This document shows, piece after piece, positions 1 to 64,000 of a stretch of DNA of 64,000 nt. The position numbers and the translations under genes are program-made. The stretch spans positions 1-64,000 of the IMG/VR virus record IMGVR_UViG_3300032092_003271. One strand, 5' to 3'. The notes under the pieces are model-generated. The model was given only the letters and a program-made list of their open reading frames with translations. It was not told the DNA's origin and searched no databases. Source of the stretch: a virus. Numbering within the stretch: the stretch's first letter is position 1; each line of letters begins with the position of its first letter.

Positions 1-4
1 TGTA

Positions 5-367
5 ATGGATAATGAAATGTTCCAATCCCAATCCTGTGAAAAATTAGTTAATTTAATTGATGAATATATAGAAAAGGCTCAAGAAGAATTTTCTCCTGAA
101 TACTCAAAAACTATGGATAAACTTAGTGCGTTAGGTCTTTTTAGTACTAGTGGTGTAAAAATACCAGGTCAAACAAATATGTTTATCAGAGTTGAGGAAG
201 TTGATCCTGAAACTTTGAAAGTAAAATACGTAGTTGGTAGAAATTCTTACTTTGGAGACCGTCAGTATGGTTTATCAACTCCTGATGAAGTAATTACAAT
301 GGCAACTCAGCCAGGTCTATTTAAACCAACTGAGTTTAGAATTGCTCCAGATCAATTGAAACGATAA
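5..367 (+). CDS. Hypothetical protein, possibly continuing upstream
   Basis: Open frame of 120 aa starting at the ATG at position 5. The frame is still open to the left edge, so the true start may lie outside the window. I recognise no family. The protein is mixed alpha/beta in character, acidic at the N-terminus, and carries no signal peptide or membrane segment. Its last 16 nt overlap convergently with the end of the minus-strand peptidase gene, so the two genes share their stop region and no terminator lies between them. Function unknown. Confidence 0.6.
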   Translation: MDNEMFQSQSCEKLVNLIDEYIEKAQEEFSPEYSKTMDKLSALGLFSTSGVKIPGQTNMFIRVEEVDPETLKVKYVVGRNSYFGDRQYGLSTPDEVITMATQPGLFKPTEFRIAPDQLKR

Positions 368-1377
368 CGTTCTTTTAGAATCTCGTACAACCTGTATCCA
401 TCCTCATCATCAATATAGAATTGATTTTCATCGTAGATATCTGCGATTATAAATCCATCTTTTTCCTCAATCACATCAATAGATGTTAGTTGGTGAATAT
501 CATCGTAGAATGGACTTTCATCATCAAACAAAGTTGTTGTAGTGGTTGTTGTTTTTGGTTCTGTCTTGAACTCGTATTTTTTCAAACCTAATTCTTTAAC
601 CATATTTTTTCCTGCAACAATCGCTCTCTCAACATCATCAATACAAACAAATTCATTTGCTGTGTGCATGTTATAGTAACCACAAGACATGTTGATACAA
701 GATAGGTCAGATAGTTGTTTAATCATCATGATATCTGTGTATGGATGACTCTGAACCATCATCTCATTTTTAAACCCACCTGTAATTGCTCGTAAAGAAA
801 GATCAAAGAACTCACCATCTTTATCAAACAATACAGTTCCCATACAACTGTAAGAAATTAAGTGATCACCAGGTGCATCGTATTGTGTACAATAACCAAC
901 ATCTTTTAAAAACTCTTTATCTACCAATTTTGATCCATGACAACCTGTTTCTTCTGATACAAAAAAAGCAACTTTGACTTTATCTAATTGACGAAGTAAT
1001 TCTAAACAAATGTAGATACCACATTTGTCATCACCACCAATACCTGTTGGTCTGCCGTCTTTATCGTACGCCTTTAAACATAATACTTGTTCTGAACCAA
1101 AGTCTTTTCCAAAAGTGTAAGGACGAAGAAGATATTCTTCTTTTACATCAATAAGGTCAACAAGTTCGTGAACTGTATCAGTGTGAGAAATAAACATTGG
1201 GTAAAATTCTCCTTCACCCAATGTTCCTTTAACTGCGTATATGTTATTATGTTCGTCACAAGTAAGAGTAACCCCATCCATATCCCCAATGGTAGAAATC
1301 AGATATTCTACCATCTTACTTTCCTTATAGGTCTTAGTAGGGACAGATAAGAGTTCTTTAAATTTATTTAGATCCAT
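352..1377 (-). CDS. M20-family (PepT-like) metallopeptidase
   Basis: 341-aa protein with the zinc-peptidase M20 layout: SHTDTV (H65, D67), IGGDDKCG (D116/D117, bridging Asp), SEETG (E142 general base, E143), D168 in YDAPG, and H238 in MHTANEF. These are the expected two-zinc ligands, so the enzyme should be an active aminopeptidase or tripeptidase of the PepT/M20 type acting in the cytoplasm. The substrate cannot be deduced. After the catalytic part comes a run of seven Thr (276-282) and an acidic tail of about 60 residues that I do not recognise. It lies downstream of clp on the same strand (47-nt gap), suggesting a proteolysis pair. A phage-encoded M20 peptidase is unusual. Confidence 0.8.
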   Translation of the reverse strand: MDLNKFKELLSVPTKTYKESKMVEYLISTIGDMDGVTLTCDEHNNIYAVKGTLGEGEFYPMFISHTDTVHELVDLIDVKEEYLLRPYTFGKDFGSEQVLCLKAYDKDGRPTGIGGDDKCGIYICLELLRQLDKVKVAFFVSEETGCHGSKLVDKEFLKDVGYCTQYDAPGDHLISYSCMGTVLFDKDGEFFDLSLRAITGGFKNEMMVQSHPYTDIMMIKQLSDLSCINMSCGYYNMHTANEFVCIDDVERAIVAGKNMVKELGLKKYEFKTEPKTTTTTTTLFDDESPFYDDIHQLTSIDVIEEKDGFIIADIYDENQFYIDDEDGYRLYEILKERYRFN

Positions 1378-1392
1378 TTCAAATTGTTTCTA

Positions 1393-1400
1393 CAAAAGTA
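1393..1400 (-). promoter_or_regulatory. Possible host-type -7 element for the peptidase gene
   Basis: On the minus strand the bases read TACTTTTG, a match to the Bacteroidota -7 consensus TAnnTTTG, 15 nt upstream of the peptidase ATG. No TTG is visible at the usual -33 distance, so this is a weak candidate. Confidence 0.25.
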
Positions 1401-1424
1401 ATTGATTAATTGTTAATAAAAAAA

Positions 1425-3464
1425 TTAATCTTTCTTTTTTCTTGTTTTTTTGACTTTTTCTTCTTTATCAGAAACAATAACCTCATCATTTTCAACCTTC
1501 AAGATATAATCTTTGTTTTCTTCAATCTCCATCATTAGGATTTTTTCAGAAATTAAATCCTCAATCTTATCTTGGATTGCTCTTTTGATTGGTCGAGCTC
1601 CGAATGTTTCATCAAATCCTACTTTGGAAATATAATCAATTAAATCTTGATCATAAGTAAAAATATATTTCTTTTCTAAGACTCTTTTTAGTAGTCGGTC
1701 AACCTCAAGTTTTGTAATTACATCAATATGTTTCTTTTCAAGTGAATTGAAGATAATTACATCATCGATACGATTTAAGAATTCAGGGGCAAAGAATTTA
1801 CTTAGTTCTTTTTTAAGAATTTCTCTTTTTTCCTCTTCTCTAACCGCGTCACTCTTACCTGTTTTAAATCCAACACCAGCACCAAAGTCTTGTAATCTTT
1901 TAACACCAATGTTAGAGGTCATAATAATCAAACAGTTCTTGAAATTGATTTTACGACCCAACGAATCCGTAATGTGTCCATCATCTAACAACTGTAAAAG
2001 TGTTGAGAAGATATCTTTATGTGCTTTCTCAATCTCATCAAACAACACAACTGAATAAGGTTTGTTTTTAACTTGTTCTGTTAATTGACCACCTTCATCG
2101 TGGCCTACATATCCCGGAGGAGAACCAATCAAACGAGAAATAGTATGTTTTTCTTGGTATTCACTCATGTCAACACGGATCATGTTATCTTCACTCCCAA
2201 AGATCTCTTTTGCCAACTGTTTTGCCAAGTATGTTTTACCTACACCTGTAGATCCTAAGAAAATAAATGAACCGATTGGTTTATTTGGATCCTTAATACC
2301 CATTCTATTTCTACGGATTGCCTTTGTAATCTTTAACACCGCTTCTTCTTGACCAATAACTTTTGAACTTAGATTATCTGTCAAGTTGATAAGGTTATTT
2401 CTTTCATCAAGGTTGATGTTTGAAATTGGAATTTTAGTCATGTTTGAAACTACCTCATAAACCAATTCTTCAGGGATAGTTCTTTTACTACTTCTAAGGT
2501 GATCCTCAAACTTTTTCTTTTCTTCCTCAAGTTTTGCAATCACACCTCTTTCACGATCACGAAGTTCCGCGGCTTGTTCGTAATCTTGTTTTTTGATTAC
2601 GTTTATTTTCTCTTGTTTAATTTTGTTGGCTTCATCTTTTAGGTTCTCAATAACCTCAGGAAGTTTAATGTCAATTTGCATTCTTGCACCAACCTCATCC
2701 AAGATATCAAAAGCTTTGTCAGGAAACTCACGATCTGTAATATAACGATCCGCCAACTCAACAAATGTCCATAATGTTTCATCATCATAAGTCACTTTGT
2801 GGTGATCCTCATACTTTTCTTTACTCATCTTCAAAATCTCGAATGTTTCCTCTTTTGAAGAAGGATCAACCACAACTTTTTGGAACCTTCTTTCTAACGC
2901 ACCATCTTTCTCAAAGTTTGTTCGGTACTCATCTAAAGTAGTTGCACCGATACACTGAATCTCACCTCGAGAAAGTGCTGGTTTGAGGATATTTGATGCA
3001 TCTAATGAACCTGAACTGTTACCCGCACCTACGATTGTGTGAATTTCATCAATAAACAAAATGATGTTTGGAGCCACCTGAAGTTCCTCAATAATCACCT
3101 TCATCCGTTCTTCAAATTGACCACGATACTTTGTTCCTGCAACCAAAGAATTCATATCTAAAGAAACAATTCTTTTATCCATTAAATTCTTAGGACATTC
3201 ACCATCATGAATCATCATTGCAAGACCTTCAACAATAGCAGTTTTTCCTGCACCTGGTTCACCAATAATAATTGGGTTATTTTTCTTTCTTCGAGATAAA
3301 ATCTGAGCAATCCTTAGGATTTCTTTTTTTCTACCAACCACAGGGTCTAATTTACCCTCCTGTGCTAATTTGTTTAAGTCCTTGCTGAAATTATCTAACA
3401 CAGGTGTTCCTGAATCAGACTTTTTTTTCGCTTTATCATTTCCTTCATCCATAAATTCTAACAT
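1425..3464 (-). CDS. ClpC-like AAA+ unfoldase lacking the N-domain
   Basis: 679-aa Hsp100/Clp ATPase with two AAA modules. Module 1 has Walker A GEPGAGKT (68-75), Walker B ILFIDE (135-140) and an ERRF arginine-finger region (190-194). The middle part holds a UVR-like motif (about 295-306, EQAAELRDRE), which is typical of ClpC. Module 2 has Walker A GSTGVGKT (404-411), Walker B VVLFDE (472-477) and a GARPIKR sensor-2 motif. A VGF tripeptide at 531-533 sits where ClpC carries its ClpP-docking loop, so it could feed host ClpP. The double-Clp N-domain is missing: the AAA core starts near residue 40. The last 25 residues are Lys/Glu-rich. It is transcribed divergently from dnaK across a palindrome. 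No clpP is in the window. ClpB is less likely because the coiled-coil M-domain is short and UVR-like. Confidence 0.85.
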   Translation of the reverse strand: MLEFMDEGNDKAKKKSDSGTPVLDNFSKDLNKLAQEGKLDPVVGRKKEILRIAQILSRRKKNNPIIIGEPGAGKTAIVEGLAMMIHDGECPKNLMDKRIVSLDMNSLVAGTKYRGQFEERMKVIIEELQVAPNIILFIDEIHTIVGAGNSSGSLDASNILKPALSRGEIQCIGATTLDEYRTNFEKDGALERRFQKVVVDPSSKEETFEILKMSKEKYEDHHKVTYDDETLWTFVELADRYITDREFPDKAFDILDEVGARMQIDIKLPEVIENLKDEANKIKQEKINVIKKQDYEQAAELRDRERGVIAKLEEEKKKFEDHLRSSKRTIPEELVYEVVSNMTKIPISNINLDERNNLINLTDNLSSKVIGQEEAVLKITKAIRRNRMGIKDPNKPIGSFIFLGSTGVGKTYLAKQLAKEIFGSEDNMIRVDMSEYQEKHTISRLIGSPPGYVGHDEGGQLTEQVKNKPYSVVLFDEIEKAHKDIFSTLLQLLDDGHITDSLGRKINFKNCLIIMTSNIGVKRLQDFGAGVGFKTGKSDAVREEEKREILKKELSKFFAPEFLNRIDDVIIFNSLEKKHIDVITKLEVDRLLKRVLEKKYIFTYDQDLIDYISKVGFDETFGARPIKRAIQDKIEDLISEKILMMEIEENKDYILKVENDEVIVSDKEEKVKKTRKKKD

Positions 3465-3492
3465 ACTTCTATTGTTTTACATTCAAAAACTA

Positions 3493-3499
3493 ATAAATA
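3493..3499 (-). promoter_or_regulatory. Possible late-type TATTTAT element before clp
   Basis: The minus strand reads TATTTAT 28 nt before the clp start codon. The same oriented motif precedes many structural genes here. The distance is long and the region is AT-rich, so it may be fortuitous. Confidence 0.25.
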
Positions 3500-3527
3500 A
3501 ATTTAGAAAAGTCCAATATTGTTATTT

Positions 3528-3555
3528 TGTCAGTATAAAAAAAAATATACTGACA
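3528..3555. promoter_or_regulatory. Perfect inverted repeat between clp and dnaK (candidate operator)
   Basis: Ten-base arms TGTCAGTATA and TATACTGACA are separated by eight A residues. The repeat sits between two divergent chaperone genes and ends just before the -33 element of the dnaK promoter. Its architecture (about 10-bp arms, short spacer) recalls the CIRCE heat-shock operator, although the sequence differs. No U-tract follows, so a terminator is unlikely. Confidence 0.5.
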
Positions 3556-3557
3556 TA

Positions 3558-3588
3558 TTGACAGGTTTTATGGAATGGCATATATTTG
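3558..3588 (+). promoter_or_regulatory. Bacteroidota-type promoter of dnaK
   Basis: TTG at 3558-3560, a 20-nt spacer, then TATATTTG at 3581-3588. This matches the Bacteroidota primary-sigma consensus (TTTG at -33, TAnnTTTG at -7). The expected transcript would carry an A-rich leader of about 35-40 nt before the dnaK ATG. This suggests expression by unmodified host RNA polymerase early in infection. Confidence 0.65.
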
Positions 3589-3633
3589 GTAAAAAATGTG
3601 AAAAAATAAACATAAAAATAAAATGATTAAAAA

Positions 3634-5490
3634 ATGGGAAAAATAATTGGAATTGACTTGGGAACGACTAACTCGTGTGTTGCTGTAATGGAAGGAAAGG
3701 AAGCGGTAGTTATTGCAAACAGTGAAGGAAAAAGAACCACACCATCTATTATAGGATTTGTTAAAGAGGGTGAAAGAAAAATTGGGGACCCTGCCAAAAG
3801 ACAGGCCGTAACAAATCCTGATAAAACAATTTACTCGATTAAAAGATTTATGGGATCTTCTTTTGATGAAATTAAAAACGAAACATCAAAGGTCCCTTAC
3901 AAGGTAGTTAAAGAAAATAACTCACCAAAAGTTCAAATTAATGATAGAACTTATTCACCACAAGAACTCTCAGCCGCAATTCTTCAAAAAATGAAACAAA
4001 CCGCCGAAGACTATTTGGGTCAATCGGTTACGGAAGCAGTTATTACTGTTCCTGCGTATTTTAATGATGCACAAAGACAAGCAACTAAAGAAGCTGGTGA
4101 AATTGCAGGACTTACAGTAAAAAGAATTATCAACGAACCAACCGCAGCTGCTTTAGCTTATGGTCTTGATAAAATGTCTAAAGATATGAAAATCGTAGTA
4201 TTCGACTGTGGTGGTGGAACTCATGATGTTTCCGTATTAGAACTTGGTGACGGTGTATTTGAAGTATTATCAACTGACGGAGATAGTCATTTAGGTGGTG
4301 ACGACTTTGACCAAGCACTAATCGATTATTTAGTATCGGAATTCAAAAAAGAAAATGGAATGGACATATCTAAAGATCCTATGGCACTCCAAAGACTTCG
4401 TGAGGCCTCTGAGAAAGCTAAAATTGAATTATCTTCTTCACCTCAAACTGAAATCAACTTACCGTATGTAACAGCAGATTCCACAGGACCAAAACACTTG
4501 GTAATGACTATTACAAAATCTAAATTTGATCAATTAACACAATCTTTGGTAAATAGAACAATTGAACCTTGTAAAAGAGCAATGTCTAACGCAAATCTTA
4601 CTGTTGGTGAGATTGACGAGATTATTTTAGTTGGTGGATCCACTCGTATTCCTGCGGTTCAAGAAGCGGTTAAAAACTTCTTTGGTAAAGAACCATCAAA
4701 AGGCGTAAATCCTGACGAAGTAGTTGCTTTAGGTGCGGCGATCCAAGGTGGTGTTTTAGCTGGTGATGTAACAGACGTATTGTTGTTAGACGTAACTCCA
4801 CTTTCATTAGGTATTGAAACTATGGGTGGTGTGTTTACAAAATTGATAAGTGCAAATACAACAATTCCAACAAAAAAATCAGAAACATTCTCAACAGCCG
4901 CAGATAATCAACCAACAGTAGAAATCCATGTTTTACAAGGTGAAAGAGCGATGGCAAGAGATAACAGAACTATTGGTAAATTCCACCTTGATGGATTACC
5001 ACCAGCAAGAAGAGGAACTCCTCAAATTGAGGTAACTTTTGATATCGATGCAAATGGTATTATTAATGTATCTGCGGTTGACAAAGCAACTAACAAACAA
5101 CAATCAATCCGAATTGAATCATCTTCAGGTCTATCAAAAGAAGAAGTTGAGAGAATGAAACAAGAAGCTGAAATGAATGCTGAATCCGATAAAAAATTGA
5201 AAGAGGAAGTTGATACTTTGAACTCGGCAGATTCATTAATTTTCCAAGTTGGTAAATCTATGGAAGATCTTGAAGGTAAAATCACCGAAGATGAAAAAAC
5301 TGAAATCAACTCATCAATTGATAAATTAAAATCCGCTTACGACAAGAAAGAAATTTCAGAAGTAAAAGTTTTAATGGAAGAGGTTAATAAAAAATTCCAA
5401 ACCATAAGTCAGAAGTTGTATGAACAAACAAACAACGCTGAAGTAACAGAAGAAGACTTTGCAAACGTAGAGTTCGAGGAAGTGAAATAA
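3634..5490 (+). CDS. dnaK: Hsp70 chaperone DnaK
   Basis: 618-aa, full-length DnaK. The nucleotide-binding domain carries the [13 protein letters not shown] phosphate-1 motif (6-18), K70 in SIKRFMG, the phosphate-2 motif around 193-198, and GGSTRIP (adenosine motif). The interdomain linker [12 protein letters not shown] lies near residue 385. A substrate-binding beta-sandwich and a helical lid follow. The C-terminus ends in EEVK, as in flavobacterial DnaK, pointing to acquisition from such a host. One oddity: the near-invariant GGGTFD motif reads GGGTHD, with His at 197 next to the catalytic Thr196, and Cys192 replaces the usual Leu. It has its own host-type promoter and terminator, so it is a single-gene unit. 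No dnaJ or grpE is present, so it would depend on host co-chaperones. Confidence 0.97.
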
Positions 5491-5511
5491 TCTCTTAAAT
5501 TTTAAAGTTAG

Positions 5512-5542
5512 AAATCCACCTTCGGGTGGATTTTTTTTTTTT
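5512..5542 (+). terminator. Rho-independent terminator after dnaK
   Basis: Stem AAATCCACC / GGTGGATTT closed by a TTCG tetraloop (5521-5524), running into about 12 consecutive T. It lies 22 nt after the dnaK stop codon. A textbook intrinsic terminator. Confidence 0.9.
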
Positions 5543-5546
5543 CGTA

Positions 5547-5553
5547 TATTTAT
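5547..5553 (+). promoter_or_regulatory. Late-type motif TATTTAT
   Basis: TATTTAT only 4 nt before the ATG at 5558. If it acts as a -10 box, the mRNA would begin at or next to the start codon (leaderless). Confidence 0.5.
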
Positions 5554-5557
5554 AGCT

Positions 5558-5869
5558 ATGGAGTCATGGAGAAAATTTGCAGAATCTTTGGAACTAACAA
5601 AAGAGTTAGAAAAAACTTATTTAAAAATTAGAAAATTTTTTCAAAAAGAAGGGTGGACACAAAAGGATATTGAAAAACCTCCGTATTATCCTGAAGAATT
5701 AATGTTTTATCACAGAAGCATCCAACCATTGATTCGGGAAATAGACCAAACAATTAGAGATTATGGTTTTGATGTTGACGGAACCGAAGTTGGTTATTAT
5801 ATTATGGATAAACTTCGTCATATCGATGACATAACCCCACTAACAAAACCAAATGGCGATAACAAGTGA
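5558..5869 (+). CDS. Hypothetical protein
   Basis: 103 aa, mostly helical and rich in charged residues and aromatics, with no recognised domain. It follows the dnaK terminator, begins 4 nt after a late-type motif, and overlaps the next gene by 17 nt, so the two are probably co-transcribed and translationally coupled. Likely a small late phage protein of unknown role. Confidence 0.75.
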   Translation: MESWRKFAESLELTKELEKTYLKIRKFFQKEGWTQKDIEKPPYYPEELMFYHRSIQPLIREIDQTIRDYGFDVDGTEVGYYIMDKLRHIDDITPLTKPNGDNK

Positions 5870-6095
5870 ATTAATTAGCGGAACTACAATTTTAAATGAA
5901 GTTCAATCATCAAATATTGTTAGAACACAATATGATACAATAACCAAAAAAATGATTGCTGAGTTTAAAAACGGATCAAGATATGAGTACAGTGATGTAC
6001 CACATCAAACGTACACTCAATTTAGGATGGCAGAATCTCAAGGAAACTTCTTTAACAAAAATATTTCCAAAGCCCATACATATAAGAAACTATAA
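5853..6095 (+). CDS. KTSC-domain protein
   Basis: 80 aa. The pattern SSNIVRTQYD, then EFKNGSRYEYSDVP, then a Q/A-S-x-G-x-FxN-K-I segment and a final YKK matches the short KTSC domain. That domain is common in bacteria and phages and is named for conserved Lys, Thr, Ser and Cys residues; it has no firmly established function, although some members are linked to lysyl-tRNA synthetase C-termini. The KTSC domain fills the whole protein. The gene overlaps the preceding one by 17 nt. Confidence 0.7.
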   Translation: MAITSELISGTTILNEVQSSNIVRTQYDTITKKMIAEFKNGSRYEYSDVPHQTYTQFRMAESQGNFFNKNISKAHTYKKL

Positions 6096-6103
6096 TTAGA
6101 AAG

Positions 6104-6110
6104 TATTTAT
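6104..6110 (+). promoter_or_regulatory. Late-type motif TATTTAT
   Basis: GTATTTAT ends 4 nt before the ATG at 6115, the same very short spacing as at 5547 and 13554. Confidence 0.5.
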
Positions 6111-6114
6111 CTGT

Positions 6115-6852
6115 ATGGATACTTCAGAAATTATAAAAAGTTTTGAATCTCAAGACAATCTTAATCCTAAAATTTGGGAGAAGGAAGGTAAGTCATACAT
6201 GATGAGACCTGAAGTAAGAGAGAAACTTTTAGAAACCGCAAATGTCTTTATAGATTTTTTAGGTGTTGATGTAATTGTGACCGATATAATTATGATCGGA
6301 TCATTAGTCAATTACAATTGGTCAAAGTTTTCAGATATAGATTTACATATAGTGGTAAATTATAATCAATTCCCAAACAACTCACAAGAATTATACGTTG
6401 AATTTTTTGATTTAAAAAAAATAATATTTAATGATCGACACAATATAAAATTATTTGGGTACGATGTCGAATGTTTCGTTCAAAGCGAAAGTGAGACAAC
6501 TTTTAGTAGTGGTATATATTCTGTTCTGTATGATATGTGGGTTAACGAACCAAAAAAATCTGAAAACAAAAACATTGATATTGATCTTCTTAAGGAAAAG
6601 GCAAATCAATGGATGAGAATTATTGATGGTGTAGTTGATAATATCGGCGACGAGGATCCTGATGAGATCAAACGTTTGGTTAAAAAATACAAAGAAAAAT
6701 TAAAGAAATTCAGAAGTTGTGGACTTGAAAAAAACGGAGAGATGTCCTTAGAAAATTTAGTATTCAAATTACTAAGAAGAAATGGGTACATTGAAAAGTT
6801 ATACGAATTGCCAACGGATCTTATAGACAAAAAATTGTCGATGAAACAATAA
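6115..6852 (+). CDS. Nucleotidyltransferase-fold protein
   Basis: 245 aa. The segment IIMIGSLVNYNWSKFSDIDLH fits the polymerase-beta nucleotidyltransferase signature: GS at 62-63, then DxD at 74-76, with a plausible third carboxylate at D117 in the next strand. The N-terminal half is therefore an NTase domain. The remaining helical half (about 150-245, Lys-rich) is unrecognised. The substrate is unknown; minimal NTases modify RNA, proteins or small molecules. An independent late-type motif lies just upstream. The catalytic residues appear intact, so activity is plausible. Confidence 0.65.
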   Translation: MDTSEIIKSFESQDNLNPKIWEKEGKSYMMRPEVREKLLETANVFIDFLGVDVIVTDIIMIGSLVNYNWSKFSDIDLHIVVNYNQFPNNSQELYVEFFDLKKIIFNDRHNIKLFGYDVECFVQSESETTFSSGIYSVLYDMWVNEPKKSENKNIDIDLLKEKANQWMRIIDGVVDNIGDEDPDEIKRLVKKYKEKLKKFRSCGLEKNGEMSLENLVFKLLRRNGYIEKLYELPTDLIDKKLSMKQ

Positions 6853-6887
6853 AAATCCGTAATTAAAAATAATTACGTTTATCGATA

Positions 6888-6894
6888 TATTTAT
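6888..6894 (+). promoter_or_regulatory. Late-type motif TATTTAT
   Basis: ATATATTTATT located 34 nt before the ATG at 6929. This would leave an ordinary short AT-rich leader. Confidence 0.5.
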
Positions 6895-6928
6895 TAAGAA
6901 AAAATAATTTACATTAAATAACACAAAT

Positions 6929-8455
6929 ATGGCAGGACTTAGACCTATTGGAAGTGAAAAACTTGAGGGAATGGATAAAATCAGACGAATAATGGAAATT
7001 GCTCGTTACAATGAAAATATTCCTCAATCAGTAAATGAGACAAAGTCATCCGAATATAGAATAAATTTGGCTGATGGTAACACATATGAAATTGCTAAAG
7101 AAAGACAAGGTTATATTATCAAAAAATCTATCAATGAATCTGAGTTCGACTATATTGAACCAATGAAAGGTAGAAAATATTACCAATCTTACTCTCAGGC
7201 TTTAAAACGTCTTAACTTGATAACAAAAGAAGTTAATACCCTTTTTGAAAACGAAGAAGGTACTCCCCTAATCGGAGAGCAAAAAAAAAAGTTCATATTA
7301 AAAACTAAAAAACCTAAAGCGGCAGCACCTGATGCAGGGGCAGCTTTACCACCATCACCCGATGCTGGGGCAGCTTTACCACCATCACCCGATGCTGGGG
7401 CTGAATTACCTCCGGCACCTGATGCAGGAGCCGAATTACCACCAGCTCCAGATGCAGGAGCAGAATTACCACCGGTACCTGAAGAAGGAGGTGGTGAATT
7501 ACCTCCATCCCCTGAAGAAGGAGGAGAAATGCCACCGGCACCTGAAGGAGAAGAAGGTGAAATGCCACCGGCACCTGAAGGAGAAGAAGGCGAAGAAGAA
7601 CTAGAAATTGACGTTGAGAAAAAACCAAAAGAAAAGAAAGTTTCAGACCTTAAAAGAATACAAATCCTTGTTGGTAAGTTAGCACAAAAAATTAGATCTT
7701 ATGAGGAAGAAAAAGAACTTTCTTCTCAAAACGTTAAATACGTAATCAATTCAATTTTATCGGCACTTGATGTTGACGTTTTAGATGAGGACGATATTGA
7801 AGAAATCATTTCAAAATTAGAAGGTGGTGATGAAGATGAAGAAAGTGGTGATGAAGAAATGGATGTGGAAGCTGAAGTTGAGGGTTATGAGGCAGAACAA
7901 GAAATGGTTCCTCCTCCACCGTCACCTGAAGGTGAAGAAGAAATACCATCACCTGAAATGGCCGAAGAATATGAAAGTTATGGCGACGCCTTCAGAGATT
8001 ATTTACCTGCAGCTTATGGTAATGTAGCAATGAGAGGTATGACAGGTGAACAAACAGAAGATTATGAAGATGACTATGATGTTATTGATTTTGAAGAAAT
8101 AGATGAAGAGGATTACGCATCAAAAAGCAGAAGAAAAAGACATTTTTATCCTGACACAGATACTTTTACACACGGAACTTTTGGTGAATCATCAGTAGAT
8201 AAGGTCTTAAGTAGATATTTTACAATTTCAGAAGAAGAAGTAAAAAAACAAGGTTTGAAATCTAATAAAAATTACCAACTGAATAAAAAGAACATTATAA
8301 GACTTTCTGAAACTGTGGATCAAATGGATTCAGCTCTTGAATTTATTTCGGAAAACCCAAGGGTAGAACTTATCGGTTTGTCCGAAAAGAAAAATCTAAT
8401 TTTCAAACAAGGAATTAATGAAGTTAAAATAACAAGAACTGGAAATATTTTATGA
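6929..8455 (+). CDS. Repeat-rich acidic protein, probably virion-associated
   Basis: 508 aa. The N-terminus contains MDKIRRIMEIARYNE (15-29), resembling the leaders of other small proteins in this genome. Residues about 131-222 are imperfect 11-residue repeats of the type PDAGAELPPAP grading into PEEGGEMPPAPEGEE. A second Pro/Glu-rich segment lies near 325-350, and a very acidic stretch near 285-320. The C-terminal 90 residues look folded. It sits in front of the terminase in a chain of overlapping genes (ATGA overlap with the next). I infer a head- or neck-associated structural protein with flexible linkers. No enzyme motif is visible. Confidence 0.7.
   Translation: MAGLRPIGSEKLEGMDKIRRIMEIARYNENIPQSVNETKSSEYRINLADGNTYEIAKERQGYIIKKSINESEFDYIEPMKGRKYYQSYSQALKRLNLITKEVNTLFENEEGTPLIGEQKKKFILKTKKPKAAAPDAGAALPPSPDAGAALPPSPDAGAELPPAPDAGAELPPAPDAGAELPPVPEEGGGELPPSPEEGGEMPPAPEGEEGEMPPAPEGEEGEEELEIDVEKKPKEKKVSDLKRIQILVGKLAQKIRSYEEEKELSSQNVKYVINSILSALDVDVLDEDDIEEIISKLEGGDEDEESGDEEMDVEAEVEGYEAEQEMVPPPPSPEGEEEIPSPEMAEEYESYGDAFRDYLPAAYGNVAMRGMTGEQTEDYEDDYDVIDFEEIDEEDYASKSRRKRHFYPDTDTFTHGTFGESSVDKVLSRYFTISEEEVKKQGLKSNKNYQLNKKNIIRLSETVDQMDSALEFISENPRVELIGLSEKKNLIFKQGINEVKITRTGNIL
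7320..7600 (+). repeat. In-frame Pro/Ala/Glu-coding tandem repeat
   Basis: Imperfect 33-nt units encoding PDAGAxLPPxP, then shorter PEEG/PEGEE units. The first units (about 7329-7400) are nearly identical at the DNA level, so unit-number variation by slippage is possible. Confidence 0.8.
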
Positions 8456-8859
8456 ATCGATTAATCTATATTAATGGTTTAGGTCCCAACTATAAAGGGG
8501 ATAATATTTATGAATTTATTTTTTCTGACACTTTAGAAGTATTTGGAGAAAATTGGGAATCTAAGCCGGCGAATGGATACCCTTCACCACCTGACTTAGA
8601 GTATATTAAAAAAGTTGGTACATTGAGTAATGAAGAGGTAACATTTGAATTGGCTCAAGATTCTGATGTATTTTCAGTTATTGATTCAATGGACGGAGTA
8701 ATCGCTTTAGGGTGGGAAAAAGAAACTGATAATGTTGATTTTTCTATTGTTAAAAGATTGGTTTTCCAATTTGGGGAAACCGAAGAATCTGTTAAAAACA
8801 AACTATATGAAAGAGATATAGTATTACAATTCGAAAAAGAAGTTGTATATGAAAACTAA
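8452..8859 (+). CDS. Hypothetical protein
   Basis: 135 aa, acidic, with no recognised motif. It starts in an ATGA overlap with the preceding stop codon and overlaps the next gene by 11 nt, so it is translated as part of the pre-terminase operon. The length and beta-rich look fit a small neck or head-completion protein, but that is only positional inference. Confidence 0.7.
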   Translation: MNRLIYINGLGPNYKGDNIYEFIFSDTLEVFGENWESKPANGYPSPPDLEYIKKVGTLSNEEVTFELAQDSDVFSVIDSMDGVIALGWEKETDNVDFSIVKRLVFQFGETEESVKNKLYERDIVLQFEKEVVYEN

Positions 8860-9706
8860 TAACAAAACAAAATTTTTAATAGAAAATGGTCTTTCATCAA
8901 AGACCGTATCAGTAATGACTGAATCTCAGATAAATCTTCTTTTTGAGAAATTTAAAAAAATGAAAAAAGAAGAAAATAAAGAGCAAGTACAACAAGTCCA
9001 AACAACTAAAACTATTGTTGGTCCTGAAGGTGGTAGTGTTGCTGTAAAACCTGGACAAACAAAAGTTAGTTTAAAACCAGTACCAAACCAACCAGGTACG
9101 GTTGAAGTTATTGAAAAAGAGTTGTCTGAAGATGAGACTGATGATGTTACTTCTTCTAACGCATTAGGTAAAGATGCTGAACAATCATATACAGGTCAAG
9201 AATCACCACATGACGCTAATGATATGGCTGATGATGGTATGGATGACGATTCTTCAGATGATAGATCTAATATGGGTATGGCAGAATCAAAATTAAATGA
9301 AAAATTCGAATCAAAAGCACAACAAGGTTTATTTTGGGCTCGTTGTAACAAATGTTCAGATAAGAAATGTAAATGGTGTAAAATGGCTAAAGAATTTTCT
9401 GACTCAACGTCAAAAAAACAATACAAAAATATGCCAGAAAAAAAACACCCTGAAAAAACTGTTAAAAACAAAAAGAAAGAAACAAAAGAACAGTTTGAAA
9501 AATTTTTGGAAAAAAAAATATTAGAAATGGTAGATAATAACATCACCCCAAAAATGACTAAGAAAGATATTATTGAGACGGTTAAAAAAAAATCCAAAAA
9601 AATGAAGTCTATGATAATTCGTAGACCAAAAAAAGTCACAATGTTTTCCGCTGAGGCACCAATGGAACTACCTATAGGTAAAATGTTTTCTATTGGTAAA
9701 AAATAG
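8849..9706 (+). CDS. Hypothetical protein with CxxC-x4-CxxC cluster upstream of terminase
   Basis: 285 aa from the ATG at 8849; a TTG 6 nt upstream is a less likely start. The N-terminus reads KTKFLIENGLSSK and the middle is acidic with a Met/Asp-rich stretch. Residues about 169-180 hold CNKCSDKKCKWC, a four-Cys cluster compatible with a zinc knuckle. The C-terminal 100 residues are strongly basic. The position directly before the large terminase is where T4 has the small terminase gp16, but I see no similarity to gp16. The Zn-like cluster and basic tail suggest nucleic-acid binding. Confidence 0.65.
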   Translation: MKTNNKTKFLIENGLSSKTVSVMTESQINLLFEKFKKMKKEENKEQVQQVQTTKTIVGPEGGSVAVKPGQTKVSLKPVPNQPGTVEVIEKELSEDETDDVTSSNALGKDAEQSYTGQESPHDANDMADDGMDDDSSDDRSNMGMAESKLNEKFESKAQQGLFWARCNKCSDKKCKWCKMAKEFSDSTSKKQYKNMPEKKHPEKTVKNKKKETKEQFEKFLEKKILEMVDNNITPKMTKKDIIETVKKKSKKMKSMIIRRPKKVTMFSAEAPMELPIGKMFSIGKK

Positions 9707-9732
9707 TCTTTACAACAAAATCCCTAAATTGA

Positions 9733-9739
9733 TATTTAT
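9733..9739 (+). promoter_or_regulatory. Late-type motif TATTTAT before terminase
   Basis: GATATTTATG ends 5 nt before the terminase ATG at 9745. The predicted transcript would be nearly leaderless. Confidence 0.55.
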
Positions 9740-9744
9740 GTAAT

Positions 9745-11523
9745 ATGGGATTAACTAAAGAACAAGTTTTAATTGAATATGCTAAGTGTATGAGTGATAC
9801 TCCATACGCTCTAAGAACATATTTACAAACCTACGATAATACTGTGTCAAAATATGTTCCTTTGGAACTATTTCCTGATCAAGTATCTTTGTTAGATGAC
9901 TACGAAAAATTTGAAGAAAACATTGCATTAAAGTATCGTCAAGCGGGAGTTTCAACTGTAACCGCGGCTTGGATATCAAAACGACTGGTATTTGCTAAAA
10001 AAACTCAACCTGAAAAAATTCTAATAATTGCCAACAAACTTGACACATCGATGGAGATGGCAAATAAGATTAGAGCTTTTGTTGATCAATGGCCTAATTG
10101 GGTGGGTGCCGGATTCTCAAACGATAAAAATTCACAAAGACATTATAAATTAAATAATGGATCTGAGGTTAAGGCGGTGGCAACATCAAAAGATGCACTT
10201 CGTGGATTTACACCTACCATCCTTGTATTTGATGAGGCCGCGTTTATCGAAGCTGATAGTGATTTTTGGGCTGCTTGTATGGCATCCTTATCCACAGGGG
10301 GTAAGGTAATTGTGGTTTCCACACCTAACGGATATGACCCAATTTATTATGAAATATATGACCAATCATTGAAAGGGATGAATAATTTCAAGATCTCTGA
10401 AATGTATTGGTATCGAGATCCAAGATATGCTAAGGACCTTTATTTGGTACCAACCGATGATATTGTTCATTATCTTTTAAATCGTGAAGAATTTGACGAC
10501 TCAAAAAATATTTCTTGGGCACATACCGATCCGTTTAATAGGGATTATGATGAAATGAAATATTTTTTTAATCAAGGGTACAAACCATGTTCTACTTGGT
10601 ATGAGAAAATGGTTAAAAAACTTAAATACGATAAACGTAAGATTAATCAAGAGTTAAATTGTGAGTTCTTAGGTTCGGGGGATAACGTATTTGATAATAA
10701 ACAACTTGAGGATATAAAAAATAATTCTTTATTAGATGCCCCATCAAAACTTATGGGTAATTCCCTTTGGATGTGGAAAGAACCAATTGAAGGTCACAAG
10801 TACATTATGGGTGTCGATGTTTCTCGAGGTGATAGTGAAGACTTCTCGTCAATTCAAATTATTGATTTTGATGAAAGAGAACAAGTATTAGAATATGTTG
10901 GAAAAATTCCACCTGACACATTAGCAGAAGTTGCGTATAAGTGGGGTATGATGTATAATGCGTTTGTTGTTGTCGATATCACTGGTGGTATGGGTATAAC
11001 AACAGTTAGAAAAATGCAAGAGTTGGGTTATAAAAGTTTATATATTGATGGGGTTGATTCTATGAATATATGGGCAGTAAATAAAAGTTCGGTAGATAAA
11101 ATACCAGGTATTAACTTCAATAATAAAAGAGTACAGATCATAGCCGCTTTTGAGGAATCAGTTAGACACAAGTTTAAAATTAGAAGTGTTCGTTTGTACA
11201 ATGAAATGAACACGTTTGTATACATAAACGGTAGACCTGATCACCAAAAAGGACAACACGATGACCTTATTATGGGTATATCAATGGCTTTATATGTTGG
11301 AGAGTCATCATTTTCAAAATTAGAGAGAGCAACTGAACACACAAAAAATATGATTGAGTCTTGGGCCGTCGTAAATAATGATGCGGTTGCCAAAGAGGCA
11401 CATTTTGATCCCGTAATACCCAATCAGAATGTACTTAGAGATAGAGCGGGATTACATAATAATGGTCCATCAAGAGACGACTATCAAACATATGGTTGGT
11501 TATTTGGTGGTTTAATGAAATAA
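9745..11523 (+). CDS. 17: Terminase large subunit (T4 gp17-like)
   Basis: 592 aa. ATPase half: deviant Walker A KYRQAGVST (63-71), Walker B ILVFDE (159-164) and coupling motif VSTPNG (191-196). Nuclease half (RNase H fold): D358 in MGVDVSRGD, D411 in VVVDITGG and D506/D507 in QHDDLIMG, corresponding to the three metal-binding acids of T4 gp17. This is the motor that packages concatemeric DNA into proheads and cuts it. The usual P-loop Lys before Ser/Thr is Val69; a basic residue at the start of the loop (K63 or R65) probably serves instead, as in several other terminases. The gene is followed by a 60-aa ORF and the portal. The tail sheath and tube genes that separate 17 from 20 in T4 are absent here. 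Confidence 0.95.
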   Translation: MGLTKEQVLIEYAKCMSDTPYALRTYLQTYDNTVSKYVPLELFPDQVSLLDDYEKFEENIALKYRQAGVSTVTAAWISKRLVFAKKTQPEKILIIANKLDTSMEMANKIRAFVDQWPNWVGAGFSNDKNSQRHYKLNNGSEVKAVATSKDALRGFTPTILVFDEAAFIEADSDFWAACMASLSTGGKVIVVSTPNGYDPIYYEIYDQSLKGMNNFKISEMYWYRDPRYAKDLYLVPTDDIVHYLLNREEFDDSKNISWAHTDPFNRDYDEMKYFFNQGYKPCSTWYEKMVKKLKYDKRKINQELNCEFLGSGDNVFDNKQLEDIKNNSLLDAPSKLMGNSLWMWKEPIEGHKYIMGVDVSRGDSEDFSSIQIIDFDEREQVLEYVGKIPPDTLAEVAYKWGMMYNAFVVVDITGGMGITTVRKMQELGYKSLYIDGVDSMNIWAVNKSSVDKIPGINFNNKRVQIIAAFEESVRHKFKIRSVRLYNEMNTFVYINGRPDHQKGQHDDLIMGISMALYVGESSFSKLERATEHTKNMIESWAVVNNDAVAKEAHFDPVIPNQNVLRDRAGLHNNGPSRDDYQTYGWLFGGLMK

Positions 11524-11527
11524 AATT

Positions 11528-11710
11528 ATGGGATTAGATTTTAGAGCAAGAACAGGTAGAATAGCAAATGGATCAAGATTGGTTGTTTCAGGTGAAGTGA
11601 CAACAGGACAAAAAGTATTTCCTGTAACTTTTAAAAAAACAAACCCTTATGATCTAACGCCCACACAAAAAGAAGCGTTACAATCTTTGAGCGGATCGAC
11701 GACTAACTAA
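11528..11710 (+). CDS. Small hypothetical protein between terminase and portal
   Basis: 60 aa, basic N-terminal half, no Cys, probably beta-stranded. It starts 4 nt after the terminase stop codon and so belongs to the same transcript. No family recognised. Conservation of position between the packaging motor and portal would be the best argument that it is real. Confidence 0.6.
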   Translation: MGLDFRARTGRIANGSRLVVSGEVTTGQKVFPVTFKKTNPYDLTPTQKEALQSLSGSTTN

Positions 11711-11719
11711 CTATTGAAA

Positions 11720-11726
11720 TATTTAT
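11720..11726 (+). promoter_or_regulatory. Late-type motif TATTTAT before portal
   Basis: AATATTTATA located 21 nt before the portal ATG at 11748. Confidence 0.55.
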
Positions 11727-11747
11727 ATCTATAGTTAAACTTTTAAT

Positions 11748-13553
11748 ATGGAAAATAACAATAAAAATCTAACGGTTTGGCAAAGGTTAGCAACGACTTT
11801 TGGTCCTGATTCTACATTAGGTCAAGGTCAACCTGATTACAAGTTAGATAAAAAAGAAATTTTAAAAACTCAAGATAAAGCTGAATATGAAAAAGCAAAA
11901 CTTCAAAATCAGCAATCTCTTTATTTAAGTGGTAATTGGGCTAAAGTAGAAAATAATTTATATACCCAAGCCGTATATTACGAACCAACAAGATTAGCCG
12001 CATTCTATGACTATGAATCGATGGAATATACTCCTGAGATATCAACAGCTTTAGATATTTATGCTGAGGAATCAACAACACCCGATCAAAACGGTTATGT
12101 TTTACAAGTTTATTCAGAATCTAAAAGAATAAAAAGTATATTGGTTGATTTATTCGTCAATACTTTAGATATAAACACTAACTTACCTATGTGGATTAGA
12201 AACATGTGTAAGTATGGTGATAATTTTGTTTATTTAAAATTGGACCCTGAAAAAGGAGTTACAGGATGTTTACAACTACCTAATATTGAAATTGAAAGAT
12301 TAGAAAGAGGTGTTGACTCAAGAACATACCAAGCAACAATGAATTTAAACAGAAAGGCTTTAAAGTTCGCATGGAAATCAAGAGACACAGAATTTAATAC
12401 TTGGGAGGTCGCTCACTTTAGATTATTGGGTGACGATAGAAAACTTCCTTATGGTACATCGATGTTAGAAAAAGCTCGTCGTATTTGGAAACAATTAGTA
12501 TTGTCAGAAGATGCGATGTTAATCTATAGGACATCAAGAGCACCTGAAAGAAGAGTATTTAAAGTTTACGTTGGTAACATGGATGACAAAGATGTGGAAC
12601 CATACGTACAAAGAGTTGCAAACAAATTTAAAAGGGATCAAGTTGTTGATAGAAAAACAGGAAATGTGGATTTACGATTTAACCAAATGGCGGTAGATCA
12701 AGATTACTTTATTCCTGTACGTGATCCGGCACAAGCGAGTCCGATTGAGACTTTGCCGGGAGCACAAAACTTATCTGAAATTGCTGACATCGAGTACATC
12801 CAAAAGAAATTAGTTACAGCGCTTCGTATTCCTAAGGCTTATTTAGGATTTGAGGAACCTGTAGGTGATGGTAAAAACTTATCATTATTAGATATTCGTT
12901 TTGCAAGAACAATCAATAGAATTCAAAAATCTGCAATTGCAGAAATGAACAAAATTGCAATCATCCACTTATTCCTTATGGGATTTGAGGATGAGTTGTC
13001 AAATTTTACTTTACAACTTACAAACCCATCAAAACAAGCTGACTTGTTAATGATTGATGTGTGGAAAGAAAAGGTAACACTATACAAAGATATGGTTACT
13101 GAAGTCCCAAAATCAATCCAAGCTGTTTCGGCTACTTGGGCGAAAAAACACATTTTTGGTTTCTCAGACGAAGAAATTAAACTTGAGTTACAACAAATTA
13201 GAATGGAAAGAGCAGTTTCTACTGAACTTGATAATACCGCAACAATCATCACAAAAACAGGTATTTTTGATACTGTAGATAGACTTTATAAACCTGTAAC
13301 AGGTGGAACAATGACACCTACAGCACCTGCAGCACCAGGGGCTGAGGCGGCACCAGGGGCAGAAGCACCTGCAGAAGCGGCACCTGCAGAGGCAGCACCA
13401 ACAGTTCCTGAAAGTATTAGAAAAGAAAAAAATAAACTAATATTAGAATCTAAAGATGATGATTTCGATGAAGATGAGTTTTTAGATTTTAAAAAAATGA
13501 ACGGATCTTTAAATCTTATTGAAGATGAATTAAATAAACTTCTTGGTGACTAA
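11748..13553 (+). CDS. 20: Portal vertex protein (T4 gp20-like)
   Basis: 601 aa. Clear T4 portal signatures include LPNIEIERLERGVDSRTY, a RAPERRVFKVYVGN segment with the following VANKFKRDQVVDRKTGN, and the SEIADIEYIQKKL to PKAYLGFEEP region. It forms the dodecameric ring at the unique capsid vertex through which DNA enters and leaves, and binds terminase. An Ala/Pro-rich linker (about 522-553, APGAEAAPGAEAPAEAAP) precedes an acidic C-terminal tail; such a low-complexity insert is not a T4 feature. Its own late-type motif precedes it. Confidence 0.95.
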   Translation: MENNNKNLTVWQRLATTFGPDSTLGQGQPDYKLDKKEILKTQDKAEYEKAKLQNQQSLYLSGNWAKVENNLYTQAVYYEPTRLAAFYDYESMEYTPEISTALDIYAEESTTPDQNGYVLQVYSESKRIKSILVDLFVNTLDINTNLPMWIRNMCKYGDNFVYLKLDPEKGVTGCLQLPNIEIERLERGVDSRTYQATMNLNRKALKFAWKSRDTEFNTWEVAHFRLLGDDRKLPYGTSMLEKARRIWKQLVLSEDAMLIYRTSRAPERRVFKVYVGNMDDKDVEPYVQRVANKFKRDQVVDRKTGNVDLRFNQMAVDQDYFIPVRDPAQASPIETLPGAQNLSEIADIEYIQKKLVTALRIPKAYLGFEEPVGDGKNLSLLDIRFARTINRIQKSAIAEMNKIAIIHLFLMGFEDELSNFTLQLTNPSKQADLLMIDVWKEKVTLYKDMVTEVPKSIQAVSATWAKKHIFGFSDEEIKLELQQIRMERAVSTELDNTATIITKTGIFDTVDRLYKPVTGGTMTPTAPAAPGAEAAPGAEAPAEAAPAEAAPTVPESIRKEKNKLILESKDDDFDEDEFLDFKKMNGSLNLIEDELNKLLGD

Positions 13554-13560
13554 TATTTAT
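13554..13560 (+). promoter_or_regulatory. Late-type motif TATTTAT
   Basis: AATATTTATT overlaps the portal stop region and ends 4 nt before the ATG at 13565. Confidence 0.5.
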
Positions 13561-13564
13561 TAAC

Positions 13565-14023
13565 ATGAGTAAATTTAAAAATCTTACTGAAAAAAATATG
13601 AGGTTTCTTCTTAAAAGGATGCGTGAAGATATCTATAACTTTGGTTCAACAAGAGATTTAATTTCAGGGTCTAATCAAAAAATACTTAAAGACATTTTAG
13701 ATGACATTGGGATGATACCTAATAATGAAGACTTATCATTTATTTTCGCATTATATAGAATAAACCCAAACAGTGATACTGAACCAATAAAAATTCCAAA
13801 ATTACACACTTACGAAATTTACACGAAAAGATATGCTTCTATTAGTGTAAGAGAATTATGGAAAAATACTGTTGAAAGTTATTTTGAAGACGAAGACGAC
13901 GTTCAAGATTTTGATAGTTGGTTTGGTGGTGCCGATTGGTGGGAAGGTGAGATGGTTGACCGAGATGAATATGATGAAGAAACAACAGAAACTGAATATG
14001 ACGAAATAAACAAATTAAGTTGA
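13565..14023 (+). CDS. Hypothetical head-module protein with acidic tail
   Basis: 152 aa. The N-terminus is basic (KNLTEKNMRFLLKRMRED) and the last 50 residues are highly acidic, with a Trp-rich patch (WFGGADWWEGE). It lies where T4 has the small acidic prohead core gene 67, between portal and protease, but I see no sequence match. A NLTE|K sequence near the N-terminus could be a protease site. Probable prohead core component, by position only. Confidence 0.65.
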   Translation: MSKFKNLTEKNMRFLLKRMREDIYNFGSTRDLISGSNQKILKDILDDIGMIPNNEDLSFIFALYRINPNSDTEPIKIPKLHTYEIYTKRYASISVRELWKNTVESYFEDEDDVQDFDSWFGGADWWEGEMVDRDEYDEETTETEYDEINKLS

Positions 14024-14030
14024 TATTTAT
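14024..14030 (+). promoter_or_regulatory. Late-type motif TATTTAT
   Basis: GATATTTATT located 14 nt before the ATG at 14045. Confidence 0.55.
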
Positions 14031-14044
14031 TAGAAAAAACAAAA

Positions 14045-14755
14045 ATGTTCGGAGAATTAAAATCAAAAATAGAAACGCATTTAACTGAATCCTATAAAAA
14101 AGGTACTCTAAAGGATAACTTATTCGTATTTGAAGAGTTAGTTTTAAAAAACAAAAATATATCAAAGATATTTTTCTTGTACGACGAATTATCAAGTAAT
14201 AAAGGTCTTCAGGAAAGTATTGCAAATGAATTCATAAATGAATCAATAACTGCATACGAAAACTTATTTAATAAAGTTTCTCCTTTCAGTGTAAAAGAAC
14301 TTAAAATGTGGGTTGGTCATGTTCAGTGTGAAAATACATACAAAGAAATTGACAATTTATTCTCAACAAATGTTTTAACTTTAGAAAACAAAATTAAAAG
14401 TAAAAAAGTTATTTTAGAAAATTTAAAAACTAAAGAACAAGAAAAGAAAGAGATAATTAATGTACCTTTAAAATCTATGGTGAATGTTGCAAACAAAACT
14501 GTTGAGAAATACATTCAGTCACTTTCTGAATCTGAAAGAAAAGAATTAAAAAAATTGTTATCTACCCCAAAAGAAACTTTGATTGAAAATTATAATAAAT
14601 TAAAGTCAGATGTTTTTGAAAAATTAAACTCGCAAAAAGATAATTCAGACGAAGAAACGTCAAAGACTATAGATCAAGTTTTAAACAAATTGCAAAACGA
14701 ATCGTTTAACGAATTGAATTACTATAAGTTAGGAAAACTAAACGAGGGACTTTAA
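14045..14755 (+). CDS. Putative prohead core protein with cleavable leader
   Basis: 236 aa, almost entirely helical and Lys/Glu-rich, with coiled-coil stretches around 95-200. The N-terminus MFGELKSKIETHLTES is a short amphipathic helix ending in L-T-E before Ser15, which fits the T4 gp21 cleavage rule [LI]xE and the form of T4 capsid-targeting leaders. It sits in the T4 gene 67/68 position. I infer a scaffold or internal head protein that is processed during maturation. No enzyme motif. Confidence 0.6.
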   Translation: MFGELKSKIETHLTESYKKGTLKDNLFVFEELVLKNKNISKIFFLYDELSSNKGLQESIANEFINESITAYENLFNKVSPFSVKELKMWVGHVQCENTYKEIDNLFSTNVLTLENKIKSKKVILENLKTKEQEKKEIINVPLKSMVNVANKTVEKYIQSLSESERKELKKLLSTPKETLIENYNKLKSDVFEKLNSQKDNSDEETSKTIDQVLNKLQNESFNELNYYKLGKLNEGL

Positions 14756-14923
14756 TTTTTGAATATAGGAAGCCTTAATGATTTGGGCTCTTTTCTTAAC
14801 TGAAGGTTTTACAAACTCTTTCCTCTCAAACAAAGCTGAGTTTTGTTTGGTTCTAATAACTTTTCCTTTAAGGTCTTTTAGGGCCTTCTCAATGTTTCCT
14901 TTTTTTACTTCTACTAATAACAT
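14738..14923 (-). CDS. rpsU: Ribosomal protein bS21
   Basis: 61 aa on the minus strand inside the head module, overlapping the end of the preceding plus-strand gene by 18 nt. The sequence fits bS21: MLLVEVKKGNIEKALK at the N-terminus, a basic middle, then KPSVKKRAQIIKASYIQKL, the family's most conserved C-terminal block (39-58). It would join the 30S subunit near the 16S rRNA 3' end. In flavobacterial ribosomes bS21 helps occlude the anti-Shine-Dalgarno, and a conserved Tyr near position 54 is involved; here Y53 is the probable equivalent. Two overlapping late-type motifs lie upstream. No Shine-Dalgarno is seen before its ATG. Confidence 0.85.
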   Translation of the reverse strand: MLLVEVKKGNIEKALKDLKGKVIRTKQNSALFERKEFVKPSVKKRAQIIKASYIQKLKSLV

Positions 14924-14942
14924 AAAATTTTTGATTGTTGAT

Positions 14943-14955
14943 ATAAATATAAATA
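14943..14955 (-). promoter_or_regulatory. Tandem late-type motifs before rpsU
   Basis: On the minus strand GAATATTTATATTTATA contains two overlapping TATTTAT copies, ending 19 and 25 nt before the rpsU ATG. Their orientation fits the minus-strand gene. Confidence 0.5.
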
Positions 14956-15003
14956 TTCGTTAGATTTAATCAAAAATAAACATTGAGAACATGAAAAAAT
15001 TCT

Positions 15004-15471
15004 ATGAAAAAAGGAAAAACCACAAAATTAAGTGGATATCGAACATTCAAAGCCCAATATGGGACTATTGATTCACAAAACTTAAAATCAATTTACATCA
15101 ACATCCAAACATGGGTAGAACCTAAAGAAGAAGTGGAAAACTGGAACAGAGTCGTTCTAAATATGACAAGATCAGTTAAACACTGTGTGTTAGAAAATAT
15201 AAACAAAGATACATTTGACACAAAATTTATTGTAGATTTAGACCTCAGAACAAGCGGACTACAATTAAAAAAGAAATCCTTTATGAATTTAGAAATAAAT
15301 TTATTTTTATTAGAACAAATGGATTTCAAATCACCAAAATTAAAAAAATCAGTTAAAAATTTAATCAAAGAAGTTTACAGTGATGTTTTTAGTAAAAACA
15401 GATACTTCAAATGTTTTCTTACAAAAAACGGAAATCAAAAACTTGTTAAGAAAGAAACTGAAACTGTTTAG
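15004..15471 (+). CDS. Hypothetical protein in head module
   Basis: 155 aa, basic, alternating strands and helices, no recognised motif. The start at 15004 is chosen because a nearby ATG at 14991 is in another, soon-closed frame. It lies just before the prohead protease and after the antisense rpsU. Probably a late protein linked to head assembly, by position only. Confidence 0.65.
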   Translation: MKKGKTTKLSGYRTFKAQYGTIDSQNLKSIYINIQTWVEPKEEVENWNRVVLNMTRSVKHCVLENINKDTFDTKFIVDLDLRTSGLQLKKKSFMNLEINLFLLEQMDFKSPKLKKSVKNLIKEVYSDVFSKNRYFKCFLTKNGNQKLVKKETETV

Positions 15472-15478
15472 TATTTAT
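15472..15478 (+). promoter_or_regulatory. Late-type motif before prohead protease
   Basis: GTATTTATAAATA, 14 nt before the protease ATG at 15493. This site reads as TATTTATA and also contains TATAAATA in the T4 orientation, so it is ambiguous by itself. Confidence 0.55.
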
Positions 15479-15492
15479 AAATAAAATATTAA

Positions 15493-16221
15493 ATGAGCGA
15501 TTTAAAAATATTAGGACCAAGAGATTCAGGAAAAGGGATTCTTGTTGAGTATGACGCAGGATATATAGACCCAAATGAAAGAAGAAACTTATCTATGATT
15601 AGAGAGAACAGAGATATGTTAGACCATTCAAAACCATTTGAGTTTTATGCTGTATTACAAAAATACAATACCCCAAATAGAAACGGGAGAGTTTACCCTG
15701 AAAAGATTCTCAAAAGAGAGGCTGACAATTATAAAAAGATGATTCAAAAAGGAACCGCCCTTTCTGAGTTAAATCACCCTGAATCATCTCTAATAGATTT
15801 AGATCGAGTATCCCACGCCATTACCGATATATGGTGGGAAGGTCCTGTGTTATTAGGTAAATTGAAATTACTTACAAGTCCAGGTTTTCACGAAAGAGGT
15901 ATTGTATCAACAAAAGGGGATTTAGCCGCTAACTATCTTCGTCAAGGTGTAACATTAGGTATATCTTCTCGTGGTGTTGGGTCTCTTAAAAAAGTTGGTG
16001 AACAAAACGAAGTACAGGATGATTTTGAATTAATTTGTTTTGACTTAGTATCATCTCCATCCACGCCAGGAGCATATCTTTTCAGAGATAAAGACGAAAG
16101 AATGAATTACGAAGAGAATTTAGATGAGGAGAAAAAAATGCAAGCCGAAAGACATATTGGTGAAACAGGATCAAAATCACTTGACTTAATGAATAGATTG
16201 TCCGATTATTTGAATAAATAA
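15493..16221 (+). CDS. 21: Prohead core protease (T4 gp21-like, peptidase family S77)
   Basis: 242 aa. The family signature is visible: H95 in SELNHPESS, the Ser motif GISSRGVGS (157-164, nucleophile S158 or S159) and the FDLVSSPSTPGA block (183-194). The enzyme cleaves scaffold, core proteins and capsid protein after [LI]xE during T4 head maturation. Candidate substrates here are the capsid protein (LINE|A) and several small proteins with leaders ending in LTE, IRE, LKE or ILE. It is followed at 6 nt by a DUF4494-like gene and then by the scaffold and capsid genes, the standard T4 order. Confidence 0.92.
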   Translation: MSDLKILGPRDSGKGILVEYDAGYIDPNERRNLSMIRENRDMLDHSKPFEFYAVLQKYNTPNRNGRVYPEKILKREADNYKKMIQKGTALSELNHPESSLIDLDRVSHAITDIWWEGPVLLGKLKLLTSPGFHERGIVSTKGDLAANYLRQGVTLGISSRGVGSLKKVGEQNEVQDDFELICFDLVSSPSTPGAYLFRDKDERMNYEENLDEEKKMQAERHIGETGSKSLDLMNRLSDYLNK

Positions 16222-16227
16222 TTAATT

Positions 16228-16440
16228 ATGGACGAAAAATATTTTGTAGCAAAAATCACCACTGATATGGTTGATGAGAACACAGGTAAGATTAAAAAGC
16301 TGAGAGAAGAAAAATTGGTTCGTGGGTACTCACCTACCGATGTTGAGGCTAAAGTTACCAAGGTTTACGAAAATTATTCTATGGATTGGAGAATCACCGC
16401 AATCGTTGAATCAAAAATTGATGAGGTTATAGAAGGTTAA
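16228..16440 (+). CDS. DUF4494-like small protein
   Basis: 70 aa. The pattern YFVAKITTDMVDEN, KKLREEKLVRGYS, then a DVEAKVTKVYE helix and a final beta strand resembles DUF4494, a small domain known mainly from Bacteroidota and their phages. Function unknown. It lies between the protease and scaffold genes and ends just before a terminator, so it closes the protease transcript. Confidence 0.6.
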   Translation: MDEKYFVAKITTDMVDENTGKIKKLREEKLVRGYSPTDVEAKVTKVYENYSMDWRITAIVESKIDEVIEG

Positions 16441-16460
16441 TAGTAACAAGAATTTAAAGG

Positions 16461-16499
16461 AATGGGAGTTGACAAAAAAGTCTTCTCCCATTTTTTTTT
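16461..16499 (+). terminator. Rho-independent terminator after the protease unit
   Basis: Stem AATGGGAG (16461-16468) pairs with CTCCCATT (16485-16492). An inner GAC/GTC pair closes an A6 loop, and a T run follows to 16499. The scaffold gene then starts from its own motif. Confidence 0.85.
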
Positions 16500-16541
16500 G
16501 TCTGAAATACTCAAGAAATAAATTTTTTTTAAAATTCATGA

Positions 16542-16548
16542 TATTTAT
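16542..16548 (+). promoter_or_regulatory. Late-type motif before scaffold gene
   Basis: GATATTTATT, 10 nt before the ATG at 16559. It follows directly after a terminator and is the only candidate promoter before the major capsid gene. Confidence 0.6.
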
Positions 16549-16558
16549 TTGATAATAA

Positions 16559-18091
16559 ATGGAAAATACAAATATGGCAAATAACCAAAATGTAGTAGAG
16601 GACGCTCTTTACCAAATTAGAAATTTGGAAGAGACCTTACAAGAGAATGCAAAAGGAATACTTCAATCTACAATGAGTGAAGAAATCAAACAATTAGTAA
16701 AAGAATCTCTTAAAGAATCTAAAAAAGATGAGGAGATTGATGAGCAAGATGAACCCGTAACAGGTGGAGAAGCAGAAATGGACACAGAAACTGAAATGGA
16801 AGATGAAGAAATGGACGATGATATGGAGGTTGATGCCGAAATGGAAATGGACATGGAAGGAGACGAAATGGAAGACGAAATGGAAATGGACATGGAAGGA
16901 GACGAAATGGAAGACGAAGAAACTATCGATATGACAGGAGCTTCTGATGCTGAAGTCTTAAGAGTTTTTAAAGCTATGGGTGATAATGATGGAATCGTTG
17001 TGAAAAAAGAAGGTGAGAATACAGTTCATCTTACAGACGGTGATAACGAATACATGATCCAATTGGGTGAATCTGAAGAAGATATGAATGAAACAATTTA
17101 CGAAATAGAAATGGACGAATCCGACGACATGATGGAATACGACATGATGGAAATGGAAGACGACATGATGGAAGATGACATGATGGAATACGACATGATG
17201 GAAGATGACATGATGGAAGATGACATGATGGAATACGACATGATGGAAATGGAAGACGATATGATGGAAATGGAAGCAGAGTTTGACATGGACGGTATCA
17301 TGGAATCAATTAAAAAATCTGTTAAACCAAAAGGTGTTGGAATTGGAAAAGGTCCAAAATTTAGCTATGACAAAAAACCTAACATGGGCGGAGGTTTCAA
17401 TGAAAAAAGAAAAGAAGCTTTTGGAAAAGGAACTAAGGCTATGGGTACAGGTAAAGCTAAATTTGAATATAAAGAAGAAAAAGAGTGGGGTGGTAACAAA
17501 GGTGACTACAAGAGAAGTAAAGGTCACAAAGTAGGTGATAAAGATGGTCACTTTAAAGACTATGAAAAGAAAGAAACTAAAGAAGCTGTAAGAACTAATA
17601 GTTATCCTAGAGCTAACAAAGTTGGTAACAGAAAAGGTTCTGACCAAAATGTGAATAGAAAAGAAATTAGACAAAGACCTAATACAAGAGTTAATGAAGA
17701 AGTTCAATTATTGAAAAATAAAAATGATGAGTACAAAAAAGCCCTTGACGTTTTTAGAACTAAATTGAATGAAGTTGCTGTGTTTAACTCTAATTTGGCT
17801 TACGCTACTCGTTTGTTCACTGAACACTCAACTACTAAACAAGAAAAAGTTAACATCTTAAGAAGATTTGATGATGTTGAGTCTTTAAAAGAATCAAAAA
17901 ATCTGTACAGAGTTATTAAAAATGAGTTAAACTCAACTGGCTCTTCATCAGAACAAAAATTAACTGAGTCAATTGAAAGAACTGTAAATAGAACTGTTGA
18001 AACAGGATCTGCAGTGAATTTGATTGAATCAAAAACTTATGAAAATCCTCAATTCATGAGAATGAAGGATTTAATGGGAAAAATAAAATAA
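16559..18091 (+). CDS. 22: Prohead scaffold/core protein (gp22-like)
   Basis: 510 aa. Identified by position between protease and capsid genes and by composition, not by close sequence match. The N-terminal 65 residues are helical. Residues 67-122 and 180-245 are Asp/Glu/Met repeats (EMDMEGDEMEDE and DDMMEYDMMED units). A Lys/Gly-rich basic stretch (about 255-350) and a helical C-terminal domain (about 380-510) with several [LI]xE sites follow. The T4 scaffold gp22 is smaller (about 270 aa) and is degraded to peptides after head assembly. The long acidic repeat followed by a basic stretch is unusual and could self-associate. Confidence 0.75.
   Translation: MENTNMANNQNVVEDALYQIRNLEETLQENAKGILQSTMSEEIKQLVKESLKESKKDEEIDEQDEPVTGGEAEMDTETEMEDEEMDDDMEVDAEMEMDMEGDEMEDEMEMDMEGDEMEDEETIDMTGASDAEVLRVFKAMGDNDGIVVKKEGENTVHLTDGDNEYMIQLGESEEDMNETIYEIEMDESDDMMEYDMMEMEDDMMEDDMMEYDMMEDDMMEDDMMEYDMMEMEDDMMEMEAEFDMDGIMESIKKSVKPKGVGIGKGPKFSYDKKPNMGGGFNEKRKEAFGKGTKAMGTGKAKFEYKEEKEWGGNKGDYKRSKGHKVGDKDGHFKDYEKKETKEAVRTNSYPRANKVGNRKGSDQNVNRKEIRQRPNTRVNEEVQLLKNKNDEYKKALDVFRTKLNEVAVFNSNLAYATRLFTEHSTTKQEKVNILRRFDDVESLKESKNLYRVIKNELNSTGSSSEQKLTESIERTVNRTVETGSAVNLIESKTYENPQFMRMKDLMGKIK
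17125..17280 (+). repeat. Tandem repeat encoding DMMEYDMMEDDMME
   Basis: Units of 12-15 nt built on GACATGATGGAA are repeated in frame. An identical stretch encoding EMDMEGDEMEDE occurs twice just upstream (about 16844-16915). The DNA identity suggests recent slippage or expansion. Confidence 0.8.
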
Positions 18092-18120
18092 ACATAAACT
18101 AAAAATAAAAAACCTAAAAA
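18092..18120 (+). promoter_or_regulatory. A-rich leader before the major capsid gene
   Basis: About 21 of 29 bases before the capsid ATG are A, and no Shine-Dalgarno is present. Flavobacterial translation initiation is reported to favour A-rich leaders, so this probably promotes high expression. The dnaK leader is similar. Confidence 0.45.
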
Positions 18121-20061
18121 ATGGGAGCATTATTAGAATCAGGTCTTGTTGGTAACATCGGGTTGAAACACCTTAAAGTTATCAAAGAAGACACAATTAA
18201 CAAGTGGGACAAATTAGGCTTTTTGGATGGTCTAAAAGGTCACTTAAAAGAAAACGTTGCACAATTATACGAAAACCAAGCATCTTACTTAATTAACGAA
18301 GCAACTTCTGACGGTCAATCAAACGGAGCGTTCGAAACAGTTGTTTTCCCAATCGTAAGAAGAGTTTTCTCTAAATTGTTGGCTAACGACATCGTATCAG
18401 TACAAGCTATGAACTTACCTATCGGTAAATTGTTCTACTTCGTACCAAGAATCCAAGGATATGCGAACCAATCTTCTGAGTACGCTAACTTATATCCTAA
18501 CTCAACACCTTCTAACAGTACTGCTGGTGGTGACCACTACGCACCTATTGGATCTCCTGAAGCTGTTAACGCAGGATTGAATAATCCTAACCAAGGATAT
18601 CCTGATAACGACTACTACTACAAGAAAGATCTTTATGATTTATTCTATGAAGGTAACGAAGCGTCTTTAGATCCTCCAGGATTATTTGACTACTCTAAAG
18701 GTAAGTGGACTGCAGTTACTGCAACTACAACAATCCAAGCATGGGCAGGTTCTGAATTAGTTAATGCCGCTATCGGTTCAGGACAATTGATTCCAGCAGG
18801 TAACTACAGAAAAGTTATCGTTAAACTTTGTGGATTCAACAGTTCAGGAGCTGGTAAATTAATCGGTCCTGATGGTAACGAAATGGACACTGAATCATTC
18901 CTTTCTGACCTTAGAATTTACGCGGCTAACGGATTCTCTGCTAACACAACTTCACCTTGTAGTGTAACAACAACTACTTACAACGGAGCTACAGTTTACG
19001 CTCCTCTATTATTTAGAGTTGTAACTCAAATCTACGGTAAAGGTATCGTTAAATATGGTAGCAACGCAGGAACTGTGTTTAATAACACTGCAACTGTACC
19101 TAACACACCATTAAATGGTGGTAACGGTGGTAACTATAATGACATCTGTGATGCAGGTGGATGTATCTGGTTAGAAGTTGACCTTTCTTGTCCTGTATGT
19201 GCTGACTGTGATGCATCTTCTTTAGATGGTTACACAGGAACAACAATCGCATCAGGTGGATCTGCTACTTCATTCACAGCATGGTATAGAAGATACGCTA
19301 ATATGGAATTCGAAGATCAAATTGGTGAGGTTTCTTTTGACCTTGAGTCAGTAACTGTATCTGTTACAGAAAGAAAACTAAGAGCACAATGGTCTCCTGA
19401 ATTAGCTCAAGACGTTGCAGCATTCCATAACATCGACGCTGAGGCTGAGTTAACAGCATTGTTATCTGAGCAAGTAGCTGCTGAGATTGACCGTGAAATC
19501 TTACGTGACTTACGTAAAGGTGCAGCATGGCAATTACGTTGGGATTACAACGGATGGAGAAGAATCAACAACCAAGTATCTTACACTCAAAAAGACTGGA
19601 ACCAAACTTTGATTACAGCAATCAACCAATTGTCAGCACAAATCCACAAATCTACTTTGAGAGGTGGTGCTAACTGGATCGTTGTTTCATCTGAGGTTTC
19701 TGCTATCTTTGACGATTTAGAATACTTCCACGTATCTAACGCGGCTCCTGAGCAAGATCAGTACAACATGGGTATTGAAAGAGTTGGTACATTATCTGGT
19801 AGATACCAAGTTTACCGTGATCCTTACTTCCCACCAAACCAAGTTTTGATTGGACACAAAGGAACATCATTGTTAGACACAGGTTACATCTACGCTCCGT
19901 ATGTACCTCTACAATTGACACCTACAATGTACAACCCATTCAACTTTACACCTATCAAAGGTATTATGACACGTTACGCTAAGAAAATGGTTAACAACCG
20001 TTTCTACGGACGTATCACAGTTGATGGAGTTAGAACATTCGACTTGAGAGAATTGAGATAA
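18121..20061 (+). CDS. 23: Major capsid protein (T4 gp23-like)
   Basis: 646 aa, against about 520 in T4. The HK97-fold gp23 family is recognisable at the N-terminal delta region, at FPIVRRVFSKLLANDIVSVQAMNLPIG (76-102) and at the block RKLRAQWSPELAQDVAAFHNIDAEAEL with following EIDREI (about 419-460). A maturation cut is expected after LINE (E60|A61), as T4 gp23 is cut after FLTE. About 200 extra residues (roughly 135-400) form an insertion containing a Cys cluster (C344, C349, then CPVCADC at 357-363). There is no late-type motif directly upstream; it is probably co-transcribed with the scaffold and has a very A-rich leader. Confidence 0.95.
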   Translation: MGALLESGLVGNIGLKHLKVIKEDTINKWDKLGFLDGLKGHLKENVAQLYENQASYLINEATSDGQSNGAFETVVFPIVRRVFSKLLANDIVSVQAMNLPIGKLFYFVPRIQGYANQSSEYANLYPNSTPSNSTAGGDHYAPIGSPEAVNAGLNNPNQGYPDNDYYYKKDLYDLFYEGNEASLDPPGLFDYSKGKWTAVTATTTIQAWAGSELVNAAIGSGQLIPAGNYRKVIVKLCGFNSSGAGKLIGPDGNEMDTESFLSDLRIYAANGFSANTTSPCSVTTTTYNGATVYAPLLFRVVTQIYGKGIVKYGSNAGTVFNNTATVPNTPLNGGNGGNYNDICDAGGCIWLEVDLSCPVCADCDASSLDGYTGTTIASGGSATSFTAWYRRYANMEFEDQIGEVSFDLESVTVSVTERKLRAQWSPELAQDVAAFHNIDAEAELTALLSEQVAAEIDREILRDLRKGAAWQLRWDYNGWRRINNQVSYTQKDWNQTLITAINQLSAQIHKSTLRGGANWIVVSSEVSAIFDDLEYFHVSNAAPEQDQYNMGIERVGTLSGRYQVYRDPYFPPNQVLIGHKGTSLLDTGYIYAPYVPLQLTPTMYNPFNFTPIKGIMTRYAKKMVNNRFYGRITVDGVRTFDLRELR

Positions 20062-20085
20062 TCAATTAAAACCGAATAAGAAAAA

Positions 20086-20110
20086 GGTCAGAGAAATCTG
20101 ACCTTTTTTT
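20086..20110. terminator. Bidirectional terminator after the capsid gene
   Basis: Stem GGTCAGA / TCTGACC with a GAAA loop (20093-20096). A run of A precedes it and a run of T follows it, so it can stop the capsid transcript and also the convergent minus-strand gene ending at 20109. Confidence 0.85.
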
Positions 20111-20318
20111 ATTTTATTAAAGTTCTAATTGATTTGGATATAACTTCAGATTCCCCAATTGTAAACACACCTTTTGCATGTGCTGATTTAACAGACTCAA
20201 TTAAATAATAAAGAGCGTGTTCTTTATCCATTGTACTCAATATAAGTTCCAAATGATCTTCACTTAACAAGTTAATAGATCCAAATAAATTACCATAGAT
20301 TTTGTTTTCTTCTTCCAT
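20109..20318 (-). CDS. Small acidic hypothetical protein
   Basis: 69 aa, helical, acidic N-terminus (MEEENKIYGNLFGSINLL), no recognised motif. It is convergent with the capsid gene at a shared terminator and divergent from the next plus-strand gene, whose late motif lies between them. The 78-aa protein at 62881 has a similar size and a vaguely similar beginning, too weak to claim homology. Confidence 0.55.
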   Translation of the reverse strand: MEEENKIYGNLFGSINLLSEDHLELILSTMDKEHALYYLIESVKSAHAKGVFTIGESEVISKSIRTLIK

Positions 20319-20333
20319 AATTAAAAAGTGAGA

Positions 20334-20340
20334 TATTTAT
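20334..20340 (+). promoter_or_regulatory. Late-type motif TATTTAT
   Basis: GATATTTATA, 12 nt before the ATG at 20353. On the other strand it reads TATAAATA 16 nt before the minus-strand gene at 20318, so dual use cannot be excluded. Confidence 0.55.
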
Positions 20341-20352
20341 AATTATAATATA

Positions 20353-21297
20353 ATGGATAGATTAAATCAAATAATTAAAAAAGTTATTAGGGAGGCCACT
20401 TCACAAAGAGGAGGTTCCTCAGGTGCGTATGTTACACCGGTACAACCAGGGTTTAGACCTTTTAGTGAAGATAGTTTAGCACCATTTAACATACCTGTTT
20501 CTAAATACGAAAACCCATTAGTCCAATATGATAGTTTAGATCATAAAATGGACTTAAGAAAAGACCAAATCGCAAAATTGGAAAAAGAAGCGAATGATAT
20601 AACTAATTTCATAAAAAAACACCCCGATTTAGCAACTGGAGATGATGATGGTGGAGTTATAAATCAATTTATGTACGATCATAAAACACCTAAAGGTGAT
20701 AGCCCGATGAAACCTTTCACAAATAAAGTAAAATTTAACGAATGGGTTGATTTATCTCATGATAATTTAATATCAGAAATAAGTACTTCAGTTACTGCGG
20801 GTATATATAATGCTCCTTTAGAAATTGGTAGTTTAGAATGGAAAAAAAATGAATTAGATCCATTTACCGAAAAAGTAACAACAGATTTTAATAAAAAATC
20901 ATTAAAAAATACTTTACAAAAAAACATTAAACGAAATGTTGGTGTTTGGGAAAAAAACAAAAATGGATCTTATAAAAGAGATATTGATTATCCTGAGACA
21001 ATTAATGAAGACTTAGCCGTTTGGTTTGGTAAAAAGAAGAAGCCTAAAGGATCTTCTCAACCAAAAGGTCCTTGGGTTAATATTTGTAGAAAAATCGATG
21101 GAAAACACCCTCCCTGTGGACGACACGACACTTCTAAAGGTTCATACCCAAAATGTCGTGCCGCAGGTGTTGCTGGCAAGATGTCAGATTCGGCTAAAAG
21201 ATCGGCTTGTCAACAAAAAAGAGCCGCTGAGAAAAAAGACACTCAAACCGGTAAAGGTCAAAAACCTATCATGACTTCTTACAAACCTAAAAAATAA
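20353..21297 (+). CDS. Putative internal head protein with leader and basic Cys-rich C-terminus
   Basis: 314 aa. The N-terminus MDRLNQIIKKVIREATS is a basic amphipathic helix ending in I-R-E before Ala15, a good match to the gp21-type cleavage rule. It closely resembles the leader of the protein at 21784-22251. The C-terminal 90 residues are very Lys-rich and carry Cys in the contexts NICRKIDGKHPPCGR, YPKCR and SACQQKR. I recall similar short Cys/Lys tails in proteins of T4-like marine phages, function unknown. I infer a protein packaged in the head that may bind DNA. Confidence 0.65.
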   Translation: MDRLNQIIKKVIREATSQRGGSSGAYVTPVQPGFRPFSEDSLAPFNIPVSKYENPLVQYDSLDHKMDLRKDQIAKLEKEANDITNFIKKHPDLATGDDDGGVINQFMYDHKTPKGDSPMKPFTNKVKFNEWVDLSHDNLISEISTSVTAGIYNAPLEIGSLEWKKNELDPFTEKVTTDFNKKSLKNTLQKNIKRNVGVWEKNKNGSYKRDIDYPETINEDLAVWFGKKKKPKGSSQPKGPWVNICRKIDGKHPPCGRHDTSKGSYPKCRAAGVAGKMSDSAKRSACQQKRAAEKKDTQTGKGQKPIMTSYKPKK

Positions 21298-21711
21298 CTA
21301 TTTTTCAGATATTTTATTATAAACCTTAACTAAGGAATTTTTAATGTTTGATTTTACCTCAGCTTCGGTCATATTTCTTCTTTTTTCAGTTTCAGTATCG
21401 TATAAGTAGGTAACACGTTCAAAATCTCTTCTACTCATTTTAACGTCGTAATGAAATACGTGATTAGTAATTTCAACTCTACCAAAATCGATAAGGACAA
21501 AAAGTCCTAATTCTTCATTTATAATATACCTTTTACTGGACATAGGTGCAATCATAAAATCAGATTTTTTGTGTGATATCATTTTCACTACAATCTTGAA
21601 TGCAGTTTTTTCATAAGGTTCGATTTCTTCATGAGTTGGCATAGATTGTCTCATTCTTCTTGCCATTTTGACCTTAAATCTTTTGTAGAGTCTTTTAAAA
21701 AAGTTTTTCAT
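21298..21711 (-). CDS. Hypothetical protein under a host-type promoter
   Basis: 137 aa with a strongly basic N-terminal 20 residues (KNFFKRLYKRFKVKMARRMR), then a mixed alpha/beta domain. No family recognised. It is convergent with the preceding plus-strand gene, with stop codons directly abutting. Unlike its neighbours it has a Bacteroidota-type promoter rather than the late motif, so it is probably expressed early, perhaps acting on the host. Confidence 0.65.
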   Translation of the reverse strand: MKNFFKRLYKRFKVKMARRMRQSMPTHEEIEPYEKTAFKIVVKMISHKKSDFMIAPMSSKRYIINEELGLFVLIDFGRVEITNHVFHYDVKMSRRDFERVTYLYDTETEKRRNMTEAEVKSNIKNSLVKVYNKISEK

Positions 21712-21735
21712 AGTTAGTGTTTATGTTTCTAACTA

Positions 21736-21765
21736 CAAATATATGAAAAAAAAAATGATTAACAA
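21736..21765 (-). promoter_or_regulatory. Bacteroidota-type promoter
   Basis: On the minus strand TTG (21765-21763), a 19-nt spacer and TATATTTG (21743-21736), about 25 nt before the ATG at 21711. Matches the -33/-7 consensus and spacing well. Confidence 0.6.
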
Positions 21766-21783
21766 AAAGGAAGTTAAAAAAAT

Positions 21784-22251
21784 TTAACAATATGCTCCTG
21801 AGCATCTCTTTTTACCATCCAATCCAGGTTTGGTTCCTTTACATACCTGAACTGCGTATCCGTTAGCGTACGCCGAAGGGTAAACGTCAAACTTAGCTTT
21901 AGCTGCTGATTTTCCTCTTGCACAAAGCTTTGTTCCTGTTTTTTTCCTACCTTCCATCATAACCATGTCTTTATCGGACATGTTCATAGAAAGTTCCATA
22001 CCATCATGTTTTGATTCATTCATAATAAAATCAAAAACTTGATCCATGTTATTTTTTGCTTCTGAAATATGATCTTGAGCCCAATCATGACCATTATCTA
22101 AAATAGACTCAATCATATTGTGATCTAAATCTAATAATAAATCACATTGTCTTCTCATTTGTTCTAAATTTGAAAAGAACATATATCTTGAGGACTCTTT
22201 ATCGTTACTTTCTTTTAAAATTCTTCTAATAATTCTATCTAACTTATCCAT
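21784..22251 (-). CDS. Putative internal head protein with leader and CARGKSAAKAKF domain
   Basis: 155 aa. Leader MDKLDRIIRRILKESND, ending in L-K-E before Ser15, is nearly the same as the leader of the 20353 protein. The middle is acidic and helical. The C-terminal 55 residues contain TKLCARGKSAAKAKFDVYPS and further Cys and Lys, a small domain that I recall repeatedly at the ends of T4-like marine phage proteins but cannot name with certainty. Function unknown; probably virion-associated. No late motif stands before it, so it may be read from the 22655 unit. Confidence 0.65.
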   Translation of the reverse strand: MDKLDRIIRRILKESNDKESSRYMFFSNLEQMRRQCDLLLDLDHNMIESILDNGHDWAQDHISEAKNNMDQVFDFIMNESKHDGMELSMNMSDKDMVMMEGRKKTGTKLCARGKSAAKAKFDVYPSAYANGYAVQVCKGTKPGLDGKKRCSGAYC

Positions 22252-22262
22252 ATTTTTATTCT

Positions 22263-22655
22263 TTAATTATATAATCCGTTTTCACCCCCTAATTGAACTG
22301 CGTTTCCTTGAATAACATTATTTCCGTATAAACCAGTCCATGCAGGGTGGGGGACTGCGGTCACGGTTGCGGTTGCTCCCGATGAAAGCGGGTCACAGAT
22401 GACACAACTTTCATAAATTGTATTTGCTGTTACTGGTATGATTCGAAAACATGAAGAACAAGAATCAAATAAAGTTCCTAAAGTATATGGTGGTCCTGAT
22501 GGTGATCCACCAACCACTGTTGCACAATATGTAATTCCCGATAAAGAAATAATAGAATAAGTTTCACCTATACTTGGAGCGGGAATTACTCCAAAATCAT
22601 TTACCGCAACAAAAACACCTGGTTGAAAACATAATTCAAAATTTACTAATGGCAT
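22263..22655 (-). CDS. Putative virion protein with Cys pairs
   Basis: 130 aa, beta-rich, low in charge and rich in Gly/Ser/Thr/Pro, with CSSC and CVIC pairs in the middle. It has the look of an exposed decoration or tail-tip protein. No family recognised. It starts 13 nt after a late-type motif and ends 11 nt before the next gene. Confidence 0.6.
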   Translation of the reverse strand: MPLVNFELCFQPGVFVAVNDFGVIPAPSIGETYSIISLSGITYCATVVGGSPSGPPYTLGTLFDSCSSCFRIIPVTANTIYESCVICDPLSSGATATVTAVPHPAWTGLYGNNVIQGNAVQLGGENGLYN

Positions 22656-22668
22656 AATATTTTATTTT

Positions 22669-22675
22669 ATAAATA
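22669..22675 (-). promoter_or_regulatory. Late-type motif TATTTAT
   Basis: Minus strand GATATTTATA, 13 nt before the ATG at 22655. Confidence 0.55.
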
Positions 22676-22680
22676 TCTCT

Positions 22681-24147
22681 TTATTCTACTTTCTCATTTA
22701 CGATTTGGAAATTTATTTGTTGTTTGTAAACATTTACCTGACCAGATGTTGTAACTTTTAAATCCACAAAATATTCATTAGGAATTTTATCTCTCATATC
22801 AAATATAAAATAGTACTCATTAGGTGTCCTGTTTAAATTAGTCCAATCTTGAACTATAACTTCAGTTTGACCTTCTCTCACATAAACTCTGTATTGACCA
22901 TCAACATTTGGAAGTTGTTTATTTGTGGTATAAGCTTGTTTTATGATAACCCCAACTTTTCTAATTTCTGTGTTTAAAATCTTTTCATTCTGTTTTAACC
23001 CATAGTAAGTAAATCCGTATTGTGCAGGATCGTTTGTGTTTGTACCAATCTGTATAGATCTTTTAGTTGGGTATATTGTGAATTCATTTATTTCATTTGG
23101 TAATGAAAACCCATTTAACTTTATGTTTGACCAAGTATCGGTAAATAAACATGGAGTTTTGTATCCAATAAGTGGTGGTATTGTTATCTCGTAAACACCT
23201 TTGGTTCTTTGGCAAGATGGTAAATTAATCAAACCTGTAACAGGAGTGCCTGAAGAATCAGAAATTGTAACTAAAGGTGGGATATCTAAATTTTTAAAGT
23301 CACCGTCCTCATAAACATATAAATAAAGTTTGTTTATAGTTCCTAATGTAAAGTTATTTCGGTCATCTTCGATTAAATCGTCATATGTTGTTTGTAGATA
23401 TGGTTCATAAAATGTTTGTGTGTGTCTTGTAAAGAACCCAACAGAATACGATCCTACAGTACCTATTAAATTTTCTACCTCAGGTAGGTAAGCTATACCC
23501 CAACCTGAAGGGTTAACAATTCCGCCAAACAACAAATCATTAATTTCATCAGTCATATCAAATTCAATATCCTCATTACCAAATTCAAAATGTTGTATAT
23601 CTACTATTGTTAATCCTGAAAAGGGCATTGGGCCTAAATTCATGTTATTGTAGATACCTGCTTGTTCCCAAGTATCTATGGTTGTAGTTTGATACCAGTT
23701 TGATGGTCTATTAGAATAAGCTCTGTTAGGACCTAATCCATCAGGAATATCATAAAAATCATAACCAACACCTTCATCCCAATATTGTGGTTGGTCAGGG
23801 TCTAAATCTTTTGGTGGTATTCTAAATAAAATTAAATCAAATGATGTTGCTCTAAGACTACCATCAGGCATAGATGTATTTAATAAATCTTCACTAAATG
23901 AAGATGTATTGGTCATTTTGAGTATATGTCTAGTATTATCAGTACACCCTGTCGAAATAACTCCTGTTGCCAATTTTTCTCTTAGAAGTGTTAAATCTAA
24001 GTCAAATATAAAACGAGAATATCCTATAGGATTTACTAAACCACCATCTCCGTAATATAATTGCATAACAGGATTTCTTCCTGTGTTTACGTAACTGTTA
24101 AAAACTATGGTGTTGTTTCTACTGAAATAAGAATTATTAATTGACAT
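22681..24147 (-). CDS. Putative tail/baseplate structural protein
   Basis: 488 aa, beta-rich and acidic, with no enzyme motif. The first 60 residues (asymmetric N-x-G pattern followed by a FIFDLDLTLL strand) vaguely resemble DNRLRE-type surface domains. The C-terminal third looks like tandem beta-sandwich domains. It has its own late-type motif and follows the baseplate hub-like gene. I infer a tail or baseplate periphery protein. Confidence 0.55.
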   Translation of the reverse strand: MSINNSYFSRNNTIVFNSYVNTGRNPVMQLYYGDGGLVNPIGYSRFIFDLDLTLLREKLATGVISTGCTDNTRHILKMTNTSSFSEDLLNTSMPDGSLRATSFDLILFRIPPKDLDPDQPQYWDEGVGYDFYDIPDGLGPNRAYSNRPSNWYQTTTIDTWEQAGIYNNMNLGPMPFSGLTIVDIQHFEFGNEDIEFDMTDEINDLLFGGIVNPSGWGIAYLPEVENLIGTVGSYSVGFFTRHTQTFYEPYLQTTYDDLIEDDRNNFTLGTINKLYLYVYEDGDFKNLDIPPLVTISDSSGTPVTGLINLPSCQRTKGVYEITIPPLIGYKTPCLFTDTWSNIKLNGFSLPNEINEFTIYPTKRSIQIGTNTNDPAQYGFTYYGLKQNEKILNTEIRKVGVIIKQAYTTNKQLPNVDGQYRVYVREGQTEVIVQDWTNLNRTPNEYYFIFDMRDKIPNEYFVDLKVTTSGQVNVYKQQINFQIVNEKVE

Positions 24148-24160
24148 TTATCTTTTATTT

Positions 24161-24167
24161 ATAAATA
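24161..24167 (-). promoter_or_regulatory. Late-type motif TATTTAT
   Basis: Minus strand GATATTTATAAATA, 13 nt before the ATG at 24147. Like the gp21 site it reads in both orientations. Confidence 0.5.
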
Positions 24168-25718
24168 TCAATTAATTCGAATATTTTGATTTAATATTGA
24201 ATTGTCAGCGTCTTGTAAAATTTTATAGATTTCTTCTAATTTAGTCCCATCAACTCCGATTGGAATTGGAGCTTCATTTATGTTGTGTACGTGTGCACCT
24301 AAAAAGTCTACTATTAATTTTAAAAGTTTCATTAACTCATTCCCTCTAACCATAGGATCGGTATTTTGTAGAATATTCTCAGTAAAATATGGTTGTGGAA
24401 TACCGTATAAAGTTTCTTTAGGTTCCAACATAATTTTTCTTTTTGAAGGTATGTCAGATTTGTGAGATAATAAATATAAAAAGTCCGCAGCTACTGTACC
24501 ATATGAAACGGGATTAGGGTTATATGTATTTTGTCTTAATGTTTCCGTTTCTGGTGTTAATTGTTGACCAATCACATTTTTAGACCAAACTAAAACACTA
24601 CCAAATTGTCTATCAGATGGTAATAATTTAACTTTAGTGAAGAAGTTATTAACCATATTAAAATCTGTAGATGCTGTTGAACTTAACTTATCAATGTTAT
24701 TTTTTGTTGGTCTGAAATAAAAAGGAAACTGATTTGATATTTTTAAATCGTTATCAAAAGGAAATTGTTCATATCCTTGAATATTAATCTTTCCTTCATT
24801 TAATCCGTTTATAAATTGATTTATGATTTTTACCCCCTCATCCAAAGTTTTTCCTGTAAATACTAAAGTATATTCAGGACCACTTTTATATTGGTCTAAT
24901 GGGGTGTCCATGTATATTTCAGTAGTTTTGGTTTTGTCTTTAGGTAATAAAGAATATAAACTTATGTTACCATTATAAAACGTAGAACCTGTAACGCCAC
25001 CACCTACGGTATTTCCGGTAATGGTAACTTGATTGGTAACTTCCCATTCAATTAATTTCTTAACTAATTGAGGTTTATTTTTTAGTATGGTTTTTTTAAT
25101 TGGATCTTTTTCAACCCTTTCTAAATCAAAATTTGATATTTGTAAAAATCCTCGATTTAGTCTTGGTGTTGGTAAATTAAATCCTGCGGTTTGGGTTGGT
25201 ATGTTTTTACCTGCTCTTACTAAAACCTCATCTTGTTTTACAATAACATCTGCGGTTCCTCTACCTAATAACGCATTATCGCCAGGTTCAGGATAAATAC
25301 CTTTTGCCTGACCCTTAATTTCAAAACTTATAGGATCTTTAATATTGTTAGCCTGTTTCAAAAATACACCACTAGCCAACATTGATTCAGAATTATGCCA
25401 GTTTTCGTAAAAATTGTTCTGAGGTCTTGTTATAGGACCCTGAATGTAGAATTTAGTGTTATCCACAACATAATCTTTATTATAGTAAAAAATGTGGATG
25501 TACTCATCAATTTTAGGTACTTGACTTACATAATAAGGTAACAAAGGTAAATAAATCAGAGGATCTCTTTCAGTCCAAATATCCTTCTCAGGGTTCCAAT
25601 TAGTCGGTAATACATCAGCCTCAACTTGATCTATTGGCAACGCTCTAATTCTTCCTAACATTAAAGGATCTTGGTTATTAATTACATAACCTTGAAATAT
25701 TAGTTTTTGTTCATTCAT
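24168..25718 (-). CDS. Baseplate hub/spike-like protein (gp5-type OB-fold)
   Basis: 516 aa. The N-terminus (YVINNQDPLMLGRIRALP, 11-28) matches the OB-fold start of T4 gp5/VgrG-type spike proteins (DPLxLGRVxV). The C-terminal part has GNELMKLLKLIVDFLGAHVHNIN, a pattern common in phage baseplate spike and hub proteins. The middle is long and unassigned, and I see no lysozyme domain (no E-D-T active-site pattern as in T4 gp5). Its start overlaps the stop of the upstream small gene by 1 nt. Likely the central hub or spike that punctures the envelope. Confidence 0.6.
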   Translation of the reverse strand: MNEQKLIFQGYVINNQDPLMLGRIRALPIDQVEADVLPTNWNPEKDIWTERDPLIYLPLLPYYVSQVPKIDEYIHIFYYNKDYVVDNTKFYIQGPITRPQNNFYENWHNSESMLASGVFLKQANNIKDPISFEIKGQAKGIYPEPGDNALLGRGTADVIVKQDEVLVRAGKNIPTQTAGFNLPTPRLNRGFLQISNFDLERVEKDPIKKTILKNKPQLVKKLIEWEVTNQVTITGNTVGGGVTGSTFYNGNISLYSLLPKDKTKTTEIYMDTPLDQYKSGPEYTLVFTGKTLDEGVKIINQFINGLNEGKINIQGYEQFPFDNDLKISNQFPFYFRPTKNNIDKLSSTASTDFNMVNNFFTKVKLLPSDRQFGSVLVWSKNVIGQQLTPETETLRQNTYNPNPVSYGTVAADFLYLLSHKSDIPSKRKIMLEPKETLYGIPQPYFTENILQNTDPMVRGNELMKLLKLIVDFLGAHVHNINEAPIPIGVDGTKLEEIYKILQDADNSILNQNIRIN

Positions 25719-25951
25719 TAAATTTTAGTTCTTTCAGTATATTCTTTATGTAATACATTATAGGTATTTTCTAAAGCATCTAAATGGTGTGTAAGTTTGA
25801 TTATAGAATCTTTTGTTACTTTGTGGTCTTCATTGATAAATTCCATTGCGATTTGAAGATCTCTGTTAGATCTTTCTTTATGTTCTTTTATTATCAATAG
25901 AACTTCGTTAGCTTTGATTCTTTTTTCGTCAATCTTAAATGAACTTTCCAT
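25718..25951 (-). CDS. Small coiled-coil protein in baseplate cluster
   Basis: 77 aa, entirely helical with heptad character, basic. It overlaps the upstream 639-aa gene by 17 nt and the downstream hub gene by 1 nt, showing tight translational coupling. Probably a small chaperone or structural partner of one of these baseplate proteins. No family recognised. Confidence 0.6.
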   Translation of the reverse strand: MESSFKIDEKRIKANEVLLIIKEHKERSNRDLQIAMEFINEDHKVTKDSIIKLTHHLDALENTYNVLHKEYTERTKI

Positions 25952-27854
25952 ATGCGTCTTTTGGGATTGTTACACCAGCCGGTGTTATAGTTAATGGACC
26001 AATACCGATAGCGACTTTTCCATTCTCCTCAACCTCTTGTGCGTTACCATCAATCATCGCTTTAATTGATGCTAAAAATTTATTTGGACTCCCGTCAGGC
26101 ATCGGACCTGTTGGGACACCTATTTCTTGTAGATTTTGTACGGTATTTAAAAACGATCTTGTTGGTGAATACCCATCTAATAATTTCGCAGATAACAAGA
26201 GGGGTAATGGTAAATCTCCTCCTTTTTCTGCCAAAGCACTTAATCTCTTTTTGACACCAATATTAAGTAATTGTAGAAGTTCATCTAAAACACTTTTACA
26301 ATCCCTAAAATCTTTAGTAATTACTGCTAATCCTGGTATAATCGCTACAATCGCTAAAACCATCCTGTAACGTTTTTTTGTCTTTTCGTCATTAATATCT
26401 TGAAGTAATAATTTAACTAAAGCTTTAACTTCTTTCTTTAATTCATTAAAAACTTCTTTTGTGAAAATTGCAACAACTTTAGTCATGAACTCATTAAAAA
26501 ATGTTCTAAACTTTTTTTGAAAATCCTCAATGTTTGAAACTTGTTTATAAAATGGTTGATTATACATTGCTGCCAACGTCATAATTGGCAAAACATTCTT
26601 TGGTGATAAAACAGTGTTGATTAAAGCTTTTAAAAATTGCTCAAAAAAACCCGCATCTAACGATAACTTAAATCCGTCATCTAATGTTGGGTAAATTATC
26701 CCTGATGCTGCCTCAATCTCATTTAAATCTGAAGTATCTTCATTAAATTCTAAATTATCTAAAGCCGTAAGGGTTGCCTCTAAATTTAAAGGAACTTTGA
26801 TGTTATCACATTCCTCAAATTCTACAACGCCCAATTTTATGTCTGAAATACTTTGTTCTATAATTCTTAAATCGATGTCATTAAATTCATAAAACGATTC
26901 ATCAACATTATCAACTTCAGATACTTTAGATGATGCACCCACATTAATTTCTTTATTGGAGTCAGAACAAAGACCAAGTATTCTTTGCATGATCAGTAAA
27001 ACTTTTTGGATCGTTTGTATTTTTAAAAATCCATCACCTCTACCAAATGAAATTACACCTGTAACATAATCAGTAAGATTTGTGAAAAATTGTTTATAAT
27101 CTAAAATGTCAATTGATTCATAATAATCAGCTAAGAAAATATCAACAGCAGGAAGACCTACTCTTGTACTTATGTCAACTTTGAAGGTTGGTTCATTTAC
27201 GGTTAAAAATGTTATTGGATCTACATAGGTTTCAATATAGGTAACATTAAATAAATTTTGATTAGATTTACCTTTGTACGGTGAACCTGCAACTGCCTGA
27301 TATGGTTGATTTAAATTTTGAGTTCTTTGATAAAGTTCTCTATTCATTGAGAATGGAAAATCGTTATACTGAATAGGTTTTTTTTCGTAGAAAAATTTAC
27401 CAATTTTATCGTCAGGACCTAATTCAAAAGTCCCAAACAAATCAACAGATTTTACAGGTACATAATACGTTGATGGTATTGTAGTCATCGTATTACTACA
27501 ACCCAAAGCCTTAATAGCTTCCTCAATTAAAATTGTTTTAAGTTCAGGTTTAATCTTTTTTAAAGAATTTAGAAATATTCTTTTGATTAATTTATCGGTC
27601 TCAACACCCGAACCTTTAGTTTGTTTTAATTGTTGGATTAACTCATCTAAAAAACTTTTAGCATTTGCGGTATGTTTTTTTCTCCACTTCTTATAATCAG
27701 TAAGTGGTTGAGATAGAAATTTATTTGCGGTTTCTTGAGAACTACCTGCCTTCTTTTTTAAACTTTCGTAACTTTTTTTGTATTCTTTATAAGTTTTATA
27801 AACACCTGTTTTGTTACTCGCTTTTTTTAATTCTTCATTAATATCAACAGCCAT
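25935..27854 (-). CDS. Large putative baseplate/tail protein
   Basis: 639 aa. The N-terminal 130 residues are Lys-rich and helical (DUF-like coiled coil). The central part is beta-rich and acidic. Residues about 485-510 include a hydrophobic segment (VLAIVAIIPGLAVI) that could be a buried helix or a membrane segment, and the C-terminal region is Pro/Gly-rich. No domain recognised. It lies in a four-gene overlapping set with the spike-like gene, so a baseplate role is inferred from context. Confidence 0.55.
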   Translation of the reverse strand: MAVDINEELKKASNKTGVYKTYKEYKKSYESLKKKAGSSQETANKFLSQPLTDYKKWRKKHTANAKSFLDELIQQLKQTKGSGVETDKLIKRIFLNSLKKIKPELKTILIEEAIKALGCSNTMTTIPSTYYVPVKSVDLFGTFELGPDDKIGKFFYEKKPIQYNDFPFSMNRELYQRTQNLNQPYQAVAGSPYKGKSNQNLFNVTYIETYVDPITFLTVNEPTFKVDISTRVGLPAVDIFLADYYESIDILDYKQFFTNLTDYVTGVISFGRGDGFLKIQTIQKVLLIMQRILGLCSDSNKEINVGASSKVSEVDNVDESFYEFNDIDLRIIEQSISDIKLGVVEFEECDNIKVPLNLEATLTALDNLEFNEDTSDLNEIEAASGIIYPTLDDGFKLSLDAGFFEQFLKALINTVLSPKNVLPIMTLAAMYNQPFYKQVSNIEDFQKKFRTFFNEFMTKVVAIFTKEVFNELKKEVKALVKLLLQDINDEKTKKRYRMVLAIVAIIPGLAVITKDFRDCKSVLDELLQLLNIGVKKRLSALAEKGGDLPLPLLLSAKLLDGYSPTRSFLNTVQNLQEIGVPTGPMPDGSPNKFLASIKAMIDGNAQEVEENGKVAIGIGPLTITPAGVTIPKDAYGKFI

Positions 27855-27860
27855 ATAAAA

Positions 27861-28232
27861 TTATTTTTTCATTTTATAGGTTCCATCATTTTTGATGTCT
27901 TTTTGAAGTAGACTTTGAATTGCAACGTCATCCATGTCTAAATCAGAAAGAGTGAAATCCTGTTCTTTATCCGTTGATTTTTGCCACATTGTTGATTGTA
28001 GTTTTGAAAGTGTTAATTTCTTTTCTACACAATCATTAATTATTTTTTGTTGTTTCTCAATTACAGGACCAATAAGAGTCATATCCTCAGGTTCCTTCAT
28101 CATTGTCAACATTTTGTTTTGGATTCTAATTGCGGTGTTTCTTTGTTCTACTAATTCATTGTAGATTTCTTGCATCAAAGATAACATTGACTCTTTCGAT
28201 AAATTTATTTCTTTTTTTGGTGGTCTTGGCAT
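27861..28232 (-). CDS. Hypothetical coiled-coil protein
   Basis: 123 aa from the ATG at 28232. A TTG 15 nt upstream in frame is less likely, because the late-type element GATATTTACT lies right between the two. It is helical, with Met/Gln/Lys-rich coiled-coil stretches and an acidic C-terminus. No family recognised. It heads the baseplate transcription unit. Confidence 0.6.
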   Translation of the reverse strand: MPRPPKKEINLSKESMLSLMQEIYNELVEQRNTAIRIQNKMLTMMKEPEDMTLIGPVIEKQQKIINDCVEKKLTLSKLQSTMWQKSTDKEQDFTLSDLDMDDVAIQSLLQKDIKNDGTYKMKK

Positions 28233-28235
28233 ACT

Positions 28236-28245
28236 AGTAAATATC
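28236..28245 (-). promoter_or_regulatory. Late-type motif variant GATATTTACT
   Basis: Minus strand GATATTTACT ends a few nt before the ATG at 28232, overlapping the end of the sigma factor gene. It differs from the usual TATTTAT at the last position. Confidence 0.4.
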
Positions 28246-28987
28246 AATCTTTCAGTAATTCTTGAACTAAATCAAAATATAACTTTTTATATTTTTTAAT
28301 AGAATTTCTTATTTCTTTGGTGGATAAATTAGTCATTTCTCTCAATTCAAAAAGGATAAGATTCTTATTAAACTTGTTGTTACTCGATTCGTGAAAAATT
28401 TGGTTATAATTTTCAAATAAGTCATAAATCGCAGAACCTAATTTATGTTCTTGATCATTAGTCTCATTATTATCTAAATTATTTTTCAGTCTCTCAAGAA
28501 ACTTTTTTATAATTGTTTCAGAACTTAATTCGTCATTATCAATAAAATATGACATTTCAGGTCTATTGGAAAGATCAGATGAAATATCTTCGTATGATAT
28601 TTTTCTATTCATTTCTTTCTGATCTTTCATTATTTGACCCATCAAATAATTTTTACAGATCGTCCCAAAGTATGAGTATGCTTTCTTCTCTTTAGAAGGT
28701 TTAAACTTCTCAATCTTCGTCATAAGAAAAGAATGTGTGTCTACGTGTATTTCTTCGTAGTTCATATCCTTCCTGTACAATTTATATCTTCTAATGATTG
28801 AAGATATCATTTTATCTAAAGGGTCTCTCAAAAATTCGTTATATATTTTGTTTCTCTCCTCATAAGTTTCGGCGATTAAAAACATTCTAACCGCCGTCTC
28901 TTCCCGTTCATCAAAATAATTATTAACTTTTGGTTTTCTTCCTTTCTTTTTCTTTTCAGTTAAAACTTCAGTTTCATTGTTTACCAT
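28244..28987 (-). CDS. 55: Late sigma factor (T4 gp55-like)
   Basis: 247 aa from the ATG at 28987, in a TGATG overlap with the preceding glycosyltransferase gene. The block FKPSKEKKAYSYFGTICKN with following MKDQKEMNRKISYED fits the sigma-70 region 2-like helix of phage late sigma factors (T4 gp55 has a comparable NPFAYFTQIIY...QKEKKQ segment). A basic N-terminus (KKKKGRKPKVN) and a helical C-terminal third follow. Such factors direct host RNA polymerase to a simple -10 element and need a sliding clamp. It lies at the boundary of the glycan block and the baseplate unit and is the obvious candidate to read the GATATTTAT motif. Confidence 0.75.
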   Translation of the reverse strand: MVNNETEVLTEKKKKGRKPKVNNYFDEREETAVRMFLIAETYEERNKIYNEFLRDPLDKMISSIIRRYKLYRKDMNYEEIHVDTHSFLMTKIEKFKPSKEKKAYSYFGTICKNYLMGQIMKDQKEMNRKISYEDISSDLSNRPEMSYFIDNDELSSETIIKKFLERLKNNLDNNETNDQEHKLGSAIYDLFENYNQIFHESSNNKFNKNLILFELREMTNLSTKEIRNSIKKYKKLYFDLVQELLKD

Positions 28988-29793
28988 CAAATATTTTGTG
29001 GTTCATAATTTATATCTCTTTCGTTTTTGAAAAAATATTCTTTTTTGGCTGACTCAATCCAAAATCTTGCTTCGTCTTGATCTAATCTGTCATCACCATT
29101 TTTGTAATTCCAAAATATAGATCCTTCTCTTAAATTCATGTGTTTATAACCAATACGAGGTATTGTCATAATTTTTACTGAATTGTGGGTAAGTCTTAAA
29201 AATAATTCATATCCGAAAGTAAGTTTAATGTTAGACTTAATACCACCAACTTCTTGATATTTTTCTTTTTTGAAAACCATACCAGATGTTTGGAAATTTT
29301 GATATGTTTGTAATGTTTCGTTTGTCAAAATTCCCATATCTGTTGATACGTTTGCTGCGAAAGTTGCTTCATTAGTGAACCCTGCGAAAACTAATTTATC
29401 ATCAACGTCAACAACGATTGGTAAGAAAGCGTCTACATCTTTATAAATATCCATATATTTAGTTGCATTTTTAAACCAAATATTTGAATACTCGTCATCA
29501 AATTCTGCAATTGAGCACCATTCAGATTTTGCCAACTCAACACCTCTGTTTACTTGTTTAGCAAAATTAGGTTCTTCATCCCAAACCTCATTAACAACTG
29601 TCAATCCACTAAACTCATAATTGTTTAAGAAGTTAGTTAAATAATCTTCAGAACCATGAACAATAATTAGTTCATTTAAATAGTCACCTTGATTTCTGAT
29701 TGATTGGATACACTTATCAAAGAACTCTTTGAATTCTATCGCTTTACCTGATTTAATAGGTAAAATAACTGATATTTTATTTTCGATACTCAT
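28987..29793 (-). CDS. GT2-type glycosyltransferase
   Basis: 268 aa GT-A fold protein: ISVILPIKSG at the N-terminus, a nucleotide-sugar-binding core (NFAKQVNRGVELAKSEW) and the acidic metal motif EFDDE (about 118-122) in place of DxD. A GMVFKK...GG acceptor-side motif follows. It should transfer a sugar from a nucleotide donor; donor and acceptor are unknown. 3-nt gap from the previous gene and 1-nt overlap with the sigma factor gene. Confidence 0.75.
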   Translation of the reverse strand: MSIENKISVILPIKSGKAIEFKEFFDKCIQSIRNQGDYLNELIIVHGSEDYLTNFLNNYEFSGLTVVNEVWDEEPNFAKQVNRGVELAKSEWCSIAEFDDEYSNIWFKNATKYMDIYKDVDAFLPIVVDVDDKLVFAGFTNEATFAANVSTDMGILTNETLQTYQNFQTSGMVFKKEKYQEVGGIKSNIKLTFGYELFLRLTHNSVKIMTIPRIGYKHMNLREGSIFWNYKNGDDRLDQDEARFWIESAKKEYFFKNERDINYEPQNI

Positions 29794-29795
29794 AA

Positions 29796-30854
29796 TTATA
29801 CTGTTTCAATTTTTTCTAGTTGATCTTCAAAAGAAGTGATTCTACTCTCAAACATTTTACCAAACAATTCTAATGTTTCTGTTTGGAATTTTTCAAAATT
29901 ATTTATAGATTCAATTGTTAAGTCCATGTTAGAGAACAATTCAGGATTTAGATTATCTTCTAACCAATTTTGGATATAATCAGATAACACATCAACAATA
30001 ATTGTTTTATTATTTACCCATAGACCATTATCTTCGTTCATCCATGACGGTACATAGTCAGGAACTAAACCTAACACTGGAATACCCATTTTCATAGACT
30101 CTAATGGGAAAGTTCCAAAAGAACTTGTTTGGTCAATCCAAATAGAGATAAAACTATCTTTCATTGCTTCACTAAATTCTTCTTCAGACAAACCTCTTAA
30201 ATCTCTAAATGTGATCCATCTATATTGTGGGAATTTAGCATAAAATGTTTTGATTAGATTAGTTGTATCTCTATGATCTCTTGTGTGGATGTTCACAATA
30301 GTTTTAGGTGGGAAGATGTTTTTTTGGAATGTATCTGTTATGTATGGTGAAATAACATCAACATATACATTTCTCATAACTGACTCAATAAGTTCTTTTT
30401 GTTTGTTAGAGGTTGTGATACATTTATAGAACCCTAATTGACTCCATGTTTGACCTGGCTGTAAAGTCTCAAATATATTGTCAAATGCTTGACAAAGAAC
30501 AATTTTACCACAAGGTAATTTAGTAATTTGGTCCATAATAAAACCATAGATTTCAGGGATAATGATTAGATCATCTGGTGAAATTTCTAAACTAGTACCC
30601 TCAATAGCCCTATGTTCTAATTCAGACATATACTCTTCTCCTAACCAAGAATCAACACCATAGTATTCAGGTTTTTCATGAAGGATAATTGAGTTATATC
30701 CATTTCTTTTTAATGTCAATGCCATTTGGTATATGTATCTAACAGATGCCTTAGCATTTCCTTTTGTGTCTTGTACTATGAAATAAATTCTAGACAACTT
30801 TTCTTTCATGTTGTTGATAGAATTTTCCAATTTTGTAATTTGTTCTGTATTCAT
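29796..30854 (-). CDS. GT-B-fold (GT4-like) glycosyltransferase
   Basis: 352 aa. The Rossmann-like halves are visible: an N-terminal RIYFIVQDTKGNAKASVRYI segment and a C-terminal donor-binding half with TSSFGTFPLESMKMGIPVLG, where FPLESM-x-MG-x-PV is the typical GT4 E-x7-E region. Probably transfers an activated hexose. Acceptor unknown. Tight spacing to its neighbours places it in the glycan operon. Confidence 0.7.
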   Translation of the reverse strand: MNTEQITKLENSINNMKEKLSRIYFIVQDTKGNAKASVRYIYQMALTLKRNGYNSIILHEKPEYYGVDSWLGEEYMSELEHRAIEGTSLEISPDDLIIIPEIYGFIMDQITKLPCGKIVLCQAFDNIFETLQPGQTWSQLGFYKCITTSNKQKELIESVMRNVYVDVISPYITDTFQKNIFPPKTIVNIHTRDHRDTTNLIKTFYAKFPQYRWITFRDLRGLSEEEFSEAMKDSFISIWIDQTSSFGTFPLESMKMGIPVLGLVPDYVPSWMNEDNGLWVNNKTIIVDVLSDYIQNWLEDNLNPELFSNMDLTIESINNFEKFQTETLELFGKMFESRITSFEDQLEKIETV

Positions 30855-30859
30855 ATCTA

Positions 30860-31114
30860 TTATAATTTATTTATTATTTTTTTCATTAGTAATGTATTAA
30901 AAGAGATTTTAAAAGGAATAGTAACTTCATTAGTTTTGAATCCCATATTTTCATCAACCACTTCGTTTTCGGTAATAATAGTTTCTACCATATTTTTTAT
31001 CATCTCGTATTTAACTAAATGGACTTGGGATTCCCCACTTGAGCCTACTAACTCAACTTCTTTTTCAATTTTATCTAAGTCGAAATAGTAATTTTCACCA
31101 AGAATTTTAAACAT
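30860..31114 (-). CDS. Small hypothetical protein
   Basis: 84 aa, acidic, beta strands followed by a helix. No recognised motif. It overlaps the HAD-like gene upstream by 8 nt and precedes a glycosyltransferase by 5 nt. Role unknown. Confidence 0.55.
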   Translation of the reverse strand: MFKILGENYYFDLDKIEKEVELVGSSGESQVHLVKYEMIKNMVETIITENEVVDENMGFKTNEVTIPFKISFNTLLMKKIINKL

Positions 31115-31772
31115 TTTGTTTAAGGTTTTTTATTATCTGTTCAAATTCAGAAAGTGAAGAAATTTCATAATCTGATTTGATTTGTTTATTGTAGGAAGTG
31201 TTAAACTTAACAACGATTTTACCTACAGGTTTTTCTAATAATAGAGTAGGATCTGCGGTAAGTAAAATGTCTATTTGATTCCACATATTGTTTTTTGTTA
31301 TTTCACTGAAAAAAACTACATTTTCTAACAAACATCCAAATTTGGATAAGAAAAATAATGATGATGGTTTTGATTTACCAATTTCTCCTGAAACAACTAT
31401 TAATTCATTCTCATCTCTTAAATTAAAATAAATTTCATTTAGGATGTTGAACGTTGTCATTTCTGTAGACGGTGCGTGACCAAATAACTCCATAGCATAT
31501 TCTTCATACATAAAATTAAATAATTCGTCTTTACCCCTAAAAGAAAAATGTTTATCTAATTCTAACGAATCTACATCAGATATTTGTTTATACTCAAACT
31601 TTTCTAAAGTTTTTGTTATTGGCTTTGTATTACCTGACATATCAAGTTCATAGGTTGTTTGCATAACCTCATCTTCAGTATTACTTTCAATTAGATGTTT
31701 TTCATATAGTTGAGTAAATTTACCGATAGTATCTCTTAATACACCATTAATATCAATCCCTATCTTCATCAT
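31107..31772 (-). CDS. HAD-like protein with altered catalytic motif
   Basis: 221 aa. The N-terminus KIGIDINGVLRDT fits HAD motif I, with nucleophile Asp, but the second Asp of DxD is Asn (D-I-N). A later VVSGEIGKSKP segment resembles motif II/III and DILLTADPTLLLE motif IV. Overall it is like 5'(3')-deoxyribonucleotidase-type HAD proteins. Loss of the general acid/base Asp suggests weakened phosphatase activity or another role. The start is one of two adjacent ATGs (31772 or 31769). Overlaps phoH by 20 nt. Confidence 0.6.
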   Translation of the reverse strand: MMKIGIDINGVLRDTIGKFTQLYEKHLIESNTEDEVMQTTYELDMSGNTKPITKTLEKFEYKQISDVDSLELDKHFSFRGKDELFNFMYEEYAMELFGHAPSTEMTTFNILNEIYFNLRDENELIVVSGEIGKSKPSSLFFLSKFGCLLENVVFFSEITKNNMWNQIDILLTADPTLLLEKPVGKIVVKFNTSYNKQIKSDYEISSLSEFEQIIKNLKQNV

Positions 31773-32484
31773 ATTTTTGTAATATTTTTGTAATTATTGG
31801 ATTTCTAACTCCATCTTTATCTCCGAACTCAAAAATCCCAATACCATTAATTCCGTTAAATCTAATCAACGCATCGTATAAACCTGAGTGTGTTTTATCT
31901 TTATATCTATCGGTTTGTTCAATATCGCCAGAAATAAAGAATTTAGTGTTAGTACCTATTCTTGTTAATAATAATTTCATTTGCTTTGGAGTCGCATTTT
32001 GTGCCTCCTCAAAAATTAAAATTGAATTGTCTATTGTCATACCCCTCATGTATGCTAACGCAAATACCTCAATTACCTCAGCATCTTTTAATTTTTCTCT
32101 TGCTTCTTTACCAATTATTTTATTTAAAAGGTAATAAGATGGAAAGATGTATGGGTCTAATTTTTCTTCTAAGTTACCAGGTAAAGCTCCTAATTTTTCT
32201 TCGGCCTCAACTGCTGGTCTTACAATGATAATTTTATCATATCCATTACCATCATCTAATAAAAGATCTACAGCTGTTTTCATTGCTACGTAACTTTTAC
32301 CGACACCAGCGGGACCTGAACAAATAGTGATCTGATTGTTTAATAATGTTTCGGAATAAATTTTTTGATTTTCAGTTAAAAATTTACCTTTAGGTCTTTT
32401 TTTAACTACTTGTGAGATTATATCTCGTTTAGAATTCAAAGGAACGTAAGCTTCCTCTGTTGGTTGTGGTTTTCTTCTTGTCAT
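31753..32484 (-). CDS. phoH: PhoH-like ATPase
   Basis: 243 aa. P-loop GPAGVGKS (57-64), Walker B SILIFEEAQN (154-163) and the PhoH block IIIVRPAVEAEEKLGALPG. PhoH-like proteins are very common in T4-like aquatic phages. They are RNA-helicase-like ATPases of unclear role in infection and were historically linked to phosphate starvation. The basic N-terminal 35 residues may bind nucleic acid. Part of the minus-strand block. Confidence 0.9.
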   Translation of the reverse strand: MTRRKPQPTEEAYVPLNSKRDIISQVVKKRPKGKFLTENQKIYSETLLNNQITICSGPAGVGKSYVAMKTAVDLLLDDGNGYDKIIIVRPAVEAEEKLGALPGNLEEKLDPYIFPSYYLLNKIIGKEAREKLKDAEVIEVFALAYMRGMTIDNSILIFEEAQNATPKQMKLLLTRIGTNTKFFISGDIEQTDRYKDKTHSGLYDALIRFNGINGIGIFEFGDKDGVRNPIITKILQKYDEDRD

Positions 32485-32487
32485 ATT

Positions 32488-32934
32488 TTATTTAACAAAT
32501 CTTTTATTGGATTCTTGATTGTAAATCCTTTTTCTTAAACTACTTGTAGAAAAGTCATGATCTCTTTTATTATAAACAAATCTTATGTTTCTTTTCATAC
32601 AAATATCTTTTGCTGTGAAGCTTTGATCTTTATATTCTTCACCAATAATTCTAACATCAATATCTAAAGATGAAAATATGGTTTTTAATTCTTCCTCATT
32701 ATTGTAAGGTATAATTTTATCCACATATTGAACAGCGTCTAATTGAATGTACCTCTCAACTAAAGATTGGATTGGTTTGTTTTTTTCGGGTCTATCTAAT
32801 GATGGGTCCACTTGTAGGGCACATATTAGGTAATCACAATATTTTTTACATTCTTCTAACATTATTATATGACCTGCGTGAAGGAGATCAAATGTTGAAC
32901 AAGTAATACCTATAATTCTGTTTTGTTTATCCAT
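32488..32934 (-). CDS. TagD/RfaE-type cytidylyltransferase
   Basis: 148 aa. HxGH motif in TFDLLHAGH (14-22) and the C-terminal FSTSSLRKRI (consensus ISTTxLKxxI) identify a nucleotidyl (cytidylyl/adenylyl) transferase similar to glycerol-3-phosphate cytidylyltransferase and the RfaE C-domain. It would activate a phosphorylated alcohol or sugar as a CDP- or ADP-derivative. It overlaps the fcl-like gene by 8 nt. A second, more divergent member is at 46774-47226. Confidence 0.75.
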   Translation of the reverse strand: MDKQNRIIGITCSTFDLLHAGHIIMLEECKKYCDYLICALQVDPSLDRPEKNKPIQSLVERYIQLDAVQYVDKIIPYNNEEELKTIFSSLDIDVRIIGEEYKDQSFTAKDICMKRNIRFVYNKRDHDFSTSSLRKRIYNQESNKRFVK

Positions 32935-33844
32935 TTTTTCTTACAATACTATAATTGTTTTCAAAAAATTCAATAGTTTCCTTCAGACCTTCATAGAATG
33001 GTGTGAATTTGAAATTTGGTAGATAATTTTTAATTTTAGTATTGTCTGATGGTTTTCTAAACTGTCCATCGGGTTTTGAGGAGTCAAAAATTACATCTCC
33101 TCTGAAGTTCATTAATTCTGTTATTACATCAACAACCTCTTTAATCGATATTTCTTCAGATGTTGATAATATTATTGGTTCATTTTCGTTGTAGTTATAT
33201 AAAACCCATTCTGTTAATTTTGCAACATCTTTACTAAATATAAATTCACGTAAAGGTTTACCTGATCCCCATATCGTAAGTGGTGTTTTATTTTCTCTTG
33301 CCAAATAACACTTGTGAATTAATGCCGGCAATACATGACCATTTTCAAGATCATAGTTGTCATTTGGTCCGTAGATGTTTGTTGGTATAACGGATTTATA
33401 ATTTAAACCATATTGTTCATTGTAAGACCTAATTTGAACGTCCGTCATTCTTTTTGCGTACGCATAAGCATCGTTAGAAAAGTGTGGTTCACCTAAGTGA
33501 ATCTTTTTTTCTGTTAGTGGGTAATCCACTTTGTCAGGAAAAACACAAGTCGATAAAAATGCTACTAAATTTTTTACACCTGAAAGTCTTGCTCCCTCAA
33601 TTACATTTGTATTCATCATTATGTTATTATAAAAGAATTCTCCTTTATAATTCATATTAGCGCCAACACCACCAACTTTGGCGGCACAATGTATAATACC
33701 GTCAAAACCTCTCAACATTAATCTGTGGGTTTGATCTCTATCGATCAAATCATATTGGTTTGATGATGGTTTAAAATATTGGTCACCAATAAATTCAGAA
33801 CCTACTAATCCATTCCCACCTGTGACTAATATCTTATTTCCCAT
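32927..33844 (-). CDS. fcl: GDP-L-fucose synthase
   Basis: 305 aa short-chain dehydrogenase. NAD(P) motif TGGNGLVG (8-15), AAKVGG (54-59), catalytic Ser region LSTCVFP (97-103) with the Cys typical of GDP-fucose synthase, and YxxxK at Y127-K131. The enzyme epimerises and reduces GDP-4-keto-6-deoxy-mannose to GDP-L-fucose. It overlaps the upstream gmd gene by 11 nt, giving the two-step pathway in one coupled unit. Confidence 0.88.
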   Translation of the reverse strand: MGNKILVTGGNGLVGSEFIGDQYFKPSSNQYDLIDRDQTHRLMLRGFDGIIHCAAKVGGVGANMNYKGEFFYNNIMMNTNVIEGARLSGVKNLVAFLSTCVFPDKVDYPLTEKKIHLGEPHFSNDAYAYAKRMTDVQIRSYNEQYGLNYKSVIPTNIYGPNDNYDLENGHVLPALIHKCYLARENKTPLTIWGSGKPLREFIFSKDVAKLTEWVLYNYNENEPIILSTSEEISIKEVVDVITELMNFRGDVIFDSSKPDGQFRKPSDNTKIKNYLPNFKFTPFYEGLKETIEFFENNYSIVRKNG

Positions 33845-34811
33845 AATATTCTAACCAATAGTTTATCATTTCATCTAACATACTTTCAAAAGTATATTCA
33901 GGTTGCCATGACAACTCTTTTTTTAATTTAGATGAATCACCTTTTAAATTTTCTAATTCTTCAGGTCTAAAATGTTTTTCATCAATAACAATATGGTCCA
34001 TATAATCTAAACCTAATGAGCTGAAAACATAACTACATAGATCTTGAACGGAGTGAGATACCCCTGTCGCACAAACATAGTCGTCAGGTTTATCTGATTG
34101 TAACATTAACCACATAGCATAAACATAATCTTTTGCGTGACCCCAATCTCTAGTTGCAGATAGATTACCAATATTTAGTTTATCTTGTAAACCAAGACTA
34201 ATTCTAACAGCGGCTTTAACAACTTTGTTAGTCACAAAATTAGTCCCTCTTCTTGGGGACTCGTGATTAAACAAAATACCATTCCAAATCTTCATCCCGT
34301 AAGAATTTCTATAGTTTCTACAGATATTGTATGAAAATACTTTAGCACACCCATATGGTGATACGGGATTCATTGGTGTAGTTTCTCTTTGGTACCCGTC
34401 TTCGTCAATTGTATTTCCAAACATCTCGGAGGAAGATGCTTGATATATTTTTGAGTGTTGTGAAACCAATCTAACCGCTTCTAATAGATTTAATGTCCCA
34501 ACACCTGTAACATTTGTTGTGTATATTGGTTGGTCAAAACTAATTCTAACATGAGACTGCGCCGCTAAATTATAAACCTCATCTGGTTGTACCATTGATA
34601 ATACTTTAACTAAAGACGCCATGTCTGTTAAATCGGCGTATTCAAGATGGATTAAATTACCGTCCCTTAAACTTTCAATCCTTGAAGATTGTGTTTCAGA
34701 AACAGAATTTCTTTTTACCGTTCCCCATACTTCATAACCTTTTTCTAAAAGTAATTCGGCAAGATATGAACCATCTTGACCATTTATTCCTGTTATTAAT
34801 GCTTTTTTCAT
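33834..34811 (-). CDS. gmd: GDP-mannose 4,6-dehydratase
   Basis: 325 aa from the ATG at 34811, just past the stop codon of the previous gene; a longer frame exists but its extra 31 residues are not Gmd-like. Motifs: ALITGINGQDGSYLAE (NADP-binding, 4-19), YQASSSEMFG (catalytic Ser/Glu, 123-132), YGCAK (Y153-K157) and NHESPRRG (182-189). It converts GDP-D-mannose to GDP-4-keto-6-deoxy-D-mannose, the first step of GDP-L-fucose synthesis. GDP-mannose would have to come from the host. Confidence 0.92.
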   Translation of the reverse strand: MKKALITGINGQDGSYLAELLLEKGYEVWGTVKRNSVSETQSSRIESLRDGNLIHLEYADLTDMASLVKVLSMVQPDEVYNLAAQSHVRISFDQPIYTTNVTGVGTLNLLEAVRLVSQHSKIYQASSSEMFGNTIDEDGYQRETTPMNPVSPYGCAKVFSYNICRNYRNSYGMKIWNGILFNHESPRRGTNFVTNKVVKAAVRISLGLQDKLNIGNLSATRDWGHAKDYVYAMWLMLQSDKPDDYVCATGVSHSVQDLCSYVFSSLGLDYMDHIVIDEKHFRPEELENLKGDSSKLKKELSWQPEYTFESMLDEMINYWLEYYGK

Positions 34812-34812
34812 T

Positions 34813-35415
34813 TTATTTATTAAATTTATATAAACATAACCCAACAGAATCATATGGTAAATCATCAAAATCTGAATTCTTTTTATCGGCAAATAATCGT
34901 TCAACTAAAGACCATTTTTCTGAATTTTCAATATAATCTTTTATTTTTATTGATTTTGTGGAATGAGCTTTGTCATACGGTCTATAATGATCCCAATCGT
35001 GCATACAAAAATATGTACCATCATCAATAAAATTTTCTAAAACAATTATATCATTAAGGGCAACATCAGAATCTTCTGGACCATCAAACATAATAAAATC
35101 AGGTATTAAATTATTTTTTAATAAATCATTTATCATGACATCAGAATTGGTTTTGTAAAATTTTACAAAATCAAAAACATTAAAAAACTCATTATCTGGT
35201 TTTCTAACTGGGTCACAAGTATGTACGGTAGAATTTAGATTATTATCTTTAATTGATTTAGAAATAAAATATGTTGATCCACCACCATTACCAGTACCAA
35301 CTTCTAAAACTAAGGTTGGTTTTATTTCTGAGATCCAATTATATAATTTATATCTTTCATATGGTAACATTTCACCATCAAAAATATCATTAAAAAAATT
35401 AATTTTTTCAGTCAT
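34813..35415 (-). CDS. Class I SAM-methyltransferase-fold protein
   Basis: 200 aa. Motif I LVLEVGTGNGGGS (36-48) and the acidic DFIMFDGPEDS region are typical of class I methyltransferases of the Methyltransf_24/cephalosporin hydroxylase type. The substrate is likely a sugar or a small molecule in the glycan pathway, by context. 18 nt separate it from the upstream methyltransferase-like gene, to which it is only distantly similar. Confidence 0.7.
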   Translation of the reverse strand: MTEKINFFNDIFDGEMLPYERYKLYNWISEIKPTLVLEVGTGNGGGSTYFISKSIKDNNLNSTVHTCDPVRKPDNEFFNVFDFVKFYKTNSDVMINDLLKNNLIPDFIMFDGPEDSDVALNDIIVLENFIDDGTYFCMHDWDHYRPYDKAHSTKSIKIKDYIENSEKWSLVERLFADKKNSDFDDLPYDSVGLCLYKFNK

Positions 35416-35433
35416 TGTATTAATTATTGTGAT

Positions 35434-35970
35434 TTATTTTTTTATTCCAAAGGTAGGACAACCATCTTTAGTTAAGTAAATTATACTTAAATTATTCTCA
35501 ACACAAAATTCATCAACGGCTTTAACAACTTGTGGAAATTTAGTTGGGGAATAATCGTGACCAAATATAAAACCTCCGTTTTTAACTTTCATTAAAGATA
35601 TATTTAAATCTTTTTTCACCCCTTCATATGAGTGATCTCCATCAATGTAGATCAAATCAAAATATTCATCAACAAATTCATTTAATATTTTTTCACTATA
35701 ACCTTTGTGTATAAAAACTGAATTATCATTTACAAAATTATTTTTTAGTTTTTCATATTCCTCATTAAGATCGGTCCAAACAACATCATCACCATCTTTG
35801 TTCCCTGAACACATCATCCCTTCAAAAATATCAACTAAGTGAAGTTCTTTAGGGTTTATGTTTTCATATATTATTTTGGAAAACTCCCCCTTGAAGACCC
35901 CTATTTCACATATAACTAAATTATTGTTTAAATCATTAATTAAGTCGTTTCTTGTTTCGTAAATTTTCAT
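35434..35970 (-). CDS. Class I SAM-methyltransferase-fold protein
   Basis: 178 aa. CEIGVFKGEFS motif I (21-31) and LIYIDGDHSYEGVKKDL (110-126), the hallmark of the Methyltransf_24 family. Probably methylates a sugar, often at a hydroxyl in surface glycans. Overlaps the upstream glycosyltransferase gene by 4 nt. Confidence 0.75.
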   Translation of the reverse strand: MKIYETRNDLINDLNNNLVICEIGVFKGEFSKIIYENINPKELHLVDIFEGMMCSGNKDGDDVVWTDLNEEYEKLKNNFVNDNSVFIHKGYSEKILNEFVDEYFDLIYIDGDHSYEGVKKDLNISLMKVKNGGFIFGHDYSPTKFPQVVKAVDEFCVENNLSIIYLTKDGCPTFGIKK

Positions 35971-36722
35971 TTAAAATTTTTATTATAAAAGTTTATCATT
36001 TTTTCATATTTTATTGGGAAATTTCCAGGTCCACCCGCAAAATGTAACACTATACCGTCATATTCTGTTAAATAATAACCAATGTGAGATATTAAATTTG
36101 TAAGTTGGTTATCATAAATTTTGTTCCTATATAGATAAACGTTAAAAAAAGGTTGCTCTAAACAGTCGTTCACTAAATGCTGATTATTTTTTAAAAACAT
36201 ATCGATGTTTTTTAAATGATTAATCATTATTGGTTTGAACCCAAATATACCGGCATTAATCCCTAATATGTTATTTTTTTGTATTTCTTTTTTTTCAGTA
36301 TCATTTAAAATATCCCCACCCCACCAATTTTCAGACATCAAGGAATTTTCATTACTAACATAAAATTTTTCATTTTCTATAATATTAAACATTTTTTCAG
36401 GAGAAGATGTCCATAAAATATCAAGATCTGAAAAAATAATTTTATCATACTCATAAGCTTTATCAAACAAATAAATTTTTAGTTTATTTGAACTTGATTC
36501 TAGTAACTCCGATTTATCTAAAACTAAAAAATACGGTTTTTTCTTAAAATTAATTTCATTTAACAATTCTGTTTCTAAATCAGTTATAAACAAAAAATCA
36601 CCATCATAACCGTTATAATATAGACTATCAATACAAAGCTTTGCTAACTTTATATAATTAACATTATTACCTAATGTAAAATAGATTAAATTTTTTTCTT
36701 TAACATCCTTATTTAAATTCAT
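35967..36722 (-). CDS. GT8-like glycosyltransferase
   Basis: 251 aa. FSDLDILW gives a DxD metal site (D99, D101) after the typical FDKAYEYDKIIF strand, and the protein ends with VLHFAGGPGNFP, comparable to the HxxGxxKP motif of family GT8. It is a GT-A enzyme using a nucleotide sugar. Donor unknown. Tight operon spacing. Confidence 0.7.
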   Translation of the reverse strand: MNLNKDVKEKNLIYFTLGNNVNYIKLAKLCIDSLYYNGYDGDFLFITDLETELLNEINFKKKPYFLVLDKSELLESSSNKLKIYLFDKAYEYDKIIFSDLDILWTSSPEKMFNIIENEKFYVSNENSLMSENWWGGDILNDTEKKEIQKNNILGINAGIFGFKPIMINHLKNIDMFLKNNQHLVNDCLEQPFFNVYLYRNKIYDNQLTNLISHIGYYLTEYDGIVLHFAGGPGNFPIKYEKMINFYNKNFK

Positions 36723-36725
36723 CTT

Positions 36726-37529
36726 TTATAATTTTTTAATTTGTTTATTTATCACCTCAACCCAATATCCATATTCCAAACTCTCCCTACTATTTTTTTG
36801 AACTTTTTTTATCTCGTCAGATATAAAATTAAAATCATATAATTTATTCTGATCATCAATAAAAACAACTGGTAGGTTTTTATATATTTTTTCATATATT
36901 AAATGGTAGTCTTGTGAGGAACCAACCACTATTGGAGTGCCACCTAAATATAAAGTTTCATAAGTCCTAATACACTCAATACCATTTCCTCTAGGTGATA
37001 CAACACCTAAATATGATTTTACGTGACTTGCAAATTCCTCAAAACTTATTTCATTATAATGATCTATGTGGTTAGATTCTTCACATATTTTTTTTATTTG
37101 GGATCTGAATGAAGGATTGGTCTCAACTCTAAAATTAGAAATTACCTTATTAACTGATTGACCATTCGGAATTAATTCAGGATTTAATAAATATTTTTTT
37201 TTATGAAAAATACCTTCATTTATTATCCCATGACCTTCTCTTTCAGGTAACATATCAATTTCTACACCAATAGGTATTGGTGTCACTTTATCACTATGAC
37301 AATTTGTGTTTGTTGAGAAAATATGAGTTACGTTTTCGGGACAATATGAAAATAAATTATCATCAAAAGTTATATCACCATTAGCTATGATTAGAACACA
37401 TTTATTCTTTTTAGATTCAATACTTTTAAATTCTTGTAATATAAAATCTATTTTACAAAAAATAACATTTTCGTCATTATGAAAGTCATTACAAAATTTA
37501 GTCATCTGTAAAAGATTATCTTGTGACAT
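36726..37529 (-). CDS. Exostosin-like glycosyltransferase
   Basis: 267 aa. The block SPRGNGIECIRTYETLYLGGTPIV (192-215) followed by LPVVFIDD resembles the C-terminal donor-binding part of exostosin/GT47-like proteins. The N-terminal half is less clear. Role: sugar transfer in the glycan block; specificity unknown. Confidence 0.6.
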   Translation of the reverse strand: MSQDNLLQMTKFCNDFHNDENVIFCKIDFILQEFKSIESKKNKCVLIIANGDITFDDNLFSYCPENVTHIFSTNTNCHSDKVTPIPIGVEIDMLPEREGHGIINEGIFHKKKYLLNPELIPNGQSVNKVISNFRVETNPSFRSQIKKICEESNHIDHYNEISFEEFASHVKSYLGVVSPRGNGIECIRTYETLYLGGTPIVVGSSQDYHLIYEKIYKNLPVVFIDDQNKLYDFNFISDEIKKVQKNSRESLEYGYWVEVINKQIKKL

Positions 37530-37532
37530 AAG

Positions 37533-38543
37533 TTACTTTCTGTATTTTCTATTTGATTTTTCATAAATTTCATCTATCAAAGAAATAACATTCAAAGTCT
37601 CTGACATATCAAAATCTTTTAAGTTTTGATAAACAAATGGATGATTTGGACAAGAACCTTGATAAGAACCGTAATTATTTGGTTCTGTAGATATGTTATA
37701 TTTTTTTCTGATTTTTTCAAACTCAGACTGACTTCCGTGAGATAAAAAGTTTGCGGATTCAACTATGTTCAGAGCTTTACCCCCCAACTTTATGTATCCA
37801 TTTGCGCCTATAACACTTAAAGAACACTCTAAATTTTGAGGTTCGGCCGCAATTGTAACTTCACAAGTCCCACCAAAATCACCAAAATCAAAAATACTAT
37901 ATATTGTATCCTCAATATCAACATTAATATGTTTATTTGAATATATTTTTGATGAGTGGACATAAGGTTTACCAAAAAGTTTTTGTAGTACGTCCAAATA
38001 ATGTATACCCACTTCGTATAAAGTTCCACCACCTACATTAGGTAGAGCTCTCCACCCTGTAAAATACTCAAACGGTCTTTGCCATCTTTGTACAAAATTA
38101 ACAGATCTTATTTTTCCTAATAAATTAGAATTTAAAACTTCTCTTAACAATGATACCGTAGGGTTTAATCTAACTTGTAAAACGCAATAAGCCTTTTTAT
38201 TATTTTTATTTGCGGTTTCTATTATCTGATCAACCTCTTCTTTAGTAAAAGAAACTGGTTTCTCAACCAAAACATCACAGCCATTTTCTAACGCATATAT
38301 TGCTTGATTAACGTGAAGTGAGTTTGGAGTTGCAATAGTTATAAAATTCGAAATACCGCAATCAACTAAATCTTTGTAATTTGTAAAATATTTTACATTA
38401 TATTTTTTACCTAAGTTTTTTACTAAATCTTCTTGAATATCACAAACCGCAACCAATTCAAAATCTTCATTTAGTTCAATTGATTCTATGTGTCTTGGTA
38501 AAATAGCACCACAACCAATTATTGCAACTTTATATTTACTCAT
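37533..38543 (-). CDS. Gfo/Idh/MocA oxidoreductase (WbpB/WlbA-like)
   Basis: 336 aa from the ATG at 38543, which directly follows the stop of the upstream gene. NAD-binding VAIIGCGAILPRH, then the family's VEKPVSFTKEEVDQI block with catalytic Lys, and GGGTLYEVGIHYLDVL with the His characteristic of WlbA-type UDP-GlcNAcA 3-dehydrogenases. It would oxidise C3 of a UDP-N-acetyl-glucuronic acid or a related sugar. Paired with the WbpD-like acetyltransferase upstream. Confidence 0.75.
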   Translation of the reverse strand: MSKYKVAIIGCGAILPRHIESIELNEDFELVAVCDIQEDLVKNLGKKYNVKYFTNYKDLVDCGISNFITIATPNSLHVNQAIYALENGCDVLVEKPVSFTKEEVDQIIETANKNNKKAYCVLQVRLNPTVSLLREVLNSNLLGKIRSVNFVQRWQRPFEYFTGWRALPNVGGGTLYEVGIHYLDVLQKLFGKPYVHSSKIYSNKHINVDIEDTIYSIFDFGDFGGTCEVTIAAEPQNLECSLSVIGANGYIKLGGKALNIVESANFLSHGSQSEFEKIRKKYNISTEPNNYGSYQGSCPNHPFVYQNLKDFDMSETLNVISLIDEIYEKSNRKYRK

Positions 38544-38544
38544 A

Positions 38545-39021
38545 TTATTTATTTTGTTTTTTATATTTTGCTGGATTTCCATAAACTAAACTATCTCTTG
38601 GGACATCTTTTGTTACTACCGATCCTGCGCCTATCAAACTATTTTCACCAATAGTTACACCACAAATTATAACACTATTGGCCCCAATAGAACACCCTTT
38701 TTTAAACAAAGTTTTTTTAAATCTACCTTCATTCATCCAATCACCGGTTACTTTTGGTGTAAAATCATTTGTTGTTACGGTATTAGGACCAAAAAAAACA
38801 TCATCTTCCAGTAAAACACCTTCATATACTAATGAATTATTTTGAATTTTACAGTTATTCCCAATAACAACATTAGGACCGATATAAACACCTTCACCGA
38901 TAATACAATTTTTACCTATAACCGATCCATTACATATATGGGAAAATGCCCATATTTTAGTACCTTCACCAATATTATCACTTTCTATTATTGAACTTTC
39001 GTGGATAAAAACATTTTCCAT
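38545..39021 (-). CDS. WbpD-like sugar N-acetyltransferase
   Basis: 158 aa left-handed beta-helix protein with hexapeptide repeats: GEGTKIWAFSHI, NCKIQNNSLVYEGV, GPNTVTTNDFTP, GANSVIICGVTIG and GAGSVVTKDVP. The layout matches WbpD/WlbB and FdtC-type acyltransferases that N-acetylate a 3-amino sugar nucleotide. Together with the neighbouring WbpB-like oxidase it suggests two of the steps to a 2,3-diacetamido sugar. The needed aminotransferase (WbpE-like) is not in the window. Confidence 0.75.
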   Translation of the reverse strand: MENVFIHESSIIESDNIGEGTKIWAFSHICNGSVIGKNCIIGEGVYIGPNVVIGNNCKIQNNSLVYEGVLLEDDVFFGPNTVTTNDFTPKVTGDWMNEGRFKKTLFKKGCSIGANSVIICGVTIGENSLIGAGSVVTKDVPRDSLVYGNPAKYKKQNK

Positions 39022-39023
39022 AA

Positions 39024-39812
39024 TTAAACAAATTTAGGTATATTATTAAATAGACTGTCTAAATAATTTTTATGATTAGAGTATGGTCTACAGGCATGGC
39101 ATTCAATAAAATGGTTTGAGTTTATTAAATCTAAATCGTAACTAACTTCATTATTTCTGTGACAATCAATTCTTCTATTTAAAAAATCTTTAGCTAAACT
39201 TAAATCTGACACCCTTCCTGTATTTTTAAATTCATTTAATTTTAAACAAGCATACGCCTCATCGGTACCCCATTTATTACCCCACATGGTTTTCACATTT
39301 AAAGAATTTACCTTCAGTACTTCCTCCCAAAAAGAGTCTTCAAAATTAAACACATCACAAAAAGTCTGACCTTTTGCAATATGATAAGCTGATGGACTAA
39401 ATCCACCTTCATCCCATTTTTTAGGGTGTTTTCCTTCTAATGTATATTGATTGTCTATCAACATAACATAATTATTATCATCAACATTTGATATAGAATC
39501 TTTTAGGAAAAATGTACCTAATGGTATTTGATCAATCCCCATAATGGCACACACTTCATCTTTATAAAATTTTGTAAAATAAAATAAAGCCCAAGTATAT
39601 TGCCAAGGTAAAATACCACTAACTTCCCTCTCCAATATAATATTACCATATTCCTCAGATAAATTTGCGGACTTTAAATTTTCAGGTGTACCAAAAAAAA
39701 CCAAGGTTGGGTTTATATTGAATTTTTCTTTATATGTTTTTGACAAATTATTCCAAAAATCATAATAAAGTGGATCATTATTGGAAACTAAAATAACTCT
39801 TTCTACTTTCAT
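39024..39812 (-). CDS. Putative glycosyltransferase, family unclear
   Basis: 262 aa. Starts ERVILVSNNDPLYYDFWN. Has IMGIDQIPLGTFF (an acidic, DxD-like position) and WGTDEAYACLKL in the second half, features of GT-A-like transferases. Several Trp and Cys are in the C-terminal region (HFIECHACRP). I do not recognise the family. The position between a sugar acetyltransferase and a GT15-like gene supports a glycan role. Confidence 0.45.
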   Translation of the reverse strand: MKVERVILVSNNDPLYYDFWNNLSKTYKEKFNINPTLVFFGTPENLKSANLSEEYGNIILEREVSGILPWQYTWALFYFTKFYKDEVCAIMGIDQIPLGTFFLKDSISNVDDNNYVMLIDNQYTLEGKHPKKWDEGGFSPSAYHIAKGQTFCDVFNFEDSFWEEVLKVNSLNVKTMWGNKWGTDEAYACLKLNEFKNTGRVSDLSLAKDFLNRRIDCHRNNEVSYDLDLINSNHFIECHACRPYSNHKNYLDSLFNNIPKFV

Positions 39813-39817
39813 TTTTG

Positions 39818-40627
39818 TTAATTTATTTTTTGATTATGACTTCCATGAAAATATTTTATAGTTTTCACTTCTTTATATTGTGTTTTATCTAAAATAGTGT
39901 CCAAAATAACACCCCAAATTGGTAAGTCACCCCATCGATTACTGTAAATACACCCACAAGAATCAACTTTATTTAAAAAATTTTTTACTTTTAAATTATC
40001 ATTAATTTCTTTTACATTAACAACCATAAAATTGGTGTAAGGGCACATTATTTGATTAAAGTTAGTGGTGTTAGATAAATTATTTTCGGTTATATACTCA
40101 TTCCTTAAACTTTCCAAACCAACAATGACTAAATCAACGTCTTGGTTTTGGAACATTGGTGAAACAAAAACTAAATTTTCAGATTCCATTTCATCTATAA
40201 TATCAAAATTAAAATCCTCAACGATACAATCTTCATCTATTCTTATAACATAATTAAAATCTTTTAGATATTCTAAAAAATCTATAGACCAAAAATGACA
40301 CATATGTTTATACCCTATTGAAAAATTGTTTGTTAACCAATTTGGTGAACAGAAATCATTAACAATATTTTTGTTGTTATTAAAAGCGGTTTTTGGATCT
40401 TTATTTTTTATATCCCAATACTCTATGTTTAAGTTAGGAGTCTTACTTGAAATAAAATTTTGTTGATTTTCGTTTATATTACCTTCATGTAATATTATAA
40501 AAGAATAATTATCATTCTTTTCATTATTTAATAATTTTTCTATCGAAACGTTTCTATTTATAAGGGTTTTATATTGATTTACGTCATTATATCCCCTACT
40601 TAGGACACATATTGCAATTTTTTTCAT
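39818..40627 (-). CDS. GT15-like (mannosyltransferase-type) glycosyltransferase
   Basis: 269 aa. The segment IGYKHMCHFWS (104-114) with a following NYVIRIDEDCIV strand strongly recalls the YrxMCRFxS...YWRxEPd region of family GT15 alpha-1,2-mannosyltransferases, known mainly from fungi. The IDED sequence would be the metal site. A C-terminal WGVIL and FHGSH follow. If right, it is an unusual family for a phage; a generic GT-A enzyme is the alternative. Confidence 0.5.
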   Translation of the reverse strand: MKKIAICVLSRGYNDVNQYKTLINRNVSIEKLLNNEKNDNYSFIILHEGNINENQQNFISSKTPNLNIEYWDIKNKDPKTAFNNNKNIVNDFCSPNWLTNNFSIGYKHMCHFWSIDFLEYLKDFNYVIRIDEDCIVEDFNFDIIDEMESENLVFVSPMFQNQDVDLVIVGLESLRNEYITENNLSNTTNFNQIMCPYTNFMVVNVKEINDNLKVKNFLNKVDSCGCIYSNRWGDLPIWGVILDTILDKTQYKEVKTIKYFHGSHNQKIN

Positions 40628-40629
40628 TA

Positions 40630-41361
40630 TTAAAATAAATCTTTATATTGGGTTTCAAATTTATTTCTACCTATACCTTGAGTGTCGTGTGAGTCAAATT
40701 GGAAATGGTGAAGTAAATCAGGTAAAAAAACATAATTAATATTTTTTAATAAATAAAATATACTAATAGACCTCTCAACTTCGTGACCTGAAAAATTTGA
40801 AGTTTTTATATCATCAATCATTGGTTCTATCCATTCCATATATTCATTAAAAGTGTTGGTATTAAATGAATGGTTAGAAGTAACTGTAATAACTTTGTTA
40901 TGAGGTAAAGAATACATTCGATTATTTAAATTTACATTATAGTTTTTTTCTAATGAAAATCTTAAATGGGATATCCAATGATCTTGACCAATAAAATTAG
41001 GTTCTGAAATTAGTATTGGAACATAACCAATAACATTATAACCTAAACTAAAATTAAAATTTATATGATCCTCAATATCGTCATTTATATTAACATCATA
41101 CTCGAATAAATTTATAAAATTAGATTTTATTAAATTGTTTTTCCATAAAGCATACCATCCGGTAAATGAGGTTAATTTTGGATAATTTTCTAAATTATGT
41201 GGTAAATCTCTACAAATTATGACATTATCTAAATTTTTAATTTTTTCTATTTCATTATTACCAACAAACACGTACTTTAAATTCTTCATTTTTGAGAATT
41301 TGTTTACGTTCATATAATCTAAAATTATGTTTTCGTCATGGACAAAAATAAAAGTTTCCAT
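40630..41361 (-). CDS. Putative glycosyltransferase
   Basis: 243 aa from the ATG at 41361, directly after the stop codon of the previous gene; the frame extends further but the extra N-terminus is implausible. Contains LTSFTGWYALWKNNLI and NLFEYDVNI, where YDVN could be a DxD-type metal site, and a later GHEVERS. No family named. Composition is very Asn-rich, like its neighbours. Probably a GT-A-like enzyme of the cluster. Confidence 0.5.
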   Translation of the reverse strand: METFIFVHDENIILDYMNVNKFSKMKNLKYVFVGNNEIEKIKNLDNVIICRDLPHNLENYPKLTSFTGWYALWKNNLIKSNFINLFEYDVNINDDIEDHINFNFSLGYNVIGYVPILISEPNFIGQDHWISHLRFSLEKNYNVNLNNRMYSLPHNKVITVTSNHSFNTNTFNEYMEWIEPMIDDIKTSNFSGHEVERSISIFYLLKNINYVFLPDLLHHFQFDSHDTQGIGRNKFETQYKDLF

Positions 41362-41365
41362 ATTA

Positions 41366-42862
41366 CTAATTAAATAATTTATTTTTGTTATTTTTAACAA
41401 AGGGTAATAAAAATTTATTATAATCTTCCTGTTCTCCTTTTGAATTTTTTTCGTCTTTACCCCTTGTTTTACTTTCGTAGTGATAAGCAACTAAAGACCC
41501 GTCATAATAATTTTTAAGACCAAGAAGTCTAACGGATAAATTTAACTCAACATCCTCAAAACAAGTTGTGTAATTTTCATTATAACCACCGGCATTATTA
41601 AATGTGTTTTTCCTAATCATCATAAGTGCTGCTGTACTACCAACAACTTCTTTTATTCCTGTTGTGTATGAATAGTACGAACCTAACGATGCGTGAGTTA
41701 ACATAAGTTGATCTTTTCCTGGTTGTAATTGCATTATAATACCGTCGTGTTGGATTGTATTGTCCTCATAATGTAATCTAGCCCCCACTGTACCAACTTT
41801 AGAATTTTCTTTAAAAACTTTTAACATTCCATAAATAACGTTATTCAGTATTATTATATCATTATTACAAAATAATAAAAACTCGTGCCTGTCAGATAAA
41901 TGGTTTTTAACCACATCATTATTTATTTTTGCAAAATTATAATAATCATACTCAACCAACATAATTTTACCTAAAGGTAAAATTTCATTTTTAATTCTTT
42001 CTTTTTCTTCGTTAGTTGATCCAGTATCGGCAATAAAAATTTCAAATAAATTATCATTACAGTTATCGTAAAATGATTTCACACAATTAAACAATAAGTC
42101 AACATTACCTTTAGTTGGTATTATAACCGCGACTTTACCAATGTTTTTTATTTGTTTTTCTTTAATTTCAGGATAATTAACATTTTTTGGTCTTAAATCT
42201 AATGGTAATTTATCACCCCATTTCTCAACAAATTTTTCTTTACTAACCCAAAATTCTTGATTTGGTTGACCAACAGATTCATGTGTAATTTCAAAAGATG
42301 AGGTTACACCAATTTTGATACCATCCAAATAGTTTGGAATACAAAATAGATGATCGTAAAAGTGAAACTTTCCAATTGTCTCATCAAACGTATGTTTAAT
42401 TTTTGTTTTATCGAAAGATATGAATAAACCATCAATAGTAACAACAGGGATTAAGTAGGGTAATTTAACTGAATATTTGTTTATCCATTTTTTTTGACCT
42501 TCGGGGTGATGATATACTTGACCAACCATTGTCTGATGCATTTTTTCCCAATAGACACCTGACTCAGGAAAGTAACAAGATCCGGCCTTTCCAATAATAC
42601 CAAATTCAGGATTATTAGAAAAATCCTCTAAAAGTTTTTTACCCCAATTTTTTTCTAATTTAATGTCGTTGTGGCAACAAACTACAATATCGTAAATTGA
42701 TTCACTTACCCCACTATTATATACTTGAGATAATGAGTATTGGTTATGATTTTCAAATTCTAAAATCTGTACATCCTTTAAACCAACTGTTTGTAACAAA
42801 TGTTCTTTAAATTTGTTATTGTAGTTTTTGTCTTTATGTGTTGAATATATAATAGTTATCAT
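41366..42862 (-). CDS. Two-domain GT2 glycosyltransferase
   Basis: 498 aa with two GT-A-like modules. Module 1 (1-220) has VVCCHNDIKLEKNW, a D-x-K variant. Module 2 (230-498) starts KVAVIIPTKGNVDLL and contains LLFCNNDIIIL (metal site), EVVGSTAALMMIRK and the FEDVELNLSVRL catalytic ED motif typical of GT2 rhamnosyl-type transferases. Bifunctional or processive sugar transfer is possible. It overlaps the upstream gene by 4 nt. Confidence 0.75.
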   Translation of the reverse strand: MITIIYSTHKDKNYNNKFKEHLLQTVGLKDVQILEFENHNQYSLSQVYNSGVSESIYDIVVCCHNDIKLEKNWGKKLLEDFSNNPEFGIIGKAGSCYFPESGVYWEKMHQTMVGQVYHHPEGQKKWINKYSVKLPYLIPVVTIDGLFISFDKTKIKHTFDETIGKFHFYDHLFCIPNYLDGIKIGVTSSFEITHESVGQPNQEFWVSKEKFVEKWGDKLPLDLRPKNVNYPEIKEKQIKNIGKVAVIIPTKGNVDLLFNCVKSFYDNCNDNLFEIFIADTGSTNEEKERIKNEILPLGKIMLVEYDYYNFAKINNDVVKNHLSDRHEFLLFCNNDIIILNNVIYGMLKVFKENSKVGTVGARLHYEDNTIQHDGIIMQLQPGKDQLMLTHASLGSYYSYTTGIKEVVGSTAALMMIRKNTFNNAGGYNENYTTCFEDVELNLSVRLLGLKNYYDGSLVAYHYESKTRGKDEKNSKGEQEDYNKFLLPFVKNNKNKLFN

Positions 42863-43752
42863 TTCTTATAATTGTTAAAATAATCTTTTGCTCTTTGTTC
42901 GTCTTGTTCATACATGGTTTTATTGTGCATTGACATATGACCATAACCAACTTCAGAAAAATAACCATGAGTTGAGGATTTATAAATGTCATAATGTTTA
43001 AATTTATATCCTTTAGTGACCATTTGTTTAAACCATACGTCGGCTAAATCTATCCCATAATAACCACCAAAAGGAAATACGTCACAATTTGGAATTACTT
43101 CTTTTTTGTAGTTATCAACATTTATTAATGCACACCATTCGTTAACTCTACATTCCGGCATTGGGAATGGGTTTTGTTTACTAATAAATGGTCTGCCGTG
43201 ATTGGCACTTCTAGTGTCAGGGTTTTTATCTACATAATTAATAATCTCGTCATAAGGTAATTGGTTTTCACAATTAGACTCTAATAGATGAGAGTCACAT
43301 ATGTTCTCACGTTTTAATGGACAATTCCAGCACTGACCAATATGACCAATGGTAAAACAATCCCCAATTTCTGACAACAATTCAGAAACAATATCATTGG
43401 TAAATAAAACGTCATTATGAATGATAAGAAGATGTTTTTTATCCGTGTTCTCTAAACCATATTGATATCTTAAAGATGATCTGTAATCATTATCTGAAAT
43501 GGTTTTAATAACATCACTATTATTTATCCAAAGATGAAACTTAGGTATGAACCTAATTAATTTATCGTAATTTAAATTTTCAGATATAATTTTATAGTCA
43601 TAATCTTCAGGTTGATCTCTTTCCTCGATAAAAAATATTTTATCGATTAAATTTCCGGAATGTTCTAATAAAGTTTTTAATGTTATTAACGTTTGATAAG
43701 GTTTACCATATACGTTAATACAAACATCAATTTTTTTCATGTTAGATTTCAT
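42859..43752 (-). CDS. Glycosyltransferase-like protein, paralogue A
   Basis: 297 aa (start 43752; ATG at 43740 is equally possible). N-terminus DVCINVYGKPYQTLITLKTL resembles a GT2 start. IIHNDVLFTNDIV gives a DxD-like site and IGHIGQCWNCPL introduces conserved Cys. It is clearly homologous to the protein at 44597-45430 (same VYGKP, HSGN.IDKIFF, HNDVL, GQCWNCP, PECR.NEW blocks in the same order), so the pair arose by duplication with the GT11 gene between them. Acceptor unknown. Confidence 0.65.
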   Translation of the reverse strand: MKSNMKKIDVCINVYGKPYQTLITLKTLLEHSGNLIDKIFFIEERDQPEDYDYKIISENLNYDKLIRFIPKFHLWINNSDVIKTISDNDYRSSLRYQYGLENTDKKHLLIIHNDVLFTNDIVSELLSEIGDCFTIGHIGQCWNCPLKRENICDSHLLESNCENQLPYDEIINYVDKNPDTRSANHGRPFISKQNPFPMPECRVNEWCALINVDNYKKEVIPNCDVFPFGGYYGIDLADVWFKQMVTKGYKFKHYDIYKSSTHGYFSEVGYGHMSMHNKTMYEQDEQRAKDYFNNYKK

Positions 43753-44595
43753 TTAATTTGTTTGATTTATTTCCCAATTTTCAGGATAATAACTAGGACA
43801 ATAAAACATTTCATAACACTGACCATTAAGGTTTTTCCCAGAATGAATTACTCTCCCGTTATTAAAATTTTTAACGTACCACATTTGCCACCAAGTAAAA
43901 GTTGAGCTACCCCCAATAAAATTATCACAAAGAGTGCCTAATATAAATTGATCCATAGGGTTATTTGTGTAGTCTTTAGAAAGTATGTGTGTATTATTAG
44001 GTTCGGCAAATAAAAAGTTTTTACCATTATAATAATTTTTACACCACTCAATATCATCTGAAAAAATTATAATATTATAATCTAAGTAATTTGGAAATTC
44101 TTTTTTTAATGTTTCTTCATACCAAGTTTCAGGTATTTGATAAAAACAATCATGACCCACAAAATCACCCCTTCTAACACCAATTCCAATTGTTGGTTTT
44201 GTAAAAAAATCTTTATATTTGTTTTTTACCTCTTTAATTTTTTCTTCTTTTATTTCTAAAATATTTTTAATATAATCAACATCATCAATAAACCATTTTT
44301 CTGATTGTAATCCAGGATATCCTAATATATTAATTATTTTGTCATTATTTAATTTAAAAAACTCAATAAAATTTTCTTTTTCATCATCACTATATTTTGT
44401 TATTTGAAATGAATACTCAATATCGTAATTCTGATCTTCAGTAACATTAGGTGGATTTTTTAAATAATCCCATAGAAAATATTCAGGAAGTGCAATCTCA
44501 TTATTAGAATGTTTTGCCAAGTAGTTTAATCCTGTAAAAAGAAATAACCAATTACCTAATCTTAAGTGGTTACCCCAACCATTGCATTTTATCAT
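43753..44595 (-). CDS. GT11-type alpha-1,2-fucosyltransferase
   Basis: 280 aa from the ATG at 44595. Motifs of family GT11: GNHLRLGNWLF near the N-terminus (8-18), GVRRGDFV (139-146, the donor-binding HxRRxD-like motif), IIFSDDIEWC (176-185) and GGSSTFTWW (228-236). These enzymes use GDP-L-fucose to fucosylate terminal galactose-type residues. This fits exactly with gmd and fcl 9-11 kb downstream in the same transcript direction. Flanked by two paralogous glycosyltransferase-like genes. Confidence 0.78.
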   Translation of the reverse strand: MIKCNGWGNHLRLGNWLFLFTGLNYLAKHSNNEIALPEYFLWDYLKNPPNVTEDQNYDIEYSFQITKYSDDEKENFIEFFKLNNDKIINILGYPGLQSEKWFIDDVDYIKNILEIKEEKIKEVKNKYKDFFTKPTIGIGVRRGDFVGHDCFYQIPETWYEETLKKEFPNYLDYNIIIFSDDIEWCKNYYNGKNFLFAEPNNTHILSKDYTNNPMDQFILGTLCDNFIGGSSTFTWWQMWYVKNFNNGRVIHSGKNLNGQCYEMFYCPSYYPENWEINQTN

Positions 44596-44596
44596 A

Positions 44597-45430
44597 CTAG
44601 TTAAAATTTTCCATGAAATATTTTTTAGCGTTTTCTTCAGCCCCCACATAATAATTGTTATTTAGTGATGTTTGATATCCGCATGATAAATCAGACCAAT
44701 ACGAGTGAACATATTTTTCAACGTAATTAATGAACTTGTAACCTTTAAGATGTAAACTTCTAAACCAAGCAACCCCGGAGTCAGGACCAAAAACCCCAAA
44801 AAGAGGAGTGTCTCCATTTGGATAGGTTTCTTTATTAGACATTTCTCTATTAATTAAACAAGCCCATTCATTTAATCTACACTCCGGTAATGGTTTAGGA
44901 TTTGTCCTATCAACATTATGTACACCTGTTCTTACATATGGTAAACCTAATGAGATTACCTCATCATATGTTGGGTTCCAATCGTAAAATTTCTCACCAC
45001 TACATAAGTTAGCTTTGTTTGCTGGACAATTCCAACATTGACCAAGTTGACCAATACCAATTGAGTCATTTATTTTATTTAACATATCACCAATGATATC
45101 GTCAGTGTATAATACATCATTGTGAGTTATGAAGATAAATTTCTTATCACTTTTCTCAAATCCATATTGTGAATAACTATTTAAACGATCATTTTCATCG
45201 TTCATATTTTTTACCGAATACATTAAAATAGAATGTTTTGGTTCGTACACAATTAAATTATCAAAATAATCTACAACCCAATCAATAGTATCATCGTATG
45301 GTTGTTTTGGTTCTTTAACAAAAAATATTTTATCAATGTGATTGCCTGAATGTTTCATTAAACTTTTTAATGTACATAATGTTTGCCACGGCTTTCCGTA
45401 AACATGAATAACTACATCAACCTTTTCCAT
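44597..45430 (-). CDS. Glycosyltransferase-like protein, paralogue B
   Basis: 277 aa, homologous to the protein at 42859-43752: VVIHVYGKPWQTLCTLKSL, HSGNHIDKIFF, THNDVLYTDDI, GQLGQCWNCPA and PECRLNEWACLI. The GQCWNCP Cys pair and later CSG suggest a structural metal or disulfide. A GT2-like GT-A fold is inferred. Ends 1 nt before the GT11 start. Confidence 0.65.
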   Translation of the reverse strand: MEKVDVVIHVYGKPWQTLCTLKSLMKHSGNHIDKIFFVKEPKQPYDDTIDWVVDYFDNLIVYEPKHSILMYSVKNMNDENDRLNSYSQYGFEKSDKKFIFITHNDVLYTDDIIGDMLNKINDSIGIGQLGQCWNCPANKANLCSGEKFYDWNPTYDEVISLGLPYVRTGVHNVDRTNPKPLPECRLNEWACLINREMSNKETYPNGDTPLFGVFGPDSGVAWFRSLHLKGYKFINYVEKYVHSYWSDLSCGYQTSLNNNYYVGAEENAKKYFMENFN

Positions 45431-45440
45431 AATTCTATAA

Positions 45441-46052
45441 CTATTTTAAACCAGTACTCCCAAAACCATTATCGTTTCGATCTTTATTTTCTAATTTATT
45501 TTTTTCAACAAACTCAACCCATTTTCCTGAAACAACAGGACAAAGAACCGCTTGCGCAATTTTTTGACCTTTTTCAATCCTTACTTTCTGATTTGTGGTG
45601 TTAAAAAGTATAACCTGTATTTCACCTAAATATCCTTGATCTACGGTACCTGGTGAGTTTAAAACCATAAGACCTTGTTTAAGTGCTAAACCACTTTTAG
45701 ATCTTACTTGTATTTCATATCCTTCAGGAATGTCTAAGATTAAACCCGTATTTACTAATTTTCTATCAAATGCGTGTATCCAACACTCCTCAATTGAATA
45801 CAAATCAAATCCTGAATCAGAGACATAATTATAAGATGGAGAAACTGTGTCTTCTTTTGATTTTACAAACCCCATTTCAATTTTAGGAATATACTCTTCC
45901 ATCTCCTTTTCTAATTCATCTATATCAATTCCAAAAGAATCCATAATAGCATTGTAATCAATATCTTGGGTTTCATCTATTTCAATATCATCAAGTAATT
46001 TCATTAACATGTTTATTTCTTCCTCGTTAATGTCATCTAATTCTTTACTCAT
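45441..46052 (-). CDS. dut: dUTPase with N-terminal extension
   Basis: 203 aa trimeric dUTPase. All five motifs present: DSGFDLYS (79-86), RSKSGLA (117-123), NSPGTVDQGYLGEI (132-145), GQKIAQAVL (162-170) and RNDNGFGSTG (192-201). It hydrolyses dUTP to dUMP, protecting phage DNA from uracil incorporation. Unlike standard dUTPases of about 150 aa, it has an acidic N-terminal extension of about 55 residues (EEINMLMKLLDDIEIDE), possibly a regulatory or docking element. Overlaps the exonuclease gene by 1 nt (TAATG). Confidence 0.93.
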   Translation of the reverse strand: MSKELDDINEEEINMLMKLLDDIEIDETQDIDYNAIMDSFGIDIDELEKEMEEYIPKIEMGFVKSKEDTVSPSYNYVSDSGFDLYSIEECWIHAFDRKLVNTGLILDIPEGYEIQVRSKSGLALKQGLMVLNSPGTVDQGYLGEIQVILFNTTNQKVRIEKGQKIAQAVLCPVVSGKWVEFVEKNKLENKDRNDNGFGSTGLK

Positions 46053-46777
46053 TATTTTAAACTTTTTAATTTGATTATTGTATCGATCAAAACTTTAACA
46101 TCTTTCTCACAATACTCAGATATTTCTTCCAATCTGTTATGTCCCCAATATGCTTCGTGAACCATTCCTCCGTTTACTTCACCATCTTTTGGTGTTGGGA
46201 TGTCTAAACATGCACACATCAAATCTAATGACCCAATTGCGGTGTATGCACCATACTGCCAAATTTCTTTTGTATCAATTGCTTTTACTTCCCAAGGTTT
46301 TGTATCATATGAAGGAAGAATCTTTGACGGCATAATTCCATTTACAATCATTCTTTTTGCTAACATCGGGATGTCAAAGTTTTTAAGGTTGTGACCACAA
46401 AGATAAAAATCTAATTTATGACATCTGTCCAACAAATCCCGAACCTCCAAAAGTAATTTGTGTTCATCATCACCCAAAAATGTTTGTTTTTTGGTTTCAC
46501 CATTATCTAAAACAAAGGCCATAGATACACATACGATTTTTGCAAATTCAGGTACAAGTGCTGATCTTTTTCTAAATACAATGTCCATATGTTCTTCGGT
46601 TGTTCTATCTTCACCCCATTCTTTGTCTTCAGGAAATCTTTTTAAAAACCAATCAAAATATTTGTCGAATTGTTCTGCAATTTTTGGGTTTGATTGAAGA
46701 CATGTTTGGTAATCAGCGCAACCACCAACAGTTTCAATGTCTAAAAATAAAATTTTCGTTATTGGTATATTAATCAT
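46052..46777 (-). CDS. DEDDy 3'-5' exonuclease (PolB-exo-like)
   Basis: 241 aa. ExoI FLDIET (D13, E15), ExoII GHNLKNFDIP and ExoIII EYCEKDVKVL (Y-x3-D) define a DEDDy DnaQ-superfamily nuclease like the stand-alone predicted 3'-5' exonucleases related to DNA polymerase B. Likely acts in nucleic acid processing or proofreading. It is coupled to dut, forming a DNA-metabolism pair embedded in the glycan block. Confidence 0.8.
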   Translation of the reverse strand: MINIPITKILFLDIETVGGCADYQTCLQSNPKIAEQFDKYFDWFLKRFPEDKEWGEDRTTEEHMDIVFRKRSALVPEFAKIVCVSMAFVLDNGETKKQTFLGDDEHKLLLEVRDLLDRCHKLDFYLCGHNLKNFDIPMLAKRMIVNGIMPSKILPSYDTKPWEVKAIDTKEIWQYGAYTAIGSLDLMCACLDIPTPKDGEVNGGMVHEAYWGHNRLEEISEYCEKDVKVLIDTIIKLKSLK

Positions 46778-47226
46778 AATTCTGTTTTTTTAATAATTTC
46801 AGGATTTTGTTTTAAAGTTTGTATTGTAATTAAATCTTTAATTTTTGTAGTTGACCATCCGTGAGATCTTGTAGTATAAATAACGTCTATCGGTAAATGG
46901 TCTCCCGTAAATCTTTTACCGATGTAATCATCACCTAAGATTCTTACATCAGGTTTGTAAAATTCAATTAACCTTTGTAGATCTTCTTCATCGTCATAAC
47001 ATACTACTTCATCAATGTATTTGATTGACATTAATGTTTTATATCTTTCGTATAATGGGATGACAGGTTTATATTTTGTATATCTAGTTTCTGATGGATC
47101 TCTTTGTAGAAATACCATAAAATAATCACAATGTTCTTTTGCAGTCTCAAATGTGTAAATGTAACCTGGATGTAACAAGTCAAAGTTACCAGCGGTGAAT
47201 CCTATTTTTCCTTTTTTCTGATCCAT
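46774..47226 (-). CDS. Second cytidylyltransferase-like protein, HPGY variant
   Basis: 150 aa, same fold and length as the protein at 32488-32934 (FTAGNFDLLHPGYI, then a RYTKYKPVIPLYERY block and HGWSTTKIKDLI). The catalytic HxGH motif reads HPGY, i.e. the second His, which contacts phosphates, is Tyr. Activity may be altered or lost, or it may use a different substrate. It lies directly between a GT4 gene and the exonuclease gene. Confidence 0.7.
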   Translation of the reverse strand: MDQKKGKIGFTAGNFDLLHPGYIYTFETAKEHCDYFMVFLQRDPSETRYTKYKPVIPLYERYKTLMSIKYIDEVVCYDDEEDLQRLIEFYKPDVRILGDDYIGKRFTGDHLPIDVIYTTRSHGWSTTKIKDLITIQTLKQNPEIIKKTEL

Positions 47227-47228
47227 AA

Positions 47229-48440
47229 TTATTTTATTAAAGATTTATAAAACGATGCTCTTTCGTGAGACACGTTGTTTATGTCGTATTTGTCTTTTAC
47301 TGTTTCGTATAGTTTTTCACCAAGATCTATAATCATATTGGGATTCTCAACAAGTTTTTTAATGTTTTTTACCCAATCACTATGGTTTTTTGTTTCATCA
47401 ACTAGTAATGCATTACCATCAACAAATTGACCATTTTTTAATGAGTGTTTTAAATCAATCGTGTATGGACCAATATTGGAAGCTATAAGTGCTTTTTTAT
47501 AAAAACCTGCCTCAATAACTTTTAACTGAGATTTCATTCTATTAAAGATGTGATTTTTAATTGGTGCTAATGAAATATCAAACTTTGCATAATTTCTTGC
47601 GTATGAGTCAGTAGGTCTTGTCCAAACCCTCACGTAATTTTCAGTTTGAATTGCGGGATAGTCTTCCTCTTTAAATTTATCTAAAAATAATTTATACTCA
47701 GGTGAGATAATTTTATAATTGTCTGTGAAAATGTTTTCATACATTGCCCACACAGTCTCTTGTGGTTTGATAGGTCTTTGTCTTTTCTCTCCTGTATCTT
47801 TGTTGATTTCAGTAACACTACCTCTTGTATCGAAACCACAAACATAATATTGTAATTTATCTTTGAGTGGTGAAAGTTTATTAACCATACCATCTAACAA
47901 TTTTAAATCGTGTAAATGTGATGATCCTCCTAACCACCCAACACGAATTTTATCTGAAGGTAGCGTAGGTTCGGTAAATTGACCTTCTTTTGGGTCGATT
48001 GCGTTAGGGAAAACAACTACGTTTTTGTTGAACTTTCTAATTTCGTTTGCAAAGATTTCGGTGGTTGTTGTTACATAATCTGCAGCCTTTAAATTTTCTA
48101 CAATCTTAAGGTGCATTTTGTCATTAACAATTAAATTATGGATTGGGTGTTCTTTTGTTGGTAACCAATAATCGTCCATATCTGCGATTACAATTATACC
48201 AAGACTCCTAAGTAATTTAATAATTGTTGGGCATTGATCTAAATCACCAAAATTTCTGTGAAAATGAACTATTTGGTAATTTTTCCAATAACTTACATCG
48301 TTAATTCTTGGTTTATAATCGATATCGATATGAAAATCATTAGGATATAAATTTTGTAGATTGATATGCGGATCAACTGAACGATATTTACCAACACCAC
48401 TTGTGTCGGAAGGTAATACTAATACTTTAATTTTAGACAT
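47229..48440 (-). CDS. GT4-type glycosyltransferase (GT-B fold)
   Basis: 403 aa from the ATG at 48440; a longer frame would start inside the AT-rich leader. N-terminal KVLVLPSDTSGVGKYR and VHFHRNFG; donor-binding half with VGWLGGSSHLHDL and KVIEAGFYKKALIASNIG (E-x7-type). First gene of the glycan block after a terminator, so it likely begins the long transcript. Donor and acceptor unknown. Confidence 0.75.
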   Translation of the reverse strand: MSKIKVLVLPSDTSGVGKYRSVDPHINLQNLYPNDFHIDIDYKPRINDVSYWKNYQIVHFHRNFGDLDQCPTIIKLLRSLGIIVIADMDDYWLPTKEHPIHNLIVNDKMHLKIVENLKAADYVTTTTEIFANEIRKFNKNVVVFPNAIDPKEGQFTEPTLPSDKIRVGWLGGSSHLHDLKLLDGMVNKLSPLKDKLQYYVCGFDTRGSVTEINKDTGEKRQRPIKPQETVWAMYENIFTDNYKIISPEYKLFLDKFKEEDYPAIQTENYVRVWTRPTDSYARNYAKFDISLAPIKNHIFNRMKSQLKVIEAGFYKKALIASNIGPYTIDLKHSLKNGQFVDGNALLVDETKNHSDWVKNIKKLVENPNMIIDLGEKLYETVKDKYDINNVSHERASFYKSLIK

Positions 48441-48487
48441 AAATTTCTTTTGTAGAAATCTAATAATTTTAAACAAAATAATCAATA

Positions 48488-48521
48488 ATAAAAAAAAATA
48501 CCCACCATAAGATGAGTATTT
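48488..48521 (-). terminator. Rho-independent terminator, minus strand
   Basis: On the minus strand AAATACTCATC, loop TTAT, GGTGGGTATTT (11 pairs including two G-U), followed by a T run. It separates the small virion-protein unit (51195 to 48545) from the glycan block. Confidence 0.75.
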
Positions 48522-48544
48522 AATTTACGCCTGAAAAGTATTTT

Positions 48545-49162
48545 TTATTTTGCGATTTTTTTAACCTTTAAAACTTTACCCTCAAATAAGTGTTGACCAA
48601 CTCTAAATTTGAACATTTCTCCACTATTTGATTCTGATTCAACTAAAAGACCATTTTCTTTTAGAACATCCTGAACTGTTTCTCTAACAATTTCTCTTAT
48701 TTGATTTGAGGTCAATGAACTTGATGATTGTACTTGTTGTGTTTGTTGTCTTGGTTTACTCTCAGCAATTTGATCACCTTTTGCATTTGTGTTCATTAAT
48801 CTTGCCGCCTTCTCAATTAAATCATTACTTAAAACTGTATCTGTTGACATACCCATTGATGGTTGTTGTATAGGATGTTCCATCATTAATCTTTTAATTT
48901 CGTCAGGTAATTTAGAACTTGCAATTCTATCTTCCATAGGTAGATTAGATTGTCTTGGTTGTGATACAGGTCTTGTTTCTTCCATTAAATCCGCAGGTAA
49001 GTTATATCTTGCTGCTGGAGCCTCATAATTCTCAACCATTGGGCTTGAGTAATCATTACCCATGTTTATGTTACGAGCTTGACCTCTACCCATGTCATTG
49101 TGTTTTTCCATGATCTTTTTTGAGACCATTAATTTTTGTAGTAATTCTGATTCTGAATTCAT
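48545..49162 (-). CDS. Hypothetical virion-associated protein
   Basis: 205 aa. Helical N-terminus (LLQKLMVSKKIMEKHNDM), a long Pro/Gln/Ser-rich disordered middle, then IREIVRETVQDVLKENGLL and a final basic beta segment (FKFRVGQHLFEGKVLKVKK). No family named. It is the last gene before the terminator in a five-gene unit headed by a late-type motif, so probably a structural or assembly protein. Confidence 0.6.
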   Translation of the reverse strand: MNSESELLQKLMVSKKIMEKHNDMGRGQARNINMGNDYSSPMVENYEAPAARYNLPADLMEETRPVSQPRQSNLPMEDRIASSKLPDEIKRLMMEHPIQQPSMGMSTDTVLSNDLIEKAARLMNTNAKGDQIAESKPRQQTQQVQSSSSLTSNQIREIVRETVQDVLKENGLLVESESNSGEMFKFRVGQHLFEGKVLKVKKIAK

Positions 49163-49163
49163 A

Positions 49164-49562
49164 TTATGTTATATTTTCGTTTCCAAATACTGCGTTAATT
49201 ATCATTCTTTCCATACTCCTGTCACCTGTAGGATTATATCCAGGACGAGGAGTGTCAAATACTTCTTGAGTTGGTCTAATGAATTCCATTTTATCCACTC
49301 TAAAAAATCTCCAACTAGGAAGAGGTTTTTTTCCTAAATAAGCTCTATGTGATGATCCTTCTCTATCCCAAGCTCTTAATACGGGATTACCCCTCTTACT
49401 ATAACCGTAGGCCACGGGTTCAATAACCCTTAACCCCTTACCTCCAGGTTCGTCACCGTTATAATAAATAACACATACTTTTTTATTTCTTATAGCATCA
49501 GTTATTTGATCAGCTGTTGCTACCTCTAAAATAAGTTTATTTAATGTGTTGTAAAGTTTCAT
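49164..49562 (-). CDS. WYL-like domain protein with head-targeting-type leader
   Basis: 132 aa. The N-terminus MKLYNTLNKLILEVA is an amphipathic helix ending in I-L-E before Val14, resembling T4 capsid-targeting leaders that gp21 removes. The rest (AIRNKKVCVIYYNGD, then LRVIEPVAYGY and SWRFFRVDKME) resembles a WYL domain, a ligand- or nucleic-acid-sensing module common in bacterial regulators and some phage proteins. A packaged WYL protein delivered with DNA is an attractive inference. TAATG overlap with the upstream gene. Confidence 0.55.
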   Translation of the reverse strand: MKLYNTLNKLILEVATADQITDAIRNKKVCVIYYNGDEPGGKGLRVIEPVAYGYSKRGNPVLRAWDREGSSHRAYLGKKPLPSWRFFRVDKMEFIRPTQEVFDTPRPGYNPTGDRSMERMIINAVFGNENIT

Positions 49563-49846
49563 TATGCAGATGGAGTTGTGTATGGTTTGTTTGGTTGGTA
49601 TTCATTAACTTTTATTTCATTTTTTCTTTCAATAATATCAATTGATGAACCACCATTGATCGTATCTAAGAAAATTCCAGTACCTTTACCTGACTCATCA
49701 CCATCTGATAGTGCATCAGGGTTAACCGCAGAATATGGATTTACCGTTTTGTAATCATTTTTTACAAGAAGGCTTTTTCTTTGGATGTCAGCAACTGCAG
49801 TCAAATCATTTGCTGGTTGGCTAAAATCTAATCTTTCTGTTTGCAT
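49562..49846 (-). CDS. Small hypothetical protein
   Basis: 94 aa, low hydrophobicity, probably largely unstructured (DFSQPANDLTAV, SGKGTGIFLDTIN). No motif. Overlaps the WYL-like gene by 1 nt. Part of the late unit. Confidence 0.6.
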   Translation of the reverse strand: MQTERLDFSQPANDLTAVADIQRKSLLVKNDYKTVNPYSAVNPDALSDGDESGKGTGIFLDTINGGSSIDIIERKNEIKVNEYQPNKPYTTPSA

Positions 49847-49847
49847 T

Positions 49848-50318
49848 TTAAATTATTTGTTTCATTATTTGGTTTATTCTGTCAAGGTCTTCTTTAATTC
49901 TAACATCTTGTGTAAAAGTGCTATGTTCCTTAGAAGGTCTTGACATATCGGCAATAGGTCCTAAATCTTTAATTAATTTATCATCTATTTCGTCCGGCAT
50001 ATAATCGTTTTGTATTTGATTTGAAAAATTGTCATTTTTTCTGAGTCCTTGAATTGTATTCTCAACCCAATTTTTCATATAATCGGCTCCATTTAAAACA
50101 AATGGTGCGTCAGTCCCATCACCTTCATAATTATCAAACCAATTTTTTATCCTACCAAGTTGTTGGTATGTTACATATCCAGTATCCCTTAATTCCTCAT
50201 TTCTTTTGTGACCTTCAATTGATGGGTCTGAATTAGGAATGTGATCAAAACATACTTGAAGATATTCAACTACTTCTTTTGGTAGTTCAATAGTTTTATT
50301 ATATAAATTACTATTCAC
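49848..50318 (-). CDS. Hypothetical protein, GTG start
   Basis: 156 aa, starting at GTG (50318), which overlaps the previous stop region by 8 nt; no ATG nearby gives a better start. Acidic. The C-terminal EDLDRINQIMKQII echoes the leader helices MDRLNQIIKKVI and MDKLDRIIRRIL found in other proteins here. No family recognised. Confidence 0.6.
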   Translation of the reverse strand: MNSNLYNKTIELPKEVVEYLQVCFDHIPNSDPSIEGHKRNEELRDTGYVTYQQLGRIKNWFDNYEGDGTDAPFVLNGADYMKNWVENTIQGLRKNDNFSNQIQNDYMPDEIDDKLIKDLGPIADMSRPSKEHSTFTQDVRIKEDLDRINQIMKQII

Positions 50319-51195
50319 CTTGTTTTAAATGTTTTACCAATTTATCAATACTAATACCTTCTTTATCTGCAAGTCTTTTAATCGCTTCAATATTTCTTAT
50401 TAATATTTTAGAGACTGGTTTAGATAATTTATCGTCTTCTTTTGTTTTTTTTACAACTTCTTTGTCTTTGGATTTTTTTGAAAGTAATATCTCATCAATC
50501 AAAGTTTCCATTTTTTCTTTTTCTAATTCAGACAATCTTCTTTTTGTAAAACAATTTTTACAATGTCCTCGTTTCTTTTCGTTTTTTAATTCTTTATCTA
50601 AATTTCTATCAAACCCCAATCTTTTTAATCTTTCATCCCTTTCAATAGGATCCTCAACCTCCATCTTTTTTAATATTTTATTTGCAACATCATAAGTAGG
50701 TGCAAATTCGGTTTCTTCAAAACCAAAAGATTCAGATTGATCAACTTCACTTAATGTGTTATTTTTCACATCTTCAGACTCACCATAATAAACACGAATG
50801 AATGGCCACTGTTGAGCTCTAGTCATACGAACAGTTTGGTCCATAGTTTTCTTGGCCAAATTTCTTTGGTTTAATACGGGTATGTTAGAACTTATTAAAG
50901 AACCATCAGGGTCAACTAATTCATCAATTTCACCGTCATTATGTTTCTTCTTACTATGAGAATCAATTAATTTGTGAACTTGTTGTTTTGTTAACTTTTT
51001 ACCTGATTTTAATATTTTTGAAATTAACTTTTGAATTTCTTCAAATACAGATTTATCAACCTCAATAAATTCATCTTCTTTTCTGGATTCAGATAATGTT
51101 TCAGATACTGAATAATATATACCAACTTTATTCCCTTTATCTTTTAAAAAGAAATAATACGGTTTTTCAAAATACTCTTTATTCAATTCTATCAT
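50311..51195 (-). CDS. Hypothetical protein with CxxC
   Basis: 294 aa from the ATG at 51195, chosen because a late-type motif lies 15 nt upstream and the longer frame would run into the divergent gene. Helical, strongly charged, with HCKNCF in the C-terminal third and Lys-rich tails. No family recognised. First gene of the minus-strand late unit. Confidence 0.6.
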   Translation of the reverse strand: MIELNKEYFEKPYYFFLKDKGNKVGIYYSVSETLSESRKEDEFIEVDKSVFEEIQKLISKILKSGKKLTKQQVHKLIDSHSKKKHNDGEIDELVDPDGSLISSNIPVLNQRNLAKKTMDQTVRMTRAQQWPFIRVYYGESEDVKNNTLSEVDQSESFGFEETEFAPTYDVANKILKKMEVEDPIERDERLKRLGFDRNLDKELKNEKKRGHCKNCFTKRRLSELEKEKMETLIDEILLSKKSKDKEVVKKTKEDDKLSKPVSKILIRNIEAIKRLADKEGISIDKLVKHLKQGE

Positions 51196-51210
51196 GGTAT
51201 AGTTTTTACA

Positions 51211-51217
51211 ATAAATA
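51211..51217 (-). promoter_or_regulatory. Late-type motif TATTTAT (minus strand)
   Basis: Minus strand GTATTTATT, 15 nt before the ATG at 51195. It faces away from the plus-strand copy at 51231. Confidence 0.6.
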
Positions 51218-51230
51218 CTTTCATTTGTTG

Positions 51231-51237
51231 TATTTAT
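51231..51237 (+). promoter_or_regulatory. Late-type motif TATTTAT (plus strand)
   Basis: GTATTTATA, 11 nt before the ATG at 51249. With the copy at 51211 it makes a divergent pair in which each copy is oriented towards its own gene. Confidence 0.6.
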
Positions 51238-51248
51238 AAGTAAAACAC

Positions 51249-53495
51249 ATGGCATACCAAAATATAAATCAATATAACTACCCAAAGTTAAAGTTACAAC
51301 TCATTTATGATGGGCAAGATATGTCTTTGGCGTCTGATGAGGTAGACTTTAATCAAGAGGTAGTTTTTTCTCCATATATAATAGGTACAGATAATGGTGA
51401 AAAATTACCTGTGAATGTTGATTTAAATAGTCCATTATCAACTCAAAACTTAACATTGAGCTATGGTGTGTATAACCCTAATAATGTTGTAATCTCAGAA
51501 TCATTTTATGAACCTAAAGATTTAAGAATTGATTGTTTTACTGCAGGAACAACTTGTGATATTGGTTTAACGGGAATAGATAATGGTTTAGTTGATAATA
51601 TTGTCGGTGAAACTTTAAATTATACAAATGGTTTATTCACAGATGCGGTTAAGTTTGATAGGATGTTTTACGATAGACGAATGAAGTTCATTCAAACAAC
51701 TACAAATGTCCCACAAAATAATAGATTTTCAGGTATACCAAAATATACGGCCTATGAAATGGTATCTAAAAATAATCCACAAGTTGGGAGATACGTTGAA
51801 TTATATGGTGGGTTTTATCAAGGATTTTATAAATTGTTTGGTTATGATTATGAAATTCTACCCGAAAGAATGAAAAAAGGGTGGTCTGTTGAAATGATCT
51901 TGAAACCTAGATTAATTAATGAATATACCCCAAAACCTGGATACGAAACACTAAATCAAATTTACCCGAATAATAAAAATACTTTATTTTATTTAGGGAC
52001 AAGAGCTGAAAATAAATTTTACCATTATGCCGATGGATCACCAAAATGTGATCCTAATTATGTTAGAGTGACTTCAGAATTAGCGGGATGTTTTCAAACG
52101 TGCGCTTGTTGTAATTATGACGTAAATAATAGTAGATGTATATACGTATACCCGCCAAGACCAATTGGTGGTGTTTATGACCCACATATTAATTATGGTT
52201 GTAATCTTTGTAATGGAAATCCTGAGACTAAACTCACTTGTGGATGTGGTTGTGATTTAGATCCTTGTCTCACTTGTGGATGGATGTGTTTTGAACATAA
52301 ATGTAGCACAGTTATAGTCCCTTCCCCTACACCAACACCAACTCCTACACCAACCCCTCCTTGTGATACTTACCCAACTGAAGTTTCGTGTCCACCAAAA
52401 CCTTGTTGTACATCATGCCCAAGTTGTGGATGCGATACTTGCGGTTGTCCACCACCATACCCATCAGATACATTTTCATCTATTGAGGATACTTGTGAAA
52501 AGGACCCCAAGTTTGATGCATTATCAAACAATTTTTCAATTAGATTGTGCGGTGACCCAAAGAATCCAGGAATTGGTATTAGAGTTTTAAAAATAACAGG
52601 AGATTGTGAAACTACAGGAACATGCGTAACAGGACAAACATATGTAACAGGTTATACAATACAAGATATTTGTACACCACCAATTTATCCTTTTTGTTTA
52701 CAAACTAATCCTGCTTGGTTGGAGTATGAGCATTGGTTCCAATTAGACGTTGTGTTTGAAAGATACACGTTTATTGATTATTGTGATTTAAGATGGTTTG
52801 GAGGTTTAGATCAAATTACAAGAGTTGAGTTTTTGGCCTCTCTTGCTAATAACACGGTATCTTTAATTGGACCTCCTGTAACAAATGGTTATGATGTTCC
52901 ACAACAAGTTGAGATAGTACAATTAAATCAAATATGGTTAGATGAGACAAAGTTTAGAAGAGGTAGATTAAGAATTTTTATTAATGGAAGAATATTCTAC
53001 ACAATTGAAGATTTTGAAGAAGTTATACCAAGAGCTTTAGATACTGATAAAGAAAAACAAGTTGCGGTTCCATTTAATATGTCTTGGGGTGGAGGAACAC
53101 AAGGTTTACATGAAAATTTAACTTTATCATCATGTACCGCAACAACTATTGGTGATTATATACAAGATCCTGAATGTTTTCCTGAAAATATTTTAAGTGC
53201 AACTACTTTAAATAAATTAAAAACACACATTCTTTTAGAAGAAAATTTTGCAGGAACTTTTGAAGGTGGAATATCCCAATTTAGATTTTATACTGAACCT
53301 TTATCAGCTCCCGAAGTCAAACATAATTTTAAATTATTGAAAGATAAATTTATGATGTTTGACCCTGATTGCCCTGTTTGTAACACTGAAACTTGTGCGC
53401 CTAACGATTACACATATATAATTTCTAATGATGTAACAACTACAACCACAACATCATCAGGATCAACAGGTAGAGTTTCTTTTAGTTTAGGTTAA
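51249..53495 (+). CDS. Large Cys-rich tail/adhesin protein with split LamG-like domain
   Basis: 748 aa. N-terminal beta domain (1-120). Around 200-220 (KLFGYDYEILPERMKKGWSV) and again at 430-700 (NFSIRL, RRGRLRIFINGRIFY, FEGGISQFRFY) the sequence looks like one concanavalin/LamG-like sandwich, interrupted by an insertion (about 270-420) packed with Cys (CACC, CGCGC, CCTSCPSCGCDTCGC) and a PTPTPTPTP linker. C-terminal poly-Thr/Ser tail. Probably a tail-associated receptor-binding or structural protein with disulfide- or metal-stabilised knobs. Confidence 0.65.
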   Translation: MAYQNINQYNYPKLKLQLIYDGQDMSLASDEVDFNQEVVFSPYIIGTDNGEKLPVNVDLNSPLSTQNLTLSYGVYNPNNVVISESFYEPKDLRIDCFTAGTTCDIGLTGIDNGLVDNIVGETLNYTNGLFTDAVKFDRMFYDRRMKFIQTTTNVPQNNRFSGIPKYTAYEMVSKNNPQVGRYVELYGGFYQGFYKLFGYDYEILPERMKKGWSVEMILKPRLINEYTPKPGYETLNQIYPNNKNTLFYLGTRAENKFYHYADGSPKCDPNYVRVTSELAGCFQTCACCNYDVNNSRCIYVYPPRPIGGVYDPHINYGCNLCNGNPETKLTCGCGCDLDPCLTCGWMCFEHKCSTVIVPSPTPTPTPTPTPPCDTYPTEVSCPPKPCCTSCPSCGCDTCGCPPPYPSDTFSSIEDTCEKDPKFDALSNNFSIRLCGDPKNPGIGIRVLKITGDCETTGTCVTGQTYVTGYTIQDICTPPIYPFCLQTNPAWLEYEHWFQLDVVFERYTFIDYCDLRWFGGLDQITRVEFLASLANNTVSLIGPPVTNGYDVPQQVEIVQLNQIWLDETKFRRGRLRIFINGRIFYTIEDFEEVIPRALDTDKEKQVAVPFNMSWGGGTQGLHENLTLSSCTATTIGDYIQDPECFPENILSATTLNKLKTHILLEENFAGTFEGGISQFRFYTEPLSAPEVKHNFKLLKDKFMMFDPDCPVCNTETCAPNDYTYIISNDVTTTTTTSSGSTGRVSFSLG
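52321..52360 (+). repeat. PT-repeat coding sequence
   Basis: Six-base CCAACA/CCTACA-type units encoding Pro-Thr repeats. The same type of repeat recurs in the next gene. Confidence 0.7.
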
Positions 53496-53525
53496 ATCAA
53501 AAAGATATAAATAAGGTTATGGTTG

Positions 53526-53532
53526 TATTTAT
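53526..53532 (+). promoter_or_regulatory. Late-type motif inside an inverted repeat
   Basis: GTATTTATT, 11 nt before the ATG at 53544. It overlaps the perfect inverted repeat TTGTATTT-N6-AAATACAA (53523-53544). Confidence 0.5.
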
Positions 53533-53543
53533 TTAGAAATACA

Positions 53544-54569
53544 ATGAGTCAAATTATTACAATAAATAGTATCAATCACGACGGTGAACTAGCCAATGTT
53601 TTGTTCACGCCTGATAATGATCCTGTTGTGATAAATTTGGGTGACATAACTTTACCATTTGTTTTTGAACCATCTTTATTAATACCACCAAGAGAAGTTT
53701 ATGGAACTTACACAATTTACACATATGAGGATAAATGTACTAATATATTACAAGTACCACGCCCAACACCTACACCGACACCAACAGTAACACCAACAAG
53801 AACTGCAACGCCAACACCTACACCAACACCAACAGTAACACCAACATACGAACCTTGTGCTTCTGCAACACCTGCACCAACACAAAATCCTACACCGACG
53901 CCAACAAGAACCCCAAGACCTACACCGACGCCAACGACTACACTACCACCTTGTTTGTCACAAACACCGACACCAACACCGACACCAACACCGACTACAC
54001 CTCCGAATTATTTCGCGTATTTGTTTATAGAACCTGTTTCAGGATCATCCGCAATTGGTTCGTATATGTATTCGAATGGATCTAACTTCTTCGGATTCAC
54101 AAACGCTTCCCAACCAACACAAAGTCAGACGCAATTCAATATAGATATGAATTTATATATGAACTACTCTTCATGGACTAATGGACAATTCCCTAGCATC
54201 ATTGTCCAATCTGTTTCACAAACTACAGGTGGTGATGATCTATTTGGAAACCCAATCAGTAAATATAATTTCTTTACAACAGAAATTAAATCTGGTACAG
54301 TACTTTCAAAAGCTTGGTACACTTGGTTTATTCCTGTAATTGCGACAAATAATGAAATACAAACTGAAATCTACATTAATGCAATGGGTAACCCGACCCA
54401 ACAAGAATCTGTTGGAACTGAACCTACTATTAATAGTTATTTAGTTAACTACACAGGATCAACGATTCCTTCAGGAACTTATCGAGTTTATACAACATTC
54501 CCTAACCAAATATTTAGGTTAAACAATAATAACAATATTTATTTTAGAGGTAGCGATACCCAACCATAA
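53544..54569 (+). CDS. Tail protein with long Pro-Thr linker
   Basis: 341 aa; the ATG at 53544 is preferred to an upstream in-frame start because it follows the late-type motif. N-terminal beta domain (1-70), then about 80 residues of PTPTPT linker with a few Cys (PCASATP, PCLSQTP), then a beta-rich C-terminal domain (152-341). PT-linkers are stiff, extended spacers in surface proteins. Probably a tail fibre or decoration component. Confidence 0.65.
   Translation: MSQIITINSINHDGELANVLFTPDNDPVVINLGDITLPFVFEPSLLIPPREVYGTYTIYTYEDKCTNILQVPRPTPTPTPTVTPTRTATPTPTPTPTVTPTYEPCASATPAPTQNPTPTPTRTPRPTPTPTTTLPPCLSQTPTPTPTPTPTTPPNYFAYLFIEPVSGSSAIGSYMYSNGSNFFGFTNASQPTQSQTQFNIDMNLYMNYSSWTNGQFPSIIVQSVSQTTGGDDLFGNPISKYNFFTTEIKSGTVLSKAWYTWFIPVIATNNEIQTEIYINAMGNPTQQESVGTEPTINSYLVNYTGSTIPSGTYRVYTTFPNQIFRLNNNNNIYFRGSDTQP
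53758..54003 (+). repeat. Pro-Thr coding tandem repeat
   Basis: Long array of CC(A/G)ACA/CCTACA-type hexamers in frame, imperfect, encoding (PT)n. Confidence 0.8.
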
Positions 54570-54581
54570 AATTGATATAGA

Positions 54582-57500
54582 ATGGCAAATCCATATAAAA
54601 ATCCACAAACACCTTTATTAGCGGTTGGAACTTTCTCAGTTCAACCAAGTCAGACATTTGGTACTAATTTTAGTATATATAGTGTTGGTGGTTATATGGA
54701 AGTTTATGAACTTCAGGATTTAATTTATACAATCCCAACTGGATCTCAAGGAGATATAGAATTTTCAGGTAATACAATTCCAATACAATTCCAAAAAGGT
54801 AGTGGATCGGTTTTCTCACCTGACGTTTTAACATTAAATTCGGATAATATTTCGTCAGGTCGTAGAAGACTTGGTATGTTGGCGTATGTTTATTCAACAC
54901 AAGAAATATTCCAATATAATATCCCAAATTATACGACACTTTGGAATAACGCATTGGCGGCTTCAGGACCTGGTGGACCAACCGTACTACAATCAAAATT
55001 TGGAACCACAGTAAAAAGTAATTCAGCTGCAGGACAAGCGTTAATTAATGCTTGGACAGGATCAACAATTCAGGGTCACAGTGGTGGAACTGCCAATTCT
55101 AATTGGAGATTATTAGACACAGGTGGATGTTGTATTACAGGATTTACATACAACAATGACAATAGTTTCACTATATACGATGATAATGGTGGTGTATTTA
55201 CCGCATCTTTTGATGTTGTTACAGGATTGACAGTATCAGGAGGATCTTTAATTGTTAATGGTGTTAATATTACAGGTGACACATTTACAACAGGAGGTAC
55301 ATATTTTAGTGCAACAAGTACAATAGATTTATATGACAATCAAGGGGGTATTGTTACAATTACAGGTATAACGGCATCAGGTGTTGCAGGATCAAACGGA
55401 TCTTCAGGTTCTAGCGGTACTTCAGGAACATCAGGAACATCAGGATCTAATGGATCTTCAGGTATATCCGGTTCTTCAGGATCTAGTGGGACTAGCGGAA
55501 CATCAGGTGTAAGCGGTTTATCAGGAACGAGCGGTTCTTCAGGTTCTTCAGGTTCTTCAGGAATTTCAGGATCTTCAGGGACTTCAGGAACTAGAGGTTC
55601 TTCAGGGACTTCAGGAACTTCAGGGACTAGAGGTTCTTCAGGTAGTTCAGGAAGTGGTGGTACAAGCGGTACAAGCGGAGTTAGTGGTGCGTCAGGAACT
55701 AGCGGTACAAACGGTACAAGCGGTAGTTCAGGAACATCAGGAAGTAGTGGTACAAACGGTACTTCAGGAACATCAGGAACTTCTGGTACAGGTGGTACTT
55801 CAGGTATAAACGGACAATCAAATTCATTATTCCCATATAACGCAAGAGTAGATATCCAATCAGGAGATCCAGGTAATACAAATATTATTTGGAATAATGT
55901 AACACAATCGGCATCAACACAAATAAATATTTCACATTTAGATAATGATAATGATGATATTGATATATTTTTGGGGTTAATTCCAAGTGGAACAACAATT
56001 ATTATCCAAGACCAAATTAATTCAACTGAATTTCAAAAATGGATTGTTGGAGTTGGTGTTGAAGCGGCTCCCAATTCATATTGGACTTTTCCTGTTACAT
56101 TAGTATCATCAACCATTGAATTTACAGGTGGGGAAAATATATTATTTATTATAGGACAATTACCTTCTGGAACAAGTGGGGTATCAGGAACATCAGGAAC
56201 ATCAGGATCTAATGGTTCTTCAGGTACGTCAGGAAATAGCGGTACAGACGGAACTTCAGGGTCTAGTGGTTCTTCAGGAAGTAGTGGTTCTTCAGGAAGA
56301 AGTGGTTCTTCAGGTACGTCAGGAACTAGCGGTATAGATGGAAACGATTCTTCGAATAGTGGTAGATGGGGATATGAGGGCATTTCTACTACTCCCGGAC
56401 CTGGTCGTTTTGGGACGGATAACCCGGTAATGAGTTTAATTGGGTATGTCTACATAAATTCAGAAGCCGAAAACGGTGTAGATTATTCTACATGGCTTTC
56501 AGGAGTAGATAGTATACAAAACCTTGGATTCCCTGTTTCTTTACAAATTACACAGGTAGGTTCTAACAATATTATCGGTATATGGGAAGTTGTTTCTATT
56601 ACTTCAACAGGTAGTGTTTACGAGTTTCAAGTTGACCCGCCATTTGTTACAAATGGTACTATAACAGATACTTGTACAATATCATGGGTATATAATGGGA
56701 TCAGTGGTTCTTCAGGTTCTTCAGGAATTTCAGGATCTTCAGGAATTTCAGGTTCTTCAGGTTCTTCAGGTTCTTCAGGTTCTTCAGGAATTTCAGGATC
56801 TTCAGGGACTTCAGGAACTAGAGGTTCTTCAGGGACTTCAGGGACTAGAGGTTCTTCAGGTAGTTCAGGTTCTTCAGGGACTTCAGGGACTAGAGGTTCT
56901 TCAGGGACTTCAGGGGCTTCAGTTGCCGTTAATGGTATCACAAATTACGTTGTTAAATTTACAGGGTCAACAGGTATCGGTAATAGTCAAATTTTTGATA
57001 ATGGAACCACAGTAAGTATCGGTACATCCGCATCGACTAGTAATTACAAATTAGATGTTCGTGGAGCAACCATTATGTCTGCAACAACAGGAACAAGTCT
57101 AACTGTAATTAGTTCAGGTAACAGTACATCGGCACCCGTACTTTCAGTCCAAGGATCACAAGGCGAATTGTTTAGTGTTACGGATAGTTTAATTGGATCT
57201 TTATTTTCCGTTAATGACATTTCAGGTTTACCTATACTGGAGGTATTTTCTGATAGTACCACAATAATTGGTAACTATTTAGCGCCTTCATTATATACGA
57301 CAACAAAAGTAACATCGATAACTGCATCAACTGGAACAACAATATATTCAATACCGATCAGTGCATACACATCTTCATTTATTGATTATTATGTAAGTGG
57401 AGCCACAGGTATGAGAGCAGGTAATATTATGGCAATATGGAGCGGGACTACTGTACAATCAACAGATAATTCAACCGCAGACATCGGTAGTACAACACCT

Positions 57501-57599
57501 TTAACATTTGGGTTTTTGGTTTCGGGGTCAACAACATTATTTAGTGCGTCAGCATCAACAGGGAATTGGACTGTTGAGTCCATAATAAGGGCATTGTAA
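54582..57599 (+). CDS. Collagen-like tail fibre protein
   Basis: 1005 aa. The N-terminal 265 residues form a virion-attachment and beta domain. Three Gly-x-Ser/Thr collagen-like blocks (about 267-407, 530-588, 706-778, made of GSS, GTS, GIS, GNS and GRS triplets) alternate with beta-rich globular domains. The C-terminal domain (about 785-1005) resembles a fibre tip with a shallow hydrophobic end. Such Gly-X-Y blocks should form trimeric rods. No Pro is used, unlike animal collagen, so stability must come from Ser/Thr or from glycosylation, which is notable given the nearby glycan genes. Confidence 0.75.
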   Translation: MANPYKNPQTPLLAVGTFSVQPSQTFGTNFSIYSVGGYMEVYELQDLIYTIPTGSQGDIEFSGNTIPIQFQKGSGSVFSPDVLTLNSDNISSGRRRLGMLAYVYSTQEIFQYNIPNYTTLWNNALAASGPGGPTVLQSKFGTTVKSNSAAGQALINAWTGSTIQGHSGGTANSNWRLLDTGGCCITGFTYNNDNSFTIYDDNGGVFTASFDVVTGLTVSGGSLIVNGVNITGDTFTTGGTYFSATSTIDLYDNQGGIVTITGITASGVAGSNGSSGSSGTSGTSGTSGSNGSSGISGSSGSSGTSGTSGVSGLSGTSGSSGSSGSSGISGSSGTSGTRGSSGTSGTSGTRGSSGSSGSGGTSGTSGVSGASGTSGTNGTSGSSGTSGSSGTNGTSGTSGTSGTGGTSGINGQSNSLFPYNARVDIQSGDPGNTNIIWNNVTQSASTQINISHLDNDNDDIDIFLGLIPSGTTIIIQDQINSTEFQKWIVGVGVEAAPNSYWTFPVTLVSSTIEFTGGENILFIIGQLPSGTSGVSGTSGTSGSNGSSGTSGNSGTDGTSGSSGSSGSSGSSGRSGSSGTSGTSGIDGNDSSNSGRWGYEGISTTPGPGRFGTDNPVMSLIGYVYINSEAENGVDYSTWLSGVDSIQNLGFPVSLQITQVGSNNIIGIWEVVSITSTGSVYEFQVDPPFVTNGTITDTCTISWVYNGISGSSGSSGISGSSGISGSSGSSGSSGSSGISGSSGTSGTRGSSGTSGTRGSSGSSGSSGTSGTRGSSGTSGASVAVNGITNYVVKFTGSTGIGNSQIFDNGTTVSIGTSASTSNYKLDVRGATIMSATTGTSLTVISSGNSTSAPVLSVQGSQGELFSVTDSLIGSLFSVNDISGLPILEVFSDSTTIIGNYLAPSLYTTTKVTSITASTGTTIYSIPISAYTSSFIDYYVSGATGMRAGNIMAIWSGTTVQSTDNSTADIGSTTPLTFGFLVSGSTTLFSASASTGNWTVESIIRAL
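55381..55811 (+). repeat. Collagen-like 9-nt repeat block 1
   Basis: Nine-base units of the type GG(T/A)(N)(C/T)TTCA encoding GSS/GTS triplets. Contains an 83-nt segment (55533-55615) identical to 56760-56842. Confidence 0.85.
56170..56346 (+). repeat. Collagen-like repeat block 2
   Basis: Shorter array of the same 9-nt units, more diverged, encoding GTSG, GSSG, GNSG and GRSG. Confidence 0.8.
56698..56919 (+). repeat. Collagen-like repeat block 3
   Basis: Array of 9-nt units dominated by GGTTCTTCA, with an 83-nt exact copy of part of block 1 (56760-56842). Confidence 0.85.
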
Positions 57600-57600
57600 T

Positions 57601-58305
57601 ATGGCATTTAATTATTCACCTAAAATAGTTACAGATAGATTAGCCATGTATTTAGATGCGGCTAACACCAAATCATATGTTTCAGGTTCAACTACCGCCT
57701 ATTCATTAACTGGATCGATTAACGGTTCATTAATTAATGGAACAGGATATAGTAATATAAATGGAGGGGCTTGGAGGTTTGACGGTATAGATGATAGTAT
57801 TTTTTATGGTCTTCAACCAATTAACTTTAATCCCTCAACTCAACCTTTCTCTATGGGTGGATGGGCCAATTTACTTTCAACCGGAGGAAATGGAAATAGG
57901 GCCGTAATATTAGACATATGCGGTACTAATACATCTCGTTTATATATTGCTATAGATAAAACTAATTTACGTTTGATTGTTGATATAAGACCACCTGCCG
58001 GAACAGTTTACGTTCCAGTATCCGGTAATACAAATTCAATTTCATTAGGAAGATGGGTTTATGGTATGGTTACATTCGATGGGGGTACTATTAATTTATA
58101 TCAAAATGGAGAATTAATTAGTACCGCAACTGGTTTTACTAATTACCCCGTTATAAATTACAATTGGTATAGCGGATTTCAAGATGATGATGACGCAGAT
58201 ATGAATGGATATATAAGTTCAGTCTCATTTTATCTAAAAACATTATCGGCATCAGAAGTTCTCCAAAACTATAACGCAATTAAATCACGATACGGATTAT
58301 TATAA
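57601..58305 (+). CDS. LamG/concanavalin-like fibre protein 1
   Basis: 234 aa single-domain concanavalin A-like lectin: LAMYLDAANTKSYVSGST near the start, WRFDGIDDS, a central WANLL...GRWVYGMVTFDGG strand pair, and the C-terminal SASEVLQNYNAIKSRYG. The same start and end patterns recur in the next two genes, so the three form a tandem triplication. Such domains bind carbohydrates, so host glycan recognition is plausible. Starts after a 1-nt gap from the fibre gene stop codon. Confidence 0.75.
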   Translation: MAFNYSPKIVTDRLAMYLDAANTKSYVSGSTTAYSLTGSINGSLINGTGYSNINGGAWRFDGIDDSIFYGLQPINFNPSTQPFSMGGWANLLSTGGNGNRAVILDICGTNTSRLYIAIDKTNLRLIVDIRPPAGTVYVPVSGNTNSISLGRWVYGMVTFDGGTINLYQNGELISTATGFTNYPVINYNWYSGFQDDDDADMNGYISSVSFYLKTLSASEVLQNYNAIKSRYGLL

Positions 58306-59033
58306 TGGCAGGAAGAATAACATATTACGGTGCTGTAGTAAAAGACGGTCTTGTTTTAGATTTAGATGCCGCAAAACGTGATTCATATATTGGAAATGGA
58401 ATTGTATGGACGGATGTTTCAGGATTCCAAAATATTGGTACGTTAACAAATGGACCTACATTTGATTCAAACAATGGGGGTAGTATTCTATTTGATGGTG
58501 TAGATGATGAGGTTCTTGTTGGTAATGACCGTTATACTATGGTTTCGGCAATGACTTGGGACATATGGGTTAAAAGAATTTCTGATGGAAATGTATTCAA
58601 CATGATGATGAGTAATTTTATGCCATATATGGCTTTCAGAGGGACTGATAGCGGCTCAGACATAAATAAATTTAATGTTGCATACCGTACAGTCACAGGA
58701 GTTACGACAACTCAAAGAAATTTATTAACGACAGGCGCAACTTTTAGTAATAACATATGGTATAATTTTACTTACACTTTATTGTATGATTTACAAAATC
58801 AACTTGCAACCGCAAAAATTTATGTTAACGGAGTATTCAACACGTCATCTTCAAATAACAGTGATTCAGTTTACCAACCATCTGTAGGTAGTAGATTACG
58901 TTTAGGTAACTATACGTCAAATCAATATCCGTTTCCTGGTAACATTAGTAATTTTAAAATCTATCATAAAATACTTTCAGACTCAGAAGTTCTCCAAAAC
59001 TATAATGCACTAAAAGGGAGGTACGGACTATGA
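58305..59033 (+). CDS. LamG/concanavalin-like fibre protein 2
   Basis: 242 aa; LVLDLDAAKRDSYIGNG, ILFDGVDDEV, WDIWVKR and LSDSEVLQNYNALKGRYGL. Second member of the triplicated lectin-like set; overlaps the previous stop by 1 nt (TAATG). Sequence identity to its sisters is clear at the ends and low in the middle, where receptor loops would lie. Confidence 0.75.
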   Translation: MAGRITYYGAVVKDGLVLDLDAAKRDSYIGNGIVWTDVSGFQNIGTLTNGPTFDSNNGGSILFDGVDDEVLVGNDRYTMVSAMTWDIWVKRISDGNVFNMMMSNFMPYMAFRGTDSGSDINKFNVAYRTVTGVTTTQRNLLTTGATFSNNIWYNFTYTLLYDLQNQLATAKIYVNGVFNTSSSNNSDSVYQPSVGSRLRLGNYTSNQYPFPGNISNFKIYHKILSDSEVLQNYNALKGRYGL

Positions 59034-59740
59034 GTACTCTATCAGGTGGTCCTAATATTGTGACCAATGGGTTGGTATTGTATTTGGATGCTGCAAACCC
59101 AAATTCATATGTTTCCGGATCAACTACTTGGAGAGATATTTCTCGTAGTGTAAATAATGGGACATTGATAAATGGACCTACATACAGCAGTGCTAATGGT
59201 GGATCTATCGTTTTTGATGGTTCGGATGATTATGTAAATTTAGGTGTTAATTTAAATAATATTTTTATTGGTTCCTCATTCACCGTAAATATGTGGGTTT
59301 CTATTTCTATTAATTTACCGGACGGCAACGGTTATTCTCTAATATCTAACTATAGTGGTGATATTCCAACAAATAATGGGTTTCAATTAGGTTGGAGAGG
59401 TGGTTTGGGGGACACCTTATACGCTTTTGGGGATGGGTATTTATCTCGTACACTAGATAACGTCACAGGATTAACCTCCAATGTTTGGTACAATATTACT
59501 TTTGTATATGTGAGAAACACGTCAGGAAACATTTATTTAGATGGTATAAATAAAACCAATAATTCATTTACGAATACAGTTAACGCACCAAACCAAAATT
59601 TAAAATTAGGTGTAAGATCCGATAATAATACTTTCCCATGGTATGGTAAGATGGCAATCACCCAAGTCTATAATCGTGCACTAAGTGATTCTGAAATTTT
59701 ACAAAACTATAACGCAATTAAATCACGATTCGGAGTTTAA
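59030..59740 (+). CDS. LamG/concanavalin-like fibre protein 3
   Basis: 236 aa; LVLYLDAANPNSYVSGSTTW, IVFDGSDDYVNLG, FTVNMWV and LSDSEILQNYNAIKSRFGV. Third member; ATGA-type overlap with the second. The three differ mostly in the central strands, suggesting divergent ligand specificity. Confidence 0.75.
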   Translation: MSTLSGGPNIVTNGLVLYLDAANPNSYVSGSTTWRDISRSVNNGTLINGPTYSSANGGSIVFDGSDDYVNLGVNLNNIFIGSSFTVNMWVSISINLPDGNGYSLISNYSGDIPTNNGFQLGWRGGLGDTLYAFGDGYLSRTLDNVTGLTSNVWYNITFVYVRNTSGNIYLDGINKTNNSFTNTVNAPNQNLKLGVRSDNNTFPWYGKMAITQVYNRALSDSEILQNYNAIKSRFGV

Positions 59741-59774
59741 TTTTTTTTTAAGGTAATAAACTTTGATAAGGTAA

Positions 59775-59781
59775 TATTTAT
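59775..59781 (+). promoter_or_regulatory. Late-type motif TATTTAT
   Basis: AATATTTATC, 58 nt before the ATG at 59840. The leader contains an AGGGGAAAAAAGAGAAAG purine tract, one of the few Shine-Dalgarno-like stretches in the window. Confidence 0.45.
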
Positions 59782-59839
59782 CTATAAAACATAAATCAAA
59801 AGGTTTTCTTTTGGATAGGGGAAAAAAGAGAAAGAATAG

Positions 59840-61981
59840 ATGGCAAATGAATTTGTTGCAAGGCGTGGTATAACATCTTTGGGTGGTATTACATTACCAT
59901 ATACGGGAGTAAGCTCCACATATACAATCAATACAAACAATTATTTCATTGATTGTACAAGTGGGACATTTACTGTCACCCTTCCGACTGCGGTTGGTAT
60001 TGCGGGTCAAACTTTTATAATAAAAAATAGCGGAGCAGGAACAATAACCGTTGCAACGACAGGTGGTCAAAGTATAGATGGGACTACAACAAAAACATTA
60101 ACACAATACGAGTCAATAACCGTACAAAGTGACGGATCCAATTGGGCTATTGGTAGTACCGCTGAAACGGGAGGATCGGCAATACCAGGTTCAAACAATC
60201 AACTATTAACTTCAGATGGTGCAGGTGGTGCGATTGCAGAATCATTATTAACGTTTGATGGTACAATTACGTCACCGTATTTAAATGTCAATTCAGTAAA
60301 AATCGGAAGGGGTAATAACAATGTATCAACAAATATTTCAATTGGCGGGATTGCGTTTAGTTCTGGATCAACAGGGTGTAATAATACTGCGATAGGTTTA
60401 AATTCTCTTAGTGCTAACACAACAGGATCTTTCAATATTGCGATAGGAGGATCCACTTTAAGCGCATCAACTATAGGTAATAGAAATATTGCAATTGGTC
60501 ACCAATCTCTTCAATCAGGTGCCGGACTTTGTAATAACGTAGCGATTGGATATAAGTCAGGGGCTCGTTTAGGTAACAATCTCACTCCAACCGATAATAT
60601 TTTTATTGGGTGTCAAGCTGGTTACGGTGCAAATACAGGAAATGTTAGTTTTGGTAATATATTATCTGATAATATTGCTATTGGCAAAAAAGCAGGATGT
60701 AGTATAGGAAGTAAATACAATCCCTCAATATATTGTGGTAATAGTGGATATCCTGATTATATCAATGAGTATGCCCCGGGTTGGGCAACTAGTGGTAAAA
60801 ATGTTTTTATAGGAAACTACGCAGGACAAAATGCCACACCACCATCACCCTGTTCCCCAGCCGCAACAATAATAGGATATAATACGGCAATTGGTCATTG
60901 TTCAATGGCCTCTACCACATATGGTAAATTAAATACTGCAATAGGATATGCATCTTTAAAATCTAATACCACAGGTAACTACAACGTAGCGATTGGGTTA
61001 CATTCTCTTTGTTCTAATACGTCGGGAAATTTAAACGTAGCAATAGGTACTTGTGCGTTACGTTTAAATACGACCGGAATTCAAAATAATGCGATGGGGT
61101 TTAGATCACTAGGAAAAAATACATCCGGGCTTAGGAACACGGCAATAGGATATAATACTTTATACGCAAATACGACAGGTACTGATAACTTGGCACTTGG
61201 TCATCGTTCTTTATTATTTAACACTACGGGAGGTAATAACATTGGTTTAGGGGTTTATGCATTACGAAATAATACTACTGGAAACCGTAATACCGCAATA
61301 GGTTCAAACGCGTTACGGTGCAATACTACATGTTCAGATAACACAGCAATAGGGTACTTTGCTTTAGCTTCAAATGATATCTCAAATTTTAACACAGCTA
61401 TAGGGTCCAATTCCCAAAGGAATTCCAGCACAGGTGGTGCTAATACTTCAATAGGAACGGATAGTTTAAGGTTTAACACAACAGGTGGTGGTAATAATGC
61501 AATAGGTTCCCGTGCTTTATATGCTAACACAACAGGTGATGGTAATACAGCAATAGGTAGGAATACTTTATGTTCAAACACAACTGGATTTTTTAACGTA
61601 GCTATAGGATTTTATTCTTTAAATAAAAATACAAATGGCTCACGTAATATAGCAATAGGTAGAGATTCTTTATATGGAAGAACATCCAATTGTGATACAA
61701 TTGCTATTGGATATAAGGCTTTTCGTGGTGGTGGTGGTCCATTTTTTCCTGATACTTGTACTACATCCCACAATATTGGTATTGGTGCATATGTAAATTT
61801 TGCATGTAATACAGTAGGTTCTGTTATTATAGGTAGATGTGCTACATCTACGGCAAGTAATCAATTTGTGATTGGTAGTACTACTAATATAGTAGGAGCC
61901 GTTACCACAGAAACTTGTTCTGCAACTAAAACATGGTCTGTAGTAATTAATGGAGTAGCACAAAAAATTCTACTTGCTTAA
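59840..61981 (+). CDS. Beta-solenoid tail fibre (YadA-like head repeats)
   Basis: 713 aa. N-terminal 100 residues look like the generic tail-fibre beta domain (FVARRGITSLGGITLPYTG, then SGTFTVTLPTA). From about residue 180 to 620 there are about 20 repeats of roughly 23 residues with the pattern NTTGxxNxAIGxxSL. This matches left-handed beta-roll repeats of YadA-type trimeric adhesin heads. The C-terminal end (FVIGSTTNIVGAV, WSVVINGVAQKILLA) may cap the trimer. Probable receptor-binding fibre. Cys residues occur at variable repeat positions. Confidence 0.75.
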   Translation: MANEFVARRGITSLGGITLPYTGVSSTYTINTNNYFIDCTSGTFTVTLPTAVGIAGQTFIIKNSGAGTITVATTGGQSIDGTTTKTLTQYESITVQSDGSNWAIGSTAETGGSAIPGSNNQLLTSDGAGGAIAESLLTFDGTITSPYLNVNSVKIGRGNNNVSTNISIGGIAFSSGSTGCNNTAIGLNSLSANTTGSFNIAIGGSTLSASTIGNRNIAIGHQSLQSGAGLCNNVAIGYKSGARLGNNLTPTDNIFIGCQAGYGANTGNVSFGNILSDNIAIGKKAGCSIGSKYNPSIYCGNSGYPDYINEYAPGWATSGKNVFIGNYAGQNATPPSPCSPAATIIGYNTAIGHCSMASTTYGKLNTAIGYASLKSNTTGNYNVAIGLHSLCSNTSGNLNVAIGTCALRLNTTGIQNNAMGFRSLGKNTSGLRNTAIGYNTLYANTTGTDNLALGHRSLLFNTTGGNNIGLGVYALRNNTTGNRNTAIGSNALRCNTTCSDNTAIGYFALASNDISNFNTAIGSNSQRNSSTGGANTSIGTDSLRFNTTGGGNNAIGSRALYANTTGDGNTAIGRNTLCSNTTGFFNVAIGFYSLNKNTNGSRNIAIGRDSLYGRTSNCDTIAIGYKAFRGGGGPFFPDTCTTSHNIGIGAYVNFACNTVGSVIIGRCATSTASNQFVIGSTTNIVGAVTTETCSATKTWSVVINGVAQKILLA
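60385..61690 (+). repeat. Approximately 69-nt tandem repeats encoding NTTGxxNxAIG units
   Basis: About 20 imperfect repeats, the protein motif conserved but the DNA diverged. Confidence 0.75.
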
Positions 61982-61989
61982 AAAATGAC

Positions 61990-62020
61990 TTTGACATTTA
62001 AATTGTAACACTTATGTTTT
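61990..62020 (+). promoter_or_regulatory. Candidate host-type promoter before sulfotransferase
   Basis: TTTG at 61990-61993, a 19-nt spacer and TATGTTTT at 62013-62020 (7 of 8 to TAnnTTTG), about 20 nt before the ATG at 62040. Confidence 0.4.
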
Positions 62021-62039
62021 ATTAAACAAAATAAAATTT

Positions 62040-62861
62040 ATGGTGCAAAAAGTATTTTATAATCCATCCATGCCTAGAGCAGGATCAACCTTGATTCAAA
62101 ACATTTTAATGCAAAATCCCGATATCTATTCAACCCCTACTTCAGGTGTAATTGAATTTTTATTGAATGCGAGATCAGTATATTCTGCGGGTGATTCATT
62201 TAGGGCTCAAGATCAGGATGAAATGAAAAAAGGATTCAAAAATTTCTGCAAAACAGGACTATATGGTTTCTTTGACGGAATTACAGACCGTCCATACGTA
62301 ATAGATAAGAGTAGATCGTGGTTAGGTCACTTTAACTTCATTGAGTTTTTTACGGATGAAAAACCAAAAATGATTGTTATGGTCCGTGATTTACGAGCAA
62401 TATTTGCTTCAATGGAGAAAAATTTCCGTAAACACCCCGACAAAGACCCAATGATTATTAATGGTGTTGAATTAAAAAACATGACTACCGCCGCTCGAGT
62501 TGATCATTTTTCAATTTCTCCACCCATTGGTCCGTCTATTGAGTGGTTATCTGAGGCAATACATCAAGGAATAGATAAAGATATTTTATTTATAAGATTT
62601 GAAGATTTGACAGTGGATCCTGAAACTGAATTAATAAAAATCTATAATTATTTAGAACTACCATATTTTAAACATGACTTTAATAACGTAGAACAACTAA
62701 CAAATGAAAATGATGTTATACATGGTATTTTTGGAGACCATAAAATTAAACCTCAAGTAAAACCTGTAAAGGATAATTTTATTGAAATTCTTGGAAAAGA
62801 ACAATGTGATCGTTTACGAGAACATTATGATTGGTATTTTAGAGCCTTTAACTATATTTAA
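62040..62861 (+). CDS. PAPS-dependent sulfotransferase-like protein
   Basis: 273 aa. MPRAGSTL (11-18) is the 5'-phosphosulfate-binding loop of the sulfotransferase family and VMVRDLRAIFASM (113-125) fits the 3'-phosphate-binding region with Arg and Ser. The DILFIRFEDLTVDP segment is also typical of the family. It should transfer sulfate from PAPS to a hydroxyl or amine, probably on a sugar or a tyrosine. It follows the tail fibre genes and precedes a glycosyltransferase, so sulfation of a glycan on the virion or host is a reasonable guess. Confidence 0.75.
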   Translation: MVQKVFYNPSMPRAGSTLIQNILMQNPDIYSTPTSGVIEFLLNARSVYSAGDSFRAQDQDEMKKGFKNFCKTGLYGFFDGITDRPYVIDKSRSWLGHFNFIEFFTDEKPKMIVMVRDLRAIFASMEKNFRKHPDKDPMIINGVELKNMTTAARVDHFSISPPIGPSIEWLSEAIHQGIDKDILFIRFEDLTVDPETELIKIYNYLELPYFKHDFNNVEQLTNENDVIHGIFGDHKIKPQVKPVKDNFIEILGKEQCDRLREHYDWYFRAFNYI

Positions 62862-62868
62862 TATTTAT
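62862..62868 (+). promoter_or_regulatory. Late-type motif TATTTAT
   Basis: AATATTTATA overlaps the sulfotransferase stop codon and lies 12 nt before the ATG at 62881. It decides the start of the next small gene. Confidence 0.5.
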
Positions 62869-62880
62869 AAAAAAAACAAA

Positions 62881-63117
62881 ATGGAAGAAACACAAACAAC
62901 AGAACAAGTGCAACAACATATTAGTGCGGCATTTGACTCGGTTAATTTAATTAACGAAGAAATCACTAAAGAAATGACCGATGAACGTAAAAACACAATA
63001 AAACGTAATGGTGATCATCTTGAAATTATGATGGCAAAAGGTTGGTTTTTATCGGGATGTACTGAACAACAGATTATCGATATTAATAATTCTATTACTA
63101 CGTCAAAGTCGTATTAA
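62881..63117 (+). CDS. Small hypothetical protein
   Basis: 78 aa; the start at 62881 is preferred to an upstream in-frame start inside the sulfotransferase gene because it follows the late-type motif. Acidic helical N-terminus (MEETQTTEQVQQHIS), one Cys, no recognised motif. Confidence 0.6.
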   Translation: MEETQTTEQVQQHISAAFDSVNLINEEITKEMTDERKNTIKRNGDHLEIMMAKGWFLSGCTEQQIIDINNSITTSKSY

Positions 63118-63129
63118 AAAATATTATAA

Positions 63130-64000
63130 ATGGAAGAAAAATATTTAGTGTGGCATATTCAGGGAGGTTTAGGTAAGAATGTTGCTGCAACATCATTAAT
63201 AGACTCTTTATCTGTAAAATATTCAGATAGGAAGATAGTGATAGTGGCATCATATCCCGAAGTATTTTTGAATCAAGAAAACATTTATAGAGTATATGGT
63301 TTAGGTAACACTCAATATTTTTATGATGATTATATAAAGGATAAAGATACTTTAGTATTTAGACACGAACCTTATTATGAGACTAATCATATACTAAAAA
63401 ATAAACATCTATTATCCAATTGGTGCAAATTATTAGGTATTGATTATGATTTTCAAAAACCAAAGTTATCTTTTAATTTTGCACAAAAAAGAATGTCTTT
63501 AAAATGGAAACGAGAAAAACCAATTTTTTTAATTCAAACAAACGGAGGATCAATGATGTCAGACCAAGAATATTCTTGGGCTAGAGATTTACCATTTTCT
63601 ATTTCATTAGAGGTTGTAGAAAAGTTTAAGGAAACTCATCACGTTATTCAAATTTGTAAACCGTCTTCATTAAAAATACCCGGAGTAGAAGTGATAAGTG
63701 ATAATATGTCATCAATGGAGTTATTTACATTACTTTCGGTGACAGACAAACGATTGTTAATTGATTCTAGTTTACAACATGTGGCAACAGCAATGAATTT
63801 ACCATCAACCGTAATTTGGATTGCCACATCACCGACAAATTTTGGATATTCAATGCATAATAATATAGTTGCAAATCCACCTTCAGGTAACGTTAAATTA
63901 ATTGGTTCTTATCTTTTTGATTATTCTTTTGATGGTTTACCTCATGAGTGCCCTTATTACAGTTTGGATGAAATGTTCGACATTGATAAAATATTAGAAA
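63130..64000 (+). CDS. GT9-like glycosyltransferase, truncated by window end
   Basis: At least 290 residues, open at the right edge. Translation starts MEEKYLVWHIQGGLGKNVAA and includes PIFLIQTNGGS, LIDSSLQHVATAMNLPSTVIW and SPTNFGY. The pattern (GGLGKNV at the N-terminus, D-S-x-x-H-x-A-x-A-x-x-x-P in the donor half) matches the GT-B heptosyltransferase-like family GT9. Likely transfers a sugar to a surface glycan or virion component. Its proximity to the sulfotransferase suggests a second small glycan-modifying unit. Confidence 0.65.
   Translation, partial: MEEKYLVWHIQGGLGKNVAATSLIDSLSVKYSDRKIVIVASYPEVFLNQENIYRVYGLGNTQYFYDDYIKDKDTLVFRHEPYYETNHILKNKHLLSNWCKLLGIDYDFQKPKLSFNFAQKRMSLKWKREKPIFLIQTNGGSMMSDQEYSWARDLPFSISLEVVEKFKETHHVIQICKPSSLKIPGVEVISDNMSSMELFTLLSVTDKRLLIDSSLQHVATAMNLPSTVIWIATSPTNFGYSMHNNIVANPPSGNVKLIGSYLFDYSFDGLPHECPYYSLDEMFDIDKILE

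Follow-up and report, generated by a model that had tools for sequence, protein, structure and literature searches.

Among ribosomal proteins carried by phages, bS21 is the most common, but what it does for them is unproven. Phage-encoded bS21 in general has been known since 2019, when the protein of the pelagiphage HTVC008M, a myovirus, was shown to enter the ribosomes of Escherichia coli; it is presumed to take the place of host bS21 (Mizuno et al. 2019, PMC6375957). The phages described by Chen et al. 2022 (ISME Commun, PMC9723584), clades a–e, share a reverse-strand bS21 gene located between TerL/portal and prohead protease/MCP and flanked by two conserved hypothetical families. Their bS21 is Bacteroidetes-like, with an aromatic residue at the position of Tyr54 and a divergent N terminus (PMC9723584). 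In Flavobacterium johnsoniae, the anti-Shine–Dalgarno sequence (anti-SD) is hidden by bS21 together with bS18 and bS6, and Tyr54 matters (PMC9976891). F. johnsoniae ribosomes without bS21 translate rpsU through an extended Shine–Dalgarno sequence (SD), and bS21 is thereby autoregulated (PMC9976891).

Here we analyse a bS21 gene in an IMG/VR record of 96,919 bases, the first 64 kb of which constitute the window. The G+C content of the record is 31.7%, compared with 31.0–33.7% for the complete genomes of Chen et al.

Identity and setting of the phage bS21 gene

The gene lies on the reverse strand within the TerL–portal–protease–MCP region, as in the group of Chen et al. The features of the locus are the following (window coordinates).

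11748–13553, + strand: portal protein (T4 gp20 type), context of bS21
14045–14755, + strand: h14045, conserved hypothetical head-module gene, convergent with bS21, present in bS21-less relatives too
14738–14923, − strand: phage bS21 gene, 61 aa, ATG start, with profile, structure-sequence and HMM matches
14738–14755: tail-to-tail overlap of bS21 and h14045, 18 nt (4–18 nt in relatives)
14924–14948, − strand: SD-less bS21 leader (ATTTATATCAACAATCAAAAATTTT), best pairing with the 16S 3′ tail +1.6 kcal/mol
14942–14957, − strand (bS21 sense): promoter-like motif of putative function, a tandem pair of overlapping RTATTTATW copies that begin at −33 and −27 relative to the bS21 start
15004–15471, + strand: h15004, conserved hypothetical gene, divergent from bS21, present in bS21-less relatives too
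15493–16221, + strand: prohead protease (T4 gp21 type, Peptidase_S77), context of bS21
18121–20061, + strand: major capsid protein (gp23 type), context of bS21

The translated 61-aa ORF (MLLVEVKKGNIEKALKDLKGKVIRTKQNSALFERKEFVKPSVKKRAQIIKASYIQKLKSLV) scores above the cut-offs of both Pfam PF01165 (Ribosomal_S21; E=9e-10, 38.5 bits against 27) and the NCBIfam equivalog TIGR00030 (29.5 bits against 28.95). Residues 1–59 align with bS21 of the F. johnsoniae ribosome (7jil; E=9e-10), and a host-only HMM gives the protein 58.8 bits, with 2,000 same-letter shuffles reaching at most 10.5 bits. A preliminary description of this DNA had named the ORF bS21 on the strength of its C-terminal block; the block, KPSVKKRAQIIKASYIQKL, is present, and the profile and structure matches bear out the assignment. 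A search of PHROGs gave no convincing family (best E=0.039). There is one copy of bS21 in the record. An ORF on the + strand opposite bS21 (14778–14963) was rejected as spurious, selection tracking the bS21 frame.

Along the + strand, the head module runs terminase, portal, two hypotheticals (h13565 and h14045), h15004, prohead protease, a small protein, an acidic scaffold-like protein and the major capsid protein. bS21, inserted between h14045 and h15004, is the sole opposite-strand gene of this stretch, with 80 nt between its start and that of h15004. The antisense placement proposed earlier is thus correct, with h13565/h14045 on the portal side and h15004 and the protease (from 15493) on the other. 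h15004 encodes a highly conserved 155-aa protein with a confident predicted fold (AlphaFold pLDDT 87.5). A structure search with this model returned no solved structure at E <0.05, and its only good structural match is an uncharacterised myovirus protein, A0A8S5L9A5 (TM about 0.8). h15004 may correspond to bS21_CN of Chen et al.; PMC9723584 does not specify which neighbour that gene is.

Other genes of the window were noted in passing. Close to the head module are a Clp-type AAA+ ATPase (ClpB/ClpC-like; 1425–3464, − strand), adjoined by a Peptidase M20/M42-like protein (352–1377, − strand), and a full-length DnaK/Hsp70 (3634–5490, + strand). Chaperones and Clp protease were also noted in the bS21 phage group by Chen et al. 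(PMC9723584). Collagen-like repeats occur in long proteins encoded at 54582–57599 of the window and at L082:15463–17328, with matches to phage tail fibre families for the latter. Between about 28000 and 51000, a long series of genes lies on the − strand; the two genes checked match glycosyltransferases (41366–42862) and a methyltransferase (34813–35415), and the series perhaps consists of surface polysaccharide genes.

Conservation, origin and loss

A scan of viral contigs identified 144 relatives, and 80 loci were fetched. bS21 is antisense to the head genes in all 80, and h14045 and h15004 flank it wherever both flanks are covered. The 3′ overlap with h14045 measures 4–18 nt in 74/74 loci and the divergent gap to h15004 78–100 nt in 78/78. 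Among 78 distinct phage bS21 genes, the median dN/dS is 0.23 and none of the 653 usable pairs exceeds 1; although the pairs are not independent of one another, they point clearly to purifying selection on the gene. These IMG/VR relatives probably belong to the same group as the phages of Chen et al.

In a genome scan, the nearest bacterial sequences come from Flavobacteriaceae, at 60% identity or less. A tree of 108 sequences groups the 42 phage representatives in a single clade (support 100/95, recovered in 200/200 sampled bootstrap trees), with the host Bacteroidota outside it; the alignment has 64 columns only, and finer branching is not to be trusted. The phylogeny proposed in the preliminary description therefore confirms an affinity with Bacteroidota, with Flavobacteriaceae nearest, and places the phage proteins in a clade of their own apart from host bS21. 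Three bS21 proteins from other huge phages fall outside the phage clade, on the host side of the tree.

In nine related records (loci L224, L225, L226, L227, L228, L231, L232, L233 and L234), h14045 is followed directly by h15004 across a gap of about 70–170 nt, and bS21 is absent both from this site and from the rest of the record; these records are fragments, and a copy elsewhere in the full genomes is possible. In a portal tree, the root of which is unsure, the bS21-less phages are split between two positions, both adjacent to phages that carry bS21, a pattern that suggests at least two losses of the gene. As this site is empty of bS21 in at least two related lineages, the gene is not essential to the head module. 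We also considered h15004 as a dedicated partner of bS21 and rejected this, because nine phages carry h15004 without bS21. Chen et al. did not find their bS21_CN gene in two bS21-less outgroups, whereas both h15004 and h14045 are present in our nine bS21-less relatives. Having the same head module, these empty-site relatives provide a natural comparison.

A promoter-like motif shared with head and tail genes

The motif RTATTTATW (TATTTATA) occurs in sense orientation within 60 nt upstream of 20 of the 100 gene calls in the record (shuffled mean 1.4, maximum 5). Its reverse complement is found upstream of three (shuffled mean 1.9). A motif pointing away from bS21 (TATAAATA on the + strand) was ruled out by this count, which identifies TATTTATA as the sense form. 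Upstream of bS21, the sense strand reads TATTTATATTTATA, so that the tandem late-type motifs described earlier are real and belong to the strand of bS21. The label 'late' derives from the other genes that bear the motif, among them those for portal, protease and scaffold and a tail gene with collagen-like repeats. We infer that RTATTTATW is a promoter of late type; late transcription of such phage bS21 genes has been reported by Chen et al. (PMC9723584).

Among relatives, TATTTATA is present in 128 of 147 bS21 leaders, in tandem in 43, the remaining leaders carrying other AT-rich sequences; some contigs were fetched by both of two scans and are thus represented more than once among the 147. 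In one subset of loci (L061, L062, L072, L073, L074, L076 and L237–L243), the leaders lack TATTTATA, and a GATATNTG-like sequence lies within a few bases of the ATG. Such leaders represent a different promoter type and possibly a near-leaderless mRNA.

Phage bS21 leaders lack the Shine–Dalgarno sequence of host rpsU

SD strength was measured as the best duplex with the 16S 3′ tail within the 25 nt before each start, the tail being taken as UCACCUCCUUUCU, which we assume from general knowledge of Bacteroidota 16S. An extended SD, below −13 kcal/mol, precedes 75 of 80 host rpsU genes (median −19.3 kcal/mol); of the remaining five, one has masked sequence and four have no SD. In a wider Bacteroidota sample, 22 of 30 rpsU genes lie below −10 kcal/mol, and a few Bacteroidota have no SD on rpsU. 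By contrast, no SD was detected in either the first phage set (0/80 bS21 leaders; median +1.6, lowest −2.9 kcal/mol) or the second (0/67; lowest −3.3 kcal/mol), giving no extended SD in 147 phage leaders overall. The extended upstream SD that marks autoregulated rpsU, a feature of host genes, is accordingly missing from the phage bS21 gene. One bS21 leader unlike those of the studied clade, that of the 735-kb huge phage LR756501 (L250), is SD-like (AAAGGAGGATAA, −12.1 kcal/mol).

The genes of the record itself have a median of −1.7 kcal/mol, compared with −2.7 kcal/mol for random 25-mers. Phage mRNAs are therefore poor in SD sequences as a rule, that of bS21 included, and the contrast reported here is one between the phage and host genes that encode this one protein. 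Because the absence of an SD is common to the other genes of the record, it need not be a selected escape from autoregulation.

The C-terminal half and the Tyr54 equivalent are retained

The phage protein combines a host-like C-terminal half with an altered N terminus. K39, S41, R45, K50, A51, Y53 and Q55 are all shared with hosts, Y53 being the equivalent of Tyr54, the Bacteroidia-type aromatic that stacks on A1534. An aromatic residue occupies this position in 60 of 61 distinct phage proteins (52 Y, 5 H and 3 F), with a gap in the other one. The preliminary description had made loss of the rRNA-contacting residues a test of its reading, and at this position the contact residue is kept; its mention of '18S-like' neighbours is inapplicable, as the neighbour is 16S rRNA. 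Positions 17, 20, 22, 23, 27, 32 and 36, at which hosts are almost invariant, differ systematically in phage bS21.

Retention of the Tyr54 equivalent, together with the SD-poor phage genes, argues that phage bS21 leaves the anti-SD hidden rather than exposed: few phage mRNAs bear an SD that could profit from its exposure. A model in which the phage protein exposes the anti-SD is disfavoured for the same two reasons. The idea that a late-made phage copy reprograms host ribosomes toward phage mRNAs, put forward in the preliminary description and a published hypothesis (PMC9723584), thus receives only partial support, and a switch in anti-SD accessibility is disfavoured. If phage bS21 confers any selectivity, the source would have to be its diverged N-terminal helix.

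Discussion

Taken as a whole, the explanation that we favour, and consider somewhat probable, is that 14738–14923 is a functional phage bS21, acquired once by the ancestor of a group of large, T4-like phages that infect Bacteroidota, transcribed from a promoter of its own, probably late, and translated from an SD-less message that lies outside host feedback. Its functional-copy element is based on homology, the single clade, the fixed antisense site, purifying selection, the retained C-terminal half and aromatic Tyr54 position, the changed N-terminal helix and the SD-less leaders.

How such a protein might act can be outlined as follows. Phage bS21 would enter the host 30S subunit, replacing or joining host bS21, and would keep the anti-SD sequestered there, leaving ribosomes tuned to SD-less mRNAs; most phage genes resemble such mRNAs. 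Having no extended SD, its own mRNA would be read by ordinary replete ribosomes and would hence escape host autoregulation, a mechanism in which ribosomes lacking bS21 have to pair with an extended SD. As phage bS21 fills the 30S pool, it would remove the bS21-less ribosomes that host rpsU requires. New host bS21 synthesis would then be off, and 30S subunits made or repaired late would as a consequence carry the phage version. Phage bS21 may in this way hijack the feedback, being free of SD control, filling bS21-less ribosomes, silencing host bS21 and converting new 30S subunits without a protease or inhibitor, a proposal that we infer and advance only tentatively. The opposite suggestion was made by McNutt et al., for whom autoregulation assists the host in restoring its own bS21 (PMC9976891). 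The difference in SD between host and phage makes such feedback capture directly testable in F. johnsoniae with existing reporters.

Several observations weigh against the favoured explanation. Ribosome entry of this phage protein is predicted from its sequence, and the bS21 that does enter E. coli ribosomes is that of a different phage, infecting Pelagibacter (PMC6375957). The evidence for a Bacteroidota host is indirect, and a few Bacteroidota have an SD-less rpsU. SD absence is the rule for the other genes of the record, and at least two lineages lack bS21. Moreover, the Pelagibacter phage protein nearly abolished in vitro translation by E. coli ribosomes (PMC6375957), so poisoning, as opposed to tuning, is possible. 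Phage bS21 might then block or slow most initiation and shut off the host, an extra factor sparing some phage messages. The activity of about 5% left to those ribosomes in vitro (PMC6375957) agrees with this, but the test used a distant host and late phage protein synthesis needs active ribosomes, and we consider poisoning very improbable for the present gene.

Chen et al. hold that the phage protein takes the place of host bS21 and, through an altered N-terminal helix close to the mRNA path, makes ribosomes prefer phage transcripts. The conserved, systematic N-terminal differences and the retained C-terminal anchor fit a selective ribosome of this kind (PMC9723584). Yet no mRNA feature is known that such a helix would recognise, host and phage mRNAs are both SD-poor, and the reading is itself drawn from sequence; we regard it as rather unlikely. 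Selectivity might be absent altogether if bS21 became limiting late and the phage merely added ordinary bS21 for 30S activity, with no consequential effect on rpsU. Such a supplement, which we judge quite improbable, is in keeping with the function-bearing residues, which are kept, with purifying selection, and with bS21 being loosely bound and exchangeable (PMC6375957), but not with the consistent replacement in phages of N-terminal residues that are near-invariant in hosts. Finally, bS21 could act outside the ribosome, packaged in the virion or active in head assembly. Chen et al. mentioned packaging as one possibility (PMC9723584), and the head-module site is fixed in all bS21-bearing relatives. 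The loss of bS21 from relatives that retain the neighbouring head genes, and the conservation of its rRNA-anchoring half, make a virion role scarcely credible.

Comparison with known systems

The described systems compare with the phage gene as follows. Host Bacteroidia bS21 (F. johnsoniae rpsU, 7jil; PMC9976891) shares with the phage protein its family, C-terminal half and Tyr54 equivalent, and the closest bacterial sequence is 60% identical. It differs in that the phage gene has no upstream extended SD, and the phage protein has a one-residue deletion near residue 9 and changes in the region of host R17, R20, F22, D23, T27, R32 and Q36. The bS21 of HTVC008M, compared here by its published description, is of alphaproteobacterial host origin (PMC6375957). 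Mel-JY01 (PP395634), a phage recorded from a cyanobacterium, Microcystis, also carries an RpsU gene, near the prohead protease of a T4-like head module, and its portal is the best match to the present one in the phage collection (42%). The Mel-JY01 gene (L249:10557–10784), however, is on the same strand as the head genes, just after the protease; its product differs at the N terminus and is outside the set of sequences in the bS21 tree.

The main text of Chen et al. (PMC9723584) does not mention promoters, motifs, rpsU or autoregulation, and a literature search, with subscription papers largely outside its scope, found no statement on phage bS21 leaders or on a difference in SD between host and phage. 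The gene, its antisense site, Bacteroidetes hosts, Tyr54 and late expression are already published (PMC9723584), and the present record adds one more member to that group. What goes beyond the published description of these phages is the SD contrast, the shared motif and the empty sites, none of which makes a new kind of system.
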